Origin: Desulfobacteraceae bacterium | Lineage (GTDB): Bacteria > Desulfobacterota > Desulfobacteria > Desulfobacterales > Desulfosalsimonadaceae | NCBI GenBank assembly: GCA_021737045.1 | Contig: JAIPES010000003.1 | Location: 1 to 63,642 of the forward strand | Length of the DNA: 63,642 bases | Reading direction: 5' to 3' | Shown: positions 1 to 63,642 of the stretch, piece by piece | Layout of the letters: the number at the start of each line of letters is the position of its first letter | Position numbering within the stretch: position 1 is the first letter of the stretch | Position numbers and translations under genes: made by a program | Notes under the pieces: model-generated | What the model saw: the letters and a program-made list of their open reading frames with translations, nothing else | Databases searched by the model: none | What the model was told of the DNA's origin: nothing

Positions 1-939
1 AAAACCTCTTCTGGAAATCACGGCAGCATTGCATTTCGGACAAAACGTATTCTCAAAGGCCTCTCCGGGAACATTTCCGGTATAGACATATTTCAGGCCC
101 GCATCCATGCCGATCTGCCTTGCTTTTCGAAGGGTTTCCACGGGTGTGGACGGCCGGTCAGTCAACCGGTAGGTGGGATGAAACCGGCTGATGTGCCACG
201 GGGTCTGAGTCCCCAGCTCGTCTGCGACAAACCCGGCCAGATCCTTTAACTCCGCGTCTGTGTCATTTAACCCCGGAATCAGCAAAGTGGTGATCTCCAG
301 AAACACACCGTTTTCCCGAAGTTTTTTCAGGGTTGTGAGCACATGTCGGAGCCTGGCCGAGCAGTATTTTTTGTAAAACGCCTCTGTAAAAGCCTTTAAA
401 TCCACATTGGCCGCATCCAGATACGGACTGATCATATCAACGGCCCCGGGGGTCATGTAGCCGTTGGTCACAAACACGCTGGCAATGTTTTTTTCCCGTG
501 CCTGCCGGGCCACTTCCAGGGCGAGTTCAAAAAAGACCGTGGGTTCCGTATAAGTATAAGCAATGGAGCGACTTCCCGTAAGCTCGGCCTCCTCCACAAT
601 CTGTTGAGGGCTTAAGGCCTTGCCCATGATCCGGCCCTGGTAATCTGTGGCCATATGCGCGATATCGGCGTTCTGACAGAATTTGCACCGGAAATTGCAG
701 CCCACGGTGCCGATGGAGTAAACCAGGCTGCCGGGATAAAAATGAAACAGCGGCTTTTTTTCTATCGGGTCCACATGCCTGGCAATGATCCGGTCATAAA
801 CCAGGGTGACAAGGGTTCCCCCCTGATTTTCCCGGACATTGCAAATGCCCCTGGCCCCATCCTTGATGGAGCACCGGTGGTGACACAAATTGCAGACCAC
901 CTTGCTGTCGCCTGCGTGGTCATATAACAGCGCTTCCAT
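1..939 (-). CDS. amrS: AmmeMemoRadiSam system radical SAM enzyme AmrS (3' end cut off by window)
   Basis: Radical SAM protein of the family that neighbours AMMECR1 and MEMO-type proteins; its substrate is not established. The frame read from the ATG at 939 starts MEALLYDHAGD and has an N-terminal Cys-rich stretch (CNLCHHRC...GIC). The radical SAM motif CNFRCKFCQ (C-x3-C-x2-C, around 671-700) follows, then the family signature PWHISRFHPTYR. Near the window edge is a zinc-ribbon-like FCPKCNAAVISR. A strong AGGAGGAA ribosome site lies 11 bases upstream. 313 codons are present; the family is about 340 residues, so roughly 30 C-terminal residues lie outside. The frame stays open to base 1, so this is a boundary truncation, not a pseudogene. 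The methyltransferase gene lies 70 bp upstream on the same strand. Confidence 0.93.
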   Translation of the reverse strand, partial: MEALLYDHAGDSKVVCNLCHHRCSIKDGARGICNVRENQGGTLVTLVYDRIIARHVDPIEKKPLFHFYPGSLVYSIGTVGCNFRCKFCQNADIAHMATDYQGRIMGKALSPQQIVEEAELTGSRSIAYTYTEPTVFFELALEVARQAREKNIASVFVTNGYMTPGAVDMISPYLDAANVDLKAFTEAFYKKYCSARLRHVLTTLKKLRENGVFLEITTLLIPGLNDTDAELKDLAGFVADELGTQTPWHISRFHPTYRLTDRPSTPVETLRKARQIGMDAGLKYVYTGNVPGEAFENTFCPKCNAAVISRRGF

Positions 940-1009
940 AATTTATCTTCCTCCTGAAACCTGCATTAGATTGCTTCCTTATAAATTCTGGTAGCGCGGT
1001 TTGTAAATG

Positions 1010-1801
1010 TCAATTTTGGATTTTTTGATTGCCGTAGTCCCTGGACCAGCCGGCTACCTGTTCATTGGATGCGGCGATCTGATTAACCTTGCATCTCAAT
1101 GTCAGGGGCGAAACCTGGAACCTTGGAACCGGATCGGCCACAATACCCGCAAAACCGCCAAACGGGCTGTATTGAACAAGCCGCAGGGACTCCAGGCGAT
1201 TGAGCACGGCTGATACCGCAACCGGAAACTGCAGCACGGTGCGCCAGTGCACCGGCACCTGGCCAAGCATGTCGTAAAAGGCCCGGCGAACCTCGCTGAT
1301 ACTCAAAAACCGGGCCCGGGAATAAACCGAGTTTCTGAACAACCGTGCCATTCGGCAACGCAGCGCGTAACCGGAATACCGGTTTAAAATACCCACAAAC
1401 ACCCGGTCTTTGGCCACCCGGCAGGCCTCTTCCAGGGCACGCCCCGGATCATCGCAAAACTCCAGGGTCAGAAACAAAATTGCATAATGAAAGGAATTGT
1501 CCGCAAACGGCAGGTCTTCAGCATATCCCTGGTACAAATCCACCGGATTTCCGAGGCGCTGACCGGCATAGTCGAGCATGGCAGGCGAGGGGTCAATGCC
1601 GGTGAGTTCAATTCCCTTGTTTAAAAACGGCTCCAGACTGGCACCGGTTCCGCAGCCGATATCCAGCAGGCGCCGGACCGGCACAGGACGCAGCATCTCC
1701 ATCATCACGCGGGTTTCAAGTTCCAGGACCCTGCGATTTTTTTCCATTGCCAGCCATTTTTCGTAACGGGCCGCATCCTGATGATCAAACACATAGCTCA
1801 T
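1010..1801 (-). CDS. Class I SAM-dependent methyltransferase (type 11)
   Basis: 263-residue methyltransferase with the Rossmann motif I LLDIGCGTG at residues 45-53, the acidic end of strand 2 (LTGIDPSPAMLDYA) and a motif IV region (ADNSFHYAILFLTLEF). These mark the UbiE/type 11 fold and show S-adenosylmethionine binding. The C-terminal half (about 150-263) has no signature I can tie to a substrate. It is probably cytoplasmic, with no signal peptide or membrane helix. It sits 70 bp upstream of amrS on the same strand and 60 bp downstream of the PilZ gene, so the three may be co-transcribed. The start ATG at 1801 is the only good in-frame candidate before motif I. The substrate could be a small molecule, a quinone precursor or a protein. 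Confidence 0.85.
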   Translation of the reverse strand: MSYVFDHQDAARYEKWLAMEKNRRVLELETRVMMEMLRPVPVRRLLDIGCGTGASLEPFLNKGIELTGIDPSPAMLDYAGQRLGNPVDLYQGYAEDLPFADNSFHYAILFLTLEFCDDPGRALEEACRVAKDRVFVGILNRYSGYALRCRMARLFRNSVYSRARFLSISEVRRAFYDMLGQVPVHWRTVLQFPVAVSAVLNRLESLRLVQYSPFGGFAGIVADPVPRFQVSPLTLRCKVNQIAASNEQVAGWSRDYGNQKIQN

Positions 1802-1861
1802 GGGGCTCTTTTATGGAAAAATCGATAAAATCGCAAGGCCCTTTCACCCTCCGGGCCGCGG

Positions 1862-2263
1862 CTACATCATGGCATTGAACCGAATACCCACCCCATCGGC
1901 GCTGGTGCGGGCGATTTCCCCGGTAAACTTGACATTGCGGGTGCTGTTGGGGTGGGCAAACGACAGGGTTACCTGCTGACCCCGGCCAAGCCGTTTGAGG
2001 TCTGATTCCAGGATTTCCACAAAAGCGCCGCCCTGGCTGACATTTTTCATGTTTCCGGCAAAAACCTTTCCGCCTGCGGAAAACTGTACGGATTCGGCAT
2101 GCGGCTGCCGCAAAAATCTGCGCCTGGCGGAATTTTTCCGTGACTTTAATTCCGCAGCCAAATCCCGCTGATTTTCCGGCGGCAGACTCAATACCAGCAT
2201 CACCAGTTCGGCTGCCAGAGGAGACAGCCGGTAATCCTTCTTCAGTTTTTCAAACTCACCCAT
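1862..2263 (-). CDS. PilZ domain protein (candidate c-di-GMP receptor)
   Basis: 133-residue protein with a short helical N-terminus (residues 1-40, YRLSPLAAELVMLVLSLPPENQ) followed by a PilZ domain. The domain shows the arginine-rich c-di-GMP loop ARRRFLRQP (about 46-54) and the partner motif NVSQGG (about 74-79), corresponding to RxxxR and (D/N)xSxxG. PilZ domains bind cyclic di-GMP and act as effectors on motility, secretion or polysaccharide output; the partner is unknown here. I chose the ATG at 2263, 37 codons inside the longest frame, because it follows a GAGGG ribosome site and the extra upstream residues look non-coding. First gene of a possible PilZ-methyltransferase-amrS unit. Confidence 0.85.
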   Translation of the reverse strand: MGEFEKLKKDYRLSPLAAELVMLVLSLPPENQRDLAAELKSRKNSARRRFLRQPHAESVQFSAGGKVFAGNMKNVSQGGAFVEILESDLKRLGRGQQVTLSFAHPNSTRNVKFTGEIARTSADGVGIRFNAMM

Positions 2264-2573
2264 GGCCCTGCCCTCTTTTATATAAATTGGACTTTGTTTC
2301 TCTTTTCCACTTGGTTTTATTATTGTTATTCTTTTACCCGATTGCAAGCGGCAAATCCAATCTTTTTCCGGCAATGCCCGGAAATAAACAAACAGAGATC
2401 AAGGCGCCCTGGTCCCCCATCTTATCTCAAAATATGCCCAGGGCATCACCCGGCCGGAAAAAAACTTGATTCCCGCAGCGATCCGTGTGAATTTTCCAAA
2501 ATCAGAAAAAAACAAAAACAACACCTCCCAAAGCCGGGTTACGGCTTTGAAAAAGAAAGGATAAAACAGCCCC
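2264..2573. other. Divergent intergenic region between the PilZ gene and pepN
   Basis: 310 bp with no gene. It must hold the promoters for both flanking genes, but I see no convincing -35/-10 pair. The A/T-rich TATATAAA at about 2276-2283 is close to the PilZ start. Two small hairpins are visible: TTTCCGG/CCGGAAA at 2365-2384 and AAAGCCG/CGGCTTT at 2530-2548, the second just upstream of the pepN start. Neither has a T-run placed like a terminator. Confidence 0.5.
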
Positions 2574-5090
2574 ATGACAAGTCCGGAGTCAAAAATCACC
2601 CCGAAGCATTATCATCTGCGCCTGCAGCCGGATCCTGAGCGTCTGGATTTTTCAGCCATAGTAACCCTTCAGGCCGTGGCCGAACAATCTGTTGATGTTA
2701 TTGAACTCGACGCCCTTGACCTGGCTGTCTGGTCCTGCCGGATCCGCACCGATGAAAAGTGGCGCACATGCCGGTTTTGCGTTGACCCCGCCCTGGAAAA
2801 AATTCGCATCGACCTGCCGGAAAAAATCTTTGGTGAAATCGAAATCCAGATTGATTATTACGGCCGGATCAACTCTCAGATGGCGGGATTTTATCACAGC
2901 ACCTACCGGCATGCAGGCGGCAGCGAAAAAATCGCGGTCACCCAGTTCCAGGAGTCAGACGCCCGCCGGGCCATTGCCTGCATGGACCATCCCCTTTACA
3001 AGGCGGATTTCACCATTGAAATGATTGTTGCCAAAGAAATGACCGCCATTTCCAACATGCCCCCTGCCTCCGAGAACCCGGAGCCAGGGGGCCGGAAACG
3101 GGTCATTTTTGAAACCACTCCGGTGATGTCCACCTACCTGGTCTTTTTCGGCATGGGCCGGTTTTCCGTGATCACCGATGAACTCGACCGGCGGGTGCGG
3201 GCCGCGGTGCTGCCCGGCATGGCGGAAAATGTGCGCTACGGGCTGGCCTTTGCCAGAAAGGCCTTGAAATACTGCGAGACCTGCTTTGCTTCGCCCTACC
3301 CGCTGCCCAAGCTGGATCTGATCGCAGTGCCCGACTTTGCCTTCGGGGCCATGGAAAACTGGGGGGCGATTACCTTCCGGGAAAACCTGCTGCTGTTGGA
3401 TCCGGCCAACACGGCGGTAGACGGGGAAGAACGCATCTGCGAGGTCATTGCCCATGAAATCGTCCACCAGTGGTTCGGCAACCTGGTGACCCCGGCGGAC
3501 TGGAAATTTTTGTGGCTCAATGAAAGCTTTGCCACGTTTTACGGATACCAGGTGGTGGATGCCCATTACCCGGACTGGCAGGTCTGGGAGGAGTTCCTGG
3601 AATCCCAGAGCGCAACGGCTTTAAACCGCGACAGCCTTCGGGAGACCAGCGCCATTGAAATCTCCGGGGGAAGCCATGTGGTGATCAACAGCGCCACCGC
3701 CCCGATCATCTATTCCAAGGGCGCCAGCATCCTGCGCCAGATCCGCGGCTACATGAACGAAAGCGAGTTTGAAGCCGGCCTGCACCGCTACCTTGCCGGC
3801 CATTCCGGCGGGTGTGCCGGCAGCAGCGACATGTGGACGGCCATGGAATCCGCATCCGGAAAACCCATCCGACAGATCATGGAACAATGGGTCCTGCAGC
3901 CGGGCCATCCCCTGATCACTGCCAAACAAACAAACGGCCGCCTGCACCTGTCCCAGAAGCGATTTTCTTATCTGCCGGCATCCGGCGCCCAAAACCAGAC
4001 CTGGCCTGTTGCCGTCATTATCCGATGGTTTGACAAATCCGGGGCCGGACGCACGACCACGGCCCTAATGGAAGGCCCGAAGATGGAAATGGAAATGGAG
4101 CCGAATATTTATGCCTATAAAATCAATGACCTGCAGACAGGATTCTACCGCACCCGCTATAAAGACATCCAAAACCTGGAACGGCTGGCGGTCATGGCCG
4201 CGGCCAAAACCCTGCCGGCCATTGACCGCTGGGGCCTGGAAAACGATCTGTTTGCGCTCACGGTTTCCGGACATACGGATCTGCCCGCATACCTGGAGTT
4301 CCTGGAGCAAACCGGAACCGACACAGCCCCCCTGCCCCTGTCCGCCAAAATGGGCCACCTCCACGACCTGATGATTGCTGCTGACGGATCCGCCGGACAG
4401 GCCGTGGCTTCTGCCGCAACCCGGTATATGCACCAGGCCTTTGATGTTCTGGGCTGCCGCCCGGAAAAAGGCGAGCCCCACGGAAGGCTGCGGATCAGAA
4501 ACAATCTTTTCTGGCAGGCGGCCATACTCGGGGTTCCCGGGCCGGTATCAACCGCCGCCAGCGAGTTTGAAAAACTCCGGGACCAGGGCCGGGTTCATCC
4601 CGACATCCTGCGGGGGGTGATGCAGGCAGCGGCATGGCAGGGGGATGAAAAAACCTATGCATGGATTGTGGAGCGCATGGAAAACACGGATTCCGAGCAA
4701 GACCGGCTCAACTGCCTTCGGGCTTTGGGATGCTTCCGCCGTCCGGAGCTTATTGAAAACGCCCTGGCCCTTGTGCTTGACCGGGTGCCGGATAAAAACA
4801 AATTCGTGCCCGTGGCCCAGATGGCCCGCAACCCGGCGGCCATCCCCCTGCTCTGGGACTGGTATAAGGGGGCGGAAAAAGTTTTGGACACTATCCATCC
4901 CATCATCCACGAGCGCATCATCACATCCGTGGTGCCGGCGGGGGGCCTGGAACACGCAGATGCCGTGGCTGAGCACTTCAATCAGCGGATGGCCAAAAAC
5001 GCCCTGGCGGCAGACGCCATTGCCATGGCTTTGGAAAAACTCGAAGTCAACCTTCAGATCCGGCGGCAGGCGGCTGCATCATTTGCCTGA
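2574..5090 (+). CDS. pepN: M1 family zinc aminopeptidase (aminopeptidase N type)
   Basis: 838-residue metallopeptidase that removes N-terminal residues from peptides. The exopeptidase motif GAMEN is at residues 258-262 and the zinc site HEIVH at 294-298, with the third ligand E317 in NESFATF, giving HExxH-x18-E. The N-terminal part (about 1-190) is the M1 beta-saddle domain and the C-terminal 390 residues form the helical ERAP1-like domain. There is no signal peptide, so it is probably cytoplasmic. The start ATG follows a GAAAGG ribosome site. It is monocistronic: its 3' end overlaps the 3' end of the convergent RND pump gene by 44 bp. Its substrate preference (broad or tricorn-factor-like) cannot be read from the sequence. 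Confidence 0.94.
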   Translation: MTSPESKITPKHYHLRLQPDPERLDFSAIVTLQAVAEQSVDVIELDALDLAVWSCRIRTDEKWRTCRFCVDPALEKIRIDLPEKIFGEIEIQIDYYGRINSQMAGFYHSTYRHAGGSEKIAVTQFQESDARRAIACMDHPLYKADFTIEMIVAKEMTAISNMPPASENPEPGGRKRVIFETTPVMSTYLVFFGMGRFSVITDELDRRVRAAVLPGMAENVRYGLAFARKALKYCETCFASPYPLPKLDLIAVPDFAFGAMENWGAITFRENLLLLDPANTAVDGEERICEVIAHEIVHQWFGNLVTPADWKFLWLNESFATFYGYQVVDAHYPDWQVWEEFLESQSATALNRDSLRETSAIEISGGSHVVINSATAPIIYSKGASILRQIRGYMNESEFEAGLHRYLAGHSGGCAGSSDMWTAMESASGKPIRQIMEQWVLQPGHPLITAKQTNGRLHLSQKRFSYLPASGAQNQTWPVAVIIRWFDKSGAGRTTTALMEGPKMEMEMEPNIYAYKINDLQTGFYRTRYKDIQNLERLAVMAAAKTLPAIDRWGLENDLFALTVSGHTDLPAYLEFLEQTGTDTAPLPLSAKMGHLHDLMIAADGSAGQAVASAATRYMHQAFDVLGCRPEKGEPHGRLRIRNNLFWQAAILGVPGPVSTAASEFEKLRDQGRVHPDILRGVMQAAAWQGDEKTYAWIVERMENTDSEQDRLNCLRALGCFRRPELIENALALVLDRVPDKNKFVPVAQMARNPAAIPLLWDWYKGAEKVLDTIHPIIHERIITSVVPAGGLEHADAVAEHFNQRMAKNALAADAIAMALEKLEVNLQIRRQAAASFA

Positions 5091-8000
5091 GCCTGTTGGC
5101 TGCCCGGTGCATATCATCTAAAATCATGTAAAAGCAGGGCACCAGGATCAGGGTTACAATGGTGGCAAAAAGGACCCCGAATCCCAGGCTGATGGCCATG
5201 GGAATCAGAAACCGGGCCTGGAGGCTTTTTTCCAGCAGCATTGGAGTAAGCCCCCCAAAAGTGGTCAATGAGGTAAGAATCACGGCCCGGAAACGCACCT
5301 TTCCGCCCTGGATCACCGCCTCGTGCACCTCAAGGCCGTCTGTGCGAAAATATTCATTGATCCGGTGGACCAGAACCAGGGAATCATTGACCACCACCCC
5401 GGCCAGGCCCACCATGCCGAAAAGGCTGATCACGCTGATGTCAAACCCCATGAGCAGGTGGCCCATGGCTGCGCCCACCATGCCGAAGGGAATGGCCAGC
5501 ATGACCATAAAGGGCTGGGTAAAGGAGCGAAACGGCACGGCCAGCAGGGCGTAAATGCAAAAAAGGGCAATGATAAAACCCTTCTGTACATCCGCCAGGG
5601 TTTCGGCCTGTTCCTGGCCTTCGCCCTCGATGGTGTAGCGCAGGCCCGGGTAACGATTTTCAAGGCCGGGCAGAAACCGCTCTACCAGGTCTGTACGAAC
5701 CTCGTTGGCGTTGGTGATTTTTTCGTTGACATCAGCCATGACCTTGACCACGCGCCTGCGCTGGGCCCGTTCAATGCTGGCATAGCCCTGGTCCATGGTG
5801 ACGGCCGCCACCTGGGAGAAAGGCACCTCATGGCCGGCAGGGGTCCGGATGCGCATCTGCTCCACATTGTCCAGGGACACCCGCTGGGCCTCGGGATAGC
5901 GCACCAGGACCTTGACCTCGTTTCTGTCCCTTTGAAAACGTATGGCCTCTGCCCCGTAAAAGGCGTGGCGGACCTGCCGGGCCAGGTCCCGGAACCTTAA
6001 GCCCAGGTTGGCGGCCTCGGGCTTTAAGGCCAGCTGCATTTCCATCTTGCCCGGCAAGAAACTGTCAGTAATGTCAAAAACCCCGGAAAATCCCTCCAGT
6101 TCCCGTTTGAGTTCCTCTGCGGCCTCCAGCAGCAGATCGTGATCCGCCATGGACAGATGCACTTCCACGGGGTTGCCCGCGCTGTGGATCTCGCTTTTGA
6201 AAACCAGGGATTCGGCATCCGGGATCCGGCCCACCCGGTCGCGCCACTGATTGTTTAACACAAGGGCGCTGATGTCTCTTTTTTCGCCTTCCAGGATCTG
6301 AACAAACACGTGGGCCAGATGCCCGCCGGAATCGCCAACAGCCCCCCTGTCACCGAACTGGGCGCCGATAATTGATGCGGTGTGATCCAGCAGCGGCGGG
6401 GCATCGGCCGGCCTGTCCGCGTCATGTTCGGCCAGCAGCTCCTCTGCGGTTTTCTCCACTTGGCGCACCACTTCAACGGTTCTTTCCATGGGGGTGCCCA
6501 CGGGCATAGTGATCATGCACTGCAGCACGTCACCTTCCACCTTGGGGAAAAATACAAACTTGATCGTGCCCGCAGACCACAGGCCGAATGTGAGCAACAA
6601 AACCGCAAGGCTTGCGGCAATGGTGGCATAGCGCCACCGGATGCACGCCTCCACAGCGCGGTGATAGGGCCCAGACACAATCCAGTTGAGCACCCGGGTC
6701 ATGCACTTGGGCTTTTGCCGCCGGCCAGAGGCCCGGCTCCTTGCCAGATGGCAGGGCAGGATCAACAACGATTCCACCAGCGAGCCCAGCAGCACCAGGA
6801 TCACCACAATAGGAATGTTCCGCATGAAATTGCCCATGGTCCCCCCGGCAGTGAGCAGCGGGGCAAAGGCCACCATGGTGGTGAGCACGGAGAAAATCAC
6901 GGGCCGGCCAACTTCCAGTGTACCTTCCACGGATGCCGCCAGCCGGCCCATTCCCGCTTCCTGCCTTTGAAACACATTTTCGCCCACGATAATGGCGTCA
7001 TCCACCACAATGCCCAGTACCATGATAAAGGCAAACAAGGAAATCATGTTGATGGAAACATCGTTATAGGGCAGAAAAATCAGGCCAAAGGCAAAGCTGA
7101 CGGGAATGCCCAGGGTCACCCAAAAAGCCAGGCGCACGTTTAAAAACAGGGCCAGAAGCAGGCTGACCAGGATCAGGCCGAAAAACATGTTTTTGCCCAG
7201 CAGCTGGATCCGGCTTTTTAAGATCGTGGACATGTCCTGGTAGTAGTCAATGCCCGCGCCATGGGGCAGACCGGGCCGGATTCGGGCCACATAATCCCTG
7301 ACCTTTTGGGCCACATCCAGGGCGCTCTGGTCGGCCACCCGGTAGACATTGATAATGGCCGCGGGCTTTCCCTGAAACCGGGAGGCCATGTCCACATCCG
7401 CAAACCCTTCCTTGATTTCCGCGATCTGCCCAAGGGTGATCCGGGTCCCGTCTGCACGGGTAATCACCGGAATATCACGGTATTCACCGGCATAATAGCG
7501 CCTTCCCTTGGCCCGGATCAGCACCTCGCCTTCTTCGGCCTTAACACTGCCTGCCGGCAAATCCAGGCTGCCCTGCGCCACGGTATCCGCCACGGATCCG
7601 AGGTTCAGGCCGTATTTGCGAAGGGTCTGCTCAGAGATTTCCACGTGGATTTCATTTTCCCGCACGGCTGCCACGTCCGCCTGGGTCAGGCCCGGCAGAT
7701 TGGTCAGATCGTCTTTTACGCCCTGGGCCAGCTCCTTTAGGGTCTGCTCGGGGATATCGCCGTAAACCGCCACGCTGATCACCTGGATCCGGCGGGTGAG
7801 CTCGCGCACCTCCGGCTCCTCGGCTTCATCGGGAAGGGTGGTGATCCGGTCGACCTCGGATTTGACGTCATCGAGCAGCTTTTTGATATCCCAGCCGGTC
7901 ATGACCTCTATGGTGACCCGCCCCATGCCCTCCCGGGCCACGGAATCGATGCGTTTGATACCCTCGATGCCGGCCACGTTTTCCTCAATGCGCCGGACCA

Positions 8001-8190
8001 CGCCTTCCTCCACTTCAGCCGGCGAGGCCCCGGGATAGGCCACGGTAACGCTGACCCGGTCGAGTTCCGTTTCCGGAAAAATCTCGAGCTTGATGTCCAT
8101 GGCAATAACAATACCGGCCACCAGAATAAAGAACATCAGCAGGTTGGCGGCCACATGGTTGCCGGCAAACCAGGCAATGGCGTTTCTCAT
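5047..8190 (-). CDS. RND efflux transporter permease (HAE1/AcrB family)
   Basis: 1047-residue inner membrane drug/proton antiporter. TM1 is at residues 11-31 (ANLLMFFILVAGIVIAM) and is followed by the porter-domain signature FPETELDRVSVTVAYPGASP. The proton-relay acidic pair is D397-D398 in MVLGIVVDDAIIVGENV of TM4. The sequence contains two repeats of six TM helices with two large periplasmic loops, and the length matches AcrB (about 1049). The gene overlaps the adaptor gene by 4 bp (ATGA), so translation is coupled. It forms a tripartite pump with the adaptor and outer membrane factor upstream. The C-terminus ends inside the pepN 3' end. Substrates are unknown; heavy-metal (HME) pumps are unlikely given the sequence type. 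Confidence 0.95.
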   Translation of the reverse strand: MRNAIAWFAGNHVAANLLMFFILVAGIVIAMDIKLEIFPETELDRVSVTVAYPGASPAEVEEGVVRRIEENVAGIEGIKRIDSVAREGMGRVTIEVMTGWDIKKLLDDVKSEVDRITTLPDEAEEPEVRELTRRIQVISVAVYGDIPEQTLKELAQGVKDDLTNLPGLTQADVAAVRENEIHVEISEQTLRKYGLNLGSVADTVAQGSLDLPAGSVKAEEGEVLIRAKGRRYYAGEYRDIPVITRADGTRITLGQIAEIKEGFADVDMASRFQGKPAAIINVYRVADQSALDVAQKVRDYVARIRPGLPHGAGIDYYQDMSTILKSRIQLLGKNMFFGLILVSLLLALFLNVRLAFWVTLGIPVSFAFGLIFLPYNDVSINMISLFAFIMVLGIVVDDAIIVGENVFQRQEAGMGRLAASVEGTLEVGRPVIFSVLTTMVAFAPLLTAGGTMGNFMRNIPIVVILVLLGSLVESLLILPCHLARSRASGRRQKPKCMTRVLNWIVSGPYHRAVEACIRWRYATIAASLAVLLLTFGLWSAGTIKFVFFPKVEGDVLQCMITMPVGTPMERTVEVVRQVEKTAEELLAEHDADRPADAPPLLDHTASIIGAQFGDRGAVGDSGGHLAHVFVQILEGEKRDISALVLNNQWRDRVGRIPDAESLVFKSEIHSAGNPVEVHLSMADHDLLLEAAEELKRELEGFSGVFDITDSFLPGKMEMQLALKPEAANLGLRFRDLARQVRHAFYGAEAIRFQRDRNEVKVLVRYPEAQRVSLDNVEQMRIRTPAGHEVPFSQVAAVTMDQGYASIERAQRRRVVKVMADVNEKITNANEVRTDLVERFLPGLENRYPGLRYTIEGEGQEQAETLADVQKGFIIALFCIYALLAVPFRSFTQPFMVMLAIPFGMVGAAMGHLLMGFDISVISLFGMVGLAGVVVNDSLVLVHRINEYFRTDGLEVHEAVIQGGKVRFRAVILTSLTTFGGLTPMLLEKSLQARFLIPMAISLGFGVLFATIVTLILVPCFYMILDDMHRAANRLRQMMQPPAAGSEG

Positions 8191-9362
8191 TGAGTGTCCT
8201 TTCCGCCGGTTTGAACGTCCTGCACCTTCATACCATCTGTGACGGCTTTTAACACAGACACGGCCACATGCTCGCCCGCATTCAGGCCGGAAAGCACCAC
8301 CGCTCCACGGGAATCCAGATAGGCGACTTTAATCTGACGGATATAAAGTCGGCTTTCTTTTGGATCAATCGCCCAGACCATGTCCTGCTCCCGCAGGGCT
8401 GCCCGGGGAATCACGGCCGCATCCCGGACCTTGTGCCCGGTAATAGCCACTTCAACAAACTGGCCGGGCGCAAGGGGCGGAGTTGAAGCATATGGATCTT
8501 TTACGCGGATAACCACGCTGACCATACGGGTATCTTCGTTCACCTTGCCCTGAGCCCGGACCACCCGGCCGTTTCTCACAATTTTACGGCCTGCGGTCTC
8601 GGCCGTTACCGCAACCATGGAGCCTTCTTTTTGGTCCGTGGTAAATCCGGGAACATTAAACCACTCCAGTGCCCGGCTCTCCATGGGAACCACGATTTCC
8701 ACGGCGGCGGTGGCATACACCGTGGCCAGGGCCTGTCCCGGGGCAACATACTGGCCCGTATCCACCTGCTCGCTGCTGACCCGGCAATCAAACGGGGCAT
8801 AAATCCGGGTGCGCGCCAAATTCAGACGGGCTTTTTCAAGACCGGCGCGCTGGGCCTCGAGCTGGGCCCGGGCGGCCTCGAGCTGGGGTTTTTTGGCCAC
8901 CAGGGGCGGAGGCGGGGTATCCGGGTGAAGGCTTTGCCATTCACTGACCGCCGCTGCGCTGTCTTCAACCGCACTCTGGTAATTGCTCTCAGCCTCCTGC
9001 AGTCCGGCCCGGGCCTGGGTGACGGCAATCTCATAATCCGCATCGTCGATGCGCAGCATGAGCTCACCTTTTTCAAAGCTTCCGCCGTTGACCAGATTCG
9101 GGGACACCTCCATGACCTTGCCGTTTACCTGGGGCACAATCTGCACCTCTGCCAGGGGACGGACGGTGCCTTCACCGGAGAGCGTCATGTCCAGATCCCC
9201 TATGGAAACCGGCACCGTGCGAACAATGGGCAGGGGAGGGTGCACCTCCTGTCTTGCCGGAGCCTGACGGACAGACTTGAGCAACAGGTATCCGGCCGCA
9301 CCTGCGGCAATAATGGCCAGCGCCATCACTCCATGAACAATGATTCGGGTTTTTTGTTTCAT
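8187..9362 (-). CDS. RND efflux periplasmic adaptor subunit (membrane fusion protein)
   Basis: 391-residue HlyD/AcrA-type adaptor anchored by an N-terminal TM helix (residues 9-29, VMALAIIAAGAAGYLLL). It has a split biotinyl-lipoyl-like domain (VQIVPQVNGKVMEVSPNLVNGG and the return strand IYAPFDCRVSSEQVDTGQYV), a helical hairpin between about 105 and 165 and a beta-barrel plus membrane-proximal domain after that. It links the pump to the outer membrane factor. Its start lies 7 bases from the end of a 152-bp MITE-like repeat. The only ribosome-site-like sequence (GAGG, 12 bases upstream of ATG) falls within the repeat end. The repeat separates it from the outer membrane factor gene, though all are on one strand. 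Confidence 0.94.
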   Translation of the reverse strand: MKQKTRIIVHGVMALAIIAAGAAGYLLLKSVRQAPARQEVHPPLPIVRTVPVSIGDLDMTLSGEGTVRPLAEVQIVPQVNGKVMEVSPNLVNGGSFEKGELMLRIDDADYEIAVTQARAGLQEAESNYQSAVEDSAAAVSEWQSLHPDTPPPPLVAKKPQLEAARAQLEAQRAGLEKARLNLARTRIYAPFDCRVSSEQVDTGQYVAPGQALATVYATAAVEIVVPMESRALEWFNVPGFTTDQKEGSMVAVTAETAGRKIVRNGRVVRAQGKVNEDTRMVSVVIRVKDPYASTPPLAPGQFVEVAITGHKVRDAAVIPRAALREQDMVWAIDPKESRLYIRQIKVAYLDSRGAVVLSGLNAGEHVAVSVLKAVTDGMKVQDVQTGGKDTQ

Positions 9363-9369
9363 GACTTTT

Positions 9370-9521
9370 GATAGCCTCGTAAAAAGTAAGTTTTTAGATG
9401 GCGCCGTAAAAAGTTCAAGATCAAGGCTTGCGCAATTTCGAAGAATGCAGCGTACTTATCCGTACGTGAAATTCTGAGAAATTGCGTATAACGCAGATAT
9501 TGGACTTTTTACGGCGCCATC
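9370..9521 (+). repeat. MITE-like palindromic repeat, copy 1
   Basis: 152-bp element with near-identical sequence at 11801-11951 and 17222-17373. It begins with a decayed terminal repeat (GATAGCCTCGTAAAAAGT), then an inner copy of the terminal repeat GATGGCGCCGTAAAAAGTT at 9397, an imperfectly palindromic body, and the inverted terminal repeat ending GACTTTTTACGGCGCCATC-like at 9521. It lies between the outer membrane factor gene (stop at 9526) and the adaptor gene (start at 9362). I see no target duplication at this copy. A transcript across it would fold into a long hairpin, which could lower or stabilise distal operon expression. Confidence 0.9.
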
Positions 9522-9525
9522 AAAT

Positions 9526-10953
9526 TTATTGAATTTGGTCCCAGCCCCCGCCCAGGGCCCGGTGCAGTTCCACCCGGTTGCGAAAAATGGCGTATTGCGC
9601 CTCCACCAGGTCAAGCTGTGCCTGAAAATTGGCTTGTCGGGCATCGAGCACGTTGATATAGGAGACAAGACCTCGCTGGTAGCGATTTTCGGCCGAATCC
9701 AGGGTGGCCTGGGCTTCGAAAACAAGGCTTTGCAGCCGGCTGTGCTGTTCGATCAGCTGCTGACGAGATAAAAGTGCATCTTCCACTTCAGCCAAAGCAT
9801 CAAGCACGGTTTTGGCCCAGGCCGCCTCCTGCTGTCGATACCGGGCCAGGGCCTCCTGCTCTGCAGCAGCCCGCCGGCCGGCATCAAACAAGGGCTGAAA
9901 GGCCCCGGCGGCGATCTGCCAAAGCTGGCTGGCCGGATCCAGCAGGGTGTCGAATTGATCACTGGTATAACCGAAACTGCCGGTAAGCGTTATCTGCGGC
10001 AGCCGTGCCGCCCTGGCCGCCCCGATGCGCGCGCAGGCCGCCTCAAGGGCGGCTTCGGCCTCCCGGATATCCGGCCGCTGCTCCAGCAATTGGGCGGGCA
10101 GGCCGGCGGGCACCGGGGGCAGGGATGGAAATTTCCCGGCAGGGCCTGGTTTCAGGATTTTTGGATCCGGATACCGCCCCTGCAAAACCGCCAGGGCGTG
10201 TGCAGCCTGGCCCCGGGCTCTGACCAAAGCCGGCACCCGGGACCGGGCCCGGGCAAGGGAACGCCTGATCTGGTGCACATCGAGAACCGAAACCAGGCCC
10301 CTTTCATAACGTCTTTCCACCAACTCCCGGTTTTGCTCGTAGGCCGCCACCAGATTCCGGGTCAGTTCGATCTGTTCCCGGAGGGATCGGATCTGCAGAT
10401 AAAGGTTCACGGTTTCCGCCACCAGCGACTGCACCACTGTGCGGCGATTTTGCCCGGCAGCCAGCAAATCGGCCCGGGCCGCCTCGGATGCACGGGCCAG
10501 CCGCCCCCACAGATCCAGCTCAAAACTGGCAGGTATGGAAAGGGAATAAGAATCGGTCTCCACAGACACCCGCTGCCCGGAAAAAGGTTCCACGACATTT
10601 TGCTGCTGGCGGGAACGGCTGGCATTGAAATCCAGGGACGGATAGCGGTCCGCCCCAATCCGGGTCACGGTTGCCCGGGCCTCCATGACCCTGGCGGCAG
10701 CCCGGACAATGTCAGGATTGTGAAACACCACCTGCATAACCGCCTGGTTCAGATATGGATCATCAAAGGCCTCCCACCATCGGTGCAAATCCGCAGGTAC
10801 CGCAGTTTGCTCGCCGGTATCCGACAAAAACCGCTCCGGCATATCCATGCCCGGATCAGGCCGGGTATAATCCGGTCCCACGCGCATGCACCCCGGGCCG
10901 CAAAGGCCGAAGACCAGCGCACTTGCCAGCAGGCATAAAAAAACCCGGTTCAT
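9526..10953 (-). CDS. RND efflux outer membrane lipoprotein (TolC/NodT family)
   Basis: 475-residue outer membrane channel subunit. The signal peptide ends in a lipobox (LCGPGC, Cys22), so it is a lipid-anchored NodT/OprM-type factor. Two internally repeated outer membrane efflux (OEP) domains follow, with the typical N-terminal VGPDYTRPD and the alternating coiled segments rich in Ala, Arg and Gln (for example EAEAALEAACARIGAARAARLPQI). The length fits OprM (about 460-490). Its ATG directly abuts the tetR stop codon and its AGGAG ribosome site lies inside the end of tetR, so the two are translationally coupled. It completes the tripartite pump with the two genes downstream. Confidence 0.94.
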   Translation of the reverse strand: MNRVFLCLLASALVFGLCGPGCMRVGPDYTRPDPGMDMPERFLSDTGEQTAVPADLHRWWEAFDDPYLNQAVMQVVFHNPDIVRAAARVMEARATVTRIGADRYPSLDFNASRSRQQQNVVEPFSGQRVSVETDSYSLSIPASFELDLWGRLARASEAARADLLAAGQNRRTVVQSLVAETVNLYLQIRSLREQIELTRNLVAAYEQNRELVERRYERGLVSVLDVHQIRRSLARARSRVPALVRARGQAAHALAVLQGRYPDPKILKPGPAGKFPSLPPVPAGLPAQLLEQRPDIREAEAALEAACARIGAARAARLPQITLTGSFGYTSDQFDTLLDPASQLWQIAAGAFQPLFDAGRRAAAEQEALARYRQQEAAWAKTVLDALAEVEDALLSRQQLIEQHSRLQSLVFEAQATLDSAENRYQRGLVSYINVLDARQANFQAQLDLVEAQYAIFRNRVELHRALGGGWDQIQ

Positions 10954-11595
10954 TTACTTCTCCTGGTTTAAGGCCTGTATGCCGTTTAAACAAAAGGCCG
11001 TGATATGGGCCACCAGATCTGATTTAAAGTCCTGGTCGTATTCCCTGTGCAAAATTTCGGTTACCGCAGGCCGGGCCAGGAAAAAATACAGCACCACGCC
11101 CAGCATGCTCAGGATATAAATTTCCAGCTGCTCATCATTTACTTCCCGGCGCAGGCAGGGCCGGATCAGTTTTTTGACTTCCCGGATATAGGGCCGCATC
11201 ACGTTTTCCACGATCATTCCCAGAGCCTGGCCGGGATCAGAAAGTTCCCGCTGCATGAGCTGGATGTGGTTGCGGCGCTCTTCGTCCGTCCAGGGCCCTT
11301 CCAAGAAGGCCCGGGCCATGGCCGCAATCACATCACTTAACCCGGGGTCCTGCAAACCGGCCAGTGCCGCGGCAAAGCCCTGCTGCAACCGCATGGCCCG
11401 GCTGGCCCACCGCTCCTGGAAAACGACCATGTAAAGGTTCTGCTTGCTGCCGAAATGATAATTCACCCCGGCCACGTTGCATTCTGCGGCAGCGGTGATC
11501 TCCCGGACGCTGGTCCCTGCAAAGCCTTTTTCAGCAAACAGCCGCTCTGCCTGGTCCAGCAGGCGTTTGCGGGTATTGTCTTCGATAGCCGTCAT
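10954..11595 (-). CDS. TetR family transcriptional repressor (CecR-like C-terminal domain)
   Basis: 213-residue regulator. The N-terminal helix-turn-helix covers about residues 10-56 (RLLDQAERLFAEKGFAGTSVREI...VNYHFGSKQNLY), the TetR hallmark. The C-terminal ligand domain resembles the CecR/YbiH type (DUF1956). I start it at the ATG at 11595 because AGGAGA sits just upstream and because the only longer ATG, at 11649, overlaps the predicted -10 box. It is the first gene of the efflux operon, and a 12-bp inverted repeat sits between its own -35 and -10, so autorepression relieved by a toxic ligand is likely. The inducing ligand is unknown. Confidence 0.9.
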   Translation of the reverse strand: MTAIEDNTRKRLLDQAERLFAEKGFAGTSVREITAAAECNVAGVNYHFGSKQNLYMVVFQERWASRAMRLQQGFAAALAGLQDPGLSDVIAAMARAFLEGPWTDEERRNHIQLMQRELSDPGQALGMIVENVMRPYIREVKKLIRPCLRREVNDEQLEIYILSMLGVVLYFFLARPAVTEILHREYDQDFKSDLVAHITAFCLNGIQALNQEK

Positions 11596-11648
11596 GGGCT
11601 TCTCCTGTTGCTCCGCCGACTGAATGCCGGCAGAAAATGATTTAAACA

Positions 11649-11677
11649 TCTGTATAAAACAATCGTTTGAATGTCAA
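11649..11677 (-). promoter_or_regulatory. Predicted tetR-efflux promoter with embedded operator
   Basis: On the minus strand a perfect -35 TTGACA (11672-11677) and a -10 TACAGA (11649-11654) are separated by 17 bases. The spacer holds the inverted repeat AAACGATTGTTT (11657-11668), AAAC-N4-GTTT, of the size and position expected for a TetR dimer that blocks RNA polymerase. The promoter fits the AGGAGA-preceded tetR start at 11595. Confidence 0.55.
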
Positions 11678-11800
11678 ATAAAAAAACAGTAAGCCAGTCC
11701 TGCTGTTGATCCGCGGATTCCGGATCACCTGCCGCTGACCGGGAACAGCGGTAAAACGGAAACTCTGTTTACATCTGAGAAAATTCATATTAATTTATTC

Positions 11801-11951
11801 GATGGCACCGTAAAAGTTCAATATCTGCGTTACGCGCGATTTCTCAGAATTTCACGTACTGATAAGTACGCTGCATTCTTCGAAATCGCGCAAGCCTTGA
11901 TCTTGAACTTTTTACGGCGCCATCTGAAAATCAACTTTTTACGAGCGCGTC
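11801..11951 (-). repeat. MITE-like palindromic repeat, copy 2 (opposite orientation)
   Basis: 151-bp copy of the element, inverted relative to copies 1 and 3. It starts with GATGGCACCGTAAAAGTTC, carries the same body (CGTACTGATAAGTACG region at the centre), then the inner terminal repeat ending at 11924 and a decayed outer end ACTTTTTACGAGCGCGTC. It fills most of the gap between the tetR promoter and the CoA-disulfide-reductase-like gene. The remaining gap sequence, 11678-11800, shows nothing I recognise. No clear target duplication is seen. Confidence 0.9.
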
Positions 11952-12023
11952 TTGTTTGTTTTGGGAACAAATCAAAAATTCGGTTGGCCTGGCAGGCCCA
12001 AAGCCAGGGAAAGGACATGACAA

Positions 12024-13358
12024 ATGCATTTTCTGGTCATCGGCGGAGACGCAGCAGGCATGAGTGCGGCCAGCCGCGCCAAAAGAAACCAGCCGGAGAT
12101 AAATGTCACCGTGCTCGAAGAAACCATGGATGTTTCTTACAGCGCCTGCGGTATGCCCTATAACATTGCCGACCCGGACCGGGACATCGATGACCTGGTG
12201 GTGCGCCAGGCCCAGGTGTTCCGGGAAAAACAGGGTATTGATCTCAAAACCGGCTGCCGGGCCGAAGCCATTGACCCGGAGGCCAAAACCGTTCAGGCAA
12301 AGGACCACAACAGCCAAAAACAGCAGTTTTCCTATGACTACCTGCTGATTGCCACGGGCGCCTCGCCGGTCATGCCCGAGATCCCCGGAATCGATCAAAA
12401 AGGCGTATTGCCTTTAAAACGGCTGTCAGACGGCCGCAGCATCAAAGATTATCTGGCCGGCAACAGGACAGAATCGGCCATACTCGTGGGCATGGGCTAT
12501 ATCGGCCTGGAAATGGCAGAGGCCCTGAGCCTTCGGGGAATTCATGTAACCGGCGTGACCCGCGGTTTTATGCGAAACTATGACAGCAGTATTGCAGAAG
12601 TGGTTCAACAGACCCTGGCACAGCACAATGTGAATCTGTACCGGGACCAAAGAGTGGAAAAAATTGAAAAACGCGGATCTTCTCTGGCAGTGGTATGCAA
12701 TGACCGGGACCTGGAGGCGGGCATGGTGCTCATGGGCCTTGGTGTTGCTCCCAACAGCCGGATTGCCGGGGATGCGGGCATCGCTTTGGGGCCAAAGCAG
12801 GCGATTTCAGTGAGCCGGAAAATGCAGACATCCAATCCTTTCATTTATTCCGCAGGTGACTGCGCGGATGCCTATCACGTGGTCAGCGGTCAAAAAACCT
12901 GGGTACCCCTGGCCCTGCTGGCCAACCGGGGGGGCTGGGCCGCGGCTGACAATATCTGCGGAAAGCCTGTGGAAGTTCAGGGGATTGCCGGATCCGCGGT
13001 GTTTAAAACCTTTGAGCTGGAAGTGGCCCGAACAGGGCTCAGCACCGGCGAAGCCGAGGCGGCCGGATTTGAACCGGCATCTGTGACCATTGACGCCCGG
13101 TCCCGGGCCCATGCCCACCCCGGGGCAGAATCCATCCGGGTTCACATGGTGGGGGACAAAAAATCCGGCCGGCTGCTGGGTGCCCAAATGGTGGGCAAAG
13201 AAGGCGTTGCCCACCGCATCAAGGCCCCGGCCGTGGCCCTGCATGCGCAGATGCGTGTTGAAGACTTCGGCCAGACCGATCTGCCTTATGCACCGCCTTT
13301 CAGCCCGGTGTGGGATCCCCTGCTGACCGCAGCCAACCAGTTGATGAAAAAACTTTAA
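12024..13358 (+). CDS. CoA-disulfide reductase / NADH oxidase-like FAD flavoprotein
   Basis: 444-residue member of the single-cysteine pyridine nucleotide-disulfide oxidoreductase group. The FAD-binding GGDAAG is at residues 7-12, the redox-active Cys42 lies in SYSACGMPY, the NAD(P)H-binding stretch VGMGYIGLEMAEAL follows about residue 155, the second FAD motif is YSAGDCAD, and a dimerisation domain closes the protein. Relatives reduce CoA disulfide, O2, or polysulfide/persulfide (Npsr type). In an anaerobic sulfur metaboliser, polysulfide or CoA-persulfide reduction or oxygen defence are both plausible. It has no C-terminal rhodanese domain, unlike CoADR-Rhd forms. It heads a plus-strand group with the metal exporter, LysE protein and rubredoxin. 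Confidence 0.87.
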   Translation: MHFLVIGGDAAGMSAASRAKRNQPEINVTVLEETMDVSYSACGMPYNIADPDRDIDDLVVRQAQVFREKQGIDLKTGCRAEAIDPEAKTVQAKDHNSQKQQFSYDYLLIATGASPVMPEIPGIDQKGVLPLKRLSDGRSIKDYLAGNRTESAILVGMGYIGLEMAEALSLRGIHVTGVTRGFMRNYDSSIAEVVQQTLAQHNVNLYRDQRVEKIEKRGSSLAVVCNDRDLEAGMVLMGLGVAPNSRIAGDAGIALGPKQAISVSRKMQTSNPFIYSAGDCADAYHVVSGQKTWVPLALLANRGGWAAADNICGKPVEVQGIAGSAVFKTFELEVARTGLSTGEAEAAGFEPASVTIDARSRAHAHPGAESIRVHMVGDKKSGRLLGAQMVGKEGVAHRIKAPAVALHAQMRVEDFGQTDLPYAPPFSPVWDPLLTAANQLMKKL

Positions 13359-13383
13359 AGCCGCAGGAAGCCTGAGCCGAACC

Positions 13384-14355
13384 ATGAATTCATCCAGCCG
13401 CAGCGACTTTTCCTGCCCTCATGACCACTGTTTTTTTTCAGACAACCAGCAGGCCAACGAACGCAGAACCTGGATTGTCATCGGCCTGACCATCGTGACC
13501 ATGGTGGCCGAGATTGTCTCGGGCATGGTGTTCGGATCCATGGCGCTTCTGGCTGACGGCTGGCACATGGCCAGCCATGCTTCTGCCATGGGGCTGACGG
13601 CAGCCGCTTATTTTTTTGCCAGAAAATACCGCAATGACCGGCGTTTTACCTTTGGCACGGGCAAGATCAACGACCTGGCCGGGTTTTCCAGCGCGCTTCT
13701 GCTGGCCATGATTGCCCTGCTCATGGCCTACGAATCGGTCCACCGGCTCCTGGACCCGGTGGCCATCCGTTTTAATGAAGCCATTGTGGTGGCGGTCCTC
13801 GGGCTTGTGGTAAACCTGGTCAGTGCATTTATTCTAAATGAAGACCATCATCACCGGCATGACCATGATCACGGGGCCGAATGCAGTCATCAACACCATG
13901 ATCACAACCTGCGGGCGGCATACCTGCACGTGCTGGCCGATGCCCTGACTTCTGTTCTGGCCATTGTGGCCCTGACAATCGGCAAAATATGGGGCTGGGC
14001 GTTTCTGGACCCGGTTATGGGCATTGTGGGGGCCCTGGTCATCACCCGCTGGTCCGTTGGCCTGCTTGGCCAGACCGGCCGGGTGCTGCTGGATTACAAC
14101 AATGACACCGGCCTGGCCGGACAGATCCGGGATCGCCTGGAAAACGGGACCGATACACAGGTCGAAGACCTGCATATCTGGCGAATCGGACCGGGCCATC
14201 ACAGCGCCATCGTGGCCCTGCGCACCAGCCGTCATCAAACTCCTGAAGATTTCAAGCAGCAGCTTTGCAGTATTGCCTCTTTGTCCCATGTTACCGTGGA
14301 AATCAACCCGAAAGCAAATCAACCTTCCGGCACAGGAGAAAAAGACAGTCCATGA
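13384..14355 (+). CDS. dmeF: Cation diffusion facilitator, DmeF-like Co(II)/Ni(II) exporter
   Basis: 323-residue CDF transporter. Six TM helices carry the metal-site residues in ALLADGWHMASHA (TM2) and HVLADALTSVLAI (TM5, HxxxD). A His-rich cytoplasmic loop (about residues 155-178, with runs such as HHHRHDHDH and HQHHDH) sits between TM4 and TM5. The C-terminal cytoplasmic domain contains EDLHIWRIGPGHHS. The N-terminus CPHDHCFF...ERRTW and the WHM variant of the TM2 motif are typical of DmeF, which exports cobalt and nickel; zinc or other divalent metals are possible. The stop overlaps the LysE gene start (ATGA). Export uses the proton gradient. Confidence 0.85.
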   Translation: MNSSSRSDFSCPHDHCFFSDNQQANERRTWIVIGLTIVTMVAEIVSGMVFGSMALLADGWHMASHASAMGLTAAAYFFARKYRNDRRFTFGTGKINDLAGFSSALLLAMIALLMAYESVHRLLDPVAIRFNEAIVVAVLGLVVNLVSAFILNEDHHHRHDHDHGAECSHQHHDHNLRAAYLHVLADALTSVLAIVALTIGKIWGWAFLDPVMGIVGALVITRWSVGLLGQTGRVLLDYNNDTGLAGQIRDRLENGTDTQVEDLHIWRIGPGHHSAIVALRTSRHQTPEDFKQQLCSIASLSHVTVEINPKANQPSGTGEKDSP

Positions 14356-14981
14356 TGATTACCCCGGAAACCATGATCGCATTTTTCTCGGCATCCGTGG
14401 TCCTGGCCCTTGCCCCGGGGCCGGACAACATTTTCGTGCTCACCCAGTCGGCCCTGCACGGCAGAGGGTCGGGCATATTTGTCACTCTGGGGCTCTGCAC
14501 GGGCCTGGTGGGCCATACAACAGCCGTGGCCCTTGGCGTGGCCGTGATTTTCAAGGCCTCGGCGCTGGCCTTTACGGCCCTGAAGCTCGCGGGCGCGACC
14601 TACCTGCTCTATCTGGCCTGGATGAGCTTTGCCGCCGGGGCCGCAAAGCTGGAAAAAAACAGCCAGCCCCGGCTCAAGGGCAGGCATCTCTACGGCCGGG
14701 GCATTGTCATGAACCTGACCAATCCCAAGGTTTCCATCTTTTTTTTGGCGTTTCTGCCCCAGTTCGCTGATCCGGCGCAAGGACCGGTGAGTTTGCAGAT
14801 CCTGATGCTGGGGCTTATCTTTATTGCGGCCACCGTACTGATTTTCGGCATGATCGCCCTGCTGGCCGGCGCCATCGGGGACTGGTTCGCCAGATCACCA
14901 AAGGCGCAGATATGGCTGAACCGGGTGGCGGGCACGGTGTTTGCCGCCCTTGCATTAAAGCTGATCACCACCCACCGGTAA
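14352..14981 (+). CDS. LysE/RhtB family amino acid exporter
   Basis: 209-residue inner membrane protein of six predicted helices. It has the family N-terminal signature [24 protein letters not shown]-like motif (residues about 16-38) and the mid-protein [13 protein letters not shown] and [17 protein letters not shown] segments. LysE/RhtB proteins export amino acids or related small molecules; the substrate cannot be told from the sequence. I place the start at the ATG at 14352, which overlaps the dmeF stop by 4 bp. A longer frame exists upstream but lies entirely inside dmeF. Confidence 0.9.
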
Positions 14982-15024
14982 GCATTTACGCAAGCCGGCA
15001 CATGCCCATCAGGAGAATCAAACA

Positions 15025-15183
15025 ATGGATAAATATGAATGCCCGTGCGGATATGTCTATGACCCGGCAGAGGGAGATCCTGAAAACGGTGTTTTGGCGG
15101 GAACAGCTTTTGACGATCTGCCGGACCAATGGGTATGTCCCAAGTGCGGGGCGGAAAAAGAGTTTTTCGAAAAACTCGATTAA
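15025..15183 (+). CDS. Rubredoxin with a C-x-C first iron loop
   Basis: 52-residue electron carrier reading [17 protein letters not shown] then [20 protein letters not shown] and [15 protein letters not shown]. Four cysteines would bind one iron. The second loop is the normal CPKCG, but the first is C6-P-C8-G, one residue shorter than the usual C-x2-C. Such C-P-C forms may exist in other anaerobes but I cannot confirm this. A strong AGGAGA lies 8 bases upstream of the ATG. It ends 15 bp before the convergent typA stop. Likely roles are electron transfer to oxygen- or superoxide-detoxifying enzymes; the flavoprotein at 12024-13358 is a possible but unproven partner. Confidence 0.92.
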
Positions 15184-15198
15184 CTCCCCCCGTCCCTG

Positions 15199-17028
15199 TC
15201 AGGCGCTTCTGCAAAGGCGCTGGCGCCGTTTGTGCGCAGCAAGAACGTCCTTTCGGATCCGTATTGATTTGGGCGTGATTTCAACGAGTTCATCAGCGCG
15301 GATAAAATCGATGGCCCGCTCCACGGTCATGGGCTTGACCGGGGCGAGCACCAGAGACTCGTCCTTTCCCGAAGCGCGCATGTTGGTGAGCTTTTTTTCC
15401 TTGCACGGATTGACGTTGACATCCATTTCCCGGCTGTGTTCGCCGATCACCATGCCTTCGTAGAACGCGTCGCCGGGGCGGATAAACAGCTCGCCCCTGG
15501 GCTCCAGGTGAAACAGGGCATAAGTGACCGCAGTGCCCGGCCTGTCGGCCACAAGAGAGCCGGTCAGACGGGTGGGGAAATCGCCCCGGAAGGGTTCCCA
15601 TCCGGCAAAATTGGCATTCATGATCCCGGTGCCCCGGGTGTCTGTGAGAAAGGTGTCCCTGTAGCCGATCAGCGCCCTTGCCGGCACTGAAAATTCCATT
15701 CGCACCTGGCCGGAACCGGTGTGTTCCAGGTGCACCATTTTGCCCTTGCGCGCAGAGAGTTTTTCCGTGACCAGGCCCAGATAGACTTCACTGCAGTCCA
15801 CGTAAAGATGCTCAACAGGTTCGAGCTTCTGCCCGTTTTCATATTTGGTGATGACCTCGGGCCGGCCCACGCAGAATTCAAAGCCTTCGCGCCGCATGGT
15901 TTCAATCAAAATGGCCAACTGAAACTCCCCGCGGCCCATGACCACGAACCGGTCCCGCTCCCCGGTATCTTTGAGATCAATGGCCACGTTTAAAAGCGTT
16001 TCCTTTACAAGCCGCTGCCGGATTTTGGCAGACTGCACATATTTGCCCTCCCGGCCGGAAAAGGGTGAGTCGCTGGGCATAAACACCATGGAAATGGTGG
16101 GTTCGTCCACGTGCACCCGGGGCAGGGCCTCGGGCTGATCTCCGGCACAGAGGGTATCGCCGATGGCCACGTCCTCGATGCCCGATAAAATCACAATATC
16201 GCCGGCCCGGGCCGAATCCACCGGGCACAGGGCAGCGCCCTGATACACCTGCAGCCGGGAAACCTTCAGGGGCACCCGCGTGGCGGAATTTTTAACACAT
16301 ACCAGATGATCACCGGCCTTTACCTCGCCGTTTGTCACCCGGCCCACGGCCAGCCGGCCAAGGTAATCACTGTAGCCCAGGTCGGCCACAAGCATCTGGA
16401 AGGGTTTTTCCCGGTCGCAGGCCGGGGGCGGCACATGGCTGACAATGGTATCAAACAGGACATGCAGGTTATCGGCATCTTCATCCAGGCGCTGTTTGAC
16501 AATCCCGTCTCTTCCCACAGCATAAAAATAAGGAAAATCAAGCTGCCGGTCATCAGCCCCCAGGTCAATGAAAAGATCATAAATTTCATTTAGCACCGCA
16601 TCGGGCCGGGCATCCTTGCGATCAATCTTGTTGATCAGGACAATGACGGAAAGGCCGGCCTCAAGGGTTTTTCTCAAAACAAACCGGGTCTGGGGCAAGG
16701 GCCCCTCTGAGGCGTCCACGAGCAGAAGCGCGGCGTCGGCCATAATCAGGGCCCGTTCCACCTCCCCGCCGAAATCCGCATGCCCCGGGGTGTCGATCAT
16801 ATTAATGCGAACGCCCTGCCACATCACCGAACAGTTCTTGGCGGCAATGGTAATGCCCCGCTCCCGCTCCAGGTCCATGTTGTCCATGATGCGCTCGTCG
16901 GTCTCCTGGCCGTCGCGAAACAATCCGCTCTGCCGGAACATGGCATCCACAAGGGTGGTTTTGCCATGATCCACGTGTGCGATAATGGCAATGTTTCTGA
17001 TTTGATTTTCAGTGTTGGTCTCTGACAA
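15199..17028 (-). CDS. typA: Translational GTPase BipA/TypA
   Basis: 609-residue ribosome-associated GTPase used in ribosome assembly and stress adaptation. G1 reads AHVDHGKTTLVDAM near residue 17, G2 RGITIAAKN, G3 DTPGHADFGGEVERAL and G4 NKIDR. An EF-G-like domain II, domains III and V and the BipA-specific C-terminal domain follow (ending DELVEITPKSIRIRK). I prefer the TTG start at 17028 (LSETNTENQIRN): it gives the family length of about 607, has GAAAGG just upstream, and lies downstream of the predicted promoter. The longer ATG start (17145) would begin upstream of the predicted promoter and add 39 residues with no conservation logic. Confidence 0.95.
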   Translation of the reverse strand: MSETNTENQIRNIAIIAHVDHGKTTLVDAMFRQSGLFRDGQETDERIMDNMDLERERGITIAAKNCSVMWQGVRINMIDTPGHADFGGEVERALIMADAALLLVDASEGPLPQTRFVLRKTLEAGLSVIVLINKIDRKDARPDAVLNEIYDLFIDLGADDRQLDFPYFYAVGRDGIVKQRLDEDADNLHVLFDTIVSHVPPPACDREKPFQMLVADLGYSDYLGRLAVGRVTNGEVKAGDHLVCVKNSATRVPLKVSRLQVYQGAALCPVDSARAGDIVILSGIEDVAIGDTLCAGDQPEALPRVHVDEPTISMVFMPSDSPFSGREGKYVQSAKIRQRLVKETLLNVAIDLKDTGERDRFVVMGRGEFQLAILIETMRREGFEFCVGRPEVITKYENGQKLEPVEHLYVDCSEVYLGLVTEKLSARKGKMVHLEHTGSGQVRMEFSVPARALIGYRDTFLTDTRGTGIMNANFAGWEPFRGDFPTRLTGSLVADRPGTAVTYALFHLEPRGELFIRPGDAFYEGMVIGEHSREMDVNVNPCKEKKLTNMRASGKDESLVLAPVKPMTVERAIDFIRADELVEITPKSIRIRKDVLAAHKRRQRLCRSA

Positions 17029-17097
17029 TTGGCGCCTTTCTTTGAATTTTATGCAAAATTGAGCGCCCGGCCGGCAATTATGCGCCGGGCAAGGGGC

Positions 17098-17125
17098 AAT
17101 ATAGACATCTTTTGGATAAACACAA
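17098..17125 (-). promoter_or_regulatory. Predicted typA promoter
   Basis: On the minus strand a -10 TATATT (17098-17103, five of six consensus positions) is preceded after 16 bases by a -35-like TTGTGT (17120-17125). Transcription would start near 17091. The leader then begins with a hairpin, GCCCGGC (17084-17090 read on minus) pairing with GCCGGGC (17065-17071), before the GAAAGG-TTG start. Confidence 0.45.
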
Positions 17126-17221
17126 GGATTTTCTCTGTGACCCAAAAAAACCGGTGTTCAAAAACTCGACAGAAACCGAAAAAGCTTCTAGGTAACTTCA
17201 AAAAAGTGGCTGTTAGTGCTT

Positions 17222-17373
17222 GATGGCACCGTAAAAAGTCTGATTTCAGATGGCGCCGTAAAAAGTTCAAAATCAAGGCTTGCGCAATTTCGAAGAATGC
17301 AGCGTAGTTAGCCGTACGTGAAATTCTGAGAAATTGCGCGTAACTCAGATATTGGACTTTTTACGGCGCCATC
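17222..17373 (+). repeat. MITE-like palindromic repeat, copy 3, with target duplication
   Basis: 152-bp full copy. The left end is GATGGCACCGTAAAAAGTC and the right end, read inverted, is GATGGCGCCGTAAAAAGTC (18 of 19 match). The inner duplicate of the terminal repeat starts at 17249. The element is flanked on both sides by AGTGCTT (17215-17221 and 17374-17380), a direct 7-bp repeat as left by transposition. The element has no coding capacity. The flanking duplication defines the element ends and so the 151-152 bp length of the other two copies. Confidence 0.93.
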
Positions 17374-17416
17374 AGTGCTTGGTTCTATAATTTTCGCATG
17401 ATACCGACCCGGTGGA

Positions 17417-17811
17417 GGGTTGGTCCCTGCTGGCCGCTTGCGCGCTCAATGCGACTCGCAAACCACCCCCGGGCCGGCATCATGGCCGACAGTGTGCAAA
17501 GTTTCACACCAAGGGATCCGGAGCAACACATCTAAGTCTTCGAAGTAACTTCAGGAAAAGTTACTGCATAGCCCGGTCCCGGGCGGCGGCCCGAGTGAAA
17601 CGCTTCCAAGGAAGCCCAAGGGCGGGGTCGGTTTTTGAAGCGACATTGAGCGTTTACGGAAAAATTCAGCCAATACCGAAGCTAAAAAATTTCAAACTGT
17701 TTGAGGCCGACAGGCCGAGTTTTTGAAATTTTAAGCGAAGGTATTGGCTGAATCCGTAAACGGTCAGGAGCGAAACAACCGACCCCGCCCTTGGGCTTCC
17801 TTCCTGACAAA
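17417..17811 (+). repeat. Long structured repeat, copy A
   Basis: About 395 bp in the typA-dapF gap, recurring in inverted orientation at 63290-63642. The first 100 bp (from GGTCCCTGCTGGCCGCTTGC to GGAGCAACACAT near 17532) are nearly identical in both copies. The second half (about 17607-17806) folds into one long nested hairpin: an outer stem GGAAGCCCAAGGGCGGGG with its exact complement, then CGTTTACGG/CCGTAAACG, ATTCAGCCAATACC/GGTATTGGCTGAAT and AAAATTTCAAA/TTTGAAATTTT around the loop near 17703-17713. Small stems also occur in the first half (GTGTG-N8-CACAC). No believable protein is encoded. It may be a structured RNA or a hairpin mobile element. The 135 bp after it contain only the dapF leader. 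Confidence 0.85.
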
Positions 17812-17946
17812 TATCGCACAGTGTAAGAAGGTTTTACAAAGCCATTCAAAGCTGCTGTCAATTTTCTTGTTTGCCGGAGCAGGGGCTGATAAGATATACA
17901 GGTTTACAAATTTTCAAACAATTTTGTAGTGCAGGGAAATAACATT

Positions 17947-18807
17947 ATGGAATTTTACAAATATCACGGACTGGGAAACGACTATATTGTTATTGAACCC
18001 GCACAGGCCGAAAACGGTCTTGAGCCCGGAGCCATCCGCCGCATCTGCCACCGCCAGTGCGGGCTCGGCGCTGACGGGATTCTGCTGGGTCCGTTTTTTG
18101 AGGATAACGGGGCCTTCGGGGTCCGCATTTTCAACCCGGACGGCAGCGAGGCGGAAAAAAGCGGAAACGGACTGCGCATTTTCGCCGGATATCTTTATGA
18201 CCGGGACCGGGTGGCGGACAAGGCCTTTGCCATCAACACCATGGGCGGGCCGGTCACAGCACAGGTCAGTGACGCCGGACACATGATTTCAGTGGAAATG
18301 GGTCAGGTGAGCTTTACCAGCACGCAGATTCCTGTAACCGGCAGTCGGCGGGAAGTCATCAATGAATCCATGGTCATCTGCGGCCAGAGCCTCAAATTTT
18401 GCGCCGCCACCATTGGAAACCCCCACTGCGTAATTGTCAGCGACGAAATCTCCATGGAACAAACCCGCCGGCTGGGACCGGTGATCGAAACCCACGAGAT
18501 GTTTCCCAACCGCACAAACGTCCAGTTTGCAAAAATCCTGGACCGCGCCAACCTGGCCATTGAAATCTGGGAGCGGGGCGCGGGCTACACCCTGGCATCC
18601 GGCTCCAGCGCTTCGGCGGCCGCGGCCGTGGCCCGCCGGCTGGGATTGTGTGATGCCAAGATCAGCGTTCACATGCCCGGGGGTCAATTGCAAATCCGCA
18701 TGGATGAACATTATCATATCCATATGAGCGGTCCTGTGGTCCGGGTCGCCCGGGGACAGATCCACCGGGAAGTCCTGGATCAGCCGGCCATTGCCGATCT
18801 TTTTTAA
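17947..18807 (+). CDS. Diaminopimelate epimerase-family protein lacking both catalytic cysteines
   Basis: 286-residue protein with the DapF fold signatures: N-terminal FYKYHGLGNDYIVIE, CGLGADGILLG, FNPDGSEAEKSGNG and ERGAGYTLASGSSASAAAAVA. True DapF uses two cysteines (C73 and C217 in Haemophilus) as the acid/base pair. Here the aligned residues are Ser72 (in EKSGNG, replacing CGNG) and Ser218 (in LASGSS, replacing ACGTG). So the usual two-thiol epimerisation is not expected. It could be a different isomerase, a dehydratase or a binding protein. I take the ATG at 17947 because it matches the family N-terminus; a GTG at 17929 is possible. The molybdopterin genes follow 30 bp downstream. Confidence 0.85.
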   Translation: MEFYKYHGLGNDYIVIEPAQAENGLEPGAIRRICHRQCGLGADGILLGPFFEDNGAFGVRIFNPDGSEAEKSGNGLRIFAGYLYDRDRVADKAFAINTMGGPVTAQVSDAGHMISVEMGQVSFTSTQIPVTGSRREVINESMVICGQSLKFCAATIGNPHCVIVSDEISMEQTRRLGPVIETHEMFPNRTNVQFAKILDRANLAIEIWERGAGYTLASGSSASAAAAVARRLGLCDAKISVHMPGGQLQIRMDEHYHIHMSGPVVRVARGQIHREVLDQPAIADLF

Positions 18808-18837
18808 TCATTTGTCATCTTTGCCGGACCCGATACC

Positions 18838-20073
18838 ATGACCAAGGAATTTTTTACCGCCACACCGGTTCAACAGGTTTTTGACCGCATTTTTGAATTT
18901 GCCCCTGTGGGCACGGAAAAACTGCCCACAGCCGAGACCTGCGGCCGGATCCTGGCCACAGATGTTGTTGCACAAACCCATCTGCCCGGCTTTTCCAGAT
19001 CCACAATGGACGGATATGCCGTTCGGGCTGCAGCCACCTTTGGCGCGTCTGAATCCAGCCCGGCGTACCTGGAGATCATCGACAACATCCACATGGGCAT
19101 GGCCGCGCAAACCCCCGTGGGCCACGGCCAGGCCGCGGGCATTGCCACAGGCGGTATGCTGCCCGAGGGCGCAGATGCCGTGGTCATGCTCGAACACGCG
19201 GCCAAACTCGATGAAACCGCCCTTGAGGTCTATAAAAGCGTGGCCCCGGGCGCCAATGTGGTGGCCGCAGACGAGGACGTGGCCGCCGGCCAGAAGATGC
19301 TTGCCGCCGGCAGCCGTATCCGCCCCCAGGAAATGGGCCTGATGGCCGCCCTGGGAATGGAAACCATCCGGGTTTTCAAAAAACCCGTAATCGGCATTAT
19401 CTCCACGGGCGACGAACTCGTGGAAATCGGCCAGACCCCGGGGCCCGGTCAAATCCGGGATGTCAACACTTACTGCCTTGCCGGATGTGTGGCCCAGGCC
19501 GGCGGCATTGCCCGGACACACGGCATTGTTGCCGACCGGTTTGAGGCCCTGCACAGCACCTGCACCCGGGCTCTTGCGGAAACCGACATGCTTTTGATAT
19601 CCGGTGGCAGTTCCGTGGGAACCCGGGACCTGACCCTGGAGGTGATTGAATCGCTACCTGATTCTCAAATCCTGTTCCATGGCATTCCCATCCGTCCGGG
19701 AAAACCCACAATCCTGGCAAAAACCGGCCAAAAGGCCCTTTGGGGGCTGCCCGGACAGATTGCTTCGGCCATGGTGGTCTTTGACCGGATCGTGGCCCGG
19801 TTTGTTGGACACATCAGCGGCAATGCATTATTTTATCGACAGCACGACCGGATCACGGCCGAGCTCACGCGCAACCTGTCATCCGTGCAGGGCCGCACCG
19901 ATTACGTAAGGGCCCGGATCGTGGAAGACCAGGGCCGGTTTTACGCCGAACCCATTCTTGGACCTTCAGGCCTGATCCGCACCCTGGTGGAGGCAGACGG
20001 GCTCATTGAAATCGATATGAACACCGAGGGGCTGGAAAAAGGCGAAACCGTATTTGTGACACTTCTCCGGTAA
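18838..20073 (+). CDS. moeA: Molybdopterin molybdenumtransferase MoeA
   Basis: 411-residue enzyme that inserts molybdate (or tungstate) into adenylylated molybdopterin. Family features in order: LPTAETCGRILATDVVA, the FSRSTMDGYAVRAA motif, LPEGADAVVMLEHA, PVIGIISTGDELVEIG with ISGGSSVGTRDLT in the MoaB/Mog-like domain III, GLPGQIASAMVVFDRIVARF, and the C-terminal beta domain. It is cytoplasmic. Anaerobes of this type use Mo/W cofactors in formate dehydrogenases and related enzymes. It is 39 bp upstream of a second MoeA, and the pair may have different metal or partner specificity. Confidence 0.94.
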   Translation: MTKEFFTATPVQQVFDRIFEFAPVGTEKLPTAETCGRILATDVVAQTHLPGFSRSTMDGYAVRAAATFGASESSPAYLEIIDNIHMGMAAQTPVGHGQAAGIATGGMLPEGADAVVMLEHAAKLDETALEVYKSVAPGANVVAADEDVAAGQKMLAAGSRIRPQEMGLMAALGMETIRVFKKPVIGIISTGDELVEIGQTPGPGQIRDVNTYCLAGCVAQAGGIARTHGIVADRFEALHSTCTRALAETDMLLISGGSSVGTRDLTLEVIESLPDSQILFHGIPIRPGKPTILAKTGQKALWGLPGQIASAMVVFDRIVARFVGHISGNALFYRQHDRITAELTRNLSSVQGRTDYVRARIVEDQGRFYAEPILGPSGLIRTLVEADGLIEIDMNTEGLEKGETVFVTLLR

Positions 20074-20112
20074 ATCCGCCGTTTTTGAGCCGCTATCCAA
20101 AAGAGGGAAAAA

Positions 20113-22053
20113 ATGAGCAGCAGCCGCAATATCTACCTTAAAATGAAAACCCTCCGGGAAGCCCGGGATCTGCTGTCTGACCGGTTTGATCTCCGGCCGG
20201 CCGACCGTGGCGAGACCGTGGCCGTCACAAAGGCTGCGGGGCGGATCCTTGCCCAACCGGTCTATGCCCGGCTTTCGTCTCCGGGTTTTCATGCAGCGGC
20301 CATGGACGGCGCGGCCGTCAAGGCAGAGGCCACCTTCGGGGCAACAGAGGCCAAGCCCAAAATCCTTGAGACCGGCACCCAAGCCGTGTTTGTCAACACC
20401 GGCCACATAATGCCCGCAGATACAAACGCGGTGATCATGATCGAAGACATCCAGATCATTGACGAAAACCGCATCCAAATCGAGACCCCGGCCTTTCCCT
20501 GGCAGCATGTGCGCCGCATGGGAGAAGACATCGTGGCCACCGAGCTTCTTTTTCCCCGCCACCACCGCATCACCGCCTATTGCATCGGCGCCCTGCTGGC
20601 CGGCGGCATCACGGAAGTTTCGGTTCTGGCCAAACCGTGCCTGTTTCTGCTGCCCACCGGCCCGGAGCTGGTGGATCACCGGCAGATGCCGGAAACGCTT
20701 GCCCCGGGCCGGGTAATCGAATCCAACTCCCATGTACTGGGCCAGATGGCAAAGGAGCTGGGAGCGCAATACATCCGCCACGACATCGTGACCGACGATT
20801 TCGCACAGATCTCCCAAACGGTTTCTGAGGCGGCGCAAGACCCGGAAATGGACATGGTCCTGATCATGGGCGGATCATCTTCCGGCAGCGAGGATTTTGC
20901 CCGGCAGGTGATTGAATCGCTGGGAGAAGTCCATGTCCACGGAGTGGCCATGATGCCCGGAAAACCCGTTGTGATCGGTGAGATAAACAACAAGCCCGCC
21001 TTTGGCATTCCCGGATACCCGGTGTCTGCCATCATGGCCTTTGAACAGTTTGTAACCCCCCTGATCTGCGCCATGCTGGGCCGGGCCGAACCCGAGTCCG
21101 AAACCATCCATGTGCAGCCCACCCGCAAAATTGCCGGCAGGCTCGGCATGGAACAATTTGTGCGGGTCAAGCTCGGAAAAGTGGGCCCCAACATCGTGGC
21201 CACTCCCCTGCCCCGGGGCGCCGGAACCATCACCAGCATCACCGAAGCCCACGGCATCATCCGAATTGACGCGGACAAGGAGGGCATCCGGGAAGATGAT
21301 ACCGTTTCCGCCAGGCTTTTAAAGGACCGCAGATCCATTGAGGACACCATCGTGGCCGTGGGCAGCCATGACAATGCCATAGACGTGCTGGCCGATCTGC
21401 TGCGGGCCGAAAGCAGCCGCTACAGCCTGTCATCGAGCCATGTGGGCTCCATGGGCGGACTCATGGCGGTAAAAAAGGGCCTGTGTCATTTTGCCGGCAC
21501 CCACCTGCTCGACACCCATGACGGCACCTACAATATTTCCTATATTAAAAAATTTCTGCCGGATGTGCCCGTACGCCTGGTGCGCCTGGCAGAGCGGGAG
21601 CAGGGTCTGATCGTGGCACCCGGCAATCCCGGAAAACTATCGGCAATCAGGGATCTGGCAAGAGATGATGTGGTGTTTATCAACCGCCAGTCCGGCTCCG
21701 GCACCCGGGTGCTGCTGGACTTTCATCTCAGGGGTGCGGGCGTGGATCCGGCCGTGATCACCGGATATGAAAACGAGGAATTCACACACATGGCCGTGGC
21801 CGTGGCCGTGCTCGGCGGTGCAGCAGACGCGGGCCTGGGTATTCGGGCCGCAGCCAGGGCCCTGGACCTGGATTTTATCCCGGTGGCCACGGAATCCTAT
21901 GAACTGGTGATCCCGGAGGCCTTTGCCGAATCCGGAAGAATCCGGCTGCTTACGGAAATGATCGGCTCTGAACAGTTTATTGAACGGCTCCATGCCATGG
22001 GCGGCTATCACACGCAAAACACCGGCCGTGTGGTGTGGAAAAGTCACCAATAG
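20113..22053 (+). CDS. Molybdopterin biosynthesis protein: MoeA fused to a periplasmic-binding-like domain
   Basis: 646 residues. Residues 1 to about 405 form a second MoeA unit (FHAAAMDGAAVKAEATF, MPADTNAVIMIEDIQ, TGPELVDHRQMPE, MGGSSSGSEDFARQVIE, GIPGYPVSAIMAFEQF). Residues about 425-640 form a type-2 periplasmic-binding-like domain of the MoeA-associated PBP type (AVGSHDNAIDVLADLL, SGSGTRVLLDFHLRGAG, GYENEEFTHMAVAVAVLGGAADAG). There is no signal peptide, so the binding domain is cytoplasmic and may sense molybdate, tungstate or a cofactor intermediate. A good AGAGGGA ribosome site precedes the ATG. The fusion itself is a known architecture in archaea and anaerobes. Confidence 0.93.
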   Translation: MSSSRNIYLKMKTLREARDLLSDRFDLRPADRGETVAVTKAAGRILAQPVYARLSSPGFHAAAMDGAAVKAEATFGATEAKPKILETGTQAVFVNTGHIMPADTNAVIMIEDIQIIDENRIQIETPAFPWQHVRRMGEDIVATELLFPRHHRITAYCIGALLAGGITEVSVLAKPCLFLLPTGPELVDHRQMPETLAPGRVIESNSHVLGQMAKELGAQYIRHDIVTDDFAQISQTVSEAAQDPEMDMVLIMGGSSSGSEDFARQVIESLGEVHVHGVAMMPGKPVVIGEINNKPAFGIPGYPVSAIMAFEQFVTPLICAMLGRAEPESETIHVQPTRKIAGRLGMEQFVRVKLGKVGPNIVATPLPRGAGTITSITEAHGIIRIDADKEGIREDDTVSARLLKDRRSIEDTIVAVGSHDNAIDVLADLLRAESSRYSLSSSHVGSMGGLMAVKKGLCHFAGTHLLDTHDGTYNISYIKKFLPDVPVRLVRLAEREQGLIVAPGNPGKLSAIRDLARDDVVFINRQSGSGTRVLLDFHLRGAGVDPAVITGYENEEFTHMAVAVAVLGGAADAGLGIRAAARALDLDFIPVATESYELVIPEAFAESGRIRLLTEMIGSEQFIERLHAMGGYHTQNTGRVVWKSHQ

Positions 22054-22069
22054 CCATTGCAGGCCGCTT

Positions 22070-22483
22070 ATGCCCTACGAAGTCATCGATCATACAGCCG
22101 ATACCGGCATCCGGGTGTGGGCCCCGACTTTGCCGGACCTGTTTGCCGAGGCATGCCGGGCATTGTTTGAACAGATCACGGATTTAAGGCAGATAACAGA
22201 AACGCACGCGCAAACCATTTGCGTTGACGGCATTGACCAAACCGATCTGCTCATCAACTGGCTCCGGGCCTGCCTGCTGGAGTGGACCGCAAACCAGGGC
22301 ATGATTCAGTCCGCAAAGATTGTCGAAATCCGGGATACATGGCTGGAGGCCCGGGTTTTTGTCCGGGCCTTTGATCCGCAAAAGCATCCGGTATTTGCAG
22401 ACATCAAGGCAGTGACCTATCACAGCGCTAACCTGTCACCAACATCTGACGGCTGGCAGGGTCAAATAATTTTCGATGTATAG
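22070..22483 (+). CDS. Archease (RtcB activator)
   Basis: 137-residue archease, the usual family length. It starts MPYEVIDHTADTGIRVWAPT, carries the metal-site-type acidic and histidine residues at the N-terminus (DHTADTGI), LLINWLRACLLEW in the middle and IKAVTYHSANLS near the end. Archease helps RtcB complete guanylylation and act in multiple turnovers. The start at 22070 gives the conserved N-terminus, lies 16 bp after the MoeA fusion stop, and is 12 bp from rtcB with which it pairs functionally. Confidence 0.93.
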   Translation: MPYEVIDHTADTGIRVWAPTLPDLFAEACRALFEQITDLRQITETHAQTICVDGIDQTDLLINWLRACLLEWTANQGMIQSAKIVEIRDTWLEARVFVRAFDPQKHPVFADIKAVTYHSANLSPTSDGWQGQIIFDV

Positions 22484-22495
22484 GAAAACCCGGCC

Positions 22496-23929
22496 ATGGA
22501 ACTGATACAAACAGACGCTTACACATGGGAGATTCCCAAAACCGGCGACATGAACGTGCCCGCCCGGATCTATGCCAGTGACGCGATCATGGAGGCGGTC
22601 AAAAAGGAGGAGACCTTCCGGCAGCTTGTCAACGTGGCCAGTCTTCCGGGCATTGTGGGCCGGGCCATGGCCATGCCCGACATCCACTGGGGATACGGGT
22701 TTCCCATCGGCGGGGTGGCCGCCTTTGACATGGATTCCGGGGTGATATCCCCGGGCGGGGTGGGCTATGACATCAACTGCGGGGTGCGGCTTGCGGCCCT
22801 GGGCCTTGAGGAAAAGGAAATCCGGCCGCATCTGGAAAACCTCGTTGTTGCCCTGCAAAAACACATCCCCTCCGGAGTTGGCTCCACCGGCACGGTAAAG
22901 CTTTCTTTGGCGGATCTGAAAAAAGTCATGAAAAAAGGCAGCCCGTGGGCCCTCTCCCAAGGCTATGGCCGGGACACGGACACCGGACGTACCGAGGAAG
23001 GCGGCTGCATGAAAAACGCCGATCCCGCAGATGTCAGCGACCGGGCCATGGACCGGGGCAAAAACCAGCTTGGCACCCTGGGTTCGGGCAACCACTTCAT
23101 GGAAATCGGGGTGGTGGACACCATTTATGACCCGGCGGCCGCCCGGGTATTCGGCCTGGCCGAAAAACAGGTGACCCTGCTGATCCACACGGGCTCCCGG
23201 GGCCTGGGCCATCAGATCTGCGATGACTTTCTTGCGCTGATGACCAAAAAAGTGCACAAATCCGGCATTGCCCTGCCTGACCGGCAGCTGGCCTGCATGC
23301 CGGTCCAGTCTGCAGAGGGACAGGCCTATTACCGGGCCATGGCGTGCGCGGCCAACTTTGCCTGGGCCAACCGCCAAATCCTGCTGCACATGGCAGAAAC
23401 GGTGTTGATGCACACCCTGGGCATCAGCCCCCGGGATCTGGGAATGCGGATGGTCTATGACGTGTGCCACAATATCGCCAAAACCGAAACCCATGTTATC
23501 AACGGGGAAAAACGCAAAGTCTGCGTTCACCGCAAAGGTGCCACCCGTGCCTTTGGCCCGGGCCATGCCGGCCTGGACCCGGCCTTCCGGGAGACGGGCC
23601 AGCCCATTTTGATCCCCGGGGACATGGGCACGGCTTCTTATGTGCTGGCCGGCACCCAAAAGGCAATGGAAGAAACATTTGGCTCCACCTGCCACGGCGC
23701 AGGCCGGGTCATGAGCCGAAAGGCTGCCAAAAAGGCGGCAAAGGGCCGATTTCTGCAGCAGGAAATGGAGAAAAAGGGCGTTTTCGTCCGGGCGGCGGGC
23801 CGGGGCACCATGGCCGAGGAAATGCCCGAAGCCTACAAGGACGTCACCGAGGTGGTCAACGTGGTGCACGGCTCCGGGATATCCAAAAAAGTGGCCAAAC
23901 TCCGGCCCATTGCCGTAATCAAGGGATAG
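22496..23929 (+). CDS. rtcB: RNA ligase RtcB (3'-phosphate/5'-OH RNA ligase)
   Basis: 477-residue GTP- and manganese-dependent RNA ligase. Hallmarks: MPDIHWGYGFPIGGVAAFD, GGVGYDINCGVRL with the metal-binding Cys (about residue 95), LGTLGSGNHFMEI, LIHTGSRGLGHQI, VCHNIAKTE, RKGATRAFGPGH, GDMGTASYVLAG and, near the C-terminus, the guanylylated-His motif TCHGAGRVMSR. It joins cleaved RNA ends in tRNA or mRNA repair. Coupled to archease immediately upstream. No RtcA or RtcR sigma-54 regulator is present, so it is not the E. coli-type rtc operon. Confidence 0.96.
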   Translation: MELIQTDAYTWEIPKTGDMNVPARIYASDAIMEAVKKEETFRQLVNVASLPGIVGRAMAMPDIHWGYGFPIGGVAAFDMDSGVISPGGVGYDINCGVRLAALGLEEKEIRPHLENLVVALQKHIPSGVGSTGTVKLSLADLKKVMKKGSPWALSQGYGRDTDTGRTEEGGCMKNADPADVSDRAMDRGKNQLGTLGSGNHFMEIGVVDTIYDPAAARVFGLAEKQVTLLIHTGSRGLGHQICDDFLALMTKKVHKSGIALPDRQLACMPVQSAEGQAYYRAMACAANFAWANRQILLHMAETVLMHTLGISPRDLGMRMVYDVCHNIAKTETHVINGEKRKVCVHRKGATRAFGPGHAGLDPAFRETGQPILIPGDMGTASYVLAGTQKAMEETFGSTCHGAGRVMSRKAAKKAAKGRFLQQEMEKKGVFVRAAGRGTMAEEMPEAYKDVTEVVNVVHGSGISKKVAKLRPIAVIKG

Positions 23930-23969
23930 ACAACACCAGAAATCACAAAAAACAGGAGGAAAAACGGCT

Positions 23970-25328
23970 GTGAATCCAGCTATTTTCAGGGAATACGACA
24001 TCCGGGCGATCGCGGACAAGGATATAACCGACCATGAGGTTTACCTGCTGGGCCGGGCCATGGGCACTTACATGGCCGGCCACGGATGCACCACATTGAG
24101 CGTGGGCCGGGACTGCCGGCTGACCGCGGAGCGCTGGGCCGACCACCTGATCCGGGGCCTGACCGAATCGGGCTGCGATGTCATCGACATCGGGGTCTGC
24201 CCCACACCGGTACTTTATTTTTCCATCTGGCACCTGCAGACCCACGGCGGCATCATGGTGACAGCCAGTCACAACCCACCGGAATACAACGGATTTAAGA
24301 TCTGCAAGGGTACGGACTCGGTGCATGGAAAAGAGATCGGCACAATTGGCCAAATCGCGGAAAAAGGCGAATTTCAGACCGGACAGGGACACGTGACCAA
24401 AGCCGACGCCATCACTCCTTATCAGGACTACATCCGGGACAATGTCAGCATCAAAAGACAGCTGCGGGTGGGCATTGACGCAGGCAACGGCACTGCCGGC
24501 GTTGTTGCCGTGCCCCTGCTCAAGTCCCTGGGGTGCAAGGTTTATGATCTTTATTGCGACATGGATGGCCGGTTTCCCAATCACGAGGCCGATCCCACGG
24601 TAATGGAAAACCTGACCGATCTCATCGCCCTGGTGCGGGCCAAAAGCCTGGATCTGGGCATCGGCTATGACGGAGACGGCGACCGCATCGGAGTGGTGGA
24701 CCAAAACGGCCGGGTGATTTACGGAGATCAGCTCATGATCATTTTTGCCAGGGAGATTTTGTCCCGAAAGCCCGGGGCTGCGTTCATATCCGAGGTCAAG
24801 TGCTCCAAGACCATGTATGACGATATTGAACGCCACGGGGGCCGGGCCGTGATGTGGAAAACCGGCCATTCCCTGATCAAGGAAAAGATGAAGGCGGAAA
24901 AAGCTGAGCTGGCCGGGGAAATGAGCGGGCACATGTTTTTTGCTGACCGGTATTTCGGCTTTGATGACGCGATTTATGCCTCATGCCGGTTAATTGAGAT
25001 TCTTTCGGAAACCGGCGCCACCATTGACGATCTGTTAAAAGATGTCCCGGAAACCGTGAGCACCCCGGAAATCCGGGTGGACTGCGGCGATGAGCTAAAG
25101 TTTAACGTGGTGGAGCGGGCCCGGCAGCTTTTGGCGGATCAGTATCAGGTCATTGACATTGACGGAGTGAGAATTGTATTTGACGACGGATGGGGGCTTG
25201 TGCGCGCATCCAACACCCAGCCGGCCCTGGTCATGCGCTTTGAAGCCCTGTCGCAAAACCGCCTGGATGCAATCCGAAACACCGTGGAAAGCACCATTTC
25301 CCGGGTACAGAATGAAATCCGGGCATAA
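23970..25328 (+). CDS. Phosphomannomutase/phosphoglucomutase
   Basis: 452-residue alpha-D-phosphohexomutase that interconverts 1- and 6-phosphosugars for exopolysaccharide, LPS or glycogen. Domain order: N-terminal FREYDIRAIADKDI, phosphoserine loop TASHNPPEYNGFKI (about residues 95-108), metal loop GYDGDGDRIGVVD (about 232-244), sugar-binding loop EMSGHMFFADRYFGFDDA (about 314-331) and C-terminal phosphate loop RASNTQPALVMRFEA. The EMSGH sugar loop is the AlgC/PMM-PGM type, as opposed to GlmM. A GTG start is used, justified by AGGAGGAAAAACGG just upstream and by the conserved N-terminus. Confidence 0.93.
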   Translation: MNPAIFREYDIRAIADKDITDHEVYLLGRAMGTYMAGHGCTTLSVGRDCRLTAERWADHLIRGLTESGCDVIDIGVCPTPVLYFSIWHLQTHGGIMVTASHNPPEYNGFKICKGTDSVHGKEIGTIGQIAEKGEFQTGQGHVTKADAITPYQDYIRDNVSIKRQLRVGIDAGNGTAGVVAVPLLKSLGCKVYDLYCDMDGRFPNHEADPTVMENLTDLIALVRAKSLDLGIGYDGDGDRIGVVDQNGRVIYGDQLMIIFAREILSRKPGAAFISEVKCSKTMYDDIERHGGRAVMWKTGHSLIKEKMKAEKAELAGEMSGHMFFADRYFGFDDAIYASCRLIEILSETGATIDDLLKDVPETVSTPEIRVDCGDELKFNVVERARQLLADQYQVIDIDGVRIVFDDGWGLVRASNTQPALVMRFEALSQNRLDAIRNTVESTISRVQNEIRA

Positions 25329-25496
25329 CCGCAGCTGTGGCCCGGCATGGAAGGGCTTAACCCGGTTTCGGTCAAAAGTTCTTTGGATATCCGGAAATGC
25401 ACTGGATTTCCGCTGCATTTTCAGATAACCAGAGAAAAAACCGCATTGAATCGGCAACTGAATCAAAACATAACCGGAGACTGTGGAGGTTTGTGA

Positions 25497-27077
25497 ATGA
25501 AGGTACTTGTCAGCGACAATCTGGGTGAAGCCGGAATTGAAATATTGAAGGCAGCCGGGCTGGATGTGGATGTGAAAACCGGGCTTTCGCCCGAAGAACT
25601 CAAGGCTGAGATCGGGCCTTATCACGCCCTGGTAATCCGCAGCGCCACCCGGGTGACCGATGAACTGCTGGAAGCTGCGGAAAACCTGAAAGTGGTTGGT
25701 CGGGCCGGTATCGGCCTGGATAACGTGGACATCCCGGCAGCCACCCGCAGGGGCGTGGTGATCATGAACACCCCGGGCGGCAACGTGGTGACAACAGCCG
25801 AGCACGCCATTTCCATGATGCTTTCTTTGAGCCGCAATATCGCCCAGGGAACCGCCTCGCTAAAAACGGGCCGGTGGGACAAAAAAAAACTCATGGGCCG
25901 GGAAATCTACAACAAGACCCTGGGTGTGATCGGTTTTGGCAAGATCGGTTCCGTGGTTGCAGACCGGGCCCGGGGCCTGAAAATGAAAGTTTTGGTCTAT
26001 GATCCGGTGGTCCAGGACGAGACAATAGAAAAACAGGGATTCGAATCCGTCCGCATAGATGAGCTTTACACCAGGGCCGATTACATCACCATTCATGTGC
26101 CCAAAAACAAGGACACGGCCAACATGATCAATGCAGAGGCCCTGGCAAAAATGAAGGACGGGGTCATGCTCATTAACTGCGCCCGCGGCGGAATTGTGGA
26201 TGAAGAAGCCCTGTATGAAGCGCTTGAATCCGGCAAGGTGGCCGGGGCGGCCCTGGACGTGTTTGCCCAGGAACCCCCGCCGGCAGACCTGCGGCTGCTG
26301 CAGTCCGAAAAAGTGATCCTGACGCCGCACCTGGGGGCCTCCACATTTGAAGCCCAGACCAATGTGGCCGTGGCCGTTGCCAACCAGATCGTGGAATATT
26401 TAACGCACAACAACGTGGTCAATGCGGTCAACGTGCCCTCCATTTCCGGTCAGGCCCTGGAGCAGCTCGGACCGTTTATCCGCCTGGCAGAAAAAATGGG
26501 CATGCTCCATGCCCAGTTCATGACCGAACAGTTAAAGGAAATCAACATTCTCTACAACGGCGATTTTTTCGGATATGATCTGATGCCGGTGACCTCCGCC
26601 TTTATCCAGGGACTGCTGAGCTACCGGCTGGGTGCCGAGGTCAATGCCGTCAATGCCCACTACATTGCCAAGGAGCGGGGCATTAAAATCACCGAATCCA
26701 GTTCCCCGGAAACCACGGATTTTCTGCACATGATCACCACCAAAATCACAGGGCCGGAAAAAACCCTGACTGTAGCCGGAACGGTTTTCGGCAAAAGCGA
26801 CCCCCGTATTGTCCGCATTGATGATTTCCGTATTGAAATCATCCCCAAAGGGCATCTCGCCCTGATCCACAACCTGGACGAACCCGGGGCCATCGGCAGT
26901 ATCGGAACCACCCTGGGCGATCACGGCATCAATATCTCCAGGATGCAGGTGGGGCTTGAAGAAGGCGGCGAGCACAATATTATTCTGCTGCGAACCGACA
27001 CGCCCATTTCGCAAAACGTGGTTGACGCGCTCATGGCCCTGCCCAAGGTCATATCGGTCAGAACAATGGAACTATAA
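25497..27077 (+). CDS. serA: D-3-phosphoglycerate dehydrogenase
   Basis: 526-residue NAD-dependent enzyme for the first step of serine synthesis. It contains the substrate domain (residues 1-95 plus about 285-310), the NAD domain with GVIGFGKIGSVVADRARG, the catalytic arginine region NCARGGIVDE and the catalytic histidine HLGAST (about 279-284). The C-terminal part has the long intervening domain and an ACT domain (HLALIHNLDEPGAIGSIGTTL), giving the long type 1 form with possible serine feedback. GGAGG precedes the ATG. The 168-bp leader upstream (25329-25496) shows one small hairpin (AAATGCA/TGCATTT) and no riboswitch I recognise. Confidence 0.95.
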   Translation: MKVLVSDNLGEAGIEILKAAGLDVDVKTGLSPEELKAEIGPYHALVIRSATRVTDELLEAAENLKVVGRAGIGLDNVDIPAATRRGVVIMNTPGGNVVTTAEHAISMMLSLSRNIAQGTASLKTGRWDKKKLMGREIYNKTLGVIGFGKIGSVVADRARGLKMKVLVYDPVVQDETIEKQGFESVRIDELYTRADYITIHVPKNKDTANMINAEALAKMKDGVMLINCARGGIVDEEALYEALESGKVAGAALDVFAQEPPPADLRLLQSEKVILTPHLGASTFEAQTNVAVAVANQIVEYLTHNNVVNAVNVPSISGQALEQLGPFIRLAEKMGMLHAQFMTEQLKEINILYNGDFFGYDLMPVTSAFIQGLLSYRLGAEVNAVNAHYIAKERGIKITESSSPETTDFLHMITTKITGPEKTLTVAGTVFGKSDPRIVRIDDFRIEIIPKGHLALIHNLDEPGAIGSIGTTLGDHGINISRMQVGLEEGGEHNIILLRTDTPISQNVVDALMALPKVISVRTMEL

Positions 27078-27100
27078 ATTCAAAAGGGAGAAAACCGGAG

Positions 27101-27403
27101 ATGGTACAACAAGACAAAGGAAGCGATCCAAATCTGCATTCCGGATCTGTCATGCCGGAGATCAACTTCATTACCTTTCTTTTGTCGTTAAATTCCTCGG
27201 CCCTGGTTCATCTGGGTCAGCAAGCGGATCCCACCAGCGGGGCCACGGCCAAAAACCTGCCCGTGGCCAAGCAAACCATTGACGTGATTGCCCTGCTGGA
27301 GGAAAAAACCCGGGGCAACCTCACAGACGAGGAAAAGCGGTTATTGACAAACGTCCTGTATGAATTACGTTTGTTGTATGTAAAAGAAACCGGGGGTGAA
27401 TAG
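27101..27403 (+). CDS. DUF1844 domain protein
   Basis: 100-residue protein matching the DUF1844 pattern: a short hydrophobic first helix (INFITFLLSLNSSALVHLG), a small Gly/Asp-containing link, AKQTIDVIALLEEKTRGNLTDEE and a helical end LLTNVLYELRLLYVKE. No catalytic motif is evident and its function is unknown. The family is common in Desulfobacterota and Planctomycetes. It is located 23 bp after serA with a GGGAG ribosome site, and 57 bp before the HtrA gene; co-transcription is likely but gives no clear functional hint. Confidence 0.88.
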   Translation: MVQQDKGSDPNLHSGSVMPEINFITFLLSLNSSALVHLGQQADPTSGATAKNLPVAKQTIDVIALLEEKTRGNLTDEEKRLLTNVLYELRLLYVKETGGE

Positions 27404-27460
27404 CGGATTGCCGGAAATGCCGACAACCCGCAAGCACGTTAACAAGGAGGCAAGGCGAGT

Positions 27461-28930
27461 ATGGGACTGCAACTGAAACCGACCGGATGGCTCACTGTAA
27501 TCATAACCGTAACCGCTTTGACGGCTGCCGGGTTTTTTATGATGCCCCGGCCTCATGCCACATCTGCTGCCGGCAACCAGCCTGAGCAGCAAACCATGGT
27601 ACCCGCCAATTTCACTCAACTGGCGGAACAGGCAGGACCGGCAGTGGTCAATATCCGCACCGTCAAGACCATTGATAACGGCGGACAGGTTTTCCGGCAT
27701 TTCTTCGGTCCTCAGGGGCCCAACCAGGGCAGCCCGTTTGACGAATTTTTCGATCGTTTCTTCGACCAGAAGGATCCTCGCGAATTCAAGCAAAGAAGCC
27801 TGGGCTCCGGCTTTATCCTGGACCGGCAGGGCCATATTGTCACCAACAACCATGTGATCGAAAATGCCGATCAGATCCAGGTAAAGCTTAAAAACGGAAA
27901 TGAGTATGATGCTGAAATCATCGGCACTGACCCCAACACGGATCTGGCGCTGATCAAAATCGAGGCGGATGAAAAACTGCCCTCCCTTGAGCTGGGCGAT
28001 TCCAGCGACATGAAAATCGGTCAGTGGGTGGTGGCCATCGGCAATCCCTTCGGCCTGGAGCACACGGTAACCGCCGGTATTGTCAGCGCCAAGGGAAGGG
28101 TCATCGGAGCCGGCCCATATGACGATTTCATTCAGACAGACGCCTCCATTAACCCGGGAAACAGCGGCGGGCCGCTGCTGAACATGAACGGCGAGGTCAT
28201 CGGCATTAACACCGCCATTGTGGCCGGGGGCAAGGGAATCGGCTTTGCCATTCCCTCGGGCCTTGCCAAAAATATCATCACCGAACTCAAAGAAAGCGGT
28301 GAAGTGACCCGGGGATGGCTCGGCGTTGCCATCCAGGAACTCAATGACGAATTGAAGCAATATTATGATGTCAACCAGGGCGTTATGATCACCCAGGTTT
28401 TCAAGGGCGATCCGGCGGACAAAGCCGGTATCAAACCAAATGATATCATCACCGCAGTCAACGGCAAGGACGTTGACTCGCCCAGGGAGCTCTCCCGGCG
28501 CATTGCCGCGATCAAACCCGGGCAAAAGGCAGAAATTAAACTCATCCGTGAAGGCAAAACCCGGACATTTAATGTTGAATTGACCAAGCGGGAAGAAGAA
28601 AAACTCGCTGACCGCAGCCGGGGCCAGACTCCCGGAAATACCCAGGAAGCGGAACTGGGCCTTGATGTCACGGATTTGAATCAGGAAATGGCCAGGCAAT
28701 TAAAGCTTGAAGAAATCCGGGGTGTTATCGTTACCCAGGTGGCCCGGGACAGCAAGGCGGCCGAAGCCGGATTTCAAAAGGGCGATATCATCCGTGAAAT
28801 CAATCATGAAAAAATCGGTTCAGTCACGGATTTTAGAAAAATAATTCAGGATGCGGAATCCGGGCAAACCCTGTCATTTTACGTGCTGCGGCCCAGGCAG
28901 GGCATTACTGTTATCAAGCTGACCAAATAA
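27461..28930 (+). CDS. degP: Do/HtrA family periplasmic serine protease
   Basis: 489-residue envelope protease/chaperone for protein quality control. The N-terminal hydrophobic segment (about residues 10-28, LTVIITVTALTAAGFFM) is a signal peptide or anchor. The trypsin-like domain carries the triad His131 (NNHVIENA), Asp161 (TDLALIKI) and Ser235 (NPGNSGGPL). Two PDZ domains follow: about 285-375 (RGWLGVAIQELND...) and about 400-485 (LGLDVTDLNQEMA...). The Q-linker region near residues 70-95, rich in Phe (HFFGPQG, FDEFFDRFFDQ), is typical of DegP/MucD proteins. AAGGAGG precedes the ATG. The exact DegP versus DegQ assignment is uncertain. Confidence 0.94.
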   Translation: MGLQLKPTGWLTVIITVTALTAAGFFMMPRPHATSAAGNQPEQQTMVPANFTQLAEQAGPAVVNIRTVKTIDNGGQVFRHFFGPQGPNQGSPFDEFFDRFFDQKDPREFKQRSLGSGFILDRQGHIVTNNHVIENADQIQVKLKNGNEYDAEIIGTDPNTDLALIKIEADEKLPSLELGDSSDMKIGQWVVAIGNPFGLEHTVTAGIVSAKGRVIGAGPYDDFIQTDASINPGNSGGPLLNMNGEVIGINTAIVAGGKGIGFAIPSGLAKNIITELKESGEVTRGWLGVAIQELNDELKQYYDVNQGVMITQVFKGDPADKAGIKPNDIITAVNGKDVDSPRELSRRIAAIKPGQKAEIKLIREGKTRTFNVELTKREEEKLADRSRGQTPGNTQEAELGLDVTDLNQEMARQLKLEEIRGVIVTQVARDSKAAEAGFQKGDIIREINHEKIGSVTDFRKIIQDAESGQTLSFYVLRPRQGITVIKLTK

Positions 28931-28939
28931 TTTTGTCCC

Positions 28940-29797
28940 GTGGAAATCCAGGCTCCGGCAAAAATCAACTTGTTCCTGGATGTCCTTGGCAAACGAACAG
29001 ACGGGTATCATGAACTCCGATCCCTGATGTGCCCCATCGGGATTCATGATACCGTCCGTTTGTCATGTGATCCCGCAGCCACTTCCGGAGACATCACGGT
29101 TACATGCCCCCATCCGCTTGTGCCTTCAGGCCGGGCCAACCTGGCCTGGGCGGCGGCAGCCGCCTTTTTTGCAGAAACCGGCTTTTCTGCCGAAACGGTG
29201 GTTTCCATTGACAAACACATCCCCGTGGGTGCCGGCCTGGGCGGTGGCAGCAGCGATGCGGCAGCCGTTCTCAACGGGCTGAACCGCTTGTTTGAAAATC
29301 CACTCCCCGCCGACAGGCTCATGATGCTTGGGCTCAGACTCGGAGCGGATGTACCGTTTTTCATATACGGCCGGCCGGCCGTTGCTGCCGGCATTGGCGA
29401 AAAACTTTCCCCCTTTTCCGGCCTGCCCCGATTCAACCTGGTGCTGATCTATCCCGGATGCCCCGTATCCACTGCCGAAGTCTATAAAAAATTGAATTTG
29501 GCATTGACAAAAAACAAAAAAATACATACAAAATTTACTTTCGAATCAGGCTGGAAAGCCGATTTCGCAAGGCAGCTTTACAATGCGCTTGAACCGCCGG
29601 CCATGAAACTTTGTCAGGAAATCAGTCAGGCCAAACAGGCGCTTATGGATTGCGGGGCGCTAAAGTCGTTGATGAGCGGCAGCGGATCTTCGGTTTTCGG
29701 CCTTTTTTCAGATGACCAGCAGGCCCGGCAGGCTTTTGATCGCTTATCTGCCCGGCGGGGCACATGGCAGGTGTTTGAAACCAGCCTGATTTGCTGA
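28940..29797 (+). CDS. ispE: 4-diphosphocytidyl-2-C-methyl-D-erythritol kinase
   Basis: 285-residue GHMP kinase acting fourth in the MEP isoprenoid pathway. It begins with the conserved substrate-binding APAKINLFLDVLGKRTDGYHEL, has the ATP-binding glycine loop PVGAGLGGGSSDAAAVLNGLN (about residues 93-113) and the C-terminal GHMP motif LMSGSGSSVFGLF. A GTG start at 28940 fits the family N-terminus. There is no strong ribosome site and it lies 10 bp after the degP stop, suggesting coupled translation. It is the first of the ispE-tRNA-prs-rplY-pth group often seen in bacteria. Confidence 0.94.
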   Translation: MEIQAPAKINLFLDVLGKRTDGYHELRSLMCPIGIHDTVRLSCDPAATSGDITVTCPHPLVPSGRANLAWAAAAAFFAETGFSAETVVSIDKHIPVGAGLGGGSSDAAAVLNGLNRLFENPLPADRLMMLGLRLGADVPFFIYGRPAVAAGIGEKLSPFSGLPRFNLVLIYPGCPVSTAEVYKKLNLALTKNKKIHTKFTFESGWKADFARQLYNALEPPAMKLCQEISQAKQALMDCGALKSLMSGSGSSVFGLFSDDQQARQAFDRLSARRGTWQVFETSLIC

Positions 29798-29837
29798 CAC
29801 TGATTCTGCGGGGCGAGAAAAGTAAACCACCGGTTGC

Positions 29838-29912
29838 TGGGGCGTAGTCAAGCGGTAAGACACAGGATTTTGGTTCCTGCATTCGGAGGTTCGAATCCTC
29901 CCGCCCCAGCCA
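29838..29912 (+). tRNA. tRNA-Gln (TTG anticodon)
   Basis: 75 nt with encoded CCA. The acceptor stem is TGGGGCG/CGCCCCA with discriminator G. The D loop contains AGTCAAGCGGTAAGAC, the anticodon stem CAGGA/TCCTG encloses the TTTTGGT loop (anticodon TTG), and the T arm is GGAGG-TTCGAAT-CCTCC. It sits between ispE and prs, 40 bp after ispE and 53 bp before the prs start, so it is probably processed from the operon transcript. Confidence 0.97.
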
Positions 29913-29965
29913 TTTCACAATCGGTTTCACCAGTAAAGTTCAACCCCGGGAAAGGGGAAGGGAAA

Positions 29966-30910
29966 GTGGAAAACAACGGATATATCATTTTTTCCGGCCT
30001 ATCCAATCCGCAATTGGCAGAGTCTGTCTGCAATTATTTAAACCAGCCCCTGGGCAATGCCAAGGTAAAGCGCTTCAGCGACGGTGAAGTCCAGATCGAA
30101 ATCGATGACAATGTCCGGGCAAAGGACGTGTTTGTAATGCAGTCCACCTGTTATCCGGTCAATGATCACCTGGTGGAACTTTTACTGATGATCGACGCGT
30201 TCAAGCGCTCATCAGCCAGGCGCATCACTGCGGTGATCCCTTATTTCGGCTATGCCCGCCAGGACAAAAAAGTGGCCCCCAGGGTGCCCATCAGCGCCAA
30301 ACTGGTGGCCGACCTGCTGACCCGGGCCGGCGCCAACCGGGTGATCACCATGGATCTGCATGCCGGCCAGATCCAGGGCTTTTTTGACATTCCCGTGGAC
30401 AATTTGTTTGCCGCCCCTGTGCTGATCAACCATATGCGCAGGCAATTTTCCGAAGACCTGGTGATCGTCTCACCGGATGCCGGCGGCGTGGAAAGGGCAA
30501 GGGCATTTGCCAAGCGATTAAACGCCGGCCTGGCCATCATTGACAAGCGACGTTCCGCCCCCAACCAGGCCAAGGCCATGGCAGTCATCGGAAACGTGGA
30601 AGGCAAAAAGGCCCTTATCCTCGACGACATGGCCGATACTGCCGGCACCCTGACCGAGGCGGCCAACGCGATTTCGGCCAACGGTGCCAAAGAAGTTCAT
30701 GCCTGCTGTACGCATGCGGTTCTCTCCGGGCCGGCGATCGACCGGATCAACGCCTCAAGTTTAAAATCCATGGTGGTCACAGACACAATCCCGTTGTCGG
30801 GAAAACCCAAAACATGCGACAAGATCACCGTGCTCAGCATTGCCGAATTGTTTGGCGAGGCCATTTACCGAAGCCACACCGGCGATTCCGTGACATCTTT
30901 GTTCGTTTGA
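29966..30910 (+). CDS. prs: Ribose-phosphate pyrophosphokinase
   Basis: 314-residue PRPP synthetase, matching the family length of about 315. It supplies PRPP for nucleotides, histidine and tryptophan. Seen: [31 protein letters not shown], the ATP/metal region [16 protein letters not shown], the PRPP-signature [16 protein letters not shown], the flexible loop [12 protein letters not shown] and the PRPP-binding loop [13 protein letters not shown]. The start is GTG at 29966 with AAGGGGAAGGG just upstream; an upstream in-frame extension would run through the tRNA and is not credible. It is followed by rplY and pth. Confidence 0.96.
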
Positions 30911-30950
30911 TCAAATATGCTGCATAAGACATTTATTTGGAGGATACATT

Positions 30951-31622
30951 TTGGATATCATCAAGCTAAACGCGCAACCCCGACAGGAAACCGGCAAAGG
31001 CGCAGCCCGGAGCCTGCGGCGCGCAGGCCGTATTCCGGCGGTGCTCTACGGGGCCAACATTGATAGCCGGCCCCTGTCGGTCAGCATCCGTGAACTTGAA
31101 CGGATGTTTAACAACCCCCAGTTTACCCGGGGCCTGATCAACCTTGCTGTTGAAGACAGCGGAAACCGTCGTCAGACTGTCATGATCAAGGAATTCCAGC
31201 GCGATCCGGTCAAGGATCATTACCTCCACATTGATTTTTATGAAATCAAGATGGACCAGAAAATTTCTGTGATGGTGCCTGTGACCACCACGGGCACATC
31301 CAACGGTGTGGAGGAAGGCGGCATTCTGCAGATCATCCGCAGAGAGCTGGAAGTCTATTGTCTGCCGGCCAATATTCCGGAACAGATTGAAATCGATATT
31401 ACCCCGCTTGAAATGGGAGACTCGGTTCATGTCAGCGAGGTACCGCTTCCGGAAAACGTGGAAATTCCCTATGAAGTCGATTTCACGATCCTGACCGTGG
31501 TCAGCCCGAAGATGGAGGAGCCCGAGGAAGAGGTTCTGGAAGAAGAAGGTGCTGAAGAAGGCGAAGAGGCTGCCGAGGGTGAAGCCGAAGAAGCCGGTTC
31601 CGGAGAAGAGGCCGAAGAATAA
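30951..31622 (+). CDS. rplY: 50S ribosomal protein L25 (CTC/TL5 form)
   Basis: 223-residue long form of L25, binding 5S rRNA. The N-terminal domain (about residues 1-90) has GKGAARSLRRAGRIPAVLYG and the C-terminal TL5 domain (about 95-190) contains ILQIIRRELEVYCLPANIPEQIEIDI and VPLPENVEIPYEVDF. The last 35 residues are a very acidic Glu/Ala tail, common in this family. The start is a TTG at 30951, supported by TTGGAGG eight bases upstream. Placed between prs and pth in the widely conserved order. Confidence 0.95.
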   Translation: MDIIKLNAQPRQETGKGAARSLRRAGRIPAVLYGANIDSRPLSVSIRELERMFNNPQFTRGLINLAVEDSGNRRQTVMIKEFQRDPVKDHYLHIDFYEIKMDQKISVMVPVTTTGTSNGVEEGGILQIIRRELEVYCLPANIPEQIEIDITPLEMGDSVHVSEVPLPENVEIPYEVDFTILTVVSPKMEEPEEEVLEEEGAEEGEEAAEGEAEEAGSGEEAEE

Positions 31623-31624
31623 CT

Positions 31625-32209
31625 GTGCAGACCGGAGGATGGCTGATTGCCGGTTTGGGCAACCCGGGACCTGCATATGCCCGCACCCGGCACAATGTGG
31701 GTTTCCGTGCAGCCGAAAATGCAGCCACGCGGTGCCGCATTGCCATGGACCAGAACAAATTCAAGGTTTTCTTTGGCCGCGGACGGCGGGGCAGCAAAGA
31801 GATAATCATCGCCCAGCCCCTGGATTATATGAACCGAAGCGGGCCTCCGCTTCGGCGGATTGCGGATTATTTCGGCATAGAAACCCGGCAGATACTGGTC
31901 ATACATGATGATCTGGATATAGAAAAAGGACAAATAAAATTCAAAGAGAAAGGAGGTCACGGAGGGCACAACGGCATTAAATCGATCATGGAAGCCTTTT
32001 CGTCAGGAGGTTTTCCAAGGCTTCGAATCGGCATCGGACGACCTGCTGCGCCGATGGATGTCACAGGCTGGGTGCTGGGCAAATTCACTGCCGAAGAGCA
32101 GCGCTTTTTCAGCCCTGTGATTGAAAGCGCAGGCCTTGCCGTGCTAACAATGATCGATGAGGGATTGCCGGTTGCAATGAATCGTTTCAATCAAAAGCAG
32201 GTTCTCTAG
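31625..32209 (+). CDS. pth: Peptidyl-tRNA hydrolase
   Basis: 194-residue enzyme that frees tRNA from dropped-off peptidyl-tRNA. Conserved features are IAGLGNPGPAYARTRHNVGF at the start (catalytic His in RHNVGF, about residue 24), KPLDYMNRSG-like QPLDYMNRSG, VIHDDLDIEKG and GGHGGHNGIKSI. GTG start two bases after the rplY stop, without a strong ribosome site, so translation is probably coupled. Last gene of the ispE-pth group. Confidence 0.95.
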   Translation: MQTGGWLIAGLGNPGPAYARTRHNVGFRAAENAATRCRIAMDQNKFKVFFGRGRRGSKEIIIAQPLDYMNRSGPPLRRIADYFGIETRQILVIHDDLDIEKGQIKFKEKGGHGGHNGIKSIMEAFSSGGFPRLRIGIGRPAAPMDVTGWVLGKFTAEEQRFFSPVIESAGLAVLTMIDEGLPVAMNRFNQKQVL

Positions 32210-32226
32210 GTGTCTGATTTTTTTAA

Positions 32227-32240
32227 CCTAAAATTTTAGG
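32227..32240. promoter_or_regulatory. Palindrome abutting the hppA ribosome site
   Basis: CCTAAAATTTTAGG is a perfect 14-bp palindrome ending at the GGGAGGT ribosome site of hppA (ATG at 32250); its last two G residues are shared with that site. As RNA it could partly mask the ribosome site; as DNA it could be a dimer binding site. No matching regulator is identified. Confidence 0.3.
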
Positions 32241-32249
32241 GAGGTAGGC

Positions 32250-34271
32250 ATGGAAGTTATTATGGAAAACATTCCGCTAACTTGTACCTTAATCGGTGCA
32301 CTCGGGATTATTTATTCCCTGATTGTGGCCGGCATGATCAAAACCGCTCCCACAGGGACGGAAAAAATGGTGGAAATCGCAAACGCCATTCAGGAAGGCG
32401 CAATCGCCTACCTGAACCGTCAGCTCAAGACCATTGTGATCGTGGGCATCGCGATTTTTATCATTATCTTTTTCAGTCTCGGCGCCACCACTGCGGTGGG
32501 TTTTGCGGTGGGTGCCGTGGCCTCTTACCTGGCCGGCTACATCGGCATGCGGGTATCGGTTCTGGCCAATATCCGCACGGCTGAAGCCGCCAAGAGCGGT
32601 CTTTCTGCTGGCCTGAAAATGGCCTTTCGCGGCGGTTCCGTGACAGGTATGCTGGTTGCCGGTCTTGCCCTGACCGCCATCGCCGGTTTTTACACAGTTG
32701 TTGAAGACGTGGTGCCCCTGGTGGCACTGGGTTTTGGCGGCAGTCTGATTTCCATCTTTGCCCGTCTCGGCGGCGGCATCTTTACCAAGGGTGCTGACGT
32801 GGGTGCGGACCTGGTGGGCAAGGTCGAAGCCGGTATTCCCGAAGACGACCCGAGAAACCCGGCAACCATTGCCGATAATGTGGGCGACAACGTCGGCGAC
32901 TGCGCCGGCATGGCCGCAGACCTTTTTGAAACCTATGCGGTCACTGTTGTGGCAGCCATGCTGCTGGGCCACCTGTTTTTCCCCGAAGAGCCAATGGCTG
33001 TTCATTACCCCATGATTCTCGGCGCCATCTCCATTGTCGCCTCCATTATTGCCACCCTTTTTGTGCGCCTGGGCAAAAATGAATACATCATGGGCGCCCT
33101 GTACAAGGGAATGTTTGGCGCAGCCATTCTGGCCGCCATCGCATTTTACATTTTTACCGTCAACATGGTTGACACAATCGGGGGCATTCCGGGGATCAAC
33201 CTGTTTTACGCATCCCTGGTGGGTCTTGTGCTCACAGTTGTCATCGTTATTATTACCGAGTATTATACCGGTATTTACGGCCCGGTGAAAGCCATTGCTG
33301 AAGCCTCCACCACTGGCCATGCCACCAACATCATTGCCGGCCTGGCCATCAGCATGCAGGCCACTGCCGCCCCCGTGCTGGCCATCTGCGTGGGCATCGG
33401 CGTAGCTTACGGCTTTGCTGATCTTTATGGCATTGCCATTGCCGCAGTTGCCATGCTGTCAATGACCGGTATGGTCATTGCCATTGACGCTTACGGCCCC
33501 ATTACGGACAATGCCGGCGGCATCGCCGAAATGGCGGACCTTGATGAAAGTGTCCGCGCCGTCACCGATCCCCTGGATGCGGTTGGCAACACCACAAAAG
33601 CCGTAACCAAGGGCTATGCCATTGGTTCCGCCGGTCTGGCCGCACTGGTGCTGTTTTCCTGCTACACCCAGGAATTCGTACTCCAGGCCGGAACCGAGGA
33701 AGCCGCTGCAGCTCTGAACTTCGGGCTCAGCGACGTCAACGTGATTATCGGTCTGTTTATCGGCGGTCTGCTGCCATTCCTGTTTGCCTCCATCGCCATG
33801 AACGCGGTTGGCCGTGCAGGCAGTGCGGTTGTGGATGAAGTTCGCCGGCAGTTCCGGGAAATTCCGGGCATCATGGACGGAACCTCAAAACCCGACTATA
33901 GTGCATGCGTGGATATCGTCACCAAGTTCGCGCTCAAGGAAATGCTGATTCCGGCCCTGCTGCCTGTGGTAGCGCCTTTGCTGGTCGGCCTGTTTCTCGG
34001 CAAAATCGCCCTTGGCGGACTGCTCATCGGCAGTATCGTGACCGGTCTGTTTGTGGCCATCTCCATGACCACCGGTGGTGCGGCCTGGGACAATGCCAAG
34101 AAATATATTGAAGACGGCTATTTCGGCGGCAAAGGCAGCGATGCCCACAAGGCCGCTGTTACAGGCGACACCGTCGGCGATCCGTACAAGGATACAGCCG
34201 GTCCTGCAGTCAACCCGATGATCAAGATTCTCAACGTGGTTGCCCTGCTCATGGTGCCGTTCCTGCTGTAA
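32250..34271 (+). CDS. hppA: Membrane-bound proton-translocating pyrophosphatase (K+-independent type)
   Basis: 673-residue integral membrane pump that uses pyrophosphate hydrolysis to drive ion export, or runs in reverse. About 16 TM helices. The substrate site residues are in [22 protein letters not shown] and [23 protein letters not shown], with further Asp/Lys-rich motifs [15 protein letters not shown] and [18 protein letters not shown]. Lys450 in [11 protein letters not shown] is the position that is Lys in K+-independent H+-PPases and Ala in K+-dependent ones, so an H+-pumping K+-independent enzyme is inferred. In sulfate reducers this salvages pyrophosphate from sulfate activation. The gene ends at a strong terminator. 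Confidence 0.95.
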
Positions 34272-34303
34272 GCAACGCATCAGTTACATAATCAAGCCAA
34301 AAA

Positions 34304-34334
34304 GGGCCGGTGAAATTCACCGGCCCTTTTTTTG
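34304..34334 (+). terminator. Rho-independent terminator of hppA
   Basis: Perfect stem GGGCCGGTGAA with its complement TTCACCGGCCC, one-base loop core (34304-34326), followed by seven T residues. It lies 32 bp after the hppA stop. Confidence 0.93.
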
Positions 34335-34348
34335 TTGATTCACCTTCC

Positions 34349-34373
34349 AAAAAATGATATATATCACTTTTTA
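34349..34373. promoter_or_regulatory. TGATATATATCA operator-like palindrome upstream of carD
   Basis: The 12-bp perfect palindrome TGATATATATCA (34355-34366), flanked by A-run and T-run, contains TGAT-N4-ATCA, the core of FNR/CRP-family sites. It is 40 bp upstream of the carD start. A redox- or nitrosative-stress regulator of the Crp/Fnr family (for example HcpR-like) is possible. No regulator is encoded nearby, so this is only a motif match. Confidence 0.35.
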
Positions 34374-34406
34374 GGAATAAACTTTGCATAACCTTTGGTG
34401 AAAACT

Positions 34407-34958
34407 ATGGCTGAAAAAGCACAACCCCAAAAAGACCTGAGCAAGCATTTTGAAGTCGGTGACCTGGCCGTCTACCCGGCCCACGGCGTCGGCCGCATCG
34501 AATCCATTGAAAGCCGGGTGATTAACGGCGACACGCACGATTTCTACATCATGAAAATCATTGACAACGGAATGGTCATCATGATTCCCACCAGCAACGT
34601 GGATTCGGTGGGCCTGCGTACGGTTGTGGACAAAGCTCAGATTCCTGATATTTACGCCGTGCTCACTGAGAAAAAAGACGATTTGCAGGACAACCAGACA
34701 TGGAACCGCCGGTACAAGGAATACATGGATAAGCTGAAAACCGGATCGCCTTTTGATGTGGCCGCCGTGTTCCGGGATCTTTACATGCTCAAGCTTTCCA
34801 AGGATTTATCATTCGGGGAGCGCAAACTGCTGGATACGGCCAGAACCCTTTTGATGCGGGAAATCTGCACAGCCAAAAACCAGGAGGAAAGCCAGGTCTG
34901 GACTGAGATCGAATCGCTTTTTGACAACAACGGAAACGGCAGCAAACAGCCTGAATGA
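34407..34958 (+). CDS. carD: CarD family transcriptional regulator
   Basis: 183-residue CarD/CdnL-type protein. The N-terminal RNA polymerase-interaction (Tudor-like) domain is at residues about 15-65 (FEVGDLAVYPAHGVGRIESIESR...FYIMKI). The helical C-terminal DNA-contacting domain is about 75-170 (WNRRYKEYMDKLKTGSPFDVAAVFRDLYML, SFGERKLLDTARTLLMREI). CarD proteins bind the RNAP beta subunit and stabilise open complexes, notably at rRNA promoters. I use ATG 34407, which has GGTGA upstream; TTG 34395 or GTG 34398 would add three or four residues. Its stop overlaps rluD by 4 bp. Confidence 0.92.
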   Translation: MAEKAQPQKDLSKHFEVGDLAVYPAHGVGRIESIESRVINGDTHDFYIMKIIDNGMVIMIPTSNVDSVGLRTVVDKAQIPDIYAVLTEKKDDLQDNQTWNRRYKEYMDKLKTGSPFDVAAVFRDLYMLKLSKDLSFGERKLLDTARTLLMREICTAKNQEESQVWTEIESLFDNNGNGSKQPE

Positions 34959-35959
34959 CCCGTTCTGATGGGCACATCACCCTTGTTGCCGCCGCTGATC
35001 AGGCCGGATTGCGCCTGGATCAATTCGTGGCATCCCTGGTTCCCGAATGCTCCAGAAACACTGCGGCAAACTGGATCAAGAAGCAACAGGTCCTTGTCGG
35101 GGGTGAGGTTAAAAAGCCCGGGTACCGCGTGAATGCCGGGGACATTGTTTCCGTGCCGCCACGGGTACCGGAACCGATTTCCTCCATTGCCTGCCGACCC
35201 CTCATCGCCGAACCCCTTGACCTGGATCTGCTCTATGTTGATGCGCACATCATTGTGATCAATAAACCGCCCGGAATGGTCGTGCACCCGGCCGCCGGCA
35301 ACCTCACCGGCACGATCGCCCAGGGGCTGGCATTTCATTTCCCGGAAATCCAAAACATCGGCTCTGAACCTTCCCGGCCCGGCATTGTCCACAGGCTGGA
35401 CAAAGACACCTCGGGTGTCTTGATTGCTGCCCGCACCCAGGAAGCGTGGACGTCATTGACCCGCCAGTTTCGACACCGAACCGTAGAGAAAACCTATGAT
35501 GCGTTTGTGCTCGGAAACCCTGAAGGGGACTGCGGGCGGATCACCCTTCCGATTTTCCGGCATCCCGCAGACCGGAAAAAAATGGCTGCTGCGGAAAATC
35601 CGGATTTGCCCTCAAGACACGCTGAAACAACCTGGCAGGTTGTTCAGCGGTTTGCCCGGGCGGCCAGACTTGAATGCCAAATCCGCACCGGCCGCACTCA
35701 CCAGATCAGGGTGCACCTTGCAGCCATTGGCCATCCGGTGATTGGCGATGCCGTATACGGCTGCCGGCGCGCCGGAAAGGCTTGCCGCAATTTTCCTGAC
35801 CTGAAAAGAATCTACCATCAAAGCTTTCGCCAGATGCTTCATGCCAGACACATTACTTTAAGCCACCCTCAAAACGGCCGGATTTTGCACATGACCGCTC
35901 CCCGGCCAGATGACATGCTCCGACTGCAAAAAGCCATGGAAAAAGACATCAGTGACTGA
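34955..35959 (+). CDS. rluD: RluD-family 23S rRNA pseudouridine synthase
   Basis: 334 residues. An S4 RNA-binding domain (about residues 15-75, LRLDQFVASLVPECSRNTAANWIKKQQVLVGG) precedes the RluA-type catalytic domain with HRLDKDTSGVL, where Asp149 is the nucleophile. The KTYDAFVLG and CQIRTGRTHQIRVHLAAIGHPVIGD motifs are intact. The S4 plus RluA arrangement matches RluD, which modifies helix 69 of 23S rRNA, but RluC-like specificity cannot be excluded. The ATGA overlap with carD indicates one operon. Converges on the uncharacterised minus-strand gene 15 bp away. Confidence 0.92.
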   Translation: MTRSDGHITLVAAADQAGLRLDQFVASLVPECSRNTAANWIKKQQVLVGGEVKKPGYRVNAGDIVSVPPRVPEPISSIACRPLIAEPLDLDLLYVDAHIIVINKPPGMVVHPAAGNLTGTIAQGLAFHFPEIQNIGSEPSRPGIVHRLDKDTSGVLIAARTQEAWTSLTRQFRHRTVEKTYDAFVLGNPEGDCGRITLPIFRHPADRKKMAAAENPDLPSRHAETTWQVVQRFARAARLECQIRTGRTHQIRVHLAAIGHPVIGDAVYGCRRAGKACRNFPDLKRIYHQSFRQMLHARHITLSHPQNGRILHMTAPRPDDMLRLQKAMEKDISD

Positions 35960-35974
35960 CAAGGGCAAATGGCA

Positions 35975-36574
35975 TCATCCATTGGAACTCTTTGAATGCT
36001 TTTTAACAGCCAGGGTACACCGCCGGCTTTTCCTGTCAAAAGTCATCACGATCTCTTCATCGGCTTTCTTCTCCGAAGCCAGTTGCCCATAGCGCTGCTT
36101 GATGCGCTGCACAAAGGCATCACGATCCTCCGAATCCGGATTTTCTCCCAAACTTTCAAGCTTTTCCTGCTGAACCGCCCAGAGCCGGTCCACAGAATAG
36201 ATACGTCTTTTGTCATTAGCGCTCCGGTCCGGACGATTGTTTTCAGACCCTTTCCCCTCTGCCTGCCGAAAATGTCCGGACCGGCGTTTGCGCGCGGCCT
36301 CGGCATTATCCCATAACTGCCCCCAGGCACGGCTTAAATGGTACACTTTCCATTGCAGATTATCCAAAAGGGTTTCCAGATATCGATTGGAAATTTCCGG
36401 ATCAAGGCGCATATTTTGTATTCTTTCAATGAATTCATGATGGCGGGGATGCGGCTTGTTGTCCCTGTCAGCAAGATAGGCCCGAATTTTGGCATCCATT
36501 TCCTCGGCTTCGCGGACAAGGGCACGCAGGCGGGTTTCCGTGTCCCTTCTTTGCTGGGCAACATCGACTGCCAT
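35975..36574 (-). CDS. Uncharacterised helical protein
   Basis: 199 residues, highly charged and mostly helical. The N-terminal coiled segment (about 1-75) is rich in Arg, Glu and Ala (AQQRRDTETRLRALVREAEEMDAKIRAYL). A basic, low-complexity middle follows (about 95-125, KRRSGHFRQ...SENNRPDRSAND). The C-terminal 75 residues (YSVDRLWAVQQEKL...MTFDRKSRRCTLAVKK) faintly resemble the MXAN_5187 C-terminal-like domain, where a helical pair precedes a beta hairpin; this is a weak impression. No signal peptide or TM helix. The ATG at 36574 is chosen because AGGAGG sits seven bases upstream. Separated from rnfB by a terminator, so it is probably its own unit. Confidence 0.75.
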   Translation of the reverse strand: MAVDVAQQRRDTETRLRALVREAEEMDAKIRAYLADRDNKPHPRHHEFIERIQNMRLDPEISNRYLETLLDNLQWKVYHLSRAWGQLWDNAEAARKRRSGHFRQAEGKGSENNRPDRSANDKRRIYSVDRLWAVQQEKLESLGENPDSEDRDAFVQRIKQRYGQLASEKKADEEIVMTFDRKSRRCTLAVKKHSKSSNG

Positions 36575-36687
36575 ATCTCCTCCTTTTCTCAAGGCCAGTG
36601 ACAAAGTATGCGTAGCTTTTCAGCTTCCTCATCTGATAACAAGGTTTCAGTGTTTTGTAAACCGGATCAGACAGCGCCCGGAGAACG

Positions 36688-36730
36688 CAAAAAAGCCGTT
36701 GCGGAAACCATCTTCCGGCAACGGCTTTTG
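36688..36730 (-). terminator. Rho-independent terminator of the rnf operon
   Basis: Stem GCCGTTGC with its complement GCAACGGC, extended by GGAA/TTCC (36695-36726), flanked by A-run on the left and TTTTG on the right. On the minus strand the stem is followed by TTTTTT, so it ends transcription 30 bp after the rnfB fusion stop. It may also work weakly in the other direction. Confidence 0.88.
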
Positions 36731-36759
36731 TTTACGACAAAAATTGAAAACCCGTCAGA

Positions 36760-38841
36760 TTATGCTGCATTTCTTGGGTTGTCGGGATTATAACACAAAC
36801 GGCAGCAGTTTAAACACCGGCCGGCTTCTTCCAAAGCATCCGGTTCAGCCAGGACAAGATCCGCCTCAATAAAACTGTGAATCCGTTCCTGGACCGGCAG
36901 CTCCGGCATGGGTTTTCTCTTGGTTTTGCCCACCCCTGGCACGGATGTAAAGATCGATTCCGGAATATGCCGCTGGGACAGAAGAGCACGATTCTGGGCG
37001 GTTACCGGTTTTCCCTTTAAAAACAGATCAATGCCTCTGGCCGCTCTCCGGCCCCCGCCAATGGCGTCCACCACCAGCGCCGGGCCCGTGGCTCCGTCGC
37101 CTGCGGCAAAAATATAAGGTACATTGGACTGGCAGGTATCGGGATTGACATCTATGGTATCCCACCGGGTGAGGTTGAGTTCCTCCATGCGCGTGCCGGG
37201 AGTGCGGAATGCCGTATCCGGGGACTGGCCGATGGCGGTGATAATGGTATCCACATCAAGCACGGTCTCAGAACCTTCAACCGGAACAGGCCGTCTGCGG
37301 CCGCTTGCATCCGGTTCGCCAAGTTCCATCTGAAGGTATTCCAGGCCTGCCACGCTGTTGTTTTCATCCTCGATCACCTTGTTGGGCGCGGCCAGAAAAA
37401 CAAATTCCACTCCCTCGTGTTCCGCGGCAACGATTTCAACGTCATTGGCCGGCATTTCCTTACGAGTCCGGCGGTAGACCAGATAGACCTTTTCAACACC
37501 CATGCGGATCAGTGTCCGCACACAGTCAATGGCCGTATTGCCGCCGCCGATGACCGCAGCCCGTTTTCCGATATCCACCTTTTCCTGGTTGCCGATGGCA
37601 GACAAAAAGTTAATGCCCGTGAAACAACCAGTTAAATTTTCCCCGGGTATTTTGAGTTTGTAGTCCTTCCATGCGCCCACACCCATGAAAATGGCGTCAA
37701 AACCGCCGCCTACAAGGGAACCCAGGTCAAAATCCAGGCCCATTTTCACGTTTGTGTGATGATCAATGCCCAGATTTAAAATCCCCTCGATCTCCCAGTC
37801 CAGAACCGCCTTGGGCAGACGGTATTCCGGGATTCCATAGCGAAGCATACCGCCGAGTTTGGGCATGGCTTCGAATATGGTCACATTGTGACCCACCCGG
37901 CGGAGAAAATAGGCACAGCTCAAACCCGCAGGCCCGCCGCCCACAACAGCCACCTGCTTGCCCGTATCCGGGGCCTTGGATATGGGAAGACGTTTGCCGG
38001 TATTCATTTCCATGTCCGCGGCAAAGCGCTTGAGCTGGTTGATGGACACGGCTTCTTCGTCTTCGATGGAACGTCTGCAGAATTCCTCACAGGGATGCGG
38101 GCAAACCCGGCCGCAGGCCAGCAGCAAAGGATTGCGCTCCCGGATGGTATCCACGGCAGAGTCATATTCGCCTTCCCGGATATGGGTGACATATCTGGGA
38201 ATGTCAATTTCTGCCGGGCAAGTCTGCTGGCAGGGGGCCAGCGCGTCATCCTCGGTGTTGAGATGCAACAGCCGCTGGGACATGGTTCGCACTTCAATAA
38301 TGGACTTGGGACAAACCCGCTCACATGCCCCGCATCCCACGCACTTGTTCTTATCCACGATGGGATAACCGTTGGGACCGATGCGAAGCGCGTCAAATTT
38401 GCAGGCATTGACGCAATCACCAAAACCCAGGCATCCGATCTGGCAGTCTCTCTTGCCGCCGTAAAGGGCACTGACCGCACTGCATTGGTTCAGCCCCTGG
38501 TAAACAAAACGATCCGTTGCCCGGTGTCCCCCCTGGCAGTTGTTATAGGATTTCAAGGGTTCGGCCGTGCCCGCTTCTGATCCCATGATGGCGGCAATGG
38601 CGGAAACATTTTCCGGCCCGACCAGGATACAGACGTTTGGCGGGGCATCTCCGTTGACAACGGCCACGGCAGCAGACGAACAGCCTGCATATCCGCATCC
38701 ACCACAGTTGGCGCCGGCAAGAAGACCCTCTACTTTGGCGATCCGCGGATCCTCATACACATAAAACACCTTGGAGGCCACACTCAGGGCAACCCCGCAA
38801 ACGCCGCCAAGGCCCAATGTAAAAAGTATTGCTTCTATCAC
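36760..38841 (-). CDS. rnfB: RnfB fused to a GltD/NfnL-like NAD(P)-dependent flavoprotein
   Basis: 693 residues in two parts. Residues 1-190 are RnfB: a TM anchor (1-25), the [4Fe-4S] motif C46/C49/C54/C71 (ANCGGCGYAGC) and a double-cluster ferredoxin domain (C133-C147 region, C167-GCGACERVC-177). Residues about 200-693 are a GltD/NfnL-type flavoprotein: Fer4_20-like Cys clusters (CQQTCPAEIDIPRY, CGRVCPHPCEEFC), FAD motif GGGPAG at 301, NAD(P) motif IGGGNTAIDC at 431, a second FAD motif FAAGDGATGP and a C-terminal CLNCCRLC. The frame is continuous with no internal stop or restart. It takes ferredoxin electrons into Rnf and may exchange them with NAD(P)H. Last gene of the rnf operon, before a terminator. 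Confidence 0.93.
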   Translation of the reverse strand: MIEAILFTLGLGGVCGVALSVASKVFYVYEDPRIAKVEGLLAGANCGGCGYAGCSSAAVAVVNGDAPPNVCILVGPENVSAIAAIMGSEAGTAEPLKSYNNCQGGHRATDRFVYQGLNQCSAVSALYGGKRDCQIGCLGFGDCVNACKFDALRIGPNGYPIVDKNKCVGCGACERVCPKSIIEVRTMSQRLLHLNTEDDALAPCQQTCPAEIDIPRYVTHIREGEYDSAVDTIRERNPLLLACGRVCPHPCEEFCRRSIEDEEAVSINQLKRFAADMEMNTGKRLPISKAPDTGKQVAVVGGGPAGLSCAYFLRRVGHNVTIFEAMPKLGGMLRYGIPEYRLPKAVLDWEIEGILNLGIDHHTNVKMGLDFDLGSLVGGGFDAIFMGVGAWKDYKLKIPGENLTGCFTGINFLSAIGNQEKVDIGKRAAVIGGGNTAIDCVRTLIRMGVEKVYLVYRRTRKEMPANDVEIVAAEHEGVEFVFLAAPNKVIEDENNSVAGLEYLQMELGEPDASGRRRPVPVEGSETVLDVDTIITAIGQSPDTAFRTPGTRMEELNLTRWDTIDVNPDTCQSNVPYIFAAGDGATGPALVVDAIGGGRRAARGIDLFLKGKPVTAQNRALLSQRHIPESIFTSVPGVGKTKRKPMPELPVQERIHSFIEADLVLAEPDALEEAGRCLNCCRLCYNPDNPRNAA

Positions 38842-38906
38842 TGCGATCCCCTTTGATTGGCTTCAGGAATAAAGATTTATCAATGCCGCAAACAAACGTC
38901 TCCCGC

Positions 38907-39482
38907 CTATACCAGGCCCCGGAAACCGATAAAGGCAAGAGCCAGCATACCGGCGGTGACAAGTCCAATGGAGGTGTCCTGCAAGGGCCGGGGAACCCGG
39001 CCGAGAATGACACGCTCCCGCACACCGGCAAACAAGACCAGCGCAAGCCCGAAACCAATGGCATAGGAAATCGAGGAGGTCAGCGCCTGGAGAAAATTGT
39101 ATTCTTCCTTGATATTGATCAGACAGACACCCATGACCGCGCAGTTGGTGGTAATCAGCGGCAGAAAAATCCCCAAACCGGCGTAAAGAGCGGGAATGCT
39201 TTTTTTAAGAAACATCTCAACAAACTGGACCAAAGATGCAATCACCAGGATAAAGGCGATTGTCCGAAGGAATTCAATATCCAGGGTTTTGAGAAAGTAC
39301 GTGTCAATGGTCCAGGTAATAATGGCGGCCAGGGTCATGACAAAAACCACTGCGCCGGCCATGCCCGTGGCGGTTTCCATTTTCTTGGAAGTGCCGATAA
39401 AAGGGCAGATCCCCAGATATTGCGCCAAAACGATGTTGTTGATAAGGATGCTGCTGATAATCAGGACCGTATAATCGCCCAT
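38907..39482 (-). CDS. rnfA: Rnf electron transport complex subunit A
   Basis: 191-residue integral membrane subunit with six predicted helices. It starts MGDYTVLIISSILINNIVLAQYLG and has the conserved ICPFIGTS and PLITTNCAVMGVCL segments; the two conserved Cys are those that with RnfE bind an intramembrane Fe-S cluster. It contributes to electron transfer across the membrane. I start it at the ATG at 39482, preceded by GGGAGAAG; a longer frame would add 15 non-conserved residues. Lies between rnfE and rnfB in the order CDGEAB. Confidence 0.95.
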   Translation of the reverse strand: MGDYTVLIISSILINNIVLAQYLGICPFIGTSKKMETATGMAGAVVFVMTLAAIITWTIDTYFLKTLDIEFLRTIAFILVIASLVQFVEMFLKKSIPALYAGLGIFLPLITTNCAVMGVCLINIKEEYNFLQALTSSISYAIGFGLALVLFAGVRERVILGRVPRPLQDTSIGLVTAGMLALAFIGFRGLV

Positions 39483-39590
39483 AATGCTTCTCCCGTGCCC
39501 GGCTGCCGCCCGTGTTTTGCACACCACGCGGCATAACTGTGTTCAATAGATCTTCAGCATAAGCCGCATCCGGATAAACCCGGGCGGCCG

Positions 39591-40184
39591 CTATTTCTTG
39601 CCTATAATATTCATAATGCACAACAACAAGCCCAGGCAGATAAATGCACCCGGCGCCTCCACCATAAAGGCAAAGGGTTCAAAGGACGACGGAAACACCT
39701 GAGCGCCCATCAGCTTGCCGGTACCCAGGCTCTCGCGGACTGCACTGATCACGGTCAGCGAAAGGGTGTAACCGAGTCCGATGCCCAGGCCATCGGCAAG
39801 GGATGGCACCAGCTTGTTTTTGGAGGCAAACGCCTCAGACCGCCCGAGAACGATACAGTTGACCACAATGAGGGGGATAAAAATCCCGAGGTTTAAAAAC
39901 AGCTGATACGCATAAGCCTGCATCATCAATTCCACCACTGTCACAAACGTGGCAATGATAATGATAAAACAGGCGATCCGAATTTTTGAGGGAATCACGC
40001 CGCTTAAAATGGAGACCAGCATGTTGGCACATACCAGCACGAACGTGGTTGCCACTCCCATGCCGATTCCGTTTTCAACCGATTTGGTCACCGCCAGTGT
40101 GGGACACAGACCGAGCACCAGTCGAAACGGCGGGATTTCCTCCCACAAGCCCTTTACAAATTCCTGCCCGATGGTTTTCGCCAT
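39591..40184 (-). CDS. rnfE: Rnf electron transport complex subunit E
   Basis: 197-residue membrane subunit homologous to RnfA/NqrD. The conserved GLCPTLAVTKSVENGIGMGVAT near the N-terminus and FIPLIVVNCIVLGRSEAFA mid-protein carry the Cys residues that pair with RnfA. Six helices. Its start lies 13 bp downstream of the rnfG stop on the minus strand. Confidence 0.95.
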   Translation of the reverse strand: MAKTIGQEFVKGLWEEIPPFRLVLGLCPTLAVTKSVENGIGMGVATTFVLVCANMLVSILSGVIPSKIRIACFIIIIATFVTVVELMMQAYAYQLFLNLGIFIPLIVVNCIVLGRSEAFASKNKLVPSLADGLGIGLGYTLSLTVISAVRESLGTGKLMGAQVFPSSFEPFAFMVEAPGAFICLGLLLCIMNIIGKK

Positions 40185-40197
40185 GATCTATTCGCTC

Positions 40198-40791
40198 CTA
40201 GCCGGTAAAGTTTTTCACCTGGTCTCTGATTTGGGATTTGACCTGCTCGTATATGTCACCGGCCCTGCTCACCGCCTTGCAGGTCGCCCTTGAGGTAACC
40301 GTTGCACCGGACATGGCCGTAATCTCGCCGCCGTCATCTTTGACCTTGTGATCCCCGATGATGGGCTTGCCGCTGAACTGTTTCTTGAAGTCCTCGTTTG
40401 TCTCGATTGTCGCACCGATGCCGGGAGTCTCATTGTGGGTTGTGACGCTGACACCAATGATCTCGTCTGTCTCCACGTCAACGGCAACCATCACCCCCAT
40501 ATCCCCGCCAAACCCGCTTGCGAAAGTCTCAAAGGCAACGGCTTTGGGATTGCCGTCATAGACGGCCACAAAGAAATTTTTCTCTTGTTCTCCCACAGTG
40601 AGCGAGAACCGGTCGGCCACCGGATCATTATCCGCTTCCTTGAAGATGCTTTCAATGGCCGGACCTTTGACAAATTTCAAAACCTGATTGTCAATGCGCT
40701 CCTCGGTCGCATTTTTCAAAGCCCCGAGCACTCCTCCTGAAAGGCTGCTCAGCACAACCAGGACAACAACCATTTTAATCATTTCACGCAT
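40198..40791 (-). CDS. rnfG: Rnf electron transport complex subunit G (FMN-binding)
   Basis: 197-residue subunit with one N-terminal TM helix (VVVLVVLSSLSGGVLGAL) and a periplasmic FMN-binding domain. The covalent FMN site is in ITAMSGATVTSRA (about residues 163-175); FMN would be linked through phosphate to the Thr of SGAT. The Asp usual in the Dxx(S/T)GAT flavin-transferase motif is Thr here. It passes electrons on the outer face and may contact the octahaem cytochrome. Its start overlaps the rnfD stop by 8 bp. No ApbE flavin transferase gene is seen in this operon. Confidence 0.93.
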   Translation of the reverse strand: MREMIKMVVVLVVLSSLSGGVLGALKNATEERIDNQVLKFVKGPAIESIFKEADNDPVADRFSLTVGEQEKNFFVAVYDGNPKAVAFETFASGFGGDMGVMVAVDVETDEIIGVSVTTHNETPGIGATIETNEDFKKQFSGKPIIGDHKVKDDGGEITAMSGATVTSRATCKAVSRAGDIYEQVKSQIRDQVKNFTG

Positions 40792-41752
40792 GATGCATAA
40801 CCCTTCCCGTGGCTTTGGGTCTGATTTTATCGATAAGCGGATGAACCAGATTGATGATCAGAATGGCGTATATCACTCCGTCAACATGGGCACCCTGATT
40901 TCGGATCAGCACGGTGAGCACCCCGCCAAGAGCCCCGTAAATGAGCATGGGAATAAAATGAACCGGTGAGGAAGAATCCTCCGTGGCCAGAAAAAAGGCG
41001 CCCATCAGGGTAAACCCGGTGAGCAGGTGAACCCCCGGTCCGGCATAAACCTCGGGATTGTAAAGATTAAAGCAGAGAGCGGAAACCAAAACGCCCGCAA
41101 GGAAAGAAACCGCTATTTCCCAGCGGATAAACCCCCGGATCATCAGGTATACGCCCCCGATGAGCAGGCCGAGGCCGAAAGTGGCACCAATTCCTCCGGT
41201 TTGACGGCCAAGAAGCAGGTCGATCAGGGAAAATGACTCAATCCCGGCAGAACCGTAGGCTTTCATGAGCACAAGCGGATAGGCGGCGGTAAATTCAAAC
41301 GGGTAATCCACCAGGGCGGCATTGAAATCAAAATAAACGGGCCAGGAAATCATCAATATGGCATAAGCCACAGCCACCGGGTTAAAGGGATTGCCGCCAA
41401 TGCCGCCATAAATCTGTTTGCCGATCACCACGCCCACAAAGGTACCGGTAATCACCACCCACCATGGAATCACGGCCGGCAGCAGCATCCCGAAAAGCAG
41501 GCCGATCAGGGCTGCGTTTCCATCCCCGATGGAAACCGGCCTGCGGGTGACCCGGTTCATGAGGTATTCCCAGGCCATTGCCGATCCCACCGACAGGGTC
41601 AAAACCCCAAGGGCGGGCATCCCGTAACGAAGCAAACCGGCGATCACGGCCAGCAGGGTGGCGGCCATGATATGATAGTGCTTGGTGCTGATTCTGCTGC
41701 CGTCATGCCAGAACGGGGCATAGGAAACAGTCAGCTTCTTTCGATCAGGCAT
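40784..41752 (-). CDS. rnfD: Rnf electron transport complex subunit D
   Basis: 322-residue membrane subunit of the NqrB/RnfD family with about nine helices. Typical segments are GDGNAALIGLLFGMLLP, GKQIYGGIGGNPFNPVAVAYA and HFIPMLIYGALGGVLTVLIR. The region aligned with the covalent FMN motif (SATPL or SGATPL in other RnfD/NqrB) reads GIESFSLIDLL, so the flavin-linked Thr appears to be Ser175. It would carry ions coupled to electron flow. Overlaps both rnfC and rnfG by 8 bp. Confidence 0.92.
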   Translation of the reverse strand: MPDRKKLTVSYAPFWHDGSRISTKHYHIMAATLLAVIAGLLRYGMPALGVLTLSVGSAMAWEYLMNRVTRRPVSIGDGNAALIGLLFGMLLPAVIPWWVVITGTFVGVVIGKQIYGGIGGNPFNPVAVAYAILMISWPVYFDFNAALVDYPFEFTAAYPLVLMKAYGSAGIESFSLIDLLLGRQTGGIGATFGLGLLIGGVYLMIRGFIRWEIAVSFLAGVLVSALCFNLYNPEVYAGPGVHLLTGFTLMGAFFLATEDSSSPVHFIPMLIYGALGGVLTVLIRNQGAHVDGVIYAILIINLVHPLIDKIRPKATGRVMHHA

Positions 41753-43019
41753 TCTCTTCCTCCGCTGCTTTCAGGCGTTGCACCGCATGCTTGGCCAGTG
41801 CGATAAACTGTAGTATGGGTATCCGGGATTCGCACACATAAGCGCATAAACCGCATTCTATACACGCAAACAGGCTTGCGTTTTCCGCACCCTGCTCATA
41901 TTCACCGGCATCCAGATACCGGACCAGTTCGTTGACCGGAATATTGACCGGACATACCCTGACACAGCTGCCGCAGTTGGTGCAGGGAATATCGGAAAAT
42001 TCGGTAAGTTCAGAATGATCCTGAACCACGAGGATGTCAGTGTCCGGCGTAATCGGCTGCTCCAGGGAAAAAACCGCATGCCCGGTCATGGGACCGCCGA
42101 GAACCACCCGGTCCCCGGCCTCCACGTTCTGGCGGACGGCCTCAAGAATGTCGGAAACATGGGTCCCAATCGGGGCCTTGATCAGCTGGCGGGTACCGTC
42201 CTTTCTTACAACGGTGAGCAGTTTGTCCACCGGCAGTTCTCCGGTCTGAAGGGCCGCACCCACTGCAACAGCAGCCTCTGCCGTAAAAATGGCCACCTCG
42301 GTGTTTCTCTCCTGCTTTGCTTCCAGGGCCATGCGGATCATGTCCGTGCTGCCGGCCGGGTACTGCAAATCCACGGTTTTGATTCCGGCGCCGGAGGAAC
42401 CGGCCACCTGCACCATGTGCGGGTAGACCACAAGCTGGATATTCTGGATGCCGGCTATTTTTCTCAATGCATCAATTCCGCTTTTAACCCCGGCAATGTT
42501 GGTTTGGATCACATATTGCTGGGTAACTGCCGTCAGGTCCTGTTCTGTACCCATAACCGCAATGGTTTTAACCGGTCTGTCAGGCCGGTTGAAAACGGAG
42601 AAATCCGGACGGCCGGGCAAATCCCTGAGAAACCGGTCTGCCTCGGCAAGGCCTGCGGATTTGAAAACATTTTTGAACTCGGCATCCCTGCCCTGCTCCT
42701 CCGAACCCTCCAGAGCAATGACCACTGCGGTCATCTGTCTTTCCATAATCCCCAGAAACGGCTCCACGGATTCGATCTTGCCGGCCACGGGACTAATGGC
42801 GCAGGGTACGGGATTGTTTTCAAACAATTGCAGCCGCTGGCCCTGCTGTACGGCATCACCGGTTTTGAGCAAAACGCCGCCGGTTTTTTCCATGGGCGCA
42901 TCCATCAAAAGGGTGATCCGCTTTGCGGGCCTGACAGTCATGGGCTCGGCAGGCGCCTCTTCGATAACCTCGTAGGTCAGCCGGGGTGCTGTAATTCCGA
43001 TAAATGAGCGCTTGATCAT
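41745..43019 (-). CDS. rnfC: Rnf electron transport complex subunit C
   Basis: 424-residue peripheral subunit that binds NADH and FMN. The N-terminal barrel-sandwich region (about 25-90, LLMDAPMEKTGGVLLKTGDAVQQG), the NAD/FMN domain, a SLBB domain (about 265-320) and two [4Fe-4S] motifs CTNCGSCVRVCP and CIECGLCAYVCESRIP (about 350-405) are in the normal order. It is shorter at the N-terminus than E. coli RsxC and lacks its Ala-rich C-terminal tail. First rnf gene after the cytochrome gene (67 bp). Confidence 0.94.
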   Translation of the reverse strand: MIKRSFIGITAPRLTYEVIEEAPAEPMTVRPAKRITLLMDAPMEKTGGVLLKTGDAVQQGQRLQLFENNPVPCAISPVAGKIESVEPFLGIMERQMTAVVIALEGSEEQGRDAEFKNVFKSAGLAEADRFLRDLPGRPDFSVFNRPDRPVKTIAVMGTEQDLTAVTQQYVIQTNIAGVKSGIDALRKIAGIQNIQLVVYPHMVQVAGSSGAGIKTVDLQYPAGSTDMIRMALEAKQERNTEVAIFTAEAAVAVGAALQTGELPVDKLLTVVRKDGTRQLIKAPIGTHVSDILEAVRQNVEAGDRVVLGGPMTGHAVFSLEQPITPDTDILVVQDHSELTEFSDIPCTNCGSCVRVCPVNIPVNELVRYLDAGEYEQGAENASLFACIECGLCAYVCESRIPILQFIALAKHAVQRLKAAEEENA

Positions 43020-43085
43020 GGATCTACCTTTGCTTGCTTGGACTTATTGTAATGAGCCTATCGTTTTTGCCGTGCCCGCTTTGTC

Positions 43086-43718
43086 CTAGTAGGCATGACA
43101 GCCCGTGCAGTCGTCTCTGAATGGCCCCTGACCCGCCTGCTCGTGACAGGCGGTGCACTGATCGTGAAAAGCATCTGCGCGCTTGCGGGGTCCGTGACAG
43201 TCATTGCAGTTTTCCGTGGTGGGTCCCACGCCGAAATCCTGATGGCATCCAATGCACTGCTGGTGGTAGGAATCGCTGAGGCTCGGCATATACTCATCAC
43301 CGGTTTCCATGTGGCAGGCATTGCAGTTCTGAGGCTGAGACCCGCTGTCCGGATCATACATGTGATGGCAGTCCGTGCACGACAGGCCATAGTACTGGCT
43401 GTGGGTCTCATGGTCAAACAGGCCGTCTTGCCCGAACGCAGGAACCCGGGTGCTTTCGGCGTCATGGCAGGATCCGCATGAAGCATGCCCTTTGCTTTCA
43501 TCGTAGGCAATCTCATGATGGCAGGCAAAACACTCCTGCCCGTAATCCTCAGTGTGCTCCAAATGCGAAAACAATACATTGTCACCGGTACTTTCATACA
43601 TTACGCGCACCGGTTGTTCCGAGGATTTCGACGGCAGTGCGGCATAGACGACAATGCCGGCAACAAGGCAGACCAGCGCAATGACATAGGCAATTTTGCG
43701 TTCATTATTCTCAGACAT
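43086..43718 (-). CDS. Membrane-anchored octahaem c-type cytochrome
   Basis: 210 residues with a single N-terminal TM helix (about 9-31, IAYVIALVCLVAGIVVYAAL) and eight CxxCH haem sites: CFACH, CGSCH, CTDCH, CNACH, CIGCH, CNDCH, CTACH and CTGCH. The domain is periplasmic, with many His available as second axial ligands. A multihaem cytochrome gene upstream of rnfCDGEAB is known in Desulfovibrio, where it is thought to link the periplasmic cytochrome c3 pool to Rnf. The ATG at 43718 is used: it gives a short N-in, and has AAGGA-type sequence upstream. A longer frame adds 23 residues with no logic. Confidence 0.93.
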   Translation of the reverse strand: MSENNERKIAYVIALVCLVAGIVVYAALPSKSSEQPVRVMYESTGDNVLFSHLEHTEDYGQECFACHHEIAYDESKGHASCGSCHDAESTRVPAFGQDGLFDHETHSQYYGLSCTDCHHMYDPDSGSQPQNCNACHMETGDEYMPSLSDSYHQQCIGCHQDFGVGPTTENCNDCHGPRKRADAFHDQCTACHEQAGQGPFRDDCTGCHAY

Positions 43719-43843
43719 AACCTGCTGTTTCCTTTCACGGGGCACGCTTTGCAAGTCAAACCCGGCACATCCAGTCACCTGATGCAAAAGGTTCGGCCTT
43801 GCCTTATGGATCGCCGAATAAATTCCAAGTTTTCAAGTTACTG

Positions 43844-43872
43844 CCTCTATTACGTGACGATCCATTTGTCAA
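43844..43872 (-). promoter_or_regulatory. Possible cytochrome-rnf operon promoter
   Basis: In the 204-bp gap between ftsZ and the cytochrome gene, the minus strand has a perfect TTGACA (43867-43872) and, 17 bases on, a weak TAGAGG (43844-43849). This leaves a leader of about 120 bases. The -10 match is poor, so only the -35 is convincing. Confidence 0.3.
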
Positions 43873-43922
43873 GAATTTTAAATCCCGGACATACGGAAAA
43901 CGCAGTGCACAGGCTGTTGTGG

Positions 43923-45149
43923 TTAATCGGCCTTGCGCCTCAGAAACGTGGGTACGTCAAGCATGTCCATGTCAAAATAGTCATCCATGCTGTTGACCGC
44001 CTTTTTTTTCTGGTTGTCCCGGCCGGCCTGCTTTTCTTCGGCCTTCTGCTGCTTGACCCGCCAAAAGGTGGGCTGGTTCAGATTTTTTTCGTATTCCCGG
44101 TCTTCGGAGGTATAGTCCCGGACCACTCCCCGTTTGACGTCTTTTAGCTGGCGCACGGACTTTTTGGGCAGATGCATCTCTGATTCATCCATGCTTCCGA
44201 TTCCTGTGGCAATAACGGTAATGCGCATCTCATCTTCCAGACTGTCGTCCATGGCCGTACCCCAGATGATTTCCACGTCATCATCGCCGATTTCATTGTA
44301 AATCCGCTCCGAGGCCTCGATGGCCTCTTCCATGGTCAGCTCGGAGTTGCAGGTGATGTTCATGAGCACGCCCTTGGCCCCGGAAATGGAATTGTCCTCC
44401 AGAAGCGGATGGGAAATCGCCTTTTCCGCGGCTTCAATGGCCCGGTTATCGCCTGTGGAAATCCCGATGCCCATGATGGCCATGCCGGACTTGGACATGA
44501 TGGTCTTGACATCGGCAAAATCGAGGTTGATCAGGCCTGGATGCATGATCAGATCCGTGATCCCCTTAACCGAATGATGGAGAATTTCGTCGGCCATCCG
44601 GAACATGTCAATGAGTGTGGCGTTTTTCTTTGCCAGGCCGCGCAGTCGGTCATTGGGAATGGTGATGACAGTGTCGGCCACCTCCTTTAGCTGGGCGATT
44701 CCCTCTTCTGCCTGCTTGCTGCGCTTTCTGGCCTCGAACTTAAACGGCTTGGTGACCACCGCCACGGTCAGGGCCCCGAGTTCCTTGCAGATCTCTGCGA
44801 TCACAGGAGCCGCTCCCGTTCCGGTCCCCCCGCCAAGACCGGCGGCAATAAAAACCATGTGGCTGTCGCTTAAGGCCTCACGCAGCAAATCTGCAGACTC
44901 CAGTGCTGCATTTCGGCCCACCGAGGGATCGGCCCCGGCGCCGAGTCCTTCGGTGAGCGCCTCACCGAGCTGAATCTTGGTGTTGGCCTTGGCATGGGCC
45001 AGCGCCTGGGCATCAGTGTTGGCCACGATGAATTTGACCCCGTTTAGCTGGGAGTCGATCATGTTGTTGACAGCGTTGCCCCCTCCGCCGCCGACGCCGA
45101 TGACCTTGATTTTTGCGGAATTTTCATTGTCGAGATAGGTAAAATCCAT
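43923..45149 (-). CDS. ftsZ: Cell division GTPase FtsZ
   Basis: 408-residue tubulin homologue that forms the Z ring. The nucleotide motifs are GVGGGGGNAVNNM (residues about 17-29) and GLGGGTGTGAAPVI (about 103-116), with the T7-type catalytic NLDFADVKTIM. A variable linker (about 320-385) is followed by the C-terminal FtsA/ZipA-binding peptide DVPTFLRRKAD. Last gene of the division and wall cluster, 79 bp after ftsA. Confidence 0.97.
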   Translation of the reverse strand: MDFTYLDNENSAKIKVIGVGGGGGNAVNNMIDSQLNGVKFIVANTDAQALAHAKANTKIQLGEALTEGLGAGADPSVGRNAALESADLLREALSDSHMVFIAAGLGGGTGTGAAPVIAEICKELGALTVAVVTKPFKFEARKRSKQAEEGIAQLKEVADTVITIPNDRLRGLAKKNATLIDMFRMADEILHHSVKGITDLIMHPGLINLDFADVKTIMSKSGMAIMGIGISTGDNRAIEAAEKAISHPLLEDNSISGAKGVLMNITCNSELTMEEAIEASERIYNEIGDDDVEIIWGTAMDDSLEDEMRITVIATGIGSMDESEMHLPKKSVRQLKDVKRGVVRDYTSEDREYEKNLNQPTFWRVKQQKAEEKQAGRDNQKKKAVNSMDDYFDMDMLDVPTFLRRKAD

Positions 45150-45228
45150 TGTCGACCTCCTGTATTCGTCGTCTGTTGATCGTCTGTTGTTTATTTATTG
45201 ATTCCAAATCCCGGCAATTCCGGATTTT

Positions 45229-46455
45229 TTACAGTACCTCTTTGAACCACCGCTTCATCCGGTTCATGATTCGGTGGAAAATATTGGTATCCCGGATGCG
45301 GAATTTTTTTCGTTCCTCGTCCTTGGCCCCGTAAAGCACGAGCCCCACACCAGTGGCATACATGGGATTGTTGACCACATCCACAAGCCCGCTGATGCCA
45401 TGCGGGGCACCCAGGCGCACCGGCACTTCAAAAACCGACTCGGCAATTTCACCAATACCGTCGAGAAGCGATGCACCTCCGGTAAGTACGATGCCCGAGG
45501 CGATTTCCTCCTTCATGTTTGCCCGGTGGATTTCCCTTCGGATCAGGGCAAAAATTTCCTCCACCCGGGGCTCCAGAATCTCGGCCAGGATCTGCCGGGG
45601 CAGTTTCCGTCCCTGCCGGCCGCCGACATTGGGCAGATCAATGGTTTCGTCGCTTTTAATCTTGTCGGCCACACAGGTGCCATGCTCTTTTTTGACGCGC
45701 TCGGCTTCGGCCATGGGCACCCGAAGTCCAACGGAAATATCATTGGTCATGTTGTTTCCGCCAAGGGACAGGACAAACGTATGCCGGATGGTGTTTCCGG
45801 AAAAAACCGCCAGATCGGTTGTGCCCCCGCCCAGATCGATCAGCCCGGTGCCCACCTCCCTTTCTTCCGGGGTGAGCACGGACTCGCAGGATGCAATGGG
45901 TTCGAGAATAATGTCACAGACGTCAAGACCGGCCTGATTGGCGCATTTGACAATGTTCTGGGCCGAGGTCACCGCGCCGGTGACAATGTGGATCCGGGCC
46001 TCCAGGCGCACACCGGCCATGCCCACGGGGTTCTGGATTCCGGCTTCGCCGTCGATGATAAACTCCTGGGGAAGCACGTGAATAACCTCCCGGTCCATGG
46101 GAATGGCCACGGCACGGGCTGCCTCGATCACCCGGTTGACATCGGCCTGGGTAATCTCGTTGCCCTTGATGGCAATGACCCCGTGGCTGTTAAAACCCGT
46201 GATATGACCGCCGGCAATGCCGGCATAAACCGATGAAATCTCGCAGCCCGCCATGAGTTCGGCATCCTGGACCGCCTTTTTAATCGAGTCCACCGTGGAG
46301 TCGATATTGACAACCACGCCTTTGCGCAGGCCGATGGACGGATGGGTGCCGATACCGATGATGTTGACCTTGCCGCCGGAAACCTCGGCCACCACCGCAC
46401 AAATCTTGGTCGTGCCGATGTCCAGCCCCACGACGAGCTCTTCTTGTTCCTTCAA
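45229..46455 (-). CDS. ftsA: Cell division protein FtsA
   Basis: 408-residue actin-like protein that tethers FtsZ to the membrane. It has the ATPase motifs VVGLDIGTTKICAVVAEV, the SHS2/1C domain with the characteristic VIHVLPQEFIIDGEAGIQNPVGM, the phosphate-2 motif LIDLGGGTTDLAVF and the adenosine motif GIVLTGGASLLDGI. The C-terminal amphipathic helix RIMNRMKRWFKEVL is the membrane-targeting sequence. It starts 2 bp after ftsQ. Confidence 0.96.
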   Translation of the reverse strand: MKEQEELVVGLDIGTTKICAVVAEVSGGKVNIIGIGTHPSIGLRKGVVVNIDSTVDSIKKAVQDAELMAGCEISSVYAGIAGGHITGFNSHGVIAIKGNEITQADVNRVIEAARAVAIPMDREVIHVLPQEFIIDGEAGIQNPVGMAGVRLEARIHIVTGAVTSAQNIVKCANQAGLDVCDIILEPIASCESVLTPEEREVGTGLIDLGGGTTDLAVFSGNTIRHTFVLSLGGNNMTNDISVGLRVPMAEAERVKKEHGTCVADKIKSDETIDLPNVGGRQGRKLPRQILAEILEPRVEEIFALIRREIHRANMKEEIASGIVLTGGASLLDGIGEIAESVFEVPVRLGAPHGISGLVDVVNNPMYATGVGLVLYGAKDEERKKFRIRDTNIFHRIMNRMKRWFKEVL

Positions 46456-46456
46456 T

Positions 46457-47332
46457 TTATGCCTCCTCCTTCTGGCCTATGGTTTGGCTTTGTTTGGCCG
46501 CAGCGGGCCTGGCCACAATCCGATTCGGGTTGCGCAGGTCCATTTTTTCAAATTCAACGGGCGGCTCCTTGTTTTCCAGGTAAACAAGCACCTTTTCCAG
46601 CCGTCTGAGCTTTTGCCCGTAATTGCCGTAACCCAGCCGGACCTGCTTTATTGGCAGATCCCGGATCTGCAGGACCAGGCCCAGATCCCGGTCCACCTGG
46701 ATTTGTTCTATGCTTCGGGCGTTAAAAACACTGTGACCTTTCCTGTACAGTTCCAATACAGCCATTACCGATGACACAACCGGCGCCCGGCCAACTTCAA
46801 GGCCCTGCCAATCCGTGTAATTAAGACCCTTTATTATCGGGAGATCCAAAAATGCCCCTTTGGCGGCCTCCCTGAAAATTTCGCCTTTTGGGTTGATCAT
46901 AAATATCCTGCCCAGGTCAATGCGCGCCACCGGCTCGTGCTCCCGAATCCGGATGATGATGGATTCCGGAACCTGCCTTTTGACCTCGGCCCCGGCAACC
47001 CAGTCCAGGGCCATGAGCCTGCGGCGCGCGGTGCTCAGGTTCACGGAAAAAATATTAACCCCGTTTTCAATTCCGGCGGCCTCCTTTACGAGTTGCTCAG
47101 AAAGGCGCCGGATGCCGTGCACCTCGACGGTTTCAGCACGAAAACAATCGCTCTGGGTGGCCCAGTCATAACCAAATACAAAAACCAGGCTCATGGCAAT
47201 AATGGCAACCGCCCCGGCCAAAACCCGAAACAGGGTCCAAAGCCAGTTGCTCCCCTCGGGTGCTGAACGCGCCCGGACTTTTTTGTATCGGTTTTCCCGG
47301 ATGTTGGGCTGAACGGTTTTTTTACCGGCCAC
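46457..47332 (-). CDS. ftsQ: Cell division protein FtsQ
   Basis: 291-residue bitopic divisome protein. A basic cytoplasmic tail (about 1-30) and one TM helix (about 33-53, VLAGAVAIIAMSLVFVFGYDW) precede a periplasmic POTRA domain (about 60-130, AETVEVHGIRRLSEQLVKEAAG) and a beta domain (about 135-260). It links FtsL/FtsB with the ring. Its start is 6 bp after murB. No ftsB is seen in the cluster. Confidence 0.92.
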   Translation of the reverse strand: MAGKKTVQPNIRENRYKKVRARSAPEGSNWLWTLFRVLAGAVAIIAMSLVFVFGYDWATQSDCFRAETVEVHGIRRLSEQLVKEAAGIENGVNIFSVNLSTARRRLMALDWVAGAEVKRQVPESIIIRIREHEPVARIDLGRIFMINPKGEIFREAAKGAFLDLPIIKGLNYTDWQGLEVGRAPVVSSVMAVLELYRKGHSVFNARSIEQIQVDRDLGLVLQIRDLPIKQVRLGYGNYGQKLRRLEKVLVYLENKEPPVEFEKMDLRNPNRIVARPAAAKQSQTIGQKEEA

Positions 47333-47338
47333 GATCTT

Positions 47339-48286
47339 TTATTCCCCCACAATCCGAATTTCCGGCTCGAGACACACCCGGAACCGATCCGCAACACATT
47401 TTTGAACCAGCCGGATGAGTTCCAGAATATCTGCCGCAGAGGCATTGTTCTCGTTTATGATAAAATTGGCGTGCACCGTCGATATCCGGGCGCCGCCAAC
47501 AGCCATTCCCTTGAGCCCGGCCTGGTCAATGAGCCGGCCGGCAGCCATGTCCGCAGAGGGATTTTTAAACACGCATCCGGCCGAAAACCCTTTTGGCTGG
47601 GTTTCCCAGCGGCGGCTGAGCATGGTTTCAAATTCAGCCGCCGGATCGGTTTCATCTGCCGGAGCCAGTGCAAAACGCCCGGAAAGCACAATAAATATCT
47701 GCTCACCGCCGTCCCCGGCCGGCTGCCATGACAGGCGCCGGTATCCGAAAAACAACCGATCCCTGTCCAGAGTGCGCACGCGGTCGGGCGGTTCAAGGAC
47801 CTCAATGCCCTCCAGGACAGACTCCACAGCCCCCTGACGGGTTCCGGCATTCATTAAAATCGCACCGCCCACACTGCCCGGAATGCCGGCGGCAAAATGC
47901 AGTCCCGTATAGTTGTTATCAATTGCATAGCGGCAAAGAGCACTTAGACGGACTGCGGCACCGGCTTCCACCACCGTCTTTTCCGGGCCTTTGTGCAGCA
48001 TTTGAATTTGATCAAACCCCCTGCCCGGACAGATCACCACCCCCCGGATTCCGCGGTCTTTGACCAGCAGGTTGGTGCCGCCGCCCAGCACCATCCACGG
48101 GACCCCGGCCGCCCGGATAACGGCCAGCAGATCCATAAGCTCCGCCCGATCTTTCGGGGTCACCAGGGCATCGGCCGGTCCTCCCACCCGAAACGAGGTA
48201 TGCCGGTCCATGGGCGCGTCAAATTGCACCCTTGATCCGAACCTGTGGGTGAGCCTTTTTTTCAGATCCGGGGTCATTGGGTTCAT
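47339..48286 (-). CDS. murB: UDP-N-acetylenolpyruvoylglucosamine reductase
   Basis: 315-residue FAD enzyme reducing UDP-GlcNAc-enolpyruvate to UDP-MurNAc with NADPH. FAD-domain motifs are HTSFRVGGPADALVTPKD, VLGGGTNLLVKD and GIPGSVGGAILMNAGTR. The active-site stretch KGFSAGCVFKNPSADMAAGRLIDQAG and FIINENNASAADI indicate a type II MurB. Between murC and ftsQ in the cluster. Confidence 0.95.
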   Translation of the reverse strand: MNPMTPDLKKRLTHRFGSRVQFDAPMDRHTSFRVGGPADALVTPKDRAELMDLLAVIRAAGVPWMVLGGGTNLLVKDRGIRGVVICPGRGFDQIQMLHKGPEKTVVEAGAAVRLSALCRYAIDNNYTGLHFAAGIPGSVGGAILMNAGTRQGAVESVLEGIEVLEPPDRVRTLDRDRLFFGYRRLSWQPAGDGGEQIFIVLSGRFALAPADETDPAAEFETMLSRRWETQPKGFSAGCVFKNPSADMAAGRLIDQAGLKGMAVGGARISTVHANFIINENNASAADILELIRLVQKCVADRFRVCLEPEIRIVGE

Positions 48287-48295
48287 AAAATCTTC

Positions 48296-49684
48296 CTAGA
48301 CTTTCTCTTTGCCGGCCTGAAGCCGGGCGGCCAGGGCTTCGCCAGCCTGCCAGACATTGCCGGCGCCAAGGGTCAAAACGATATCGCCGGGTTCAAGCAT
48401 TTTTTCCAGCATTTCCACGGATTCTTCCAGGCCCGTCGCCGCCCTGGCCCGTTTATGTCCGTGAGCGCTGATGGCCTCGCAGAGCAAATTGTGGTCCACC
48501 CCCTCGATGGGCGTCTCTCCTGCGGCATAAACAGGCATCACCAGCAGCACGTCTGACTGGTAAAAAGACCTGGCAAACGCGTCAAACAATGCCCGGGTCC
48601 GGGTGTATCGATGAGGCTGAAACACCACCACCAGGCGGCGCTCAGGCCAGCTGGTGCGCACCGCATCCAGGGTGGTTTTAATTTCCGTGGGATGGTGGCC
48701 GTAATCGTCGATAATCTTGATGCCGCCGACGTCGGCCTTGATCTCCATGCGCCGCTGCACCCCTTCCAGATTTTCCAGAGCCGAGCGGATGGTCTCAAAT
48801 GGTATTTCAAGTTCCCGGCCCACGGCAATCGCGGCCAGGGCGTTGGCGATATTGTGCCGGCCGGGCAGGTTCAGGGCCATATCGCCCAGGTGGCGGCTTT
48901 CGTGAAATACTGAAAAGCGGGTTTTGGCCCCGTCAAAAACGATGTTTGCCGCCTGGAAATCCGCCTGGGCCGAAAGTCCGTAGGTGATGCAGCGCTTCTT
49001 GATCTGCGGCATCAGGTCCTGAACATGCTCGTTGTCCAGACAAAGCACGGCCACCCCGTAAAACGGAATCCGATCAATGAACTGGAGAAAAACCTGCTTA
49101 ATCTGATCCAGATCTTTATAAAAATCAAGATGTTCTAAATCAATATTGGTTACTACCGAAATGGCCGGGGAAAACTTGAGAAACGATCCGTCGCTTTCAT
49201 CCGCCTCGGCCACGATAAAATCCCCCGCTCCCAGCACAGCGTTGCTGCCGATGCTTTTGAGCTTGCCGCCGATGACCACAGTGGGATCCAGACCGCCTGC
49301 GTCGAGAACTGCGGCCAGCATGGAGGTGGTTGAGGTCTTTCCGTGGGCCCCGGCAACCGCCACGCTGTATTTCAGGCGCATGAGCTCGGCAAGCATCTCT
49401 GCCCGCGGAATCACTGGCACGGATGCGGCCATGGCCGCCTGCACTTCGGGATTGTCCGTCCGGATGGCAGAAGAAGTCACCACCACGTCGGCTTTTTCAA
49501 TATTTTCCGGGCCATGACCCACCTGCACCTTCCCCCCCAGACGCTGGAGGCGGCGGGTAATATCGGATTCGGCAATATCGGATCCGGATACGCGGTAGCC
49601 CAGGTTCAGCAGCAGTTCGGCAATCCCGCTCATGCCGATGCCGCCGATGCCCACAAAATGAATATGGTATTTTTTCCGATACAT
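48296..49684 (-). CDS. murC: UDP-N-acetylmuramate--L-alanine ligase
   Basis: 462-residue Mur ligase adding L-Ala to UDP-MurNAc. Domain 1 has IHFVGIGGIGMSGIAELLLNLG, the ATP loop is GAHGKTSTTSML (about residues 114-125), and the family motifs EADESDGSFLKFSP, NLPGRHNIANALAAIAV and DDYGHHPTEIK are present; the last is typical of MurC. Its ATG overlaps the murG TGA by one base, implying coupling. Confidence 0.96.
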   Translation of the reverse strand: MYRKKYHIHFVGIGGIGMSGIAELLLNLGYRVSGSDIAESDITRRLQRLGGKVQVGHGPENIEKADVVVTSSAIRTDNPEVQAAMAASVPVIPRAEMLAELMRLKYSVAVAGAHGKTSTTSMLAAVLDAGGLDPTVVIGGKLKSIGSNAVLGAGDFIVAEADESDGSFLKFSPAISVVTNIDLEHLDFYKDLDQIKQVFLQFIDRIPFYGVAVLCLDNEHVQDLMPQIKKRCITYGLSAQADFQAANIVFDGAKTRFSVFHESRHLGDMALNLPGRHNIANALAAIAVGRELEIPFETIRSALENLEGVQRRMEIKADVGGIKIIDDYGHHPTEIKTTLDAVRTSWPERRLVVVFQPHRYTRTRALFDAFARSFYQSDVLLVMPVYAAGETPIEGVDHNLLCEAISAHGHKRARAATGLEESVEMLEKMLEPGDIVLTLGAGNVWQAGEALAARLQAGKEKV

Positions 49685-50883
49685 CAGTATTCCTGTGAAT
49701 TGGATGAATCCAAAAACCGTTTTCGTCCCGCGGCTTCCAGAATCTCATTGATCACGGCCGCAGCCGCCCGGGGCCGGCCCAGGCTTCGGGCGGCAAGGCA
49801 GGCCTTTTCAAACCGGCCGCCGGCATTATCCGCGCAGGCCTGGAGATATTCGGCCAGCCAGGACGGGGATAAATCTTTTTCAGCAATCATTTCCGCAGCC
49901 CCGGCCTTGACCAGTACTTCCGCGTTATGCACCTGGTGATTGTCGGCTGCATACGGATAGGGAACCAGCAGGGCCGGCAGACCCACCGCGGCGATTTCCG
50001 CCAGAGTGGCCGCCCCTGCCCGGCACACCGCAAGATCGGTCTGCTCATAGACTGAGGCCATATCCCGGAAAAAGGCGGAAACCGCTGAATCCACGCCCAT
50101 GCGCACATAGGCCCGGCGCACGGACGCCTCGTCATGGGGCCCGGTCTGGTGAATCACGAAAAATCGTCCGGGTTCCTTTATCTGCGAAAACGCTTCAACC
50201 ACGGCCGTATTCATGCGCCGGGCGCCCTGACTGCCGCCGAGCACGGCCACGGTAAAAGGTTTTTGCCCGCCTTCGTGGACGCGCATGCCGCGACTTTCAG
50301 CAACCTCCCGGATCTGCCGCCGCACAGGGTGGCCGGTGAAACGAATTTTACCGGGCCGGCATGAAATCCGGGTGTCTTCAAATGAGACCAGCACGCGGCG
50401 GGCCAGCCGGCTCAGCCATTGATTGGTCATGCCGGCAATGCGGTTTTGCTCATGGATCAGCCTGGGAACCCGCTGCAAGAAAGCCGCCAGGATCACTGGG
50501 GCGGCCGAATACCCGCCCATTCCCAGCACCGCGTCCGGGGCAAAGCCGCGGATCAGGCCCAGAGATTTCCAGAAGCCCCGGGGCAGCAGCATCAGGGACC
50601 GGCCTTTTTGCACCAGGCCCATGCCCTTCAGCCCGCCTGCGGAAATCTGCGCGATCTCAAAGGAACGGCCGGCCAGCACGGTCTGTTCAATGGGCCTTCC
50701 GGTTGTCACAAACATTACCTGCGAGCCCGGAAACATGCGCATGATCTCTTCGGCCACGGCAATGGCCGGAAACAGGTGTCCGCCTGTTCCCGCACCGGCA
50801 ATCATCAGCCGCAGGGGCCGGGGCCTGGCCGGGAGGCGTTGCTCCCCGGAAAGTCCGGATTGGTTATTTGCTTCCTGATTCAT
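49684..50883 (-). CDS. murG: UDP-GlcNAc transferase MurG
   Basis: 399-residue glycosyltransferase that turns lipid I into lipid II at the inner membrane face. Hallmarks are LMIAGAGTGGHLFPAIAVAEE near the N-terminus, the H-E-Q-N region LIHEQNRIAGMTNQWL, VLGGSQGARRMN and CRAGAATLAEIAAVGLPALLVPYPYAADNHQ. A 30-residue N-terminal extension (NQSGLSGEQRLPARPR) precedes the usual start. I begin at the ATG at 50883, which overlaps the ftsW stop as ATGA. Confidence 0.95.
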   Translation of the reverse strand: MNQEANNQSGLSGEQRLPARPRPLRLMIAGAGTGGHLFPAIAVAEEIMRMFPGSQVMFVTTGRPIEQTVLAGRSFEIAQISAGGLKGMGLVQKGRSLMLLPRGFWKSLGLIRGFAPDAVLGMGGYSAAPVILAAFLQRVPRLIHEQNRIAGMTNQWLSRLARRVLVSFEDTRISCRPGKIRFTGHPVRRQIREVAESRGMRVHEGGQKPFTVAVLGGSQGARRMNTAVVEAFSQIKEPGRFFVIHQTGPHDEASVRRAYVRMGVDSAVSAFFRDMASVYEQTDLAVCRAGAATLAEIAAVGLPALLVPYPYAADNHQVHNAEVLVKAGAAEMIAEKDLSPSWLAEYLQACADNAGGRFEKACLAARSLGRPRAAAAVINEILEAAGRKRFLDSSNSQEY

Positions 50884-52004
50884 ATTTTTTCCGACATTCC
50901 GATGTTTAACAAAATGCCCACGCAAGCCAGCTGAAAAACCATGGACGAGCCGCCATAGCTCATCAGGGGCAGGCTCAGCCCTTTGGTCGGCAGCAGGCTC
51001 AGGTTAACGCCCATGTTTACGATCGCTTGCAGGCTAAGCGAGGCGGTAATGCCGAATGCCAGCAGAGACCCGAAACAATCCCGCGCATGGGCGGCAATTC
51101 TCAAACCCCTCCAGAGAATCAGCATGTACAATGCCACCACGAACAAAACCCAGACCAATCCGCCTTCCTCGCCGATCACCGAAAAAATGAAATCCGTATG
51201 CGGCGCAGGCAGGTAAAACAGCTTCTGATAGCCCTCCCCGAATCCTTTTCCAAAAACACCGCCGGAGCCGAAGGCCATCAGGGAATGAATGATCTGGTAG
51301 CCCTCGTCCAGGGGATATTTCCACGGATCCAGAAACGTCATGTACCGCTTGAGCCGGTACTCCGACGAAATCAGCAGCCAGACAGCCGCAGGCATCACCA
51401 GGAGCATGGCCGATGCCAGGTGCCGGAGCGGAACCCGGCCGGCAAACATGATCATCCAGGCCAGCACCCAGAAGATGGCAATGGTCCCGAAATCCGGCTG
51501 CATTAAAATCAGCACCGAAAAAACCCCCAGCACCAGCAGATGCGGCAAAAACCCGATAGTCGGATCCGCCACCTTTACCTGTTTTTTGGTCAGGGAATAG
51601 GCCATAAACACGATCAATGCCAGCCTCGCCAGCTCCGAGGGCTGAAACGACACCCCCATCACCCGCAGCCATCTGGTGGCCCCGCCCGCGGAATGCCCCG
51701 CGCCGGTGACCAGCACAATTGCCAGCAGAATCGTGGCGCCAAGCAGCAGTACATAGCTCAAGGGTTTAAAAACACGATACGGCAGCACCATGCAGACCAG
51801 CATGGCGGAAAGGCCAAGCATTGCGTTGATCAGCTGCCGGGTGAAAAAATAATACTCACCCGCGTAATAGCGCAGGGCAATTTCACTGCTGGCGCTGTAG
51901 ACCATGGCAATGCCGATGCCCACCAGCATGATGACCGGAAAGATCAGCATCAGATCCGGGGTTGCGCTGTTTCCGGATTTATGTGTTGTCGGCCTGGCTG
52001 CCAT
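50880..52004 (-). CDS. ftsW: Lipid II polymerase/divisome protein FtsW
   Basis: 374-residue SEDS glycosyltransferase with ten TM helices. Family signatures are TGAGHSAGGATRWL, FQPSELARLALIVFMAYSL, LMQPDFGTIAIFWVLAW, YQIIHSLMAFGSGGVFGKGFGEGYQK, PAPHTDFIFSVIGEEGG and the C-terminal LPTKGLSLPLMSYGGSS. It works with the FtsI gene of the cluster in septal peptidoglycan synthesis. Its start overlaps the murD end by 26 bp. Confidence 0.96.
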   Translation of the reverse strand: MAARPTTHKSGNSATPDLMLIFPVIMLVGIGIAMVYSASSEIALRYYAGEYYFFTRQLINAMLGLSAMLVCMVLPYRVFKPLSYVLLLGATILLAIVLVTGAGHSAGGATRWLRVMGVSFQPSELARLALIVFMAYSLTKKQVKVADPTIGFLPHLLVLGVFSVLILMQPDFGTIAIFWVLAWMIMFAGRVPLRHLASAMLLVMPAAVWLLISSEYRLKRYMTFLDPWKYPLDEGYQIIHSLMAFGSGGVFGKGFGEGYQKLFYLPAPHTDFIFSVIGEEGGLVWVLFVVALYMLILWRGLRIAAHARDCFGSLLAFGITASLSLQAIVNMGVNLSLLPTKGLSLPLMSYGGSSMVFQLACVGILLNIGMSEKI

Positions 52005-53364
52005 CTGCCCTTTTTCCTGTCTGTTTCACGGCCCGCTGGAAATCTTCCCCCCTTTGGGCATAATTGTCATACAAGTCAAAACTGGCGCACGCAGGCGAAA
52101 GCAGGACCGTATCACCGGCCTCTGCCAGATCCGCGGCAGCGGCCACGGCCGCGTCCATGGAATCCGTGCGGACGGATTGCACAATCCCGCCCAGTTCCCG
52201 CTCTATGGCCGCAGAAGCTTCGCCCAGCAGTACAAGGGCCCTGACCCGGTCTTTTACAACAGGAAGCAGATCTTCGTAGCCCCCGCCCTTGTCCCGCCCG
52301 CCAAGAATAAGAACCACCGGAGAAGACACCGCGGCCACGGCGCGGACCACGGCGTCAACGTTGGTGGCCTTGGAATCATCATAATAATCCACCCCATGGA
52401 ACCGCCCCACATACTGGAGCCTGTGGGGATCCGGGACAAATTCGCGCAGACCGCGCAAGACCCCTTCATGGCTTGCGCCCGCAGCCAGGGCGGCCAGGGC
52501 CGCGGCAGCCGCGTTTTCCAGGTTGTGGCGGCCCGGAAGGGCCATATCCGTTGCCGCTATGATCATTTCCCCGTGTTCCGGGGTCTTGACGCGCACTTGC
52601 GCATTTTCGATCCAGGCTCCGCAGGCAGCATCTTTTTGCTGATTAAACAGGCATTTTACAGCGCTGATATCCCGGGTCAGCTCCATGATCAAATCATCGG
52701 CACGATTTAACACGGCAATATCGGCCCTGGTCTGCCGGGCAAATACCCTTGTCTTGGATCGGCCATAAGCCCGCAGGCTCGGATACCGGTCCAGGTGATC
52801 TGCGGTAATGTTTAACAAAACGCCCACCCGGGGATGAAACGTATCCGCGGTGTCGAGCTGAAATGAGCTGATTTCCGCCACCACCACATCCGCATCCATG
52901 GGCCCGTGGACATAGGAAATCAGCGGCGTGCCGAGGTTGCCGCCCACAAAGGCATTCAAACCCGAGGCCTTGAGCATTTCCCCGATCAGGCGCGTCACCG
53001 TGGTTTTGCCGTTGGTCCCGGTCACGGCCACAATGGGCGTATGGATAAACCAGGAGGCCAGCTCGATTTCACCGGTAACCGGCACCCCGGCATTTTCCGC
53101 ACGCACCACGGGTTCGAGGGTATGGGGCACACCAGGACTGAGCACGATCAGATCCGAGTTTTCAAAGGCGGCCGCATCATGCTCACCAAGGGCCACATCC
53201 ATCCCGGCCCGGCGCAGTCGGGCCGGAATATCGCCCAGGGCCGATTCCGGCGAGCGGTCCACGGCTGTCACCCTTGCCCCGCGGGCGTTTAAAAACCCGG
53301 CCAGGGCCTGGCCGGTTTTTCCCAGGCCCACCACCGTGATATGCTTGTCCTTGATCGGTTTCAC
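51979..53364 (-). CDS. murD: UDP-N-acetylmuramoylalanine--D-glutamate ligase
   Basis: 461-residue Mur ligase adding D-Glu. It has the N-terminal Rossmann ITVVGLGKTGQALAGFL, ATP loop AVTGTNGKTTVTRLIGEML (about residues 112-130), EISSFQLDTADTF, NLENAAAAALAAL and the end DDSKATNVDAVVRAVAAV. Length is as in E. coli (438) with a slightly longer C-terminus. Between mraY and ftsW. Confidence 0.96.
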   Translation of the reverse strand: MKPIKDKHITVVGLGKTGQALAGFLNARGARVTAVDRSPESALGDIPARLRRAGMDVALGEHDAAAFENSDLIVLSPGVPHTLEPVVRAENAGVPVTGEIELASWFIHTPIVAVTGTNGKTTVTRLIGEMLKASGLNAFVGGNLGTPLISYVHGPMDADVVVAEISSFQLDTADTFHPRVGVLLNITADHLDRYPSLRAYGRSKTRVFARQTRADIAVLNRADDLIMELTRDISAVKCLFNQQKDAACGAWIENAQVRVKTPEHGEMIIAATDMALPGRHNLENAAAAALAALAAGASHEGVLRGLREFVPDPHRLQYVGRFHGVDYYDDSKATNVDAVVRAVAAVSSPVVLILGGRDKGGGYEDLLPVVKDRVRALVLLGEASAAIERELGGIVQSVRTDSMDAAVAAAADLAEAGDTVLLSPACASFDLYDNYAQRGEDFQRAVKQTGKRADGSQADNT

Positions 53365-53385
53365 TGCTTGATTTCCACCTGTATA

Positions 53386-54465
53386 TTACCGCAATTTCAA
53401 TGTTGAAATGGCCACCAGGGCCAGCATGATGGCCAGTATCCAGAAGCGCACAATCACTTTGGGCTCGGCCCACCCCTTTAGCTCGAAATGATGATGCAGG
53501 GGCGCCATGCGAAAAATGCGTTTTCCGCTGGTGAGCTTGAAAAACCCCACCTGGAGCATCACCGACACTGCCTCGATGACAAACACCCCGCCCACAATGA
53601 TCATCAAAATTTCCTGCTTGGTAATGATGGCCACGGTTCCCAGAGCCGCACCCAAAGGCAGAGAGCCCACATCGCCCATAAAAATCTGGGCCGGATAGGC
53701 GTTAAACCACAAAAAGCCCAGGCCGGCCCCGGCCAGGGCTCCGCAAAAAATCGTAATTTCCCCGCACCCGGCCACATAATTGATCTGCAGGTATTCGGCG
53801 ATGCGGATGTGGCCGGCAACATAGGCAAACAGCATGTAAGTTCCCGCTGCAATAATCACCGGCCCGATGGCCAGGCCGTCGAGGCCGTCTGTGAGATTGA
53901 CCGCATTGGAGGTGCCGACGATGACAAACACGGCAAACAAAATATAAAACAGCCCCAGATCCGGGGAAACGCCCTTGAAAAACGGAATGGTGATCTGGCT
54001 GGAAAACCCCGGGTGACTGTAAAGCAGCCAGCCGGCGGCCGCAGCCACGGCGATCTGGAATGAAAATTTCTGCCATGCCCGAAGCCCGCGGTTTCTTTTC
54101 TGGATCTGCTTGAGATAGTCATCCGTAAACCCGATCAGAAAATAGGCTGTGGTGACCATGAGCACCACCCAGATATAATCATTTCGCCAGTCCACCCACA
54201 GCAGGGTGGAAAGCAGGGCCGCCGGCAGCACCAGCACCCCGCCCATGGTGGGGGTACCGGCCTTGTCCTGGTGAGAGGCCGGGCCGAGCCGGCGGATGTA
54301 CTGGCCGATCTGTTTTTCCTGCAGCAACCGGATCATCCAGGGACCGAACACAAAGCAGATTAAAAACGCTGTCAAACCGGCATAAATGGTTCGAAACGTG
54401 ATGTAGCGAAACACGTTAAACGCCGAAACCTCGGTCTGAAGCGCATAAAAGAAATGATAAAGCAT
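53386..54465 (-). CDS. mraY: Phospho-N-acetylmuramoyl-pentapeptide transferase
   Basis: 359-residue enzyme with ten TM helices that makes lipid I. Seen are the Mg-binding [16 protein letters not shown] (about residues 113-128), the active-site [26 protein letters not shown] and the terminal [19 protein letters not shown] histidine motif. Located 5 bp after murF. Confidence 0.97.
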
Positions 54466-54470
54466 TGCTT

Positions 54471-55904
54471 TTACTCCCCTGTATCCGGTCCGGGCACCGG
54501 CTGCTGTGTAAGGTCACAGACGATTTCATCCATGCCGGTGCTCCGGGAGCCCTTTACCAGCACCCAGTCGCCTTCATTGAGATCCCGGGCCAGATCCCGC
54601 ACAATGTCGTGCTTGGTGCCAACGAAAATGTCCCCGCCTTTCATTCCACCCTGCCGGGCTCCGTGTGCCACCCGGGCGGCAAAATCACCTGAAAGATAAA
54701 GCCGGCTGATCCCGGCATCAGCAGCCATGCGGCCAATCTCTTCATGGTGCCGGGCTGCGTCATCACCCAGTTCCAGCATGTCCCCGGCCACCAGGATTCC
54801 CTGCTTGCCGCTGCCAAGCGCTGCAAGCGACCGGATGGCGTTTTCCATGGAACCCGGATTGGCGTTATAGGTATCGTCAATAATATTGGCTCCGGCCGGG
54901 GTACGATGCACGACCATTCTCCCGGCAACCGGCCTGAATTCGGCCAGGCCCGCTGCAATCTGTTCGGCGTCAATGCCCAGTATCCAGCCCGCGGCAGCAG
55001 CGGCCAGGGCATTTTTCACCATAAACCGCCAGGGAACCGGCAGCTTGACCCAAGCCCGTTGCTCCGGAAATATGAGCTCAAAAGTCACGGCATCATCGGA
55101 GACCGCCACCTGTCCGGCCCTGACCCCGGCAAAGTCGGTGCAGCCGAAAAAAACCACCCGGCTCTGTGCCCGGGACCCCAGCCATGCGCCATAAGCATCG
55201 TCGCTGTTTAGCACGGCAGTGCCCCCGGATCGGATATGGTCGAGCAATTCCGCCTTGGCCGCGGCCACCCCTTCCACGCTTCCCAGCCCTTCCAGGTGGG
55301 CCGGTGCGATATTGGTGATCACCCCCACGTCCGGACGGCAAATCGCGGCCAGCCGGTCGATTTCTCCGGGATGATTCATGCCCAGTTCCAGCACTGCGGC
55401 CTGGTGCTCTCTTTCGAGCCTGAGCAGGGTCAGGGGCATGCCGATTTCATTGTTGAGATTGCCGGCCGTGGAAAGCACTTTGTATTTCCTTGCCAGCACT
55501 GCGGCGATCAGTTCCTTTGTGGAAGTCTTTCCGTTGGAGCCGGTAACCGCAACCACGGATATCTGAGCCCGTCGGCGCTGGTATGCGGCCATGTCCCCAA
55601 GCGCCCGGATGGTATCATCCACGGCAATACAGGCCACCCCCTGCCGCTGCCAGTCCGCCACAGGCAGATTTTCCAGCCGGTCTTTGCAGCAAATAATGCA
55701 GGACACGCCCGCATCCAAAACCTGTTGGAGAAAATCATGACCGTCATGGCTCGGCCCCACAATGGCTGCAAAGATGTCATTGCCGGCGATATTGCGCGAA
55801 TCAATGCTAACGCCGAAAAAATCAGTCTGATTGCCCGCACTTACAGCATCTCCGGCAGTGGCGGCCGTTATGTCTTCAATGGTCCAGGGTATCAGCGACA
55901 TCAT
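54471..55904 (-). CDS. murF: UDP-MurNAc-tripeptide--D-alanyl-D-alanine ligase
   Basis: 477-residue Mur ligase that adds the D-Ala-D-Ala dipeptide. It has the ATP loop [53 protein letters not shown] and [18 protein letters not shown]. The start is placed at ATG 55904 (a second ATG follows at once) by the family N-terminus [18 protein letters not shown] and a GGGA upstream; the frame continues 28 codons further inside murE but without conservation. It overlaps the murE 3' end by 29 bp. The D-Ala-D-Ala ligase (ddl) that feeds it is not in the window. Confidence 0.95.
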
Positions 55905-57417
55905 CCATTTCCCATGCCAGCACCTGTTGGGCTTCCAGGCGGTCATCAAAAGCCACGGTCTGGTGCCCGATGATTTGATAGGTTTCATGTCCCTTGCCGG
56001 CGATCAGCACGGCATCTCCGGGATGCGAGGCCCGAATCCCCATCCGGATGGCTTTTTTCCGGTCCGGCTCCACCGTAAAACTGCCCTGCTCAAACTCCGG
56101 TCCCACCTGCAGGGGCGACAACTGCCTGGCGTCATGAATGCCCTTTACAATATCAGCGATAATGTTACCTGGCTCTTCTGTGCGCGGATTGTCGGATGTC
56201 ACTATCGCCAGGTCGGCGTATCTGGCGGCGATTTCACCCATTTGGGGGCGCTTGCCCCGGTCCCGGTCTCCGCCGCATCCAAAAACGCAGATGATCCGGC
56301 CCGGAATGATTTCCCTTAAGGTCAGCAGAACATTTTTCAGCGCTGCGGGGGTGTGAGAGAAATCCACGAACACATACCGGTCCAGGGTATTGGGTATCCG
56401 TTCAAGTCGGCCGGGCACCATGGTGGATGTCTCAATTGCCTCGCAGATCGCCCGTGGCGCGATTCCCATGACTTCTGCGGCTGCAGCCGCACAAAGAATG
56501 TTTTCCAGGTTGAACTGACCGGCCAGGGGCGAGTGAAAGGGAAACGAGGCGCTTTGCAGATGCAGGCGGCCGTAGATCCCGTGCTGATCAAAATTCAGGC
56601 CGGAGGGGTAAACCCGGCTGCCGTTTCCCAGCCCGGTCCGGATGCACCGCTTTTGGCCCAGGATATCGGCCAGTTCCCGGCCCTTTTTGTCATCCGTGTT
56701 AATCACTGCCACGGATCCCGGCTCCCGGAGATAATGGGTAAAAAACCCCTTCTTGGCCGCCCAGTACGCTTCCATGTTTCCATGAAAATCCAGGTGGTCC
56801 TGGGAAAGGTTGGTGAAAATGCCCAGAGAAAACCGGCACCCGGCAACACGCTGAAGCGCCACCCCGTGAGAGGACACTTCCATGACCACATGGGAAACCC
56901 CGGCAGCGGCCATGTTTGCCAGAATATGCTGCAGATCCGATGCCTCCGGCGTGGTCAGGCTGCTTTTAAAGCTCTTTCCTTCGTAATGATAGTTGATCGT
57001 CCCGATCATACCGGTGGGCAAGCCGCTTCGCCTGAGCATGTGCTCCAGGAGCATTGCAGTGGTGGTCTTTCCGTTGGTTCCCGTTATGCCGATAAGGGTA
57101 AGCTTTTCAGACGGATGATCGTAAAACCGGGCCGCTGCCTGTGCCAGGGCATTGCGGGCATCCCTGACCACAATCACGGGAATACCTAAATTCATGGATT
57201 TTCGGGCCACCACGGCGGCCGCCCCCCTGGCTGCCGCATCCGCGGCAAAATCATGCCCGTCACGGCTTTGACCGGGCAAGGCAACAAAGAGATCACCAGG
57301 GCTTACCCGGTCAGAACGATACTGAATGCCTGTTATTTCAACTTCCTGAATCTTTTGCTGCCGGTCGTTGTCGACCTGCCCGGCATTGATGGCCGCCATG
57401 AGCGTTGAAAGCTTCAT
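55876..57417 (-). CDS. murE: UDP-MurNAc-tripeptide synthetase, meso-diaminopimelate-adding
   Basis: 513-residue Mur ligase. ATP loop IGITGTNGKTTTAMLLEHML (about residues 107-126), EVSSHGVALQRVAG, NLSQDHLDFHGNM and the substrate motif DNPRTEEP (about residues 415-422). The DNPR motif marks enzymes that add meso-diaminopimelate instead of L-lysine, so the wall is of the mDAP type. Its start overlaps ftsI by 4 bp (ATGA). Confidence 0.96.
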   Translation of the reverse strand: MKLSTLMAAINAGQVDNDRQQKIQEVEITGIQYRSDRVSPGDLFVALPGQSRDGHDFAADAAARGAAAVVARKSMNLGIPVIVVRDARNALAQAAARFYDHPSEKLTLIGITGTNGKTTTAMLLEHMLRRSGLPTGMIGTINYHYEGKSFKSSLTTPEASDLQHILANMAAAGVSHVVMEVSSHGVALQRVAGCRFSLGIFTNLSQDHLDFHGNMEAYWAAKKGFFTHYLREPGSVAVINTDDKKGRELADILGQKRCIRTGLGNGSRVYPSGLNFDQHGIYGRLHLQSASFPFHSPLAGQFNLENILCAAAAAEVMGIAPRAICEAIETSTMVPGRLERIPNTLDRYVFVDFSHTPAALKNVLLTLREIIPGRIICVFGCGGDRDRGKRPQMGEIAARYADLAIVTSDNPRTEEPGNIIADIVKGIHDARQLSPLQVGPEFEQGSFTVEPDRKKAIRMGIRASHPGDAVLIAGKGHETYQIIGHQTVAFDDRLEAQQVLAWEMDDVADTLDH

Positions 57418-59168
57418 GCCCCCTCCTTTTCCGCCCTGGTATCATCCAATAATTCCCGGGCCGGGGCAATGTTCATGTAATTAAACGATTCCCGCACAAT
57501 CTCGGCAAAGGCCGGGGCCGCCACCACACCGCCATAATGACTCACCTTGGGGTCTTTGACCATCACCAGCACAGCCAGCTCCGGAGACCCGGCCGGGGCG
57601 AAACCCACAAAAATGGCGTTGTAATCGCTGTCTTCATACGTGCCGTCTGAATTTAAAATCTGGGCGGTTCCGGTCTTGCCGCATACCCGAAACCCCCGGG
57701 GAGAAGCCTGAGATCCGGTGCCGTCGCTTTCAGTGACCGATTGCATCATGTCTTTCACCTCACGGGCCGTGGTTTCCGTAACCACTCTGCGCCTGACCTC
57801 GGGCTCGAAACTTTTCACAACCCGGCCGTTGGCATCGGTAATGGCCTTGACCATGCGCGGTTTCATCAACACCCCTTGGTTGGCAATGGCCGATACGGCT
57901 GAAAGCAGCTGAACGGCAGACACGGAAAGGCCCTGGCCGAATGCGATGGTGGCATGATCCACGGGACGCCAGTTCCGGTAATGCCGAAGCCGGCCTTCTG
58001 TCTCCCCGGGACAGTCAATGCCGGTTTTTTCACCAAATCCAAAATCGGAAAGCGTTTCATAAAGGTTTTCCGGTCCGATTCGCTCGGCGATTTTCACCGC
58101 CCCGATATTGCTGGAATATTTGATCACCTCCGCCAGGGTCAGGTCCCCGCTGGGATGGAGATCGTGAAAGGTATGCGCCCCTACGGCATAACTGCCGTCC
58201 TCGCAATCCACCCGGGTCCCGGGGGAGCACCGGCCGGATTCAAGGGCGGCTGCGGCCAGAAATACCTTCAGGGTGGAGCCGGGCTCGAAGGCATCGGTTA
58301 TGGCGCGGTTGCGCCAGGTCTGTCTGGGAAACCGGGTAAAGGTATTGGGGTTGAAACCCGGGTAATGGGCCATGGCACGCACCGCTCCTGTCCGGGGATC
58401 CATGACCATGGCCATGCCGGAATCCCCGTTGAACTTGAGAACGGTTTTTTTCAGTGCCTCTTCTGCGATGTACTGGATATTGCGGTCAATGGTGAGCACC
58501 AGGTTATTGCCGGGCCCCTGCCCGGATTTTGCCTCGGATTGCTGGAAAATCCGTCCCAGGGCGTCCCGGATAAAAGTCGACTCCCGCACAGCACCGCTTA
58601 GCTGCCGGTCGTAGTAATATTCCAGGCCTTCGAGCCCGTTGCCGTCCACACCGACAAACCCGAGGATTTGCGCCCCCAGTGTCTTGTTGGGATAAACACG
58701 GGAATAATTGTCAAACAGGGCCAGGCTGCTGCCGAACTGGTTTTTGAGCTCTCGGGCCCGCTCGGGTGCCGCATCCCGCCGGATCCATACAAAGGGCCGG
58801 TCTGAGTTTAACCGGCCGGCCACTTTCGCGGCATCCATATCCAGGTGCCGGGCGATTTCCGGGGCTGCTTTTTTCGGGTTTCCGATCCTGGCCGGATGTG
58901 CGCCGATGGATACCACGCGGGTGCTGGCCGCCAGTTCCCGCATGTTGACGTCATAAATGGTGCCGCGCTTTTCCCGAAATTCGGCGGAACCGCTATACTC
59001 CCCGGAAGCCCGGCTTTTTAACCGGCTGTCTTCAATTACCTGCAGATAAACCGCCTTGCCGGCAATGGTCAGGTAACAGGCCGCAAGCACCAGACCTGCC
59101 ATCAGGATGCGGCGGTTTCTGCCGGGCGTCTGGTTTGATTTTTTTTCTTTTTGGCGGCTTTTTTTCAT
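57414..59168 (-). CDS. ftsI: Septal peptidoglycan transpeptidase FtsI (PBP3)
   Basis: 584-residue class B penicillin-binding protein. One N-terminal TM helix (about 20-40), the pedestal domain with RGTIYDVNMRELAAST, and the transpeptidase domain with the active-site Ser298 in PGSTLK, SSN in KYSSNIGAVKI and the KTG box GKTGTAQ (about residues 500-506). No PASTA domain. It partners with FtsW. Overlaps both ftsL and murE genes by 4 bp. Confidence 0.96.
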   Translation of the reverse strand: MKKSRQKEKKSNQTPGRNRRILMAGLVLAACYLTIAGKAVYLQVIEDSRLKSRASGEYSGSAEFREKRGTIYDVNMRELAASTRVVSIGAHPARIGNPKKAAPEIARHLDMDAAKVAGRLNSDRPFVWIRRDAAPERARELKNQFGSSLALFDNYSRVYPNKTLGAQILGFVGVDGNGLEGLEYYYDRQLSGAVRESTFIRDALGRIFQQSEAKSGQGPGNNLVLTIDRNIQYIAEEALKKTVLKFNGDSGMAMVMDPRTGAVRAMAHYPGFNPNTFTRFPRQTWRNRAITDAFEPGSTLKVFLAAAALESGRCSPGTRVDCEDGSYAVGAHTFHDLHPSGDLTLAEVIKYSSNIGAVKIAERIGPENLYETLSDFGFGEKTGIDCPGETEGRLRHYRNWRPVDHATIAFGQGLSVSAVQLLSAVSAIANQGVLMKPRMVKAITDANGRVVKSFEPEVRRRVVTETTAREVKDMMQSVTESDGTGSQASPRGFRVCGKTGTAQILNSDGTYEDSDYNAIFVGFAPAGSPELAVLVMVKDPKVSHYGGVVAAPAFAEIVRESFNYMNIAPARELLDDTRAEKEGA

Positions 59169-59467
59169 GGCACCCTGACGATCTGTTCCGGTTTGGGGGT
59201 GATCATTCCCAACTCCGTCCTTGCCCTGGCCCCAAGGACCTGGGGGGACTTCAAGTGAACCAGCTCGATTTGTAATTTCCTGCGGGTTTCCATTAATTCT
59301 TCCTGCCGGTTGCCGGCCTCCACGATCTCATAGCCGGTGCGCCGGCACTGCACCGCACACCAGGTATCAAAAAAAACTTCAGCCAACAGCACCAGCATCA
59401 GCAAAATGCCGGCAAGAAGCGTGCGGCCGGTGAGCAGCGGTGATTTGACTTTTCGGTTTCCGGACAT
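59165..59467 (-). CDS. ftsL: Cell division protein FtsL
   Basis: 100-residue bitopic protein with a basic tail (MSGNRKVKSPLL), one TM helix (about 14-34, LLAGILLMLVLLAEVFF) and a coiled-coil periplasmic part (about 45-90). Weak sequence conservation is normal for FtsL; the identification rests on size, topology and location between rsmH and ftsI. Helps build the FtsQLB complex. Confidence 0.85.
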   Translation of the reverse strand: MSGNRKVKSPLLTGRTLLAGILLMLVLLAEVFFDTWCAVQCRRTGYEIVEAGNRQEELMETRRKLQIELVHLKSPQVLGARARTELGMITPKPEQIVRVP

Positions 59468-59501
59468 CGCCCGCCCCGTGCCTTAAAATTTTTCCCCCGG
59501 G

Positions 59502-60443
59502 TTATGGCAGCTTTTCCGCCGCCCGCAGCCGGGCGGAACGCGCCATTGGGTTTTTTTTGATTTCGCTTTCTCCGGGTTTTCCCACCTTCCTTGTCAAAAC
59601 CCGCAAAACCGGTTTTTCTTCGCAGACACAAACCGGAAAATCCCGGGGACATGTGCATCCCCGGCTGTATTTGACAAACCGCTGCTTGACCATTCGGTCC
59701 TCCAGGGAATGAAAGGCGATCACGCATATGCGACCCCCGGGTTTTAAGCACGCCACAGCACGGTCAAGAAAGGTATCAAGGACTTCAAGCTCCCGGTTAA
59801 CGGCAATGCGAAGGGCCATAAACACCTTGGTGGCCGGATCTATTTTTCTGCGGGCGGCATCTTTTTGCGGAATCGCCCCGCGCACGATATCGGCAAGCTG
59901 CCCGGTGGTTTCAATTGCCCTGCTTCTGCGGCTTTCAACGATTCTGCGCGCAATGCGACCCGCCCATTTCTCTTCCCCCAGATCCTTAAAAATCCGGGCA
60001 AGCTCCCCGGAATCCAGGGTATTGACCATGTCGGCCGCGCTTTGCCCGGTCTGTGGATTCATCCGCATATCCAGAGCCTCGTCCCTGCGAAAGGAAAAAC
60101 CTCTGCCCGGAGCCTCGATCTGATCAAAAGACAGGCCCAGGTCCACGAGAATCGCATCCACAGCTTCAATTTCGAGGTCAAAGAGGATATGAGGCAGGTT
60201 GACAAAATTGTCATGAATCAGATGAACATTTGACGCCCAGGGAGCCAGCATCTGTTCTGCACGGTCAACCGCACCGGCATCCTGATCGATGCCGATGAGC
60301 AGACCATCCGGAAGGATTCTTTCCACAATGGCCATGGCATGCCCGGCGCCCCCCAGCGTGCAGTCGACAACGCATTTGCCCGGTTCACAATTGAGATACC
60401 CGAGCGCCTGATCGCGCATAACAGAGACATGTCGAGTGGCCAT
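59502..60443 (-). CDS. rsmH: 16S rRNA (cytosine-1402-N4)-methyltransferase RsmH
   Basis: 313-residue SAM methyltransferase. It has RHVSVMRDQALGYL, the SAM motif VVDCTLGGAGHAMAIVERI, GIDQDAGAVDRAEQML, DAILVDLGLSFDQIEAPGRGFSF and the C-terminal VIAFHSLEDRMVKQRF. It modifies C1402 in the ribosomal P site. Second gene of the cluster, 3 bp after mraZ. Confidence 0.97.
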   Translation of the reverse strand: MATRHVSVMRDQALGYLNCEPGKCVVDCTLGGAGHAMAIVERILPDGLLIGIDQDAGAVDRAEQMLAPWASNVHLIHDNFVNLPHILFDLEIEAVDAILVDLGLSFDQIEAPGRGFSFRRDEALDMRMNPQTGQSAADMVNTLDSGELARIFKDLGEEKWAGRIARRIVESRRSRAIETTGQLADIVRGAIPQKDAARRKIDPATKVFMALRIAVNRELEVLDTFLDRAVACLKPGGRICVIAFHSLEDRMVKQRFVKYSRGCTCPRDFPVCVCEEKPVLRVLTRKVGKPGESEIKKNPMARSARLRAAEKLP

Positions 60444-60446
60444 GGT

Positions 60447-60905
60447 TTAAAGCCCTAGTCTGGCAATTTCGTTTGAGACCTCCTCATCTTTCATATCCTC
60501 TTCGTGAAGTTTGCGTTTCTCGTCGTTCCAGTTTTCAAGTGACCAGATTTCAAAATGATCGAGAACGCCGACCAGCACGATATCTTTTTCAAGACTGGCA
60601 TAATCACGCAATGACTGGGGAATCAGAATCCGGCCTTGCCGGTCCATGGGACATTCGGCCGATTCGCCGATGAAAATCCGCCTGAAACGCCGCATGGCCG
60701 GGCTTTTTTCAGCCATCTGCAGAATTTTTTCCTCAACCGTTTCCCAGCTCTGATAGGGGTAGGCCACCAGGCCCTTTTCGTCGAGACCGGGGCCGGATAA
60801 AACCAACCCATTGCCGCCATTGTTCCGGACAAGCTCCCGGAAACGCGCCGGAATATTAACCCGGCCCTTGGCATCAATGGTGTGATATGAGCTTCCCCGG
60901 AACAT
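60447..60905 (-). CDS. mraZ: Transcriptional regulator MraZ
   Basis: 152-residue protein with two SpoVT/AbrB-like repeats: MFRGSSYHTIDAKGRVNIPARFREL (about 1-25) and CPMDRQGRILIPQSLRDYASL (about 78-98). MraZ forms rings and represses its own division and wall operon in E. coli. A four-repeat operator of the MraZ type lies immediately upstream, so autoregulation is strongly suggested. First gene of the cluster. Confidence 0.96.
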   Translation of the reverse strand: MFRGSSYHTIDAKGRVNIPARFRELVRNNGGNGLVLSGPGLDEKGLVAYPYQSWETVEEKILQMAEKSPAMRRFRRIFIGESAECPMDRQGRILIPQSLRDYASLEKDIVLVGVLDHFEIWSLENWNDEKRKLHEEDMKDEEVSNEIARLGL

Positions 60906-60907
60906 AA

Positions 60908-60942
60908 ACCCCCTTTAATCCACTTTGCACCACTTTTAACCA
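60908..60942 (-). promoter_or_regulatory. mraZ: MraZ operator of four 10-bp-spaced repeats
   Basis: Read on the minus strand: TGGTT-N5-TGGTG-N5-TGGAT-N5-GGGGT, with the G pairs exactly 10 bp apart (60942-60940, 60932-60930, 60922-60920, 60912-60910). Known MraZ boxes are 3-4 TGGGN-type repeats with 5-bp spacers. The block spans from the -10 region to 3 bp before the mraZ ATG, and its last repeat includes the ribosome site AAAGGGGG. Confidence 0.75.
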
Positions 60943-60943
60943 A

Positions 60944-60971
60944 AATCTACATGAAACTGTGCCTTTGTCAA
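60944..60971 (-). promoter_or_regulatory. Predicted mraZ promoter (division/wall operon)
   Basis: Perfect -35 TTGACA (60966-60971) and -10 TAGATT (60944-60949), spacer 16. The expected start of transcription, near 60937, falls within the first two MraZ repeats, so bound MraZ would block initiation. It may serve the whole mraZ-ftsZ cluster, as no other promoter or terminator is evident within the operon. Confidence 0.6.
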
Positions 60972-61128
60972 GGAAAAAACCAAAATAGTTTGAAAATTTT
61001 ATTTGTAATTTTAAGGGGTAACGCAAAAAGAGTTCTGGTGGTGAAAAGTGGGTTTTATTACCCTACCCGCTTTATCGTGGACATCCGAAGGAAAAAATGC
61101 AAAAAATTCCATGGGCGGACTCCGATGC

Positions 61129-61157
61129 TTGACGAATCCAACAAGGGCGCCTAATAT
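61129..61157 (+). promoter_or_regulatory. Predicted promoter of the cytidylate-kinase-like gene
   Basis: -35 TTGACG (61129-61134), 17-base spacer, -10 TAATAT (61152-61157), giving a leader of about 40 bases before the AGGAGA-preceded ATG at 61205. The 60972-61128 stretch between the divergent promoters holds nothing I recognise. Confidence 0.5.
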
Positions 61158-61204
61158 AAAGTTATTATTGTTAACAGCTCCACCCAAAACCCAAGGAGAC
61201 AAAA

Positions 61205-61834
61205 ATGGCAGTGATCACCATCACCAGCGAATACAATGCCGGCGGGCAGCGTGTGGCCACAGACCTTGCAAAGAAACTCGATTTTCAGTTCGTGGGCGAT
61301 CAACTGGTGGCCGATGTGGCCAGGGAACTCAACCTGTCCAAACACGAGGCTGAAACCTTTTTCAAATCCGGCGGCTCCTCGATTCTGCGCTACCTGGACC
61401 GCTACACCTGCTCCATTGTCCAGAAGGTGGTGGACAGAGAGCACGGCTGTTTGGACGATGCCACCTATTATAACAAGACCCGGGAACTGGTGGAAAACAT
61501 CTACAAAAATGAAAACGCCGTGATTCTGGGCTGGGGCGCCCAGTGCATCCTCCAGAAAAAGCCGGATACCTTTCACGTGCTGCTCAAAAAAAATCCTGAA
61601 AAAAAAATCAAGGATGTAATGGAAAAGCGCAAATGCAGCCAAAAGGACGCAGAGAGGCTTATTTCAAACGATGAGGAAGAAAAAAAGGCTTATATCAAAA
61701 AATACTTCCAGGCAGACTGGCATGATCCTTCCCTTTATAATATGATCATCGACATGGAGAACTACACAGCCGACCAGGCCGTGGACCTTATCGCAGAAAA
61801 AGCCGAAGGACAAATCTCCCTGGAGCAGAAATAA
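61205..61834 (+). CDS. Cytidylate kinase-like family protein
   Basis: 209 residues of the cytidylate-kinase-like group (PF13189 type). The N-terminus MAVITITSEYNAGGQRVATDLAKKLDF holds the nucleotide-loop region, here EYNAGGQR in place of the classic GxxGxGKS/T. Also seen are ILGWGAQCIL and a basic lid segment EKKIKDVMEKRKCSQKDAERLI with NDEEEKKAYIKKYF. It lacks the CMP-specific insert of true Cmk. In relatives, phosphotransfer to an unknown acceptor is presumed. Same orientation as the FAD protein, whose start is 9 bp downstream. Confidence 0.85.
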   Translation: MAVITITSEYNAGGQRVATDLAKKLDFQFVGDQLVADVARELNLSKHEAETFFKSGGSSILRYLDRYTCSIVQKVVDREHGCLDDATYYNKTRELVENIYKNENAVILGWGAQCILQKKPDTFHVLLKKNPEKKIKDVMEKRKCSQKDAERLISNDEEEKKAYIKKYFQADWHDPSLYNMIIDMENYTADQAVDLIAEKAEGQISLEQK

Positions 61835-61843
61835 CAGATCGGA

Positions 61844-63247
61844 ATGTCAACGGATACCAACATGCATGATGTGGTCATTGTGGGCGGGGGGCCTGCGGGT
61901 CTGTTTGCCGCCCATTACCTGGCCGGCCACACCGATCTGAACGTGCTGCTCATAGAAAAGGGAAAGCCCCCGCAAAGCCGGAAATGCCCTTTAACCGAAA
62001 CCCGGCGCTGCACCCAATGCCAGCCGTGTGATGTATTGTGCGGTATCGGCGGGGCCGGCCTGTTTTCAGACGGCAAGCTCAACTTCATTCCAAAACTGGG
62101 CAAAACCGATCTTACCGCCTTTCTTCCCCCTGATCAGGCCCAGGCATTGATCGATGAAACCGAGGAGATTTTCAACACTTACGGCATGACCGGGCCGGTG
62201 TTTCCCACCAATGCCGGACAGGCCAAAGACATCCGCAAACACGCATTAAAACAGGGCATTGACCTTCTGCTCATCCGGCAAAAGCATTTGGGAAGCGACC
62301 GGCTGCCCGGATATATCGGGCAGATCCAGGCAGACCTGGAAAAAAAAATCCGCATCCACACCCGGGAGCCCGTCATTGACGTAATCCCCGAAACCCCGGG
62401 CCGAATCCGCGTGGTCACGGAAAAAGGCAGCTACACGGCCCGGTTTGTGATCCTGGCCCCGGGAAGGGCCGGGGCGGATTGGATGGCCGGGCTGGCCGGC
62501 AAGTTCGGCCTGCAGGTGTATCAGCGGGGCATCGAGGTAGGTGTGCGCGTGGAAGTGCACAGGGAGATCATGGCGGATTTGTGCGATGTCATCTATGATC
62601 CCACCTTTTTTATCCAGACGGCCAAATATGACGATAAAACCCGGACCTTTTGCACCAACAGCGGCGGCTTTGTCACCCAGGAAACTTACAGGGATTTTGT
62701 GTGCGTCAACGGTCATGCCTTTATGGACCGCAAATCCGAAAATACCAATTTCGCGTTTCTCTCCAAGGTGGTGCTGACCGATCCGGTCACAGACAACCAG
62801 GCCTACGGCGAATCCATCGGCCGGCTGGCCACCCTGATCGGCGGGGGGCGCCCGCTGCTGCAGCGGATGGGCGACTTAAAGCGGGGCCGCCGCAGTACCT
62901 GGGCGCGCATTGAAAAAAGCGGGATCAGGCCCACCCTGAAAAGCGTGGTCTGCGGCGACATTGCCATGGCGCTTCCTGAACGGATCCTGGCCAATATCAT
63001 GGAAGGGCTCGAAAAGCTAAACAGCGTGGTGCCCGGTGTGGCAAACGACGAAACCCTGCTCTACGCCCCGGAAATCAAGTTCTTTGCCACCCAGATGGCC
63101 ACCAGCAGTGTGCTGGAAACCGCCATTGAGGGATTGTTTGTGGCCGGAGACGGCCCGGGCGTGGCCGGCAATATCGTATCTGCGGCCGCCACCGGCCTGA
63201 TCCCGGCAAAAGAAATCGTCCGGCGGCAAACCGGCGAAGACACTTAG
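61844..63247 (+). CDS. FAD-dependent dehydrogenase of the COG2509 type with a cysteine cluster
   Basis: 467-residue flavoprotein. The N-terminal FAD motif VVIVGGGPAGLFAAHYL is followed by a cysteine-rich insert RKCPLTETRRCTQCQPCDVLC and the family motif GIGGAGLFSDGKLNF. A middle domain has QRGIEVGVRVEVHREIM and CTNSGGFVTQETYRDFVCVNGHA. The C-terminus has the second FAD motif EGLFVAGDGPGVAGNIVSAAATG. The substrate is unknown; related proteins are annotated as uncharacterised FAD-dependent dehydrogenases. The Cys cluster could hold an Fe-S centre or be structural. ATG 61844 is used; a second ATG six codons later is possible. Confidence 0.85.
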   Translation: MSTDTNMHDVVIVGGGPAGLFAAHYLAGHTDLNVLLIEKGKPPQSRKCPLTETRRCTQCQPCDVLCGIGGAGLFSDGKLNFIPKLGKTDLTAFLPPDQAQALIDETEEIFNTYGMTGPVFPTNAGQAKDIRKHALKQGIDLLLIRQKHLGSDRLPGYIGQIQADLEKKIRIHTREPVIDVIPETPGRIRVVTEKGSYTARFVILAPGRAGADWMAGLAGKFGLQVYQRGIEVGVRVEVHREIMADLCDVIYDPTFFIQTAKYDDKTRTFCTNSGGFVTQETYRDFVCVNGHAFMDRKSENTNFAFLSKVVLTDPVTDNQAYGESIGRLATLIGGGRPLLQRMGDLKRGRRSTWARIEKSGIRPTLKSVVCGDIAMALPERILANIMEGLEKLNSVVPGVANDETLLYAPEIKFFATQMATSSVLETAIEGLFVAGDGPGVAGNIVSAAATGLIPAKEIVRRQTGEDT

Positions 63248-63262
63248 TTTTCTGATTGTTTC

Positions 63263-63278
63263 GTAAAAAGCTTTTTAC
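63263..63278. repeat. 16-bp perfect palindrome
   Basis: GTAAAAAGCTTTTTAC lies just before repeat copy B. Each half (CGTAAAAAG) resembles the outer motif of the MITE-like terminal repeats (CCGTAAAAAGT). It could be a relic of two joined element ends or a weak A/T-rich hairpin after the FAD gene. Confidence 0.35.
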
Positions 63279-63289
63279 CGCGTCCGCTG

Positions 63290-63642
63290 TTTGTCAGGAA
63301 GGAACCCCGGGTCCGGCGCCGGTTTTTTCGCTCCTGACCGTTTCCGGATTTCTTCCATCCAGCCCCGGGCTTTTGAAAGTTTACTCGCGCCGGCATTGGC
63401 TGAATTTATCCCGGAAACGCTCAATGTCGCTTCACAAACCGACCCCGCCCCCCGGGGTTCCTTGGAAGGGTTCTTGCCGGGCCAGCCCACGGGACCGGGC
63501 ATGAAAACAACGCTTTTTAAGACATAAATGTGTTGCTCCGGATCCCTTGGTGTGAAGCTTTGCACACAGCCGGCCATGATGCCGGCCCGGGGGTGGTTTG
63601 CGAGTCGCATTGAGCGCGCAAGCGGTCAGCAGGGAGCAAACC
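63290..63642 (-). repeat. Long structured repeat, copy B (truncated by window end)
   Basis: 353 bp matching copy A at 17417-17811 in inverted orientation. Read on the minus strand it has the same 100-bp first block (CTGACCGCTTGCGCGCTCAA through GGAGCAACACAT), then the stem arm GGAACCCCGGG with partner CCCGGGGTTCC, and CGTTTCCGG with CCGGAAACG. The inner hairpin of copy A is partly replaced: ATTCAGCCAATGCC is kept but its partner arm is lost. The differences from copy A in the outer and middle stems are compensated on both arms. The element continues beyond base 63642. Confidence 0.83.

Follow-up and report, generated by a model that had tools for sequence, protein, structure and literature searches.

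A MITE-like mobile repeat with a structurally conserved hairpin core in Desulfobacterota

Two related repeats in the window (the whole stretch of 63,642 nucleotides analysed here), designated copies A and B, probably belong to a MITE-like family of mobile repeats that is non-autonomous, is mobilized in trans, and carries an unusually conserved structured core. Both the MITE-like nature of the element and the presence of a conserved single-strand structure in its core are well supported. While MITE interiors are often taken as filler, in this element nothing is as well conserved as the interior, and it is the ends that change.

The first-pass annotation had described a long structured repeat in two copies with compensatory changes between them. 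For copy A, the limits were derived from an alignment of 15 full copies from the genome that contains the window (G000, assembly 88% complete) and a second genome of the same genus (G004, 99% complete):

17376 to 17835, plus strand: copy A, the full composite repeat, about 460 bp
63254 to 63642, minus strand: copy B, incomplete and ending at the contig end, with outer end GATTGTTTCGTAAAAAG at 63254-63270

Both copies are present as annotated, but the limits originally assigned to A (17417-17811) were too narrow, given that the aligned full copies extend beyond them on either side; likewise, the A/B pair is real, yet it belongs to a family of dozens. Copy A sits between the divergent genes typA (15202-17145, minus strand) and dapF (17926-18804, plus strand), as assigned with NCBIfam. 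The near-identity reported for the first block of the two copies was confirmed (94% identity over 124 nt), and all of the quoted stem arms were found at their positions. In A, the outer stem pairs GGAAGCCCAAGGG (17610-17622) with CCCTTGGGCTTCC (17788-17800) and the next stem pairs CGTTTACGG (17651-17659) with CCGTAAACG (17754-17762); the corresponding arms in B are GGAACCCCGGG (63301-63311) with CCCGGGGTTCC (63451-63461), and CGTTTCCGG (63339-63347) with CCGGAAACG (63411-63419). These arm differences mark subfamilies, each of which is seen in many copies. The fold energy of A is far beyond that of dinucleotide shuffles (z of -11.6), and that of B also exceeds its shuffles (z of -3.3). Mechanical open reading frames of 104 aa and 111 aa run across the copies, the arms of which differ by indels from copy to copy.

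A 395-bp query matched about 45 places in the window's own genome (74 alignments, some of which represent the palindrome aligned with its own complement) and, in G004, about 40 places. The copies are intergenic and contain no transposase gene. Many contigs of the draft assembly end within a copy, as expected, since repeats break assembly. The copies break down into modules (ii, iv/v, and vi) that are also found alone:

17396 to 17487, plus strand: module ii, a shorter hairpin delimited by alignment; a long form of the same hairpin occurs at locus L108
17546 to 17601, plus strand: module iv/v, short palindromes found alone in other genera (matches to 140-197 in G014, G022, and G001)
17608 to 17804, plus strand: module vi, a long imperfect hairpin and the conserved core, defined by a 49-sequence alignment, consensus fold, and pair counts
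17637 to 17649, plus strand: lower internal loop of module vi, 5′ side, GAAGCGACATTGA, near-invariant between variable flanking helices
17761 to 17773, plus strand: lower internal loop of module vi, 3′ side, CGGTCAGGAGCGA, conserved in the 49-sequence alignment
17694 to 17727, plus strand: tip with a 7x2 internal loop (TGTTTGA / GA), the flanking helix of which covaries phylum-wide

Read by eye, the asymmetric loop of module ii (GCGCGCTCAATGCGACTC, 17440-17457) looks similar to the module vi loop in inverted orientation, as its reverse complement.

In an alignment of 49 module vi copies, taken from two genomes of the genus, 98.6% of cells are standard pairs, and changes affecting both sides of a pair account for 67 cells, compared to 14.4 in shuffles; a one-base shift of the pairing partner abolishes the pattern. 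The asymmetric internal loops keep their sequence, while the helices between them change by compensatory substitutions, such that the loop motifs GAAGCGACATTGA and CAGGAGCGA are almost constant next to variable helices. Hairpins of other families have the same framework and tip loop (CTGTTTGAGG..CCGAGTT) combined with wholly different flanking helices (e.g., TTTCAAAC, TTGCAAGC, TTTCTCGC, TTCTATGC, and TCACAAGC), for each of which a matching partner is present. Helix mismatches of every kind are very rare even though the arms diverge between copies, a pattern that would also arise if a DNA process (template switching or arm-to-arm hairpin repair) kept the palindrome perfect while the structure itself was unselected. 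However, such correction would erase the asymmetric loops, yet these are unpaired and near-invariant over many families, making this origin of the pairing improbable.

Covariation was then assessed for 82 hairpins, aligned with MAFFT from sequence alone, against a tree-based null generated by IQ-TREE/AliSim. Six of 14,028 column pairs covary at E<0.05, and all six are hairpin pairs, located in either the tip stem or the loop stem, with 91-100% Watson-Crick or G-U pairing and three to five pair types. The 82-hairpin set had been pre-filtered for pairing; when the test was redone on all tip matches without the filter, four significant pairs were obtained, all within the hairpin. The filter itself was passed by 183 of the 198 tip matches listed, compared to 6.3% of random sites. 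The tip loop served as search bait for many of these sequences, so its invariance there is partly by construction; covariation of the flanking helices is not a product of that bait. Thus, the earlier proposal that the stems are kept by compensatory change is borne out both by the excess of double changes and by tree-null pairs that fall only inside the hairpin, and further copies of the repeat do keep their pairing, with covariation above the tree null. A kink-turn identity for the tip was also considered and rejected by inspection: although TGTTTGA/GA shows the tandem GA pattern, its bulge has five nucleotides instead of three.

The core extends well outside the genus. In a phylum-wide sample, a covariance model detected it in 38 of 395 genomes and 23 of 245 genera, mostly in several copies each. 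All 20 of the examined model matches from outside the order fold as long hairpins, with the tip TGTTTGAG..GAGTT in 18 and the variant TGTTTGAA..GAGTT in two, and with ends that differ between genomes. The same core is found in many families of the phylum, within different terminal inverted repeats. The tip-motif matches listed for GTDB genomes come almost all from Desulfobacterales MAGs, with a few named carriers among them (Candidatus Desulfaltia bathyphila and a Desulfonema limicola MAG). At least two tip-motif hairpins that are long, intergenic, and fold alike (L224 and L263) occur in the Clostridiaceae MAG AS23ysBPME_19, which is labelled as another phylum and for which binning contamination is possible. 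Searches of plasmid and phage collections gave no match.

Evidence for mobility comes from the ends of the elements and from comparison of orthologous sites. The window's units are bounded by the inverted ends GATGGnnnCGTAAAAAG..CTTTTTACGnnnCCATC (TIR1), which constitute terminal inverted repeats of the kind that define MITEs. The count of GATGGnnnCGTAAAAAG is 292 in G000 and 190 in G004, compared to zero for a reversed control. TIR1 units enclose module vi, the palindrome M0, both of these nested, or other content, and their size (about 150-460 bp, with no transposase gene) is that of MITEs. The insertion of M0 beside copy A is delimited as follows:

17222 to 17373, no strand assigned: M0, a palindromic mobile unit with ends GATGG..CCATC, inside the left end of copy A and absent at the G004 orthologue, L071
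17215 to 17221, no strand assigned: left target-site duplication, AGTGCTT, 7 bp, clean
17374 to 17380, no strand assigned: right target-site duplication, AGTGCTT, 7 bp, clean

The window contains three M0 copies (about 150 bp, ends GATGGnnnCGTAAAAAG), at 9370-9521, 11801-11945, and 17222-17373, the last of which is a species-specific insertion with its 7-bp duplication. Conversely, a G004 unit composed of M0 and module vi (L080) is absent from the window's own genome and has the clean duplication AACTATT, and the unit at L081 is absent from both G000 and G002. As in MITEs, then, insertions are polymorphic between relatives, and 6-7 bp AT-rich direct repeats bound many further units. Four empty-site pairs (L076, L078, L075, and L097) lack a clean duplication, indicating that individual histories vary. 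The empty orthologous site for the G004 locus L097 lies in the window at about 2394-2449, where the junction is not clean.

The content between the ends is itself diverse. At L192 (90-160) and L193 (105-165), units of about 40 bp comprise hardly more than both ends (e.g., GATGGTTTCGTAAAAAGTAAGTTTTCAGATGGCGCCATC), while a third content type, with AACACTTAATCACTTAAAACTTAACACTG, lies between the same ends at L194, L202, and L090. In G070, a unit of about 100 bp (L135, 1433-1530) has the same ends without the hairpin core, and its end motif is present at several other places in that genome.

Target duplications and empty sites lend good support to the first-pass suggestion that the repeat is a mobile hairpin element, mobilized by a transposase encoded elsewhere. 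The dispersal of hairpins in mosaics recalls BIMEs, and a REP/BIME-like repeat could be mobilized by a RAYT, a Y1 HUH transposase that would act on the hairpins in single-stranded form. However, the repeat has target duplications and terminal inverted repeats, features that typify DDE transposition and not RAYT activity, and Y1_Tnp (PF01797) has no match in G000 (88% complete), so that RAYT mobilization is highly improbable. DDE_Tnp_1 likewise has no match in that assembly. Relatives do have genes of the DDE_Tnp_1, IS982-like, and IS256 types, but none of those found carries TIR1 ends. At all loci examined, including L139, L140, and 20 TIR-adjacent G004 regions, no inverted TIR1 pair encloses a transposase; L139, L140, and the other TIR1-adjacent regions hold ordinary genes or MITEs only.

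Autonomous insertion sequences with matching ends were found for two other end types, TIR2 and TIR3, but none for the TIR1 ends of the window. For TIR2, the locus L325 (G070) is a 0.9-kb insertion sequence that encodes an intact IS5_3 transposase; its ends, AGAAGCTGTTTTAAAACCC, are close to the TTAGAAGCnGTTTCAAAACC ends of the hairpin elements L209, L222, and L301. The TIR3 counterpart is the locus L368 in G006, a genome from the same genus as the window: an IS5/IS1182-like insertion sequence of 1.4 kb whose ends, GAGACCTTTGCAC, match those of the hairpin elements L235, L280, and L306 (GAGACCTTTGCAyAAC). Both insertion sequences come from the same taxonomic order, and they may move the hairpin units that share their ends. 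The unusual feature of the system is a single core riding on the ends of different IS types. In the proposed mechanism, a DDE transposase acting in trans would cut and paste the unit at its terminal repeats, and composites such as A would result from units inserting into one another. The core may serve as a strand-foldable module, in either a transcript or single-stranded DNA, with its fold presumably kept for the propagation or tolerance of the element itself rather than for cis-regulation of neighbouring genes. Conservation of the loops is deeper than terminal-repeat transposition should need, a point against this mechanism as a full account.

The first-pass annotation had also proposed a large non-coding RNA. 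The paired structure is indeed conserved, but its identity as a large non-coding RNA is doubtful, there being no Rfam family, no gene-orientation preference, and no discrimination in a strand test. In the comparison with Rfam, no family reached its gathering score for the repeat: only a tRNA, located outside the repeat, passed in a scan of the window, and 10 loci scanned permissively yielded microRNA and other matches, all of them sub-threshold. Flanking genes at the copies fall into orientation classes (++ 12, -- 16, +- 8, and -+ 7) that fit the intergenic baseline (85, 77, 43, and 53, respectively), a result that weighs against the repeat acting in cis at gene ends. These counts make it very unlikely that the repeat is a bidirectional terminator or 3′-end element placed by selection at gene ends, a function for which its stable hairpin and T-rich ends might otherwise speak.

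A functional structured ncRNA family, either trans-acting or attached to transcripts, could also have been spread by transposition, with its purine-rich loops, one of them kink-turn-like, binding a host protein. Such a family would account for the fixed unpaired loops between covarying helices and for the excess of isolated G-U over A-C in the arms, 52 to 17, on the strand carrying CTGTTTGAGG. However, the unrelated M0 palindrome, used as a control, has the same excess (24 to 4), an independent phylum set gave a non-significant 9 to 4, and only about 1% of helix pairs are G-U. The G-U/A-C counts were not used as evidence for RNA because the M0 control is also G-U-rich. Together with the missing Rfam match and the absence of any orientation or position preference with respect to genes, these results render an ncRNA family doubtful.

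A trans-mobilized, MITE-like repeat with a structured core thus remains the preferred explanation for A and B. More tentatively, the core might be an autonomous structural module, selfish and consisting of either structured RNA or single-stranded DNA, that has repeatedly swapped the ends of unrelated insertion sequences; throughout Desulfobacterota and in some Clostridia, a conserved factor of cellular or transposon origin would then recognize its fixed loops. If the interior is indeed conserved above the ends, with loops fixed and helices covarying in many families and possibly two phyla, small "dead" elements hold functional structure that aids their persistence. The family offers a testable system, comprising defined ends, candidate transposases, and loop motifs, and the covariance model provides a means of annotating the very many intergenic repeats of sulfate reducers that still lack annotation.

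No description of this repeat family was returned when the literature was searched for its sequence motifs and for related topics, a result that does not establish that the family is undescribed. The closest described systems are prokaryotic MITEs and BOX-type repeats. QMITE2 of Coxiella has terminal inverted repeats, 7-9 bp direct repeats, an intergenic location, a stable stem-loop, and no transposase, and prokaryotic MITEs in general are thought to be mobilized in trans by IS transposases (PMC10969869). The present repeat shares with prokaryotic MITEs its terminal inverted repeats, direct repeats, intergenic location, stem-loop, and lack of a transposase; unlike MITEs such as QMITE2, it has a structurally conserved core with fixed loops that occurs in many families and within several unrelated ends. 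The BOX, RUP, and SPRITE elements of Streptococcus pneumoniae are modular, nested small repeats with RNAalifold structures and mutual insertion (PMC3049150). They resemble the present repeat in being modular and nested, a likeness by description and not by sequence comparison, but belong to another host and phylum, whereas here a long single hairpin core covaries beyond a tree-based null. ERIC and Correia elements, which are palindromic intergenic mobile repeats with transcripts that RNases can process (cited in PMC10969869), also belong to other phyla. Finally, the IS5-family elements L325 and L368, for which no counterpart with the TIR1 ends of the window was found, have terminal repeats that match two end types of the hairpin elements, from which they differ in encoding a transposase and in having no hairpin core.
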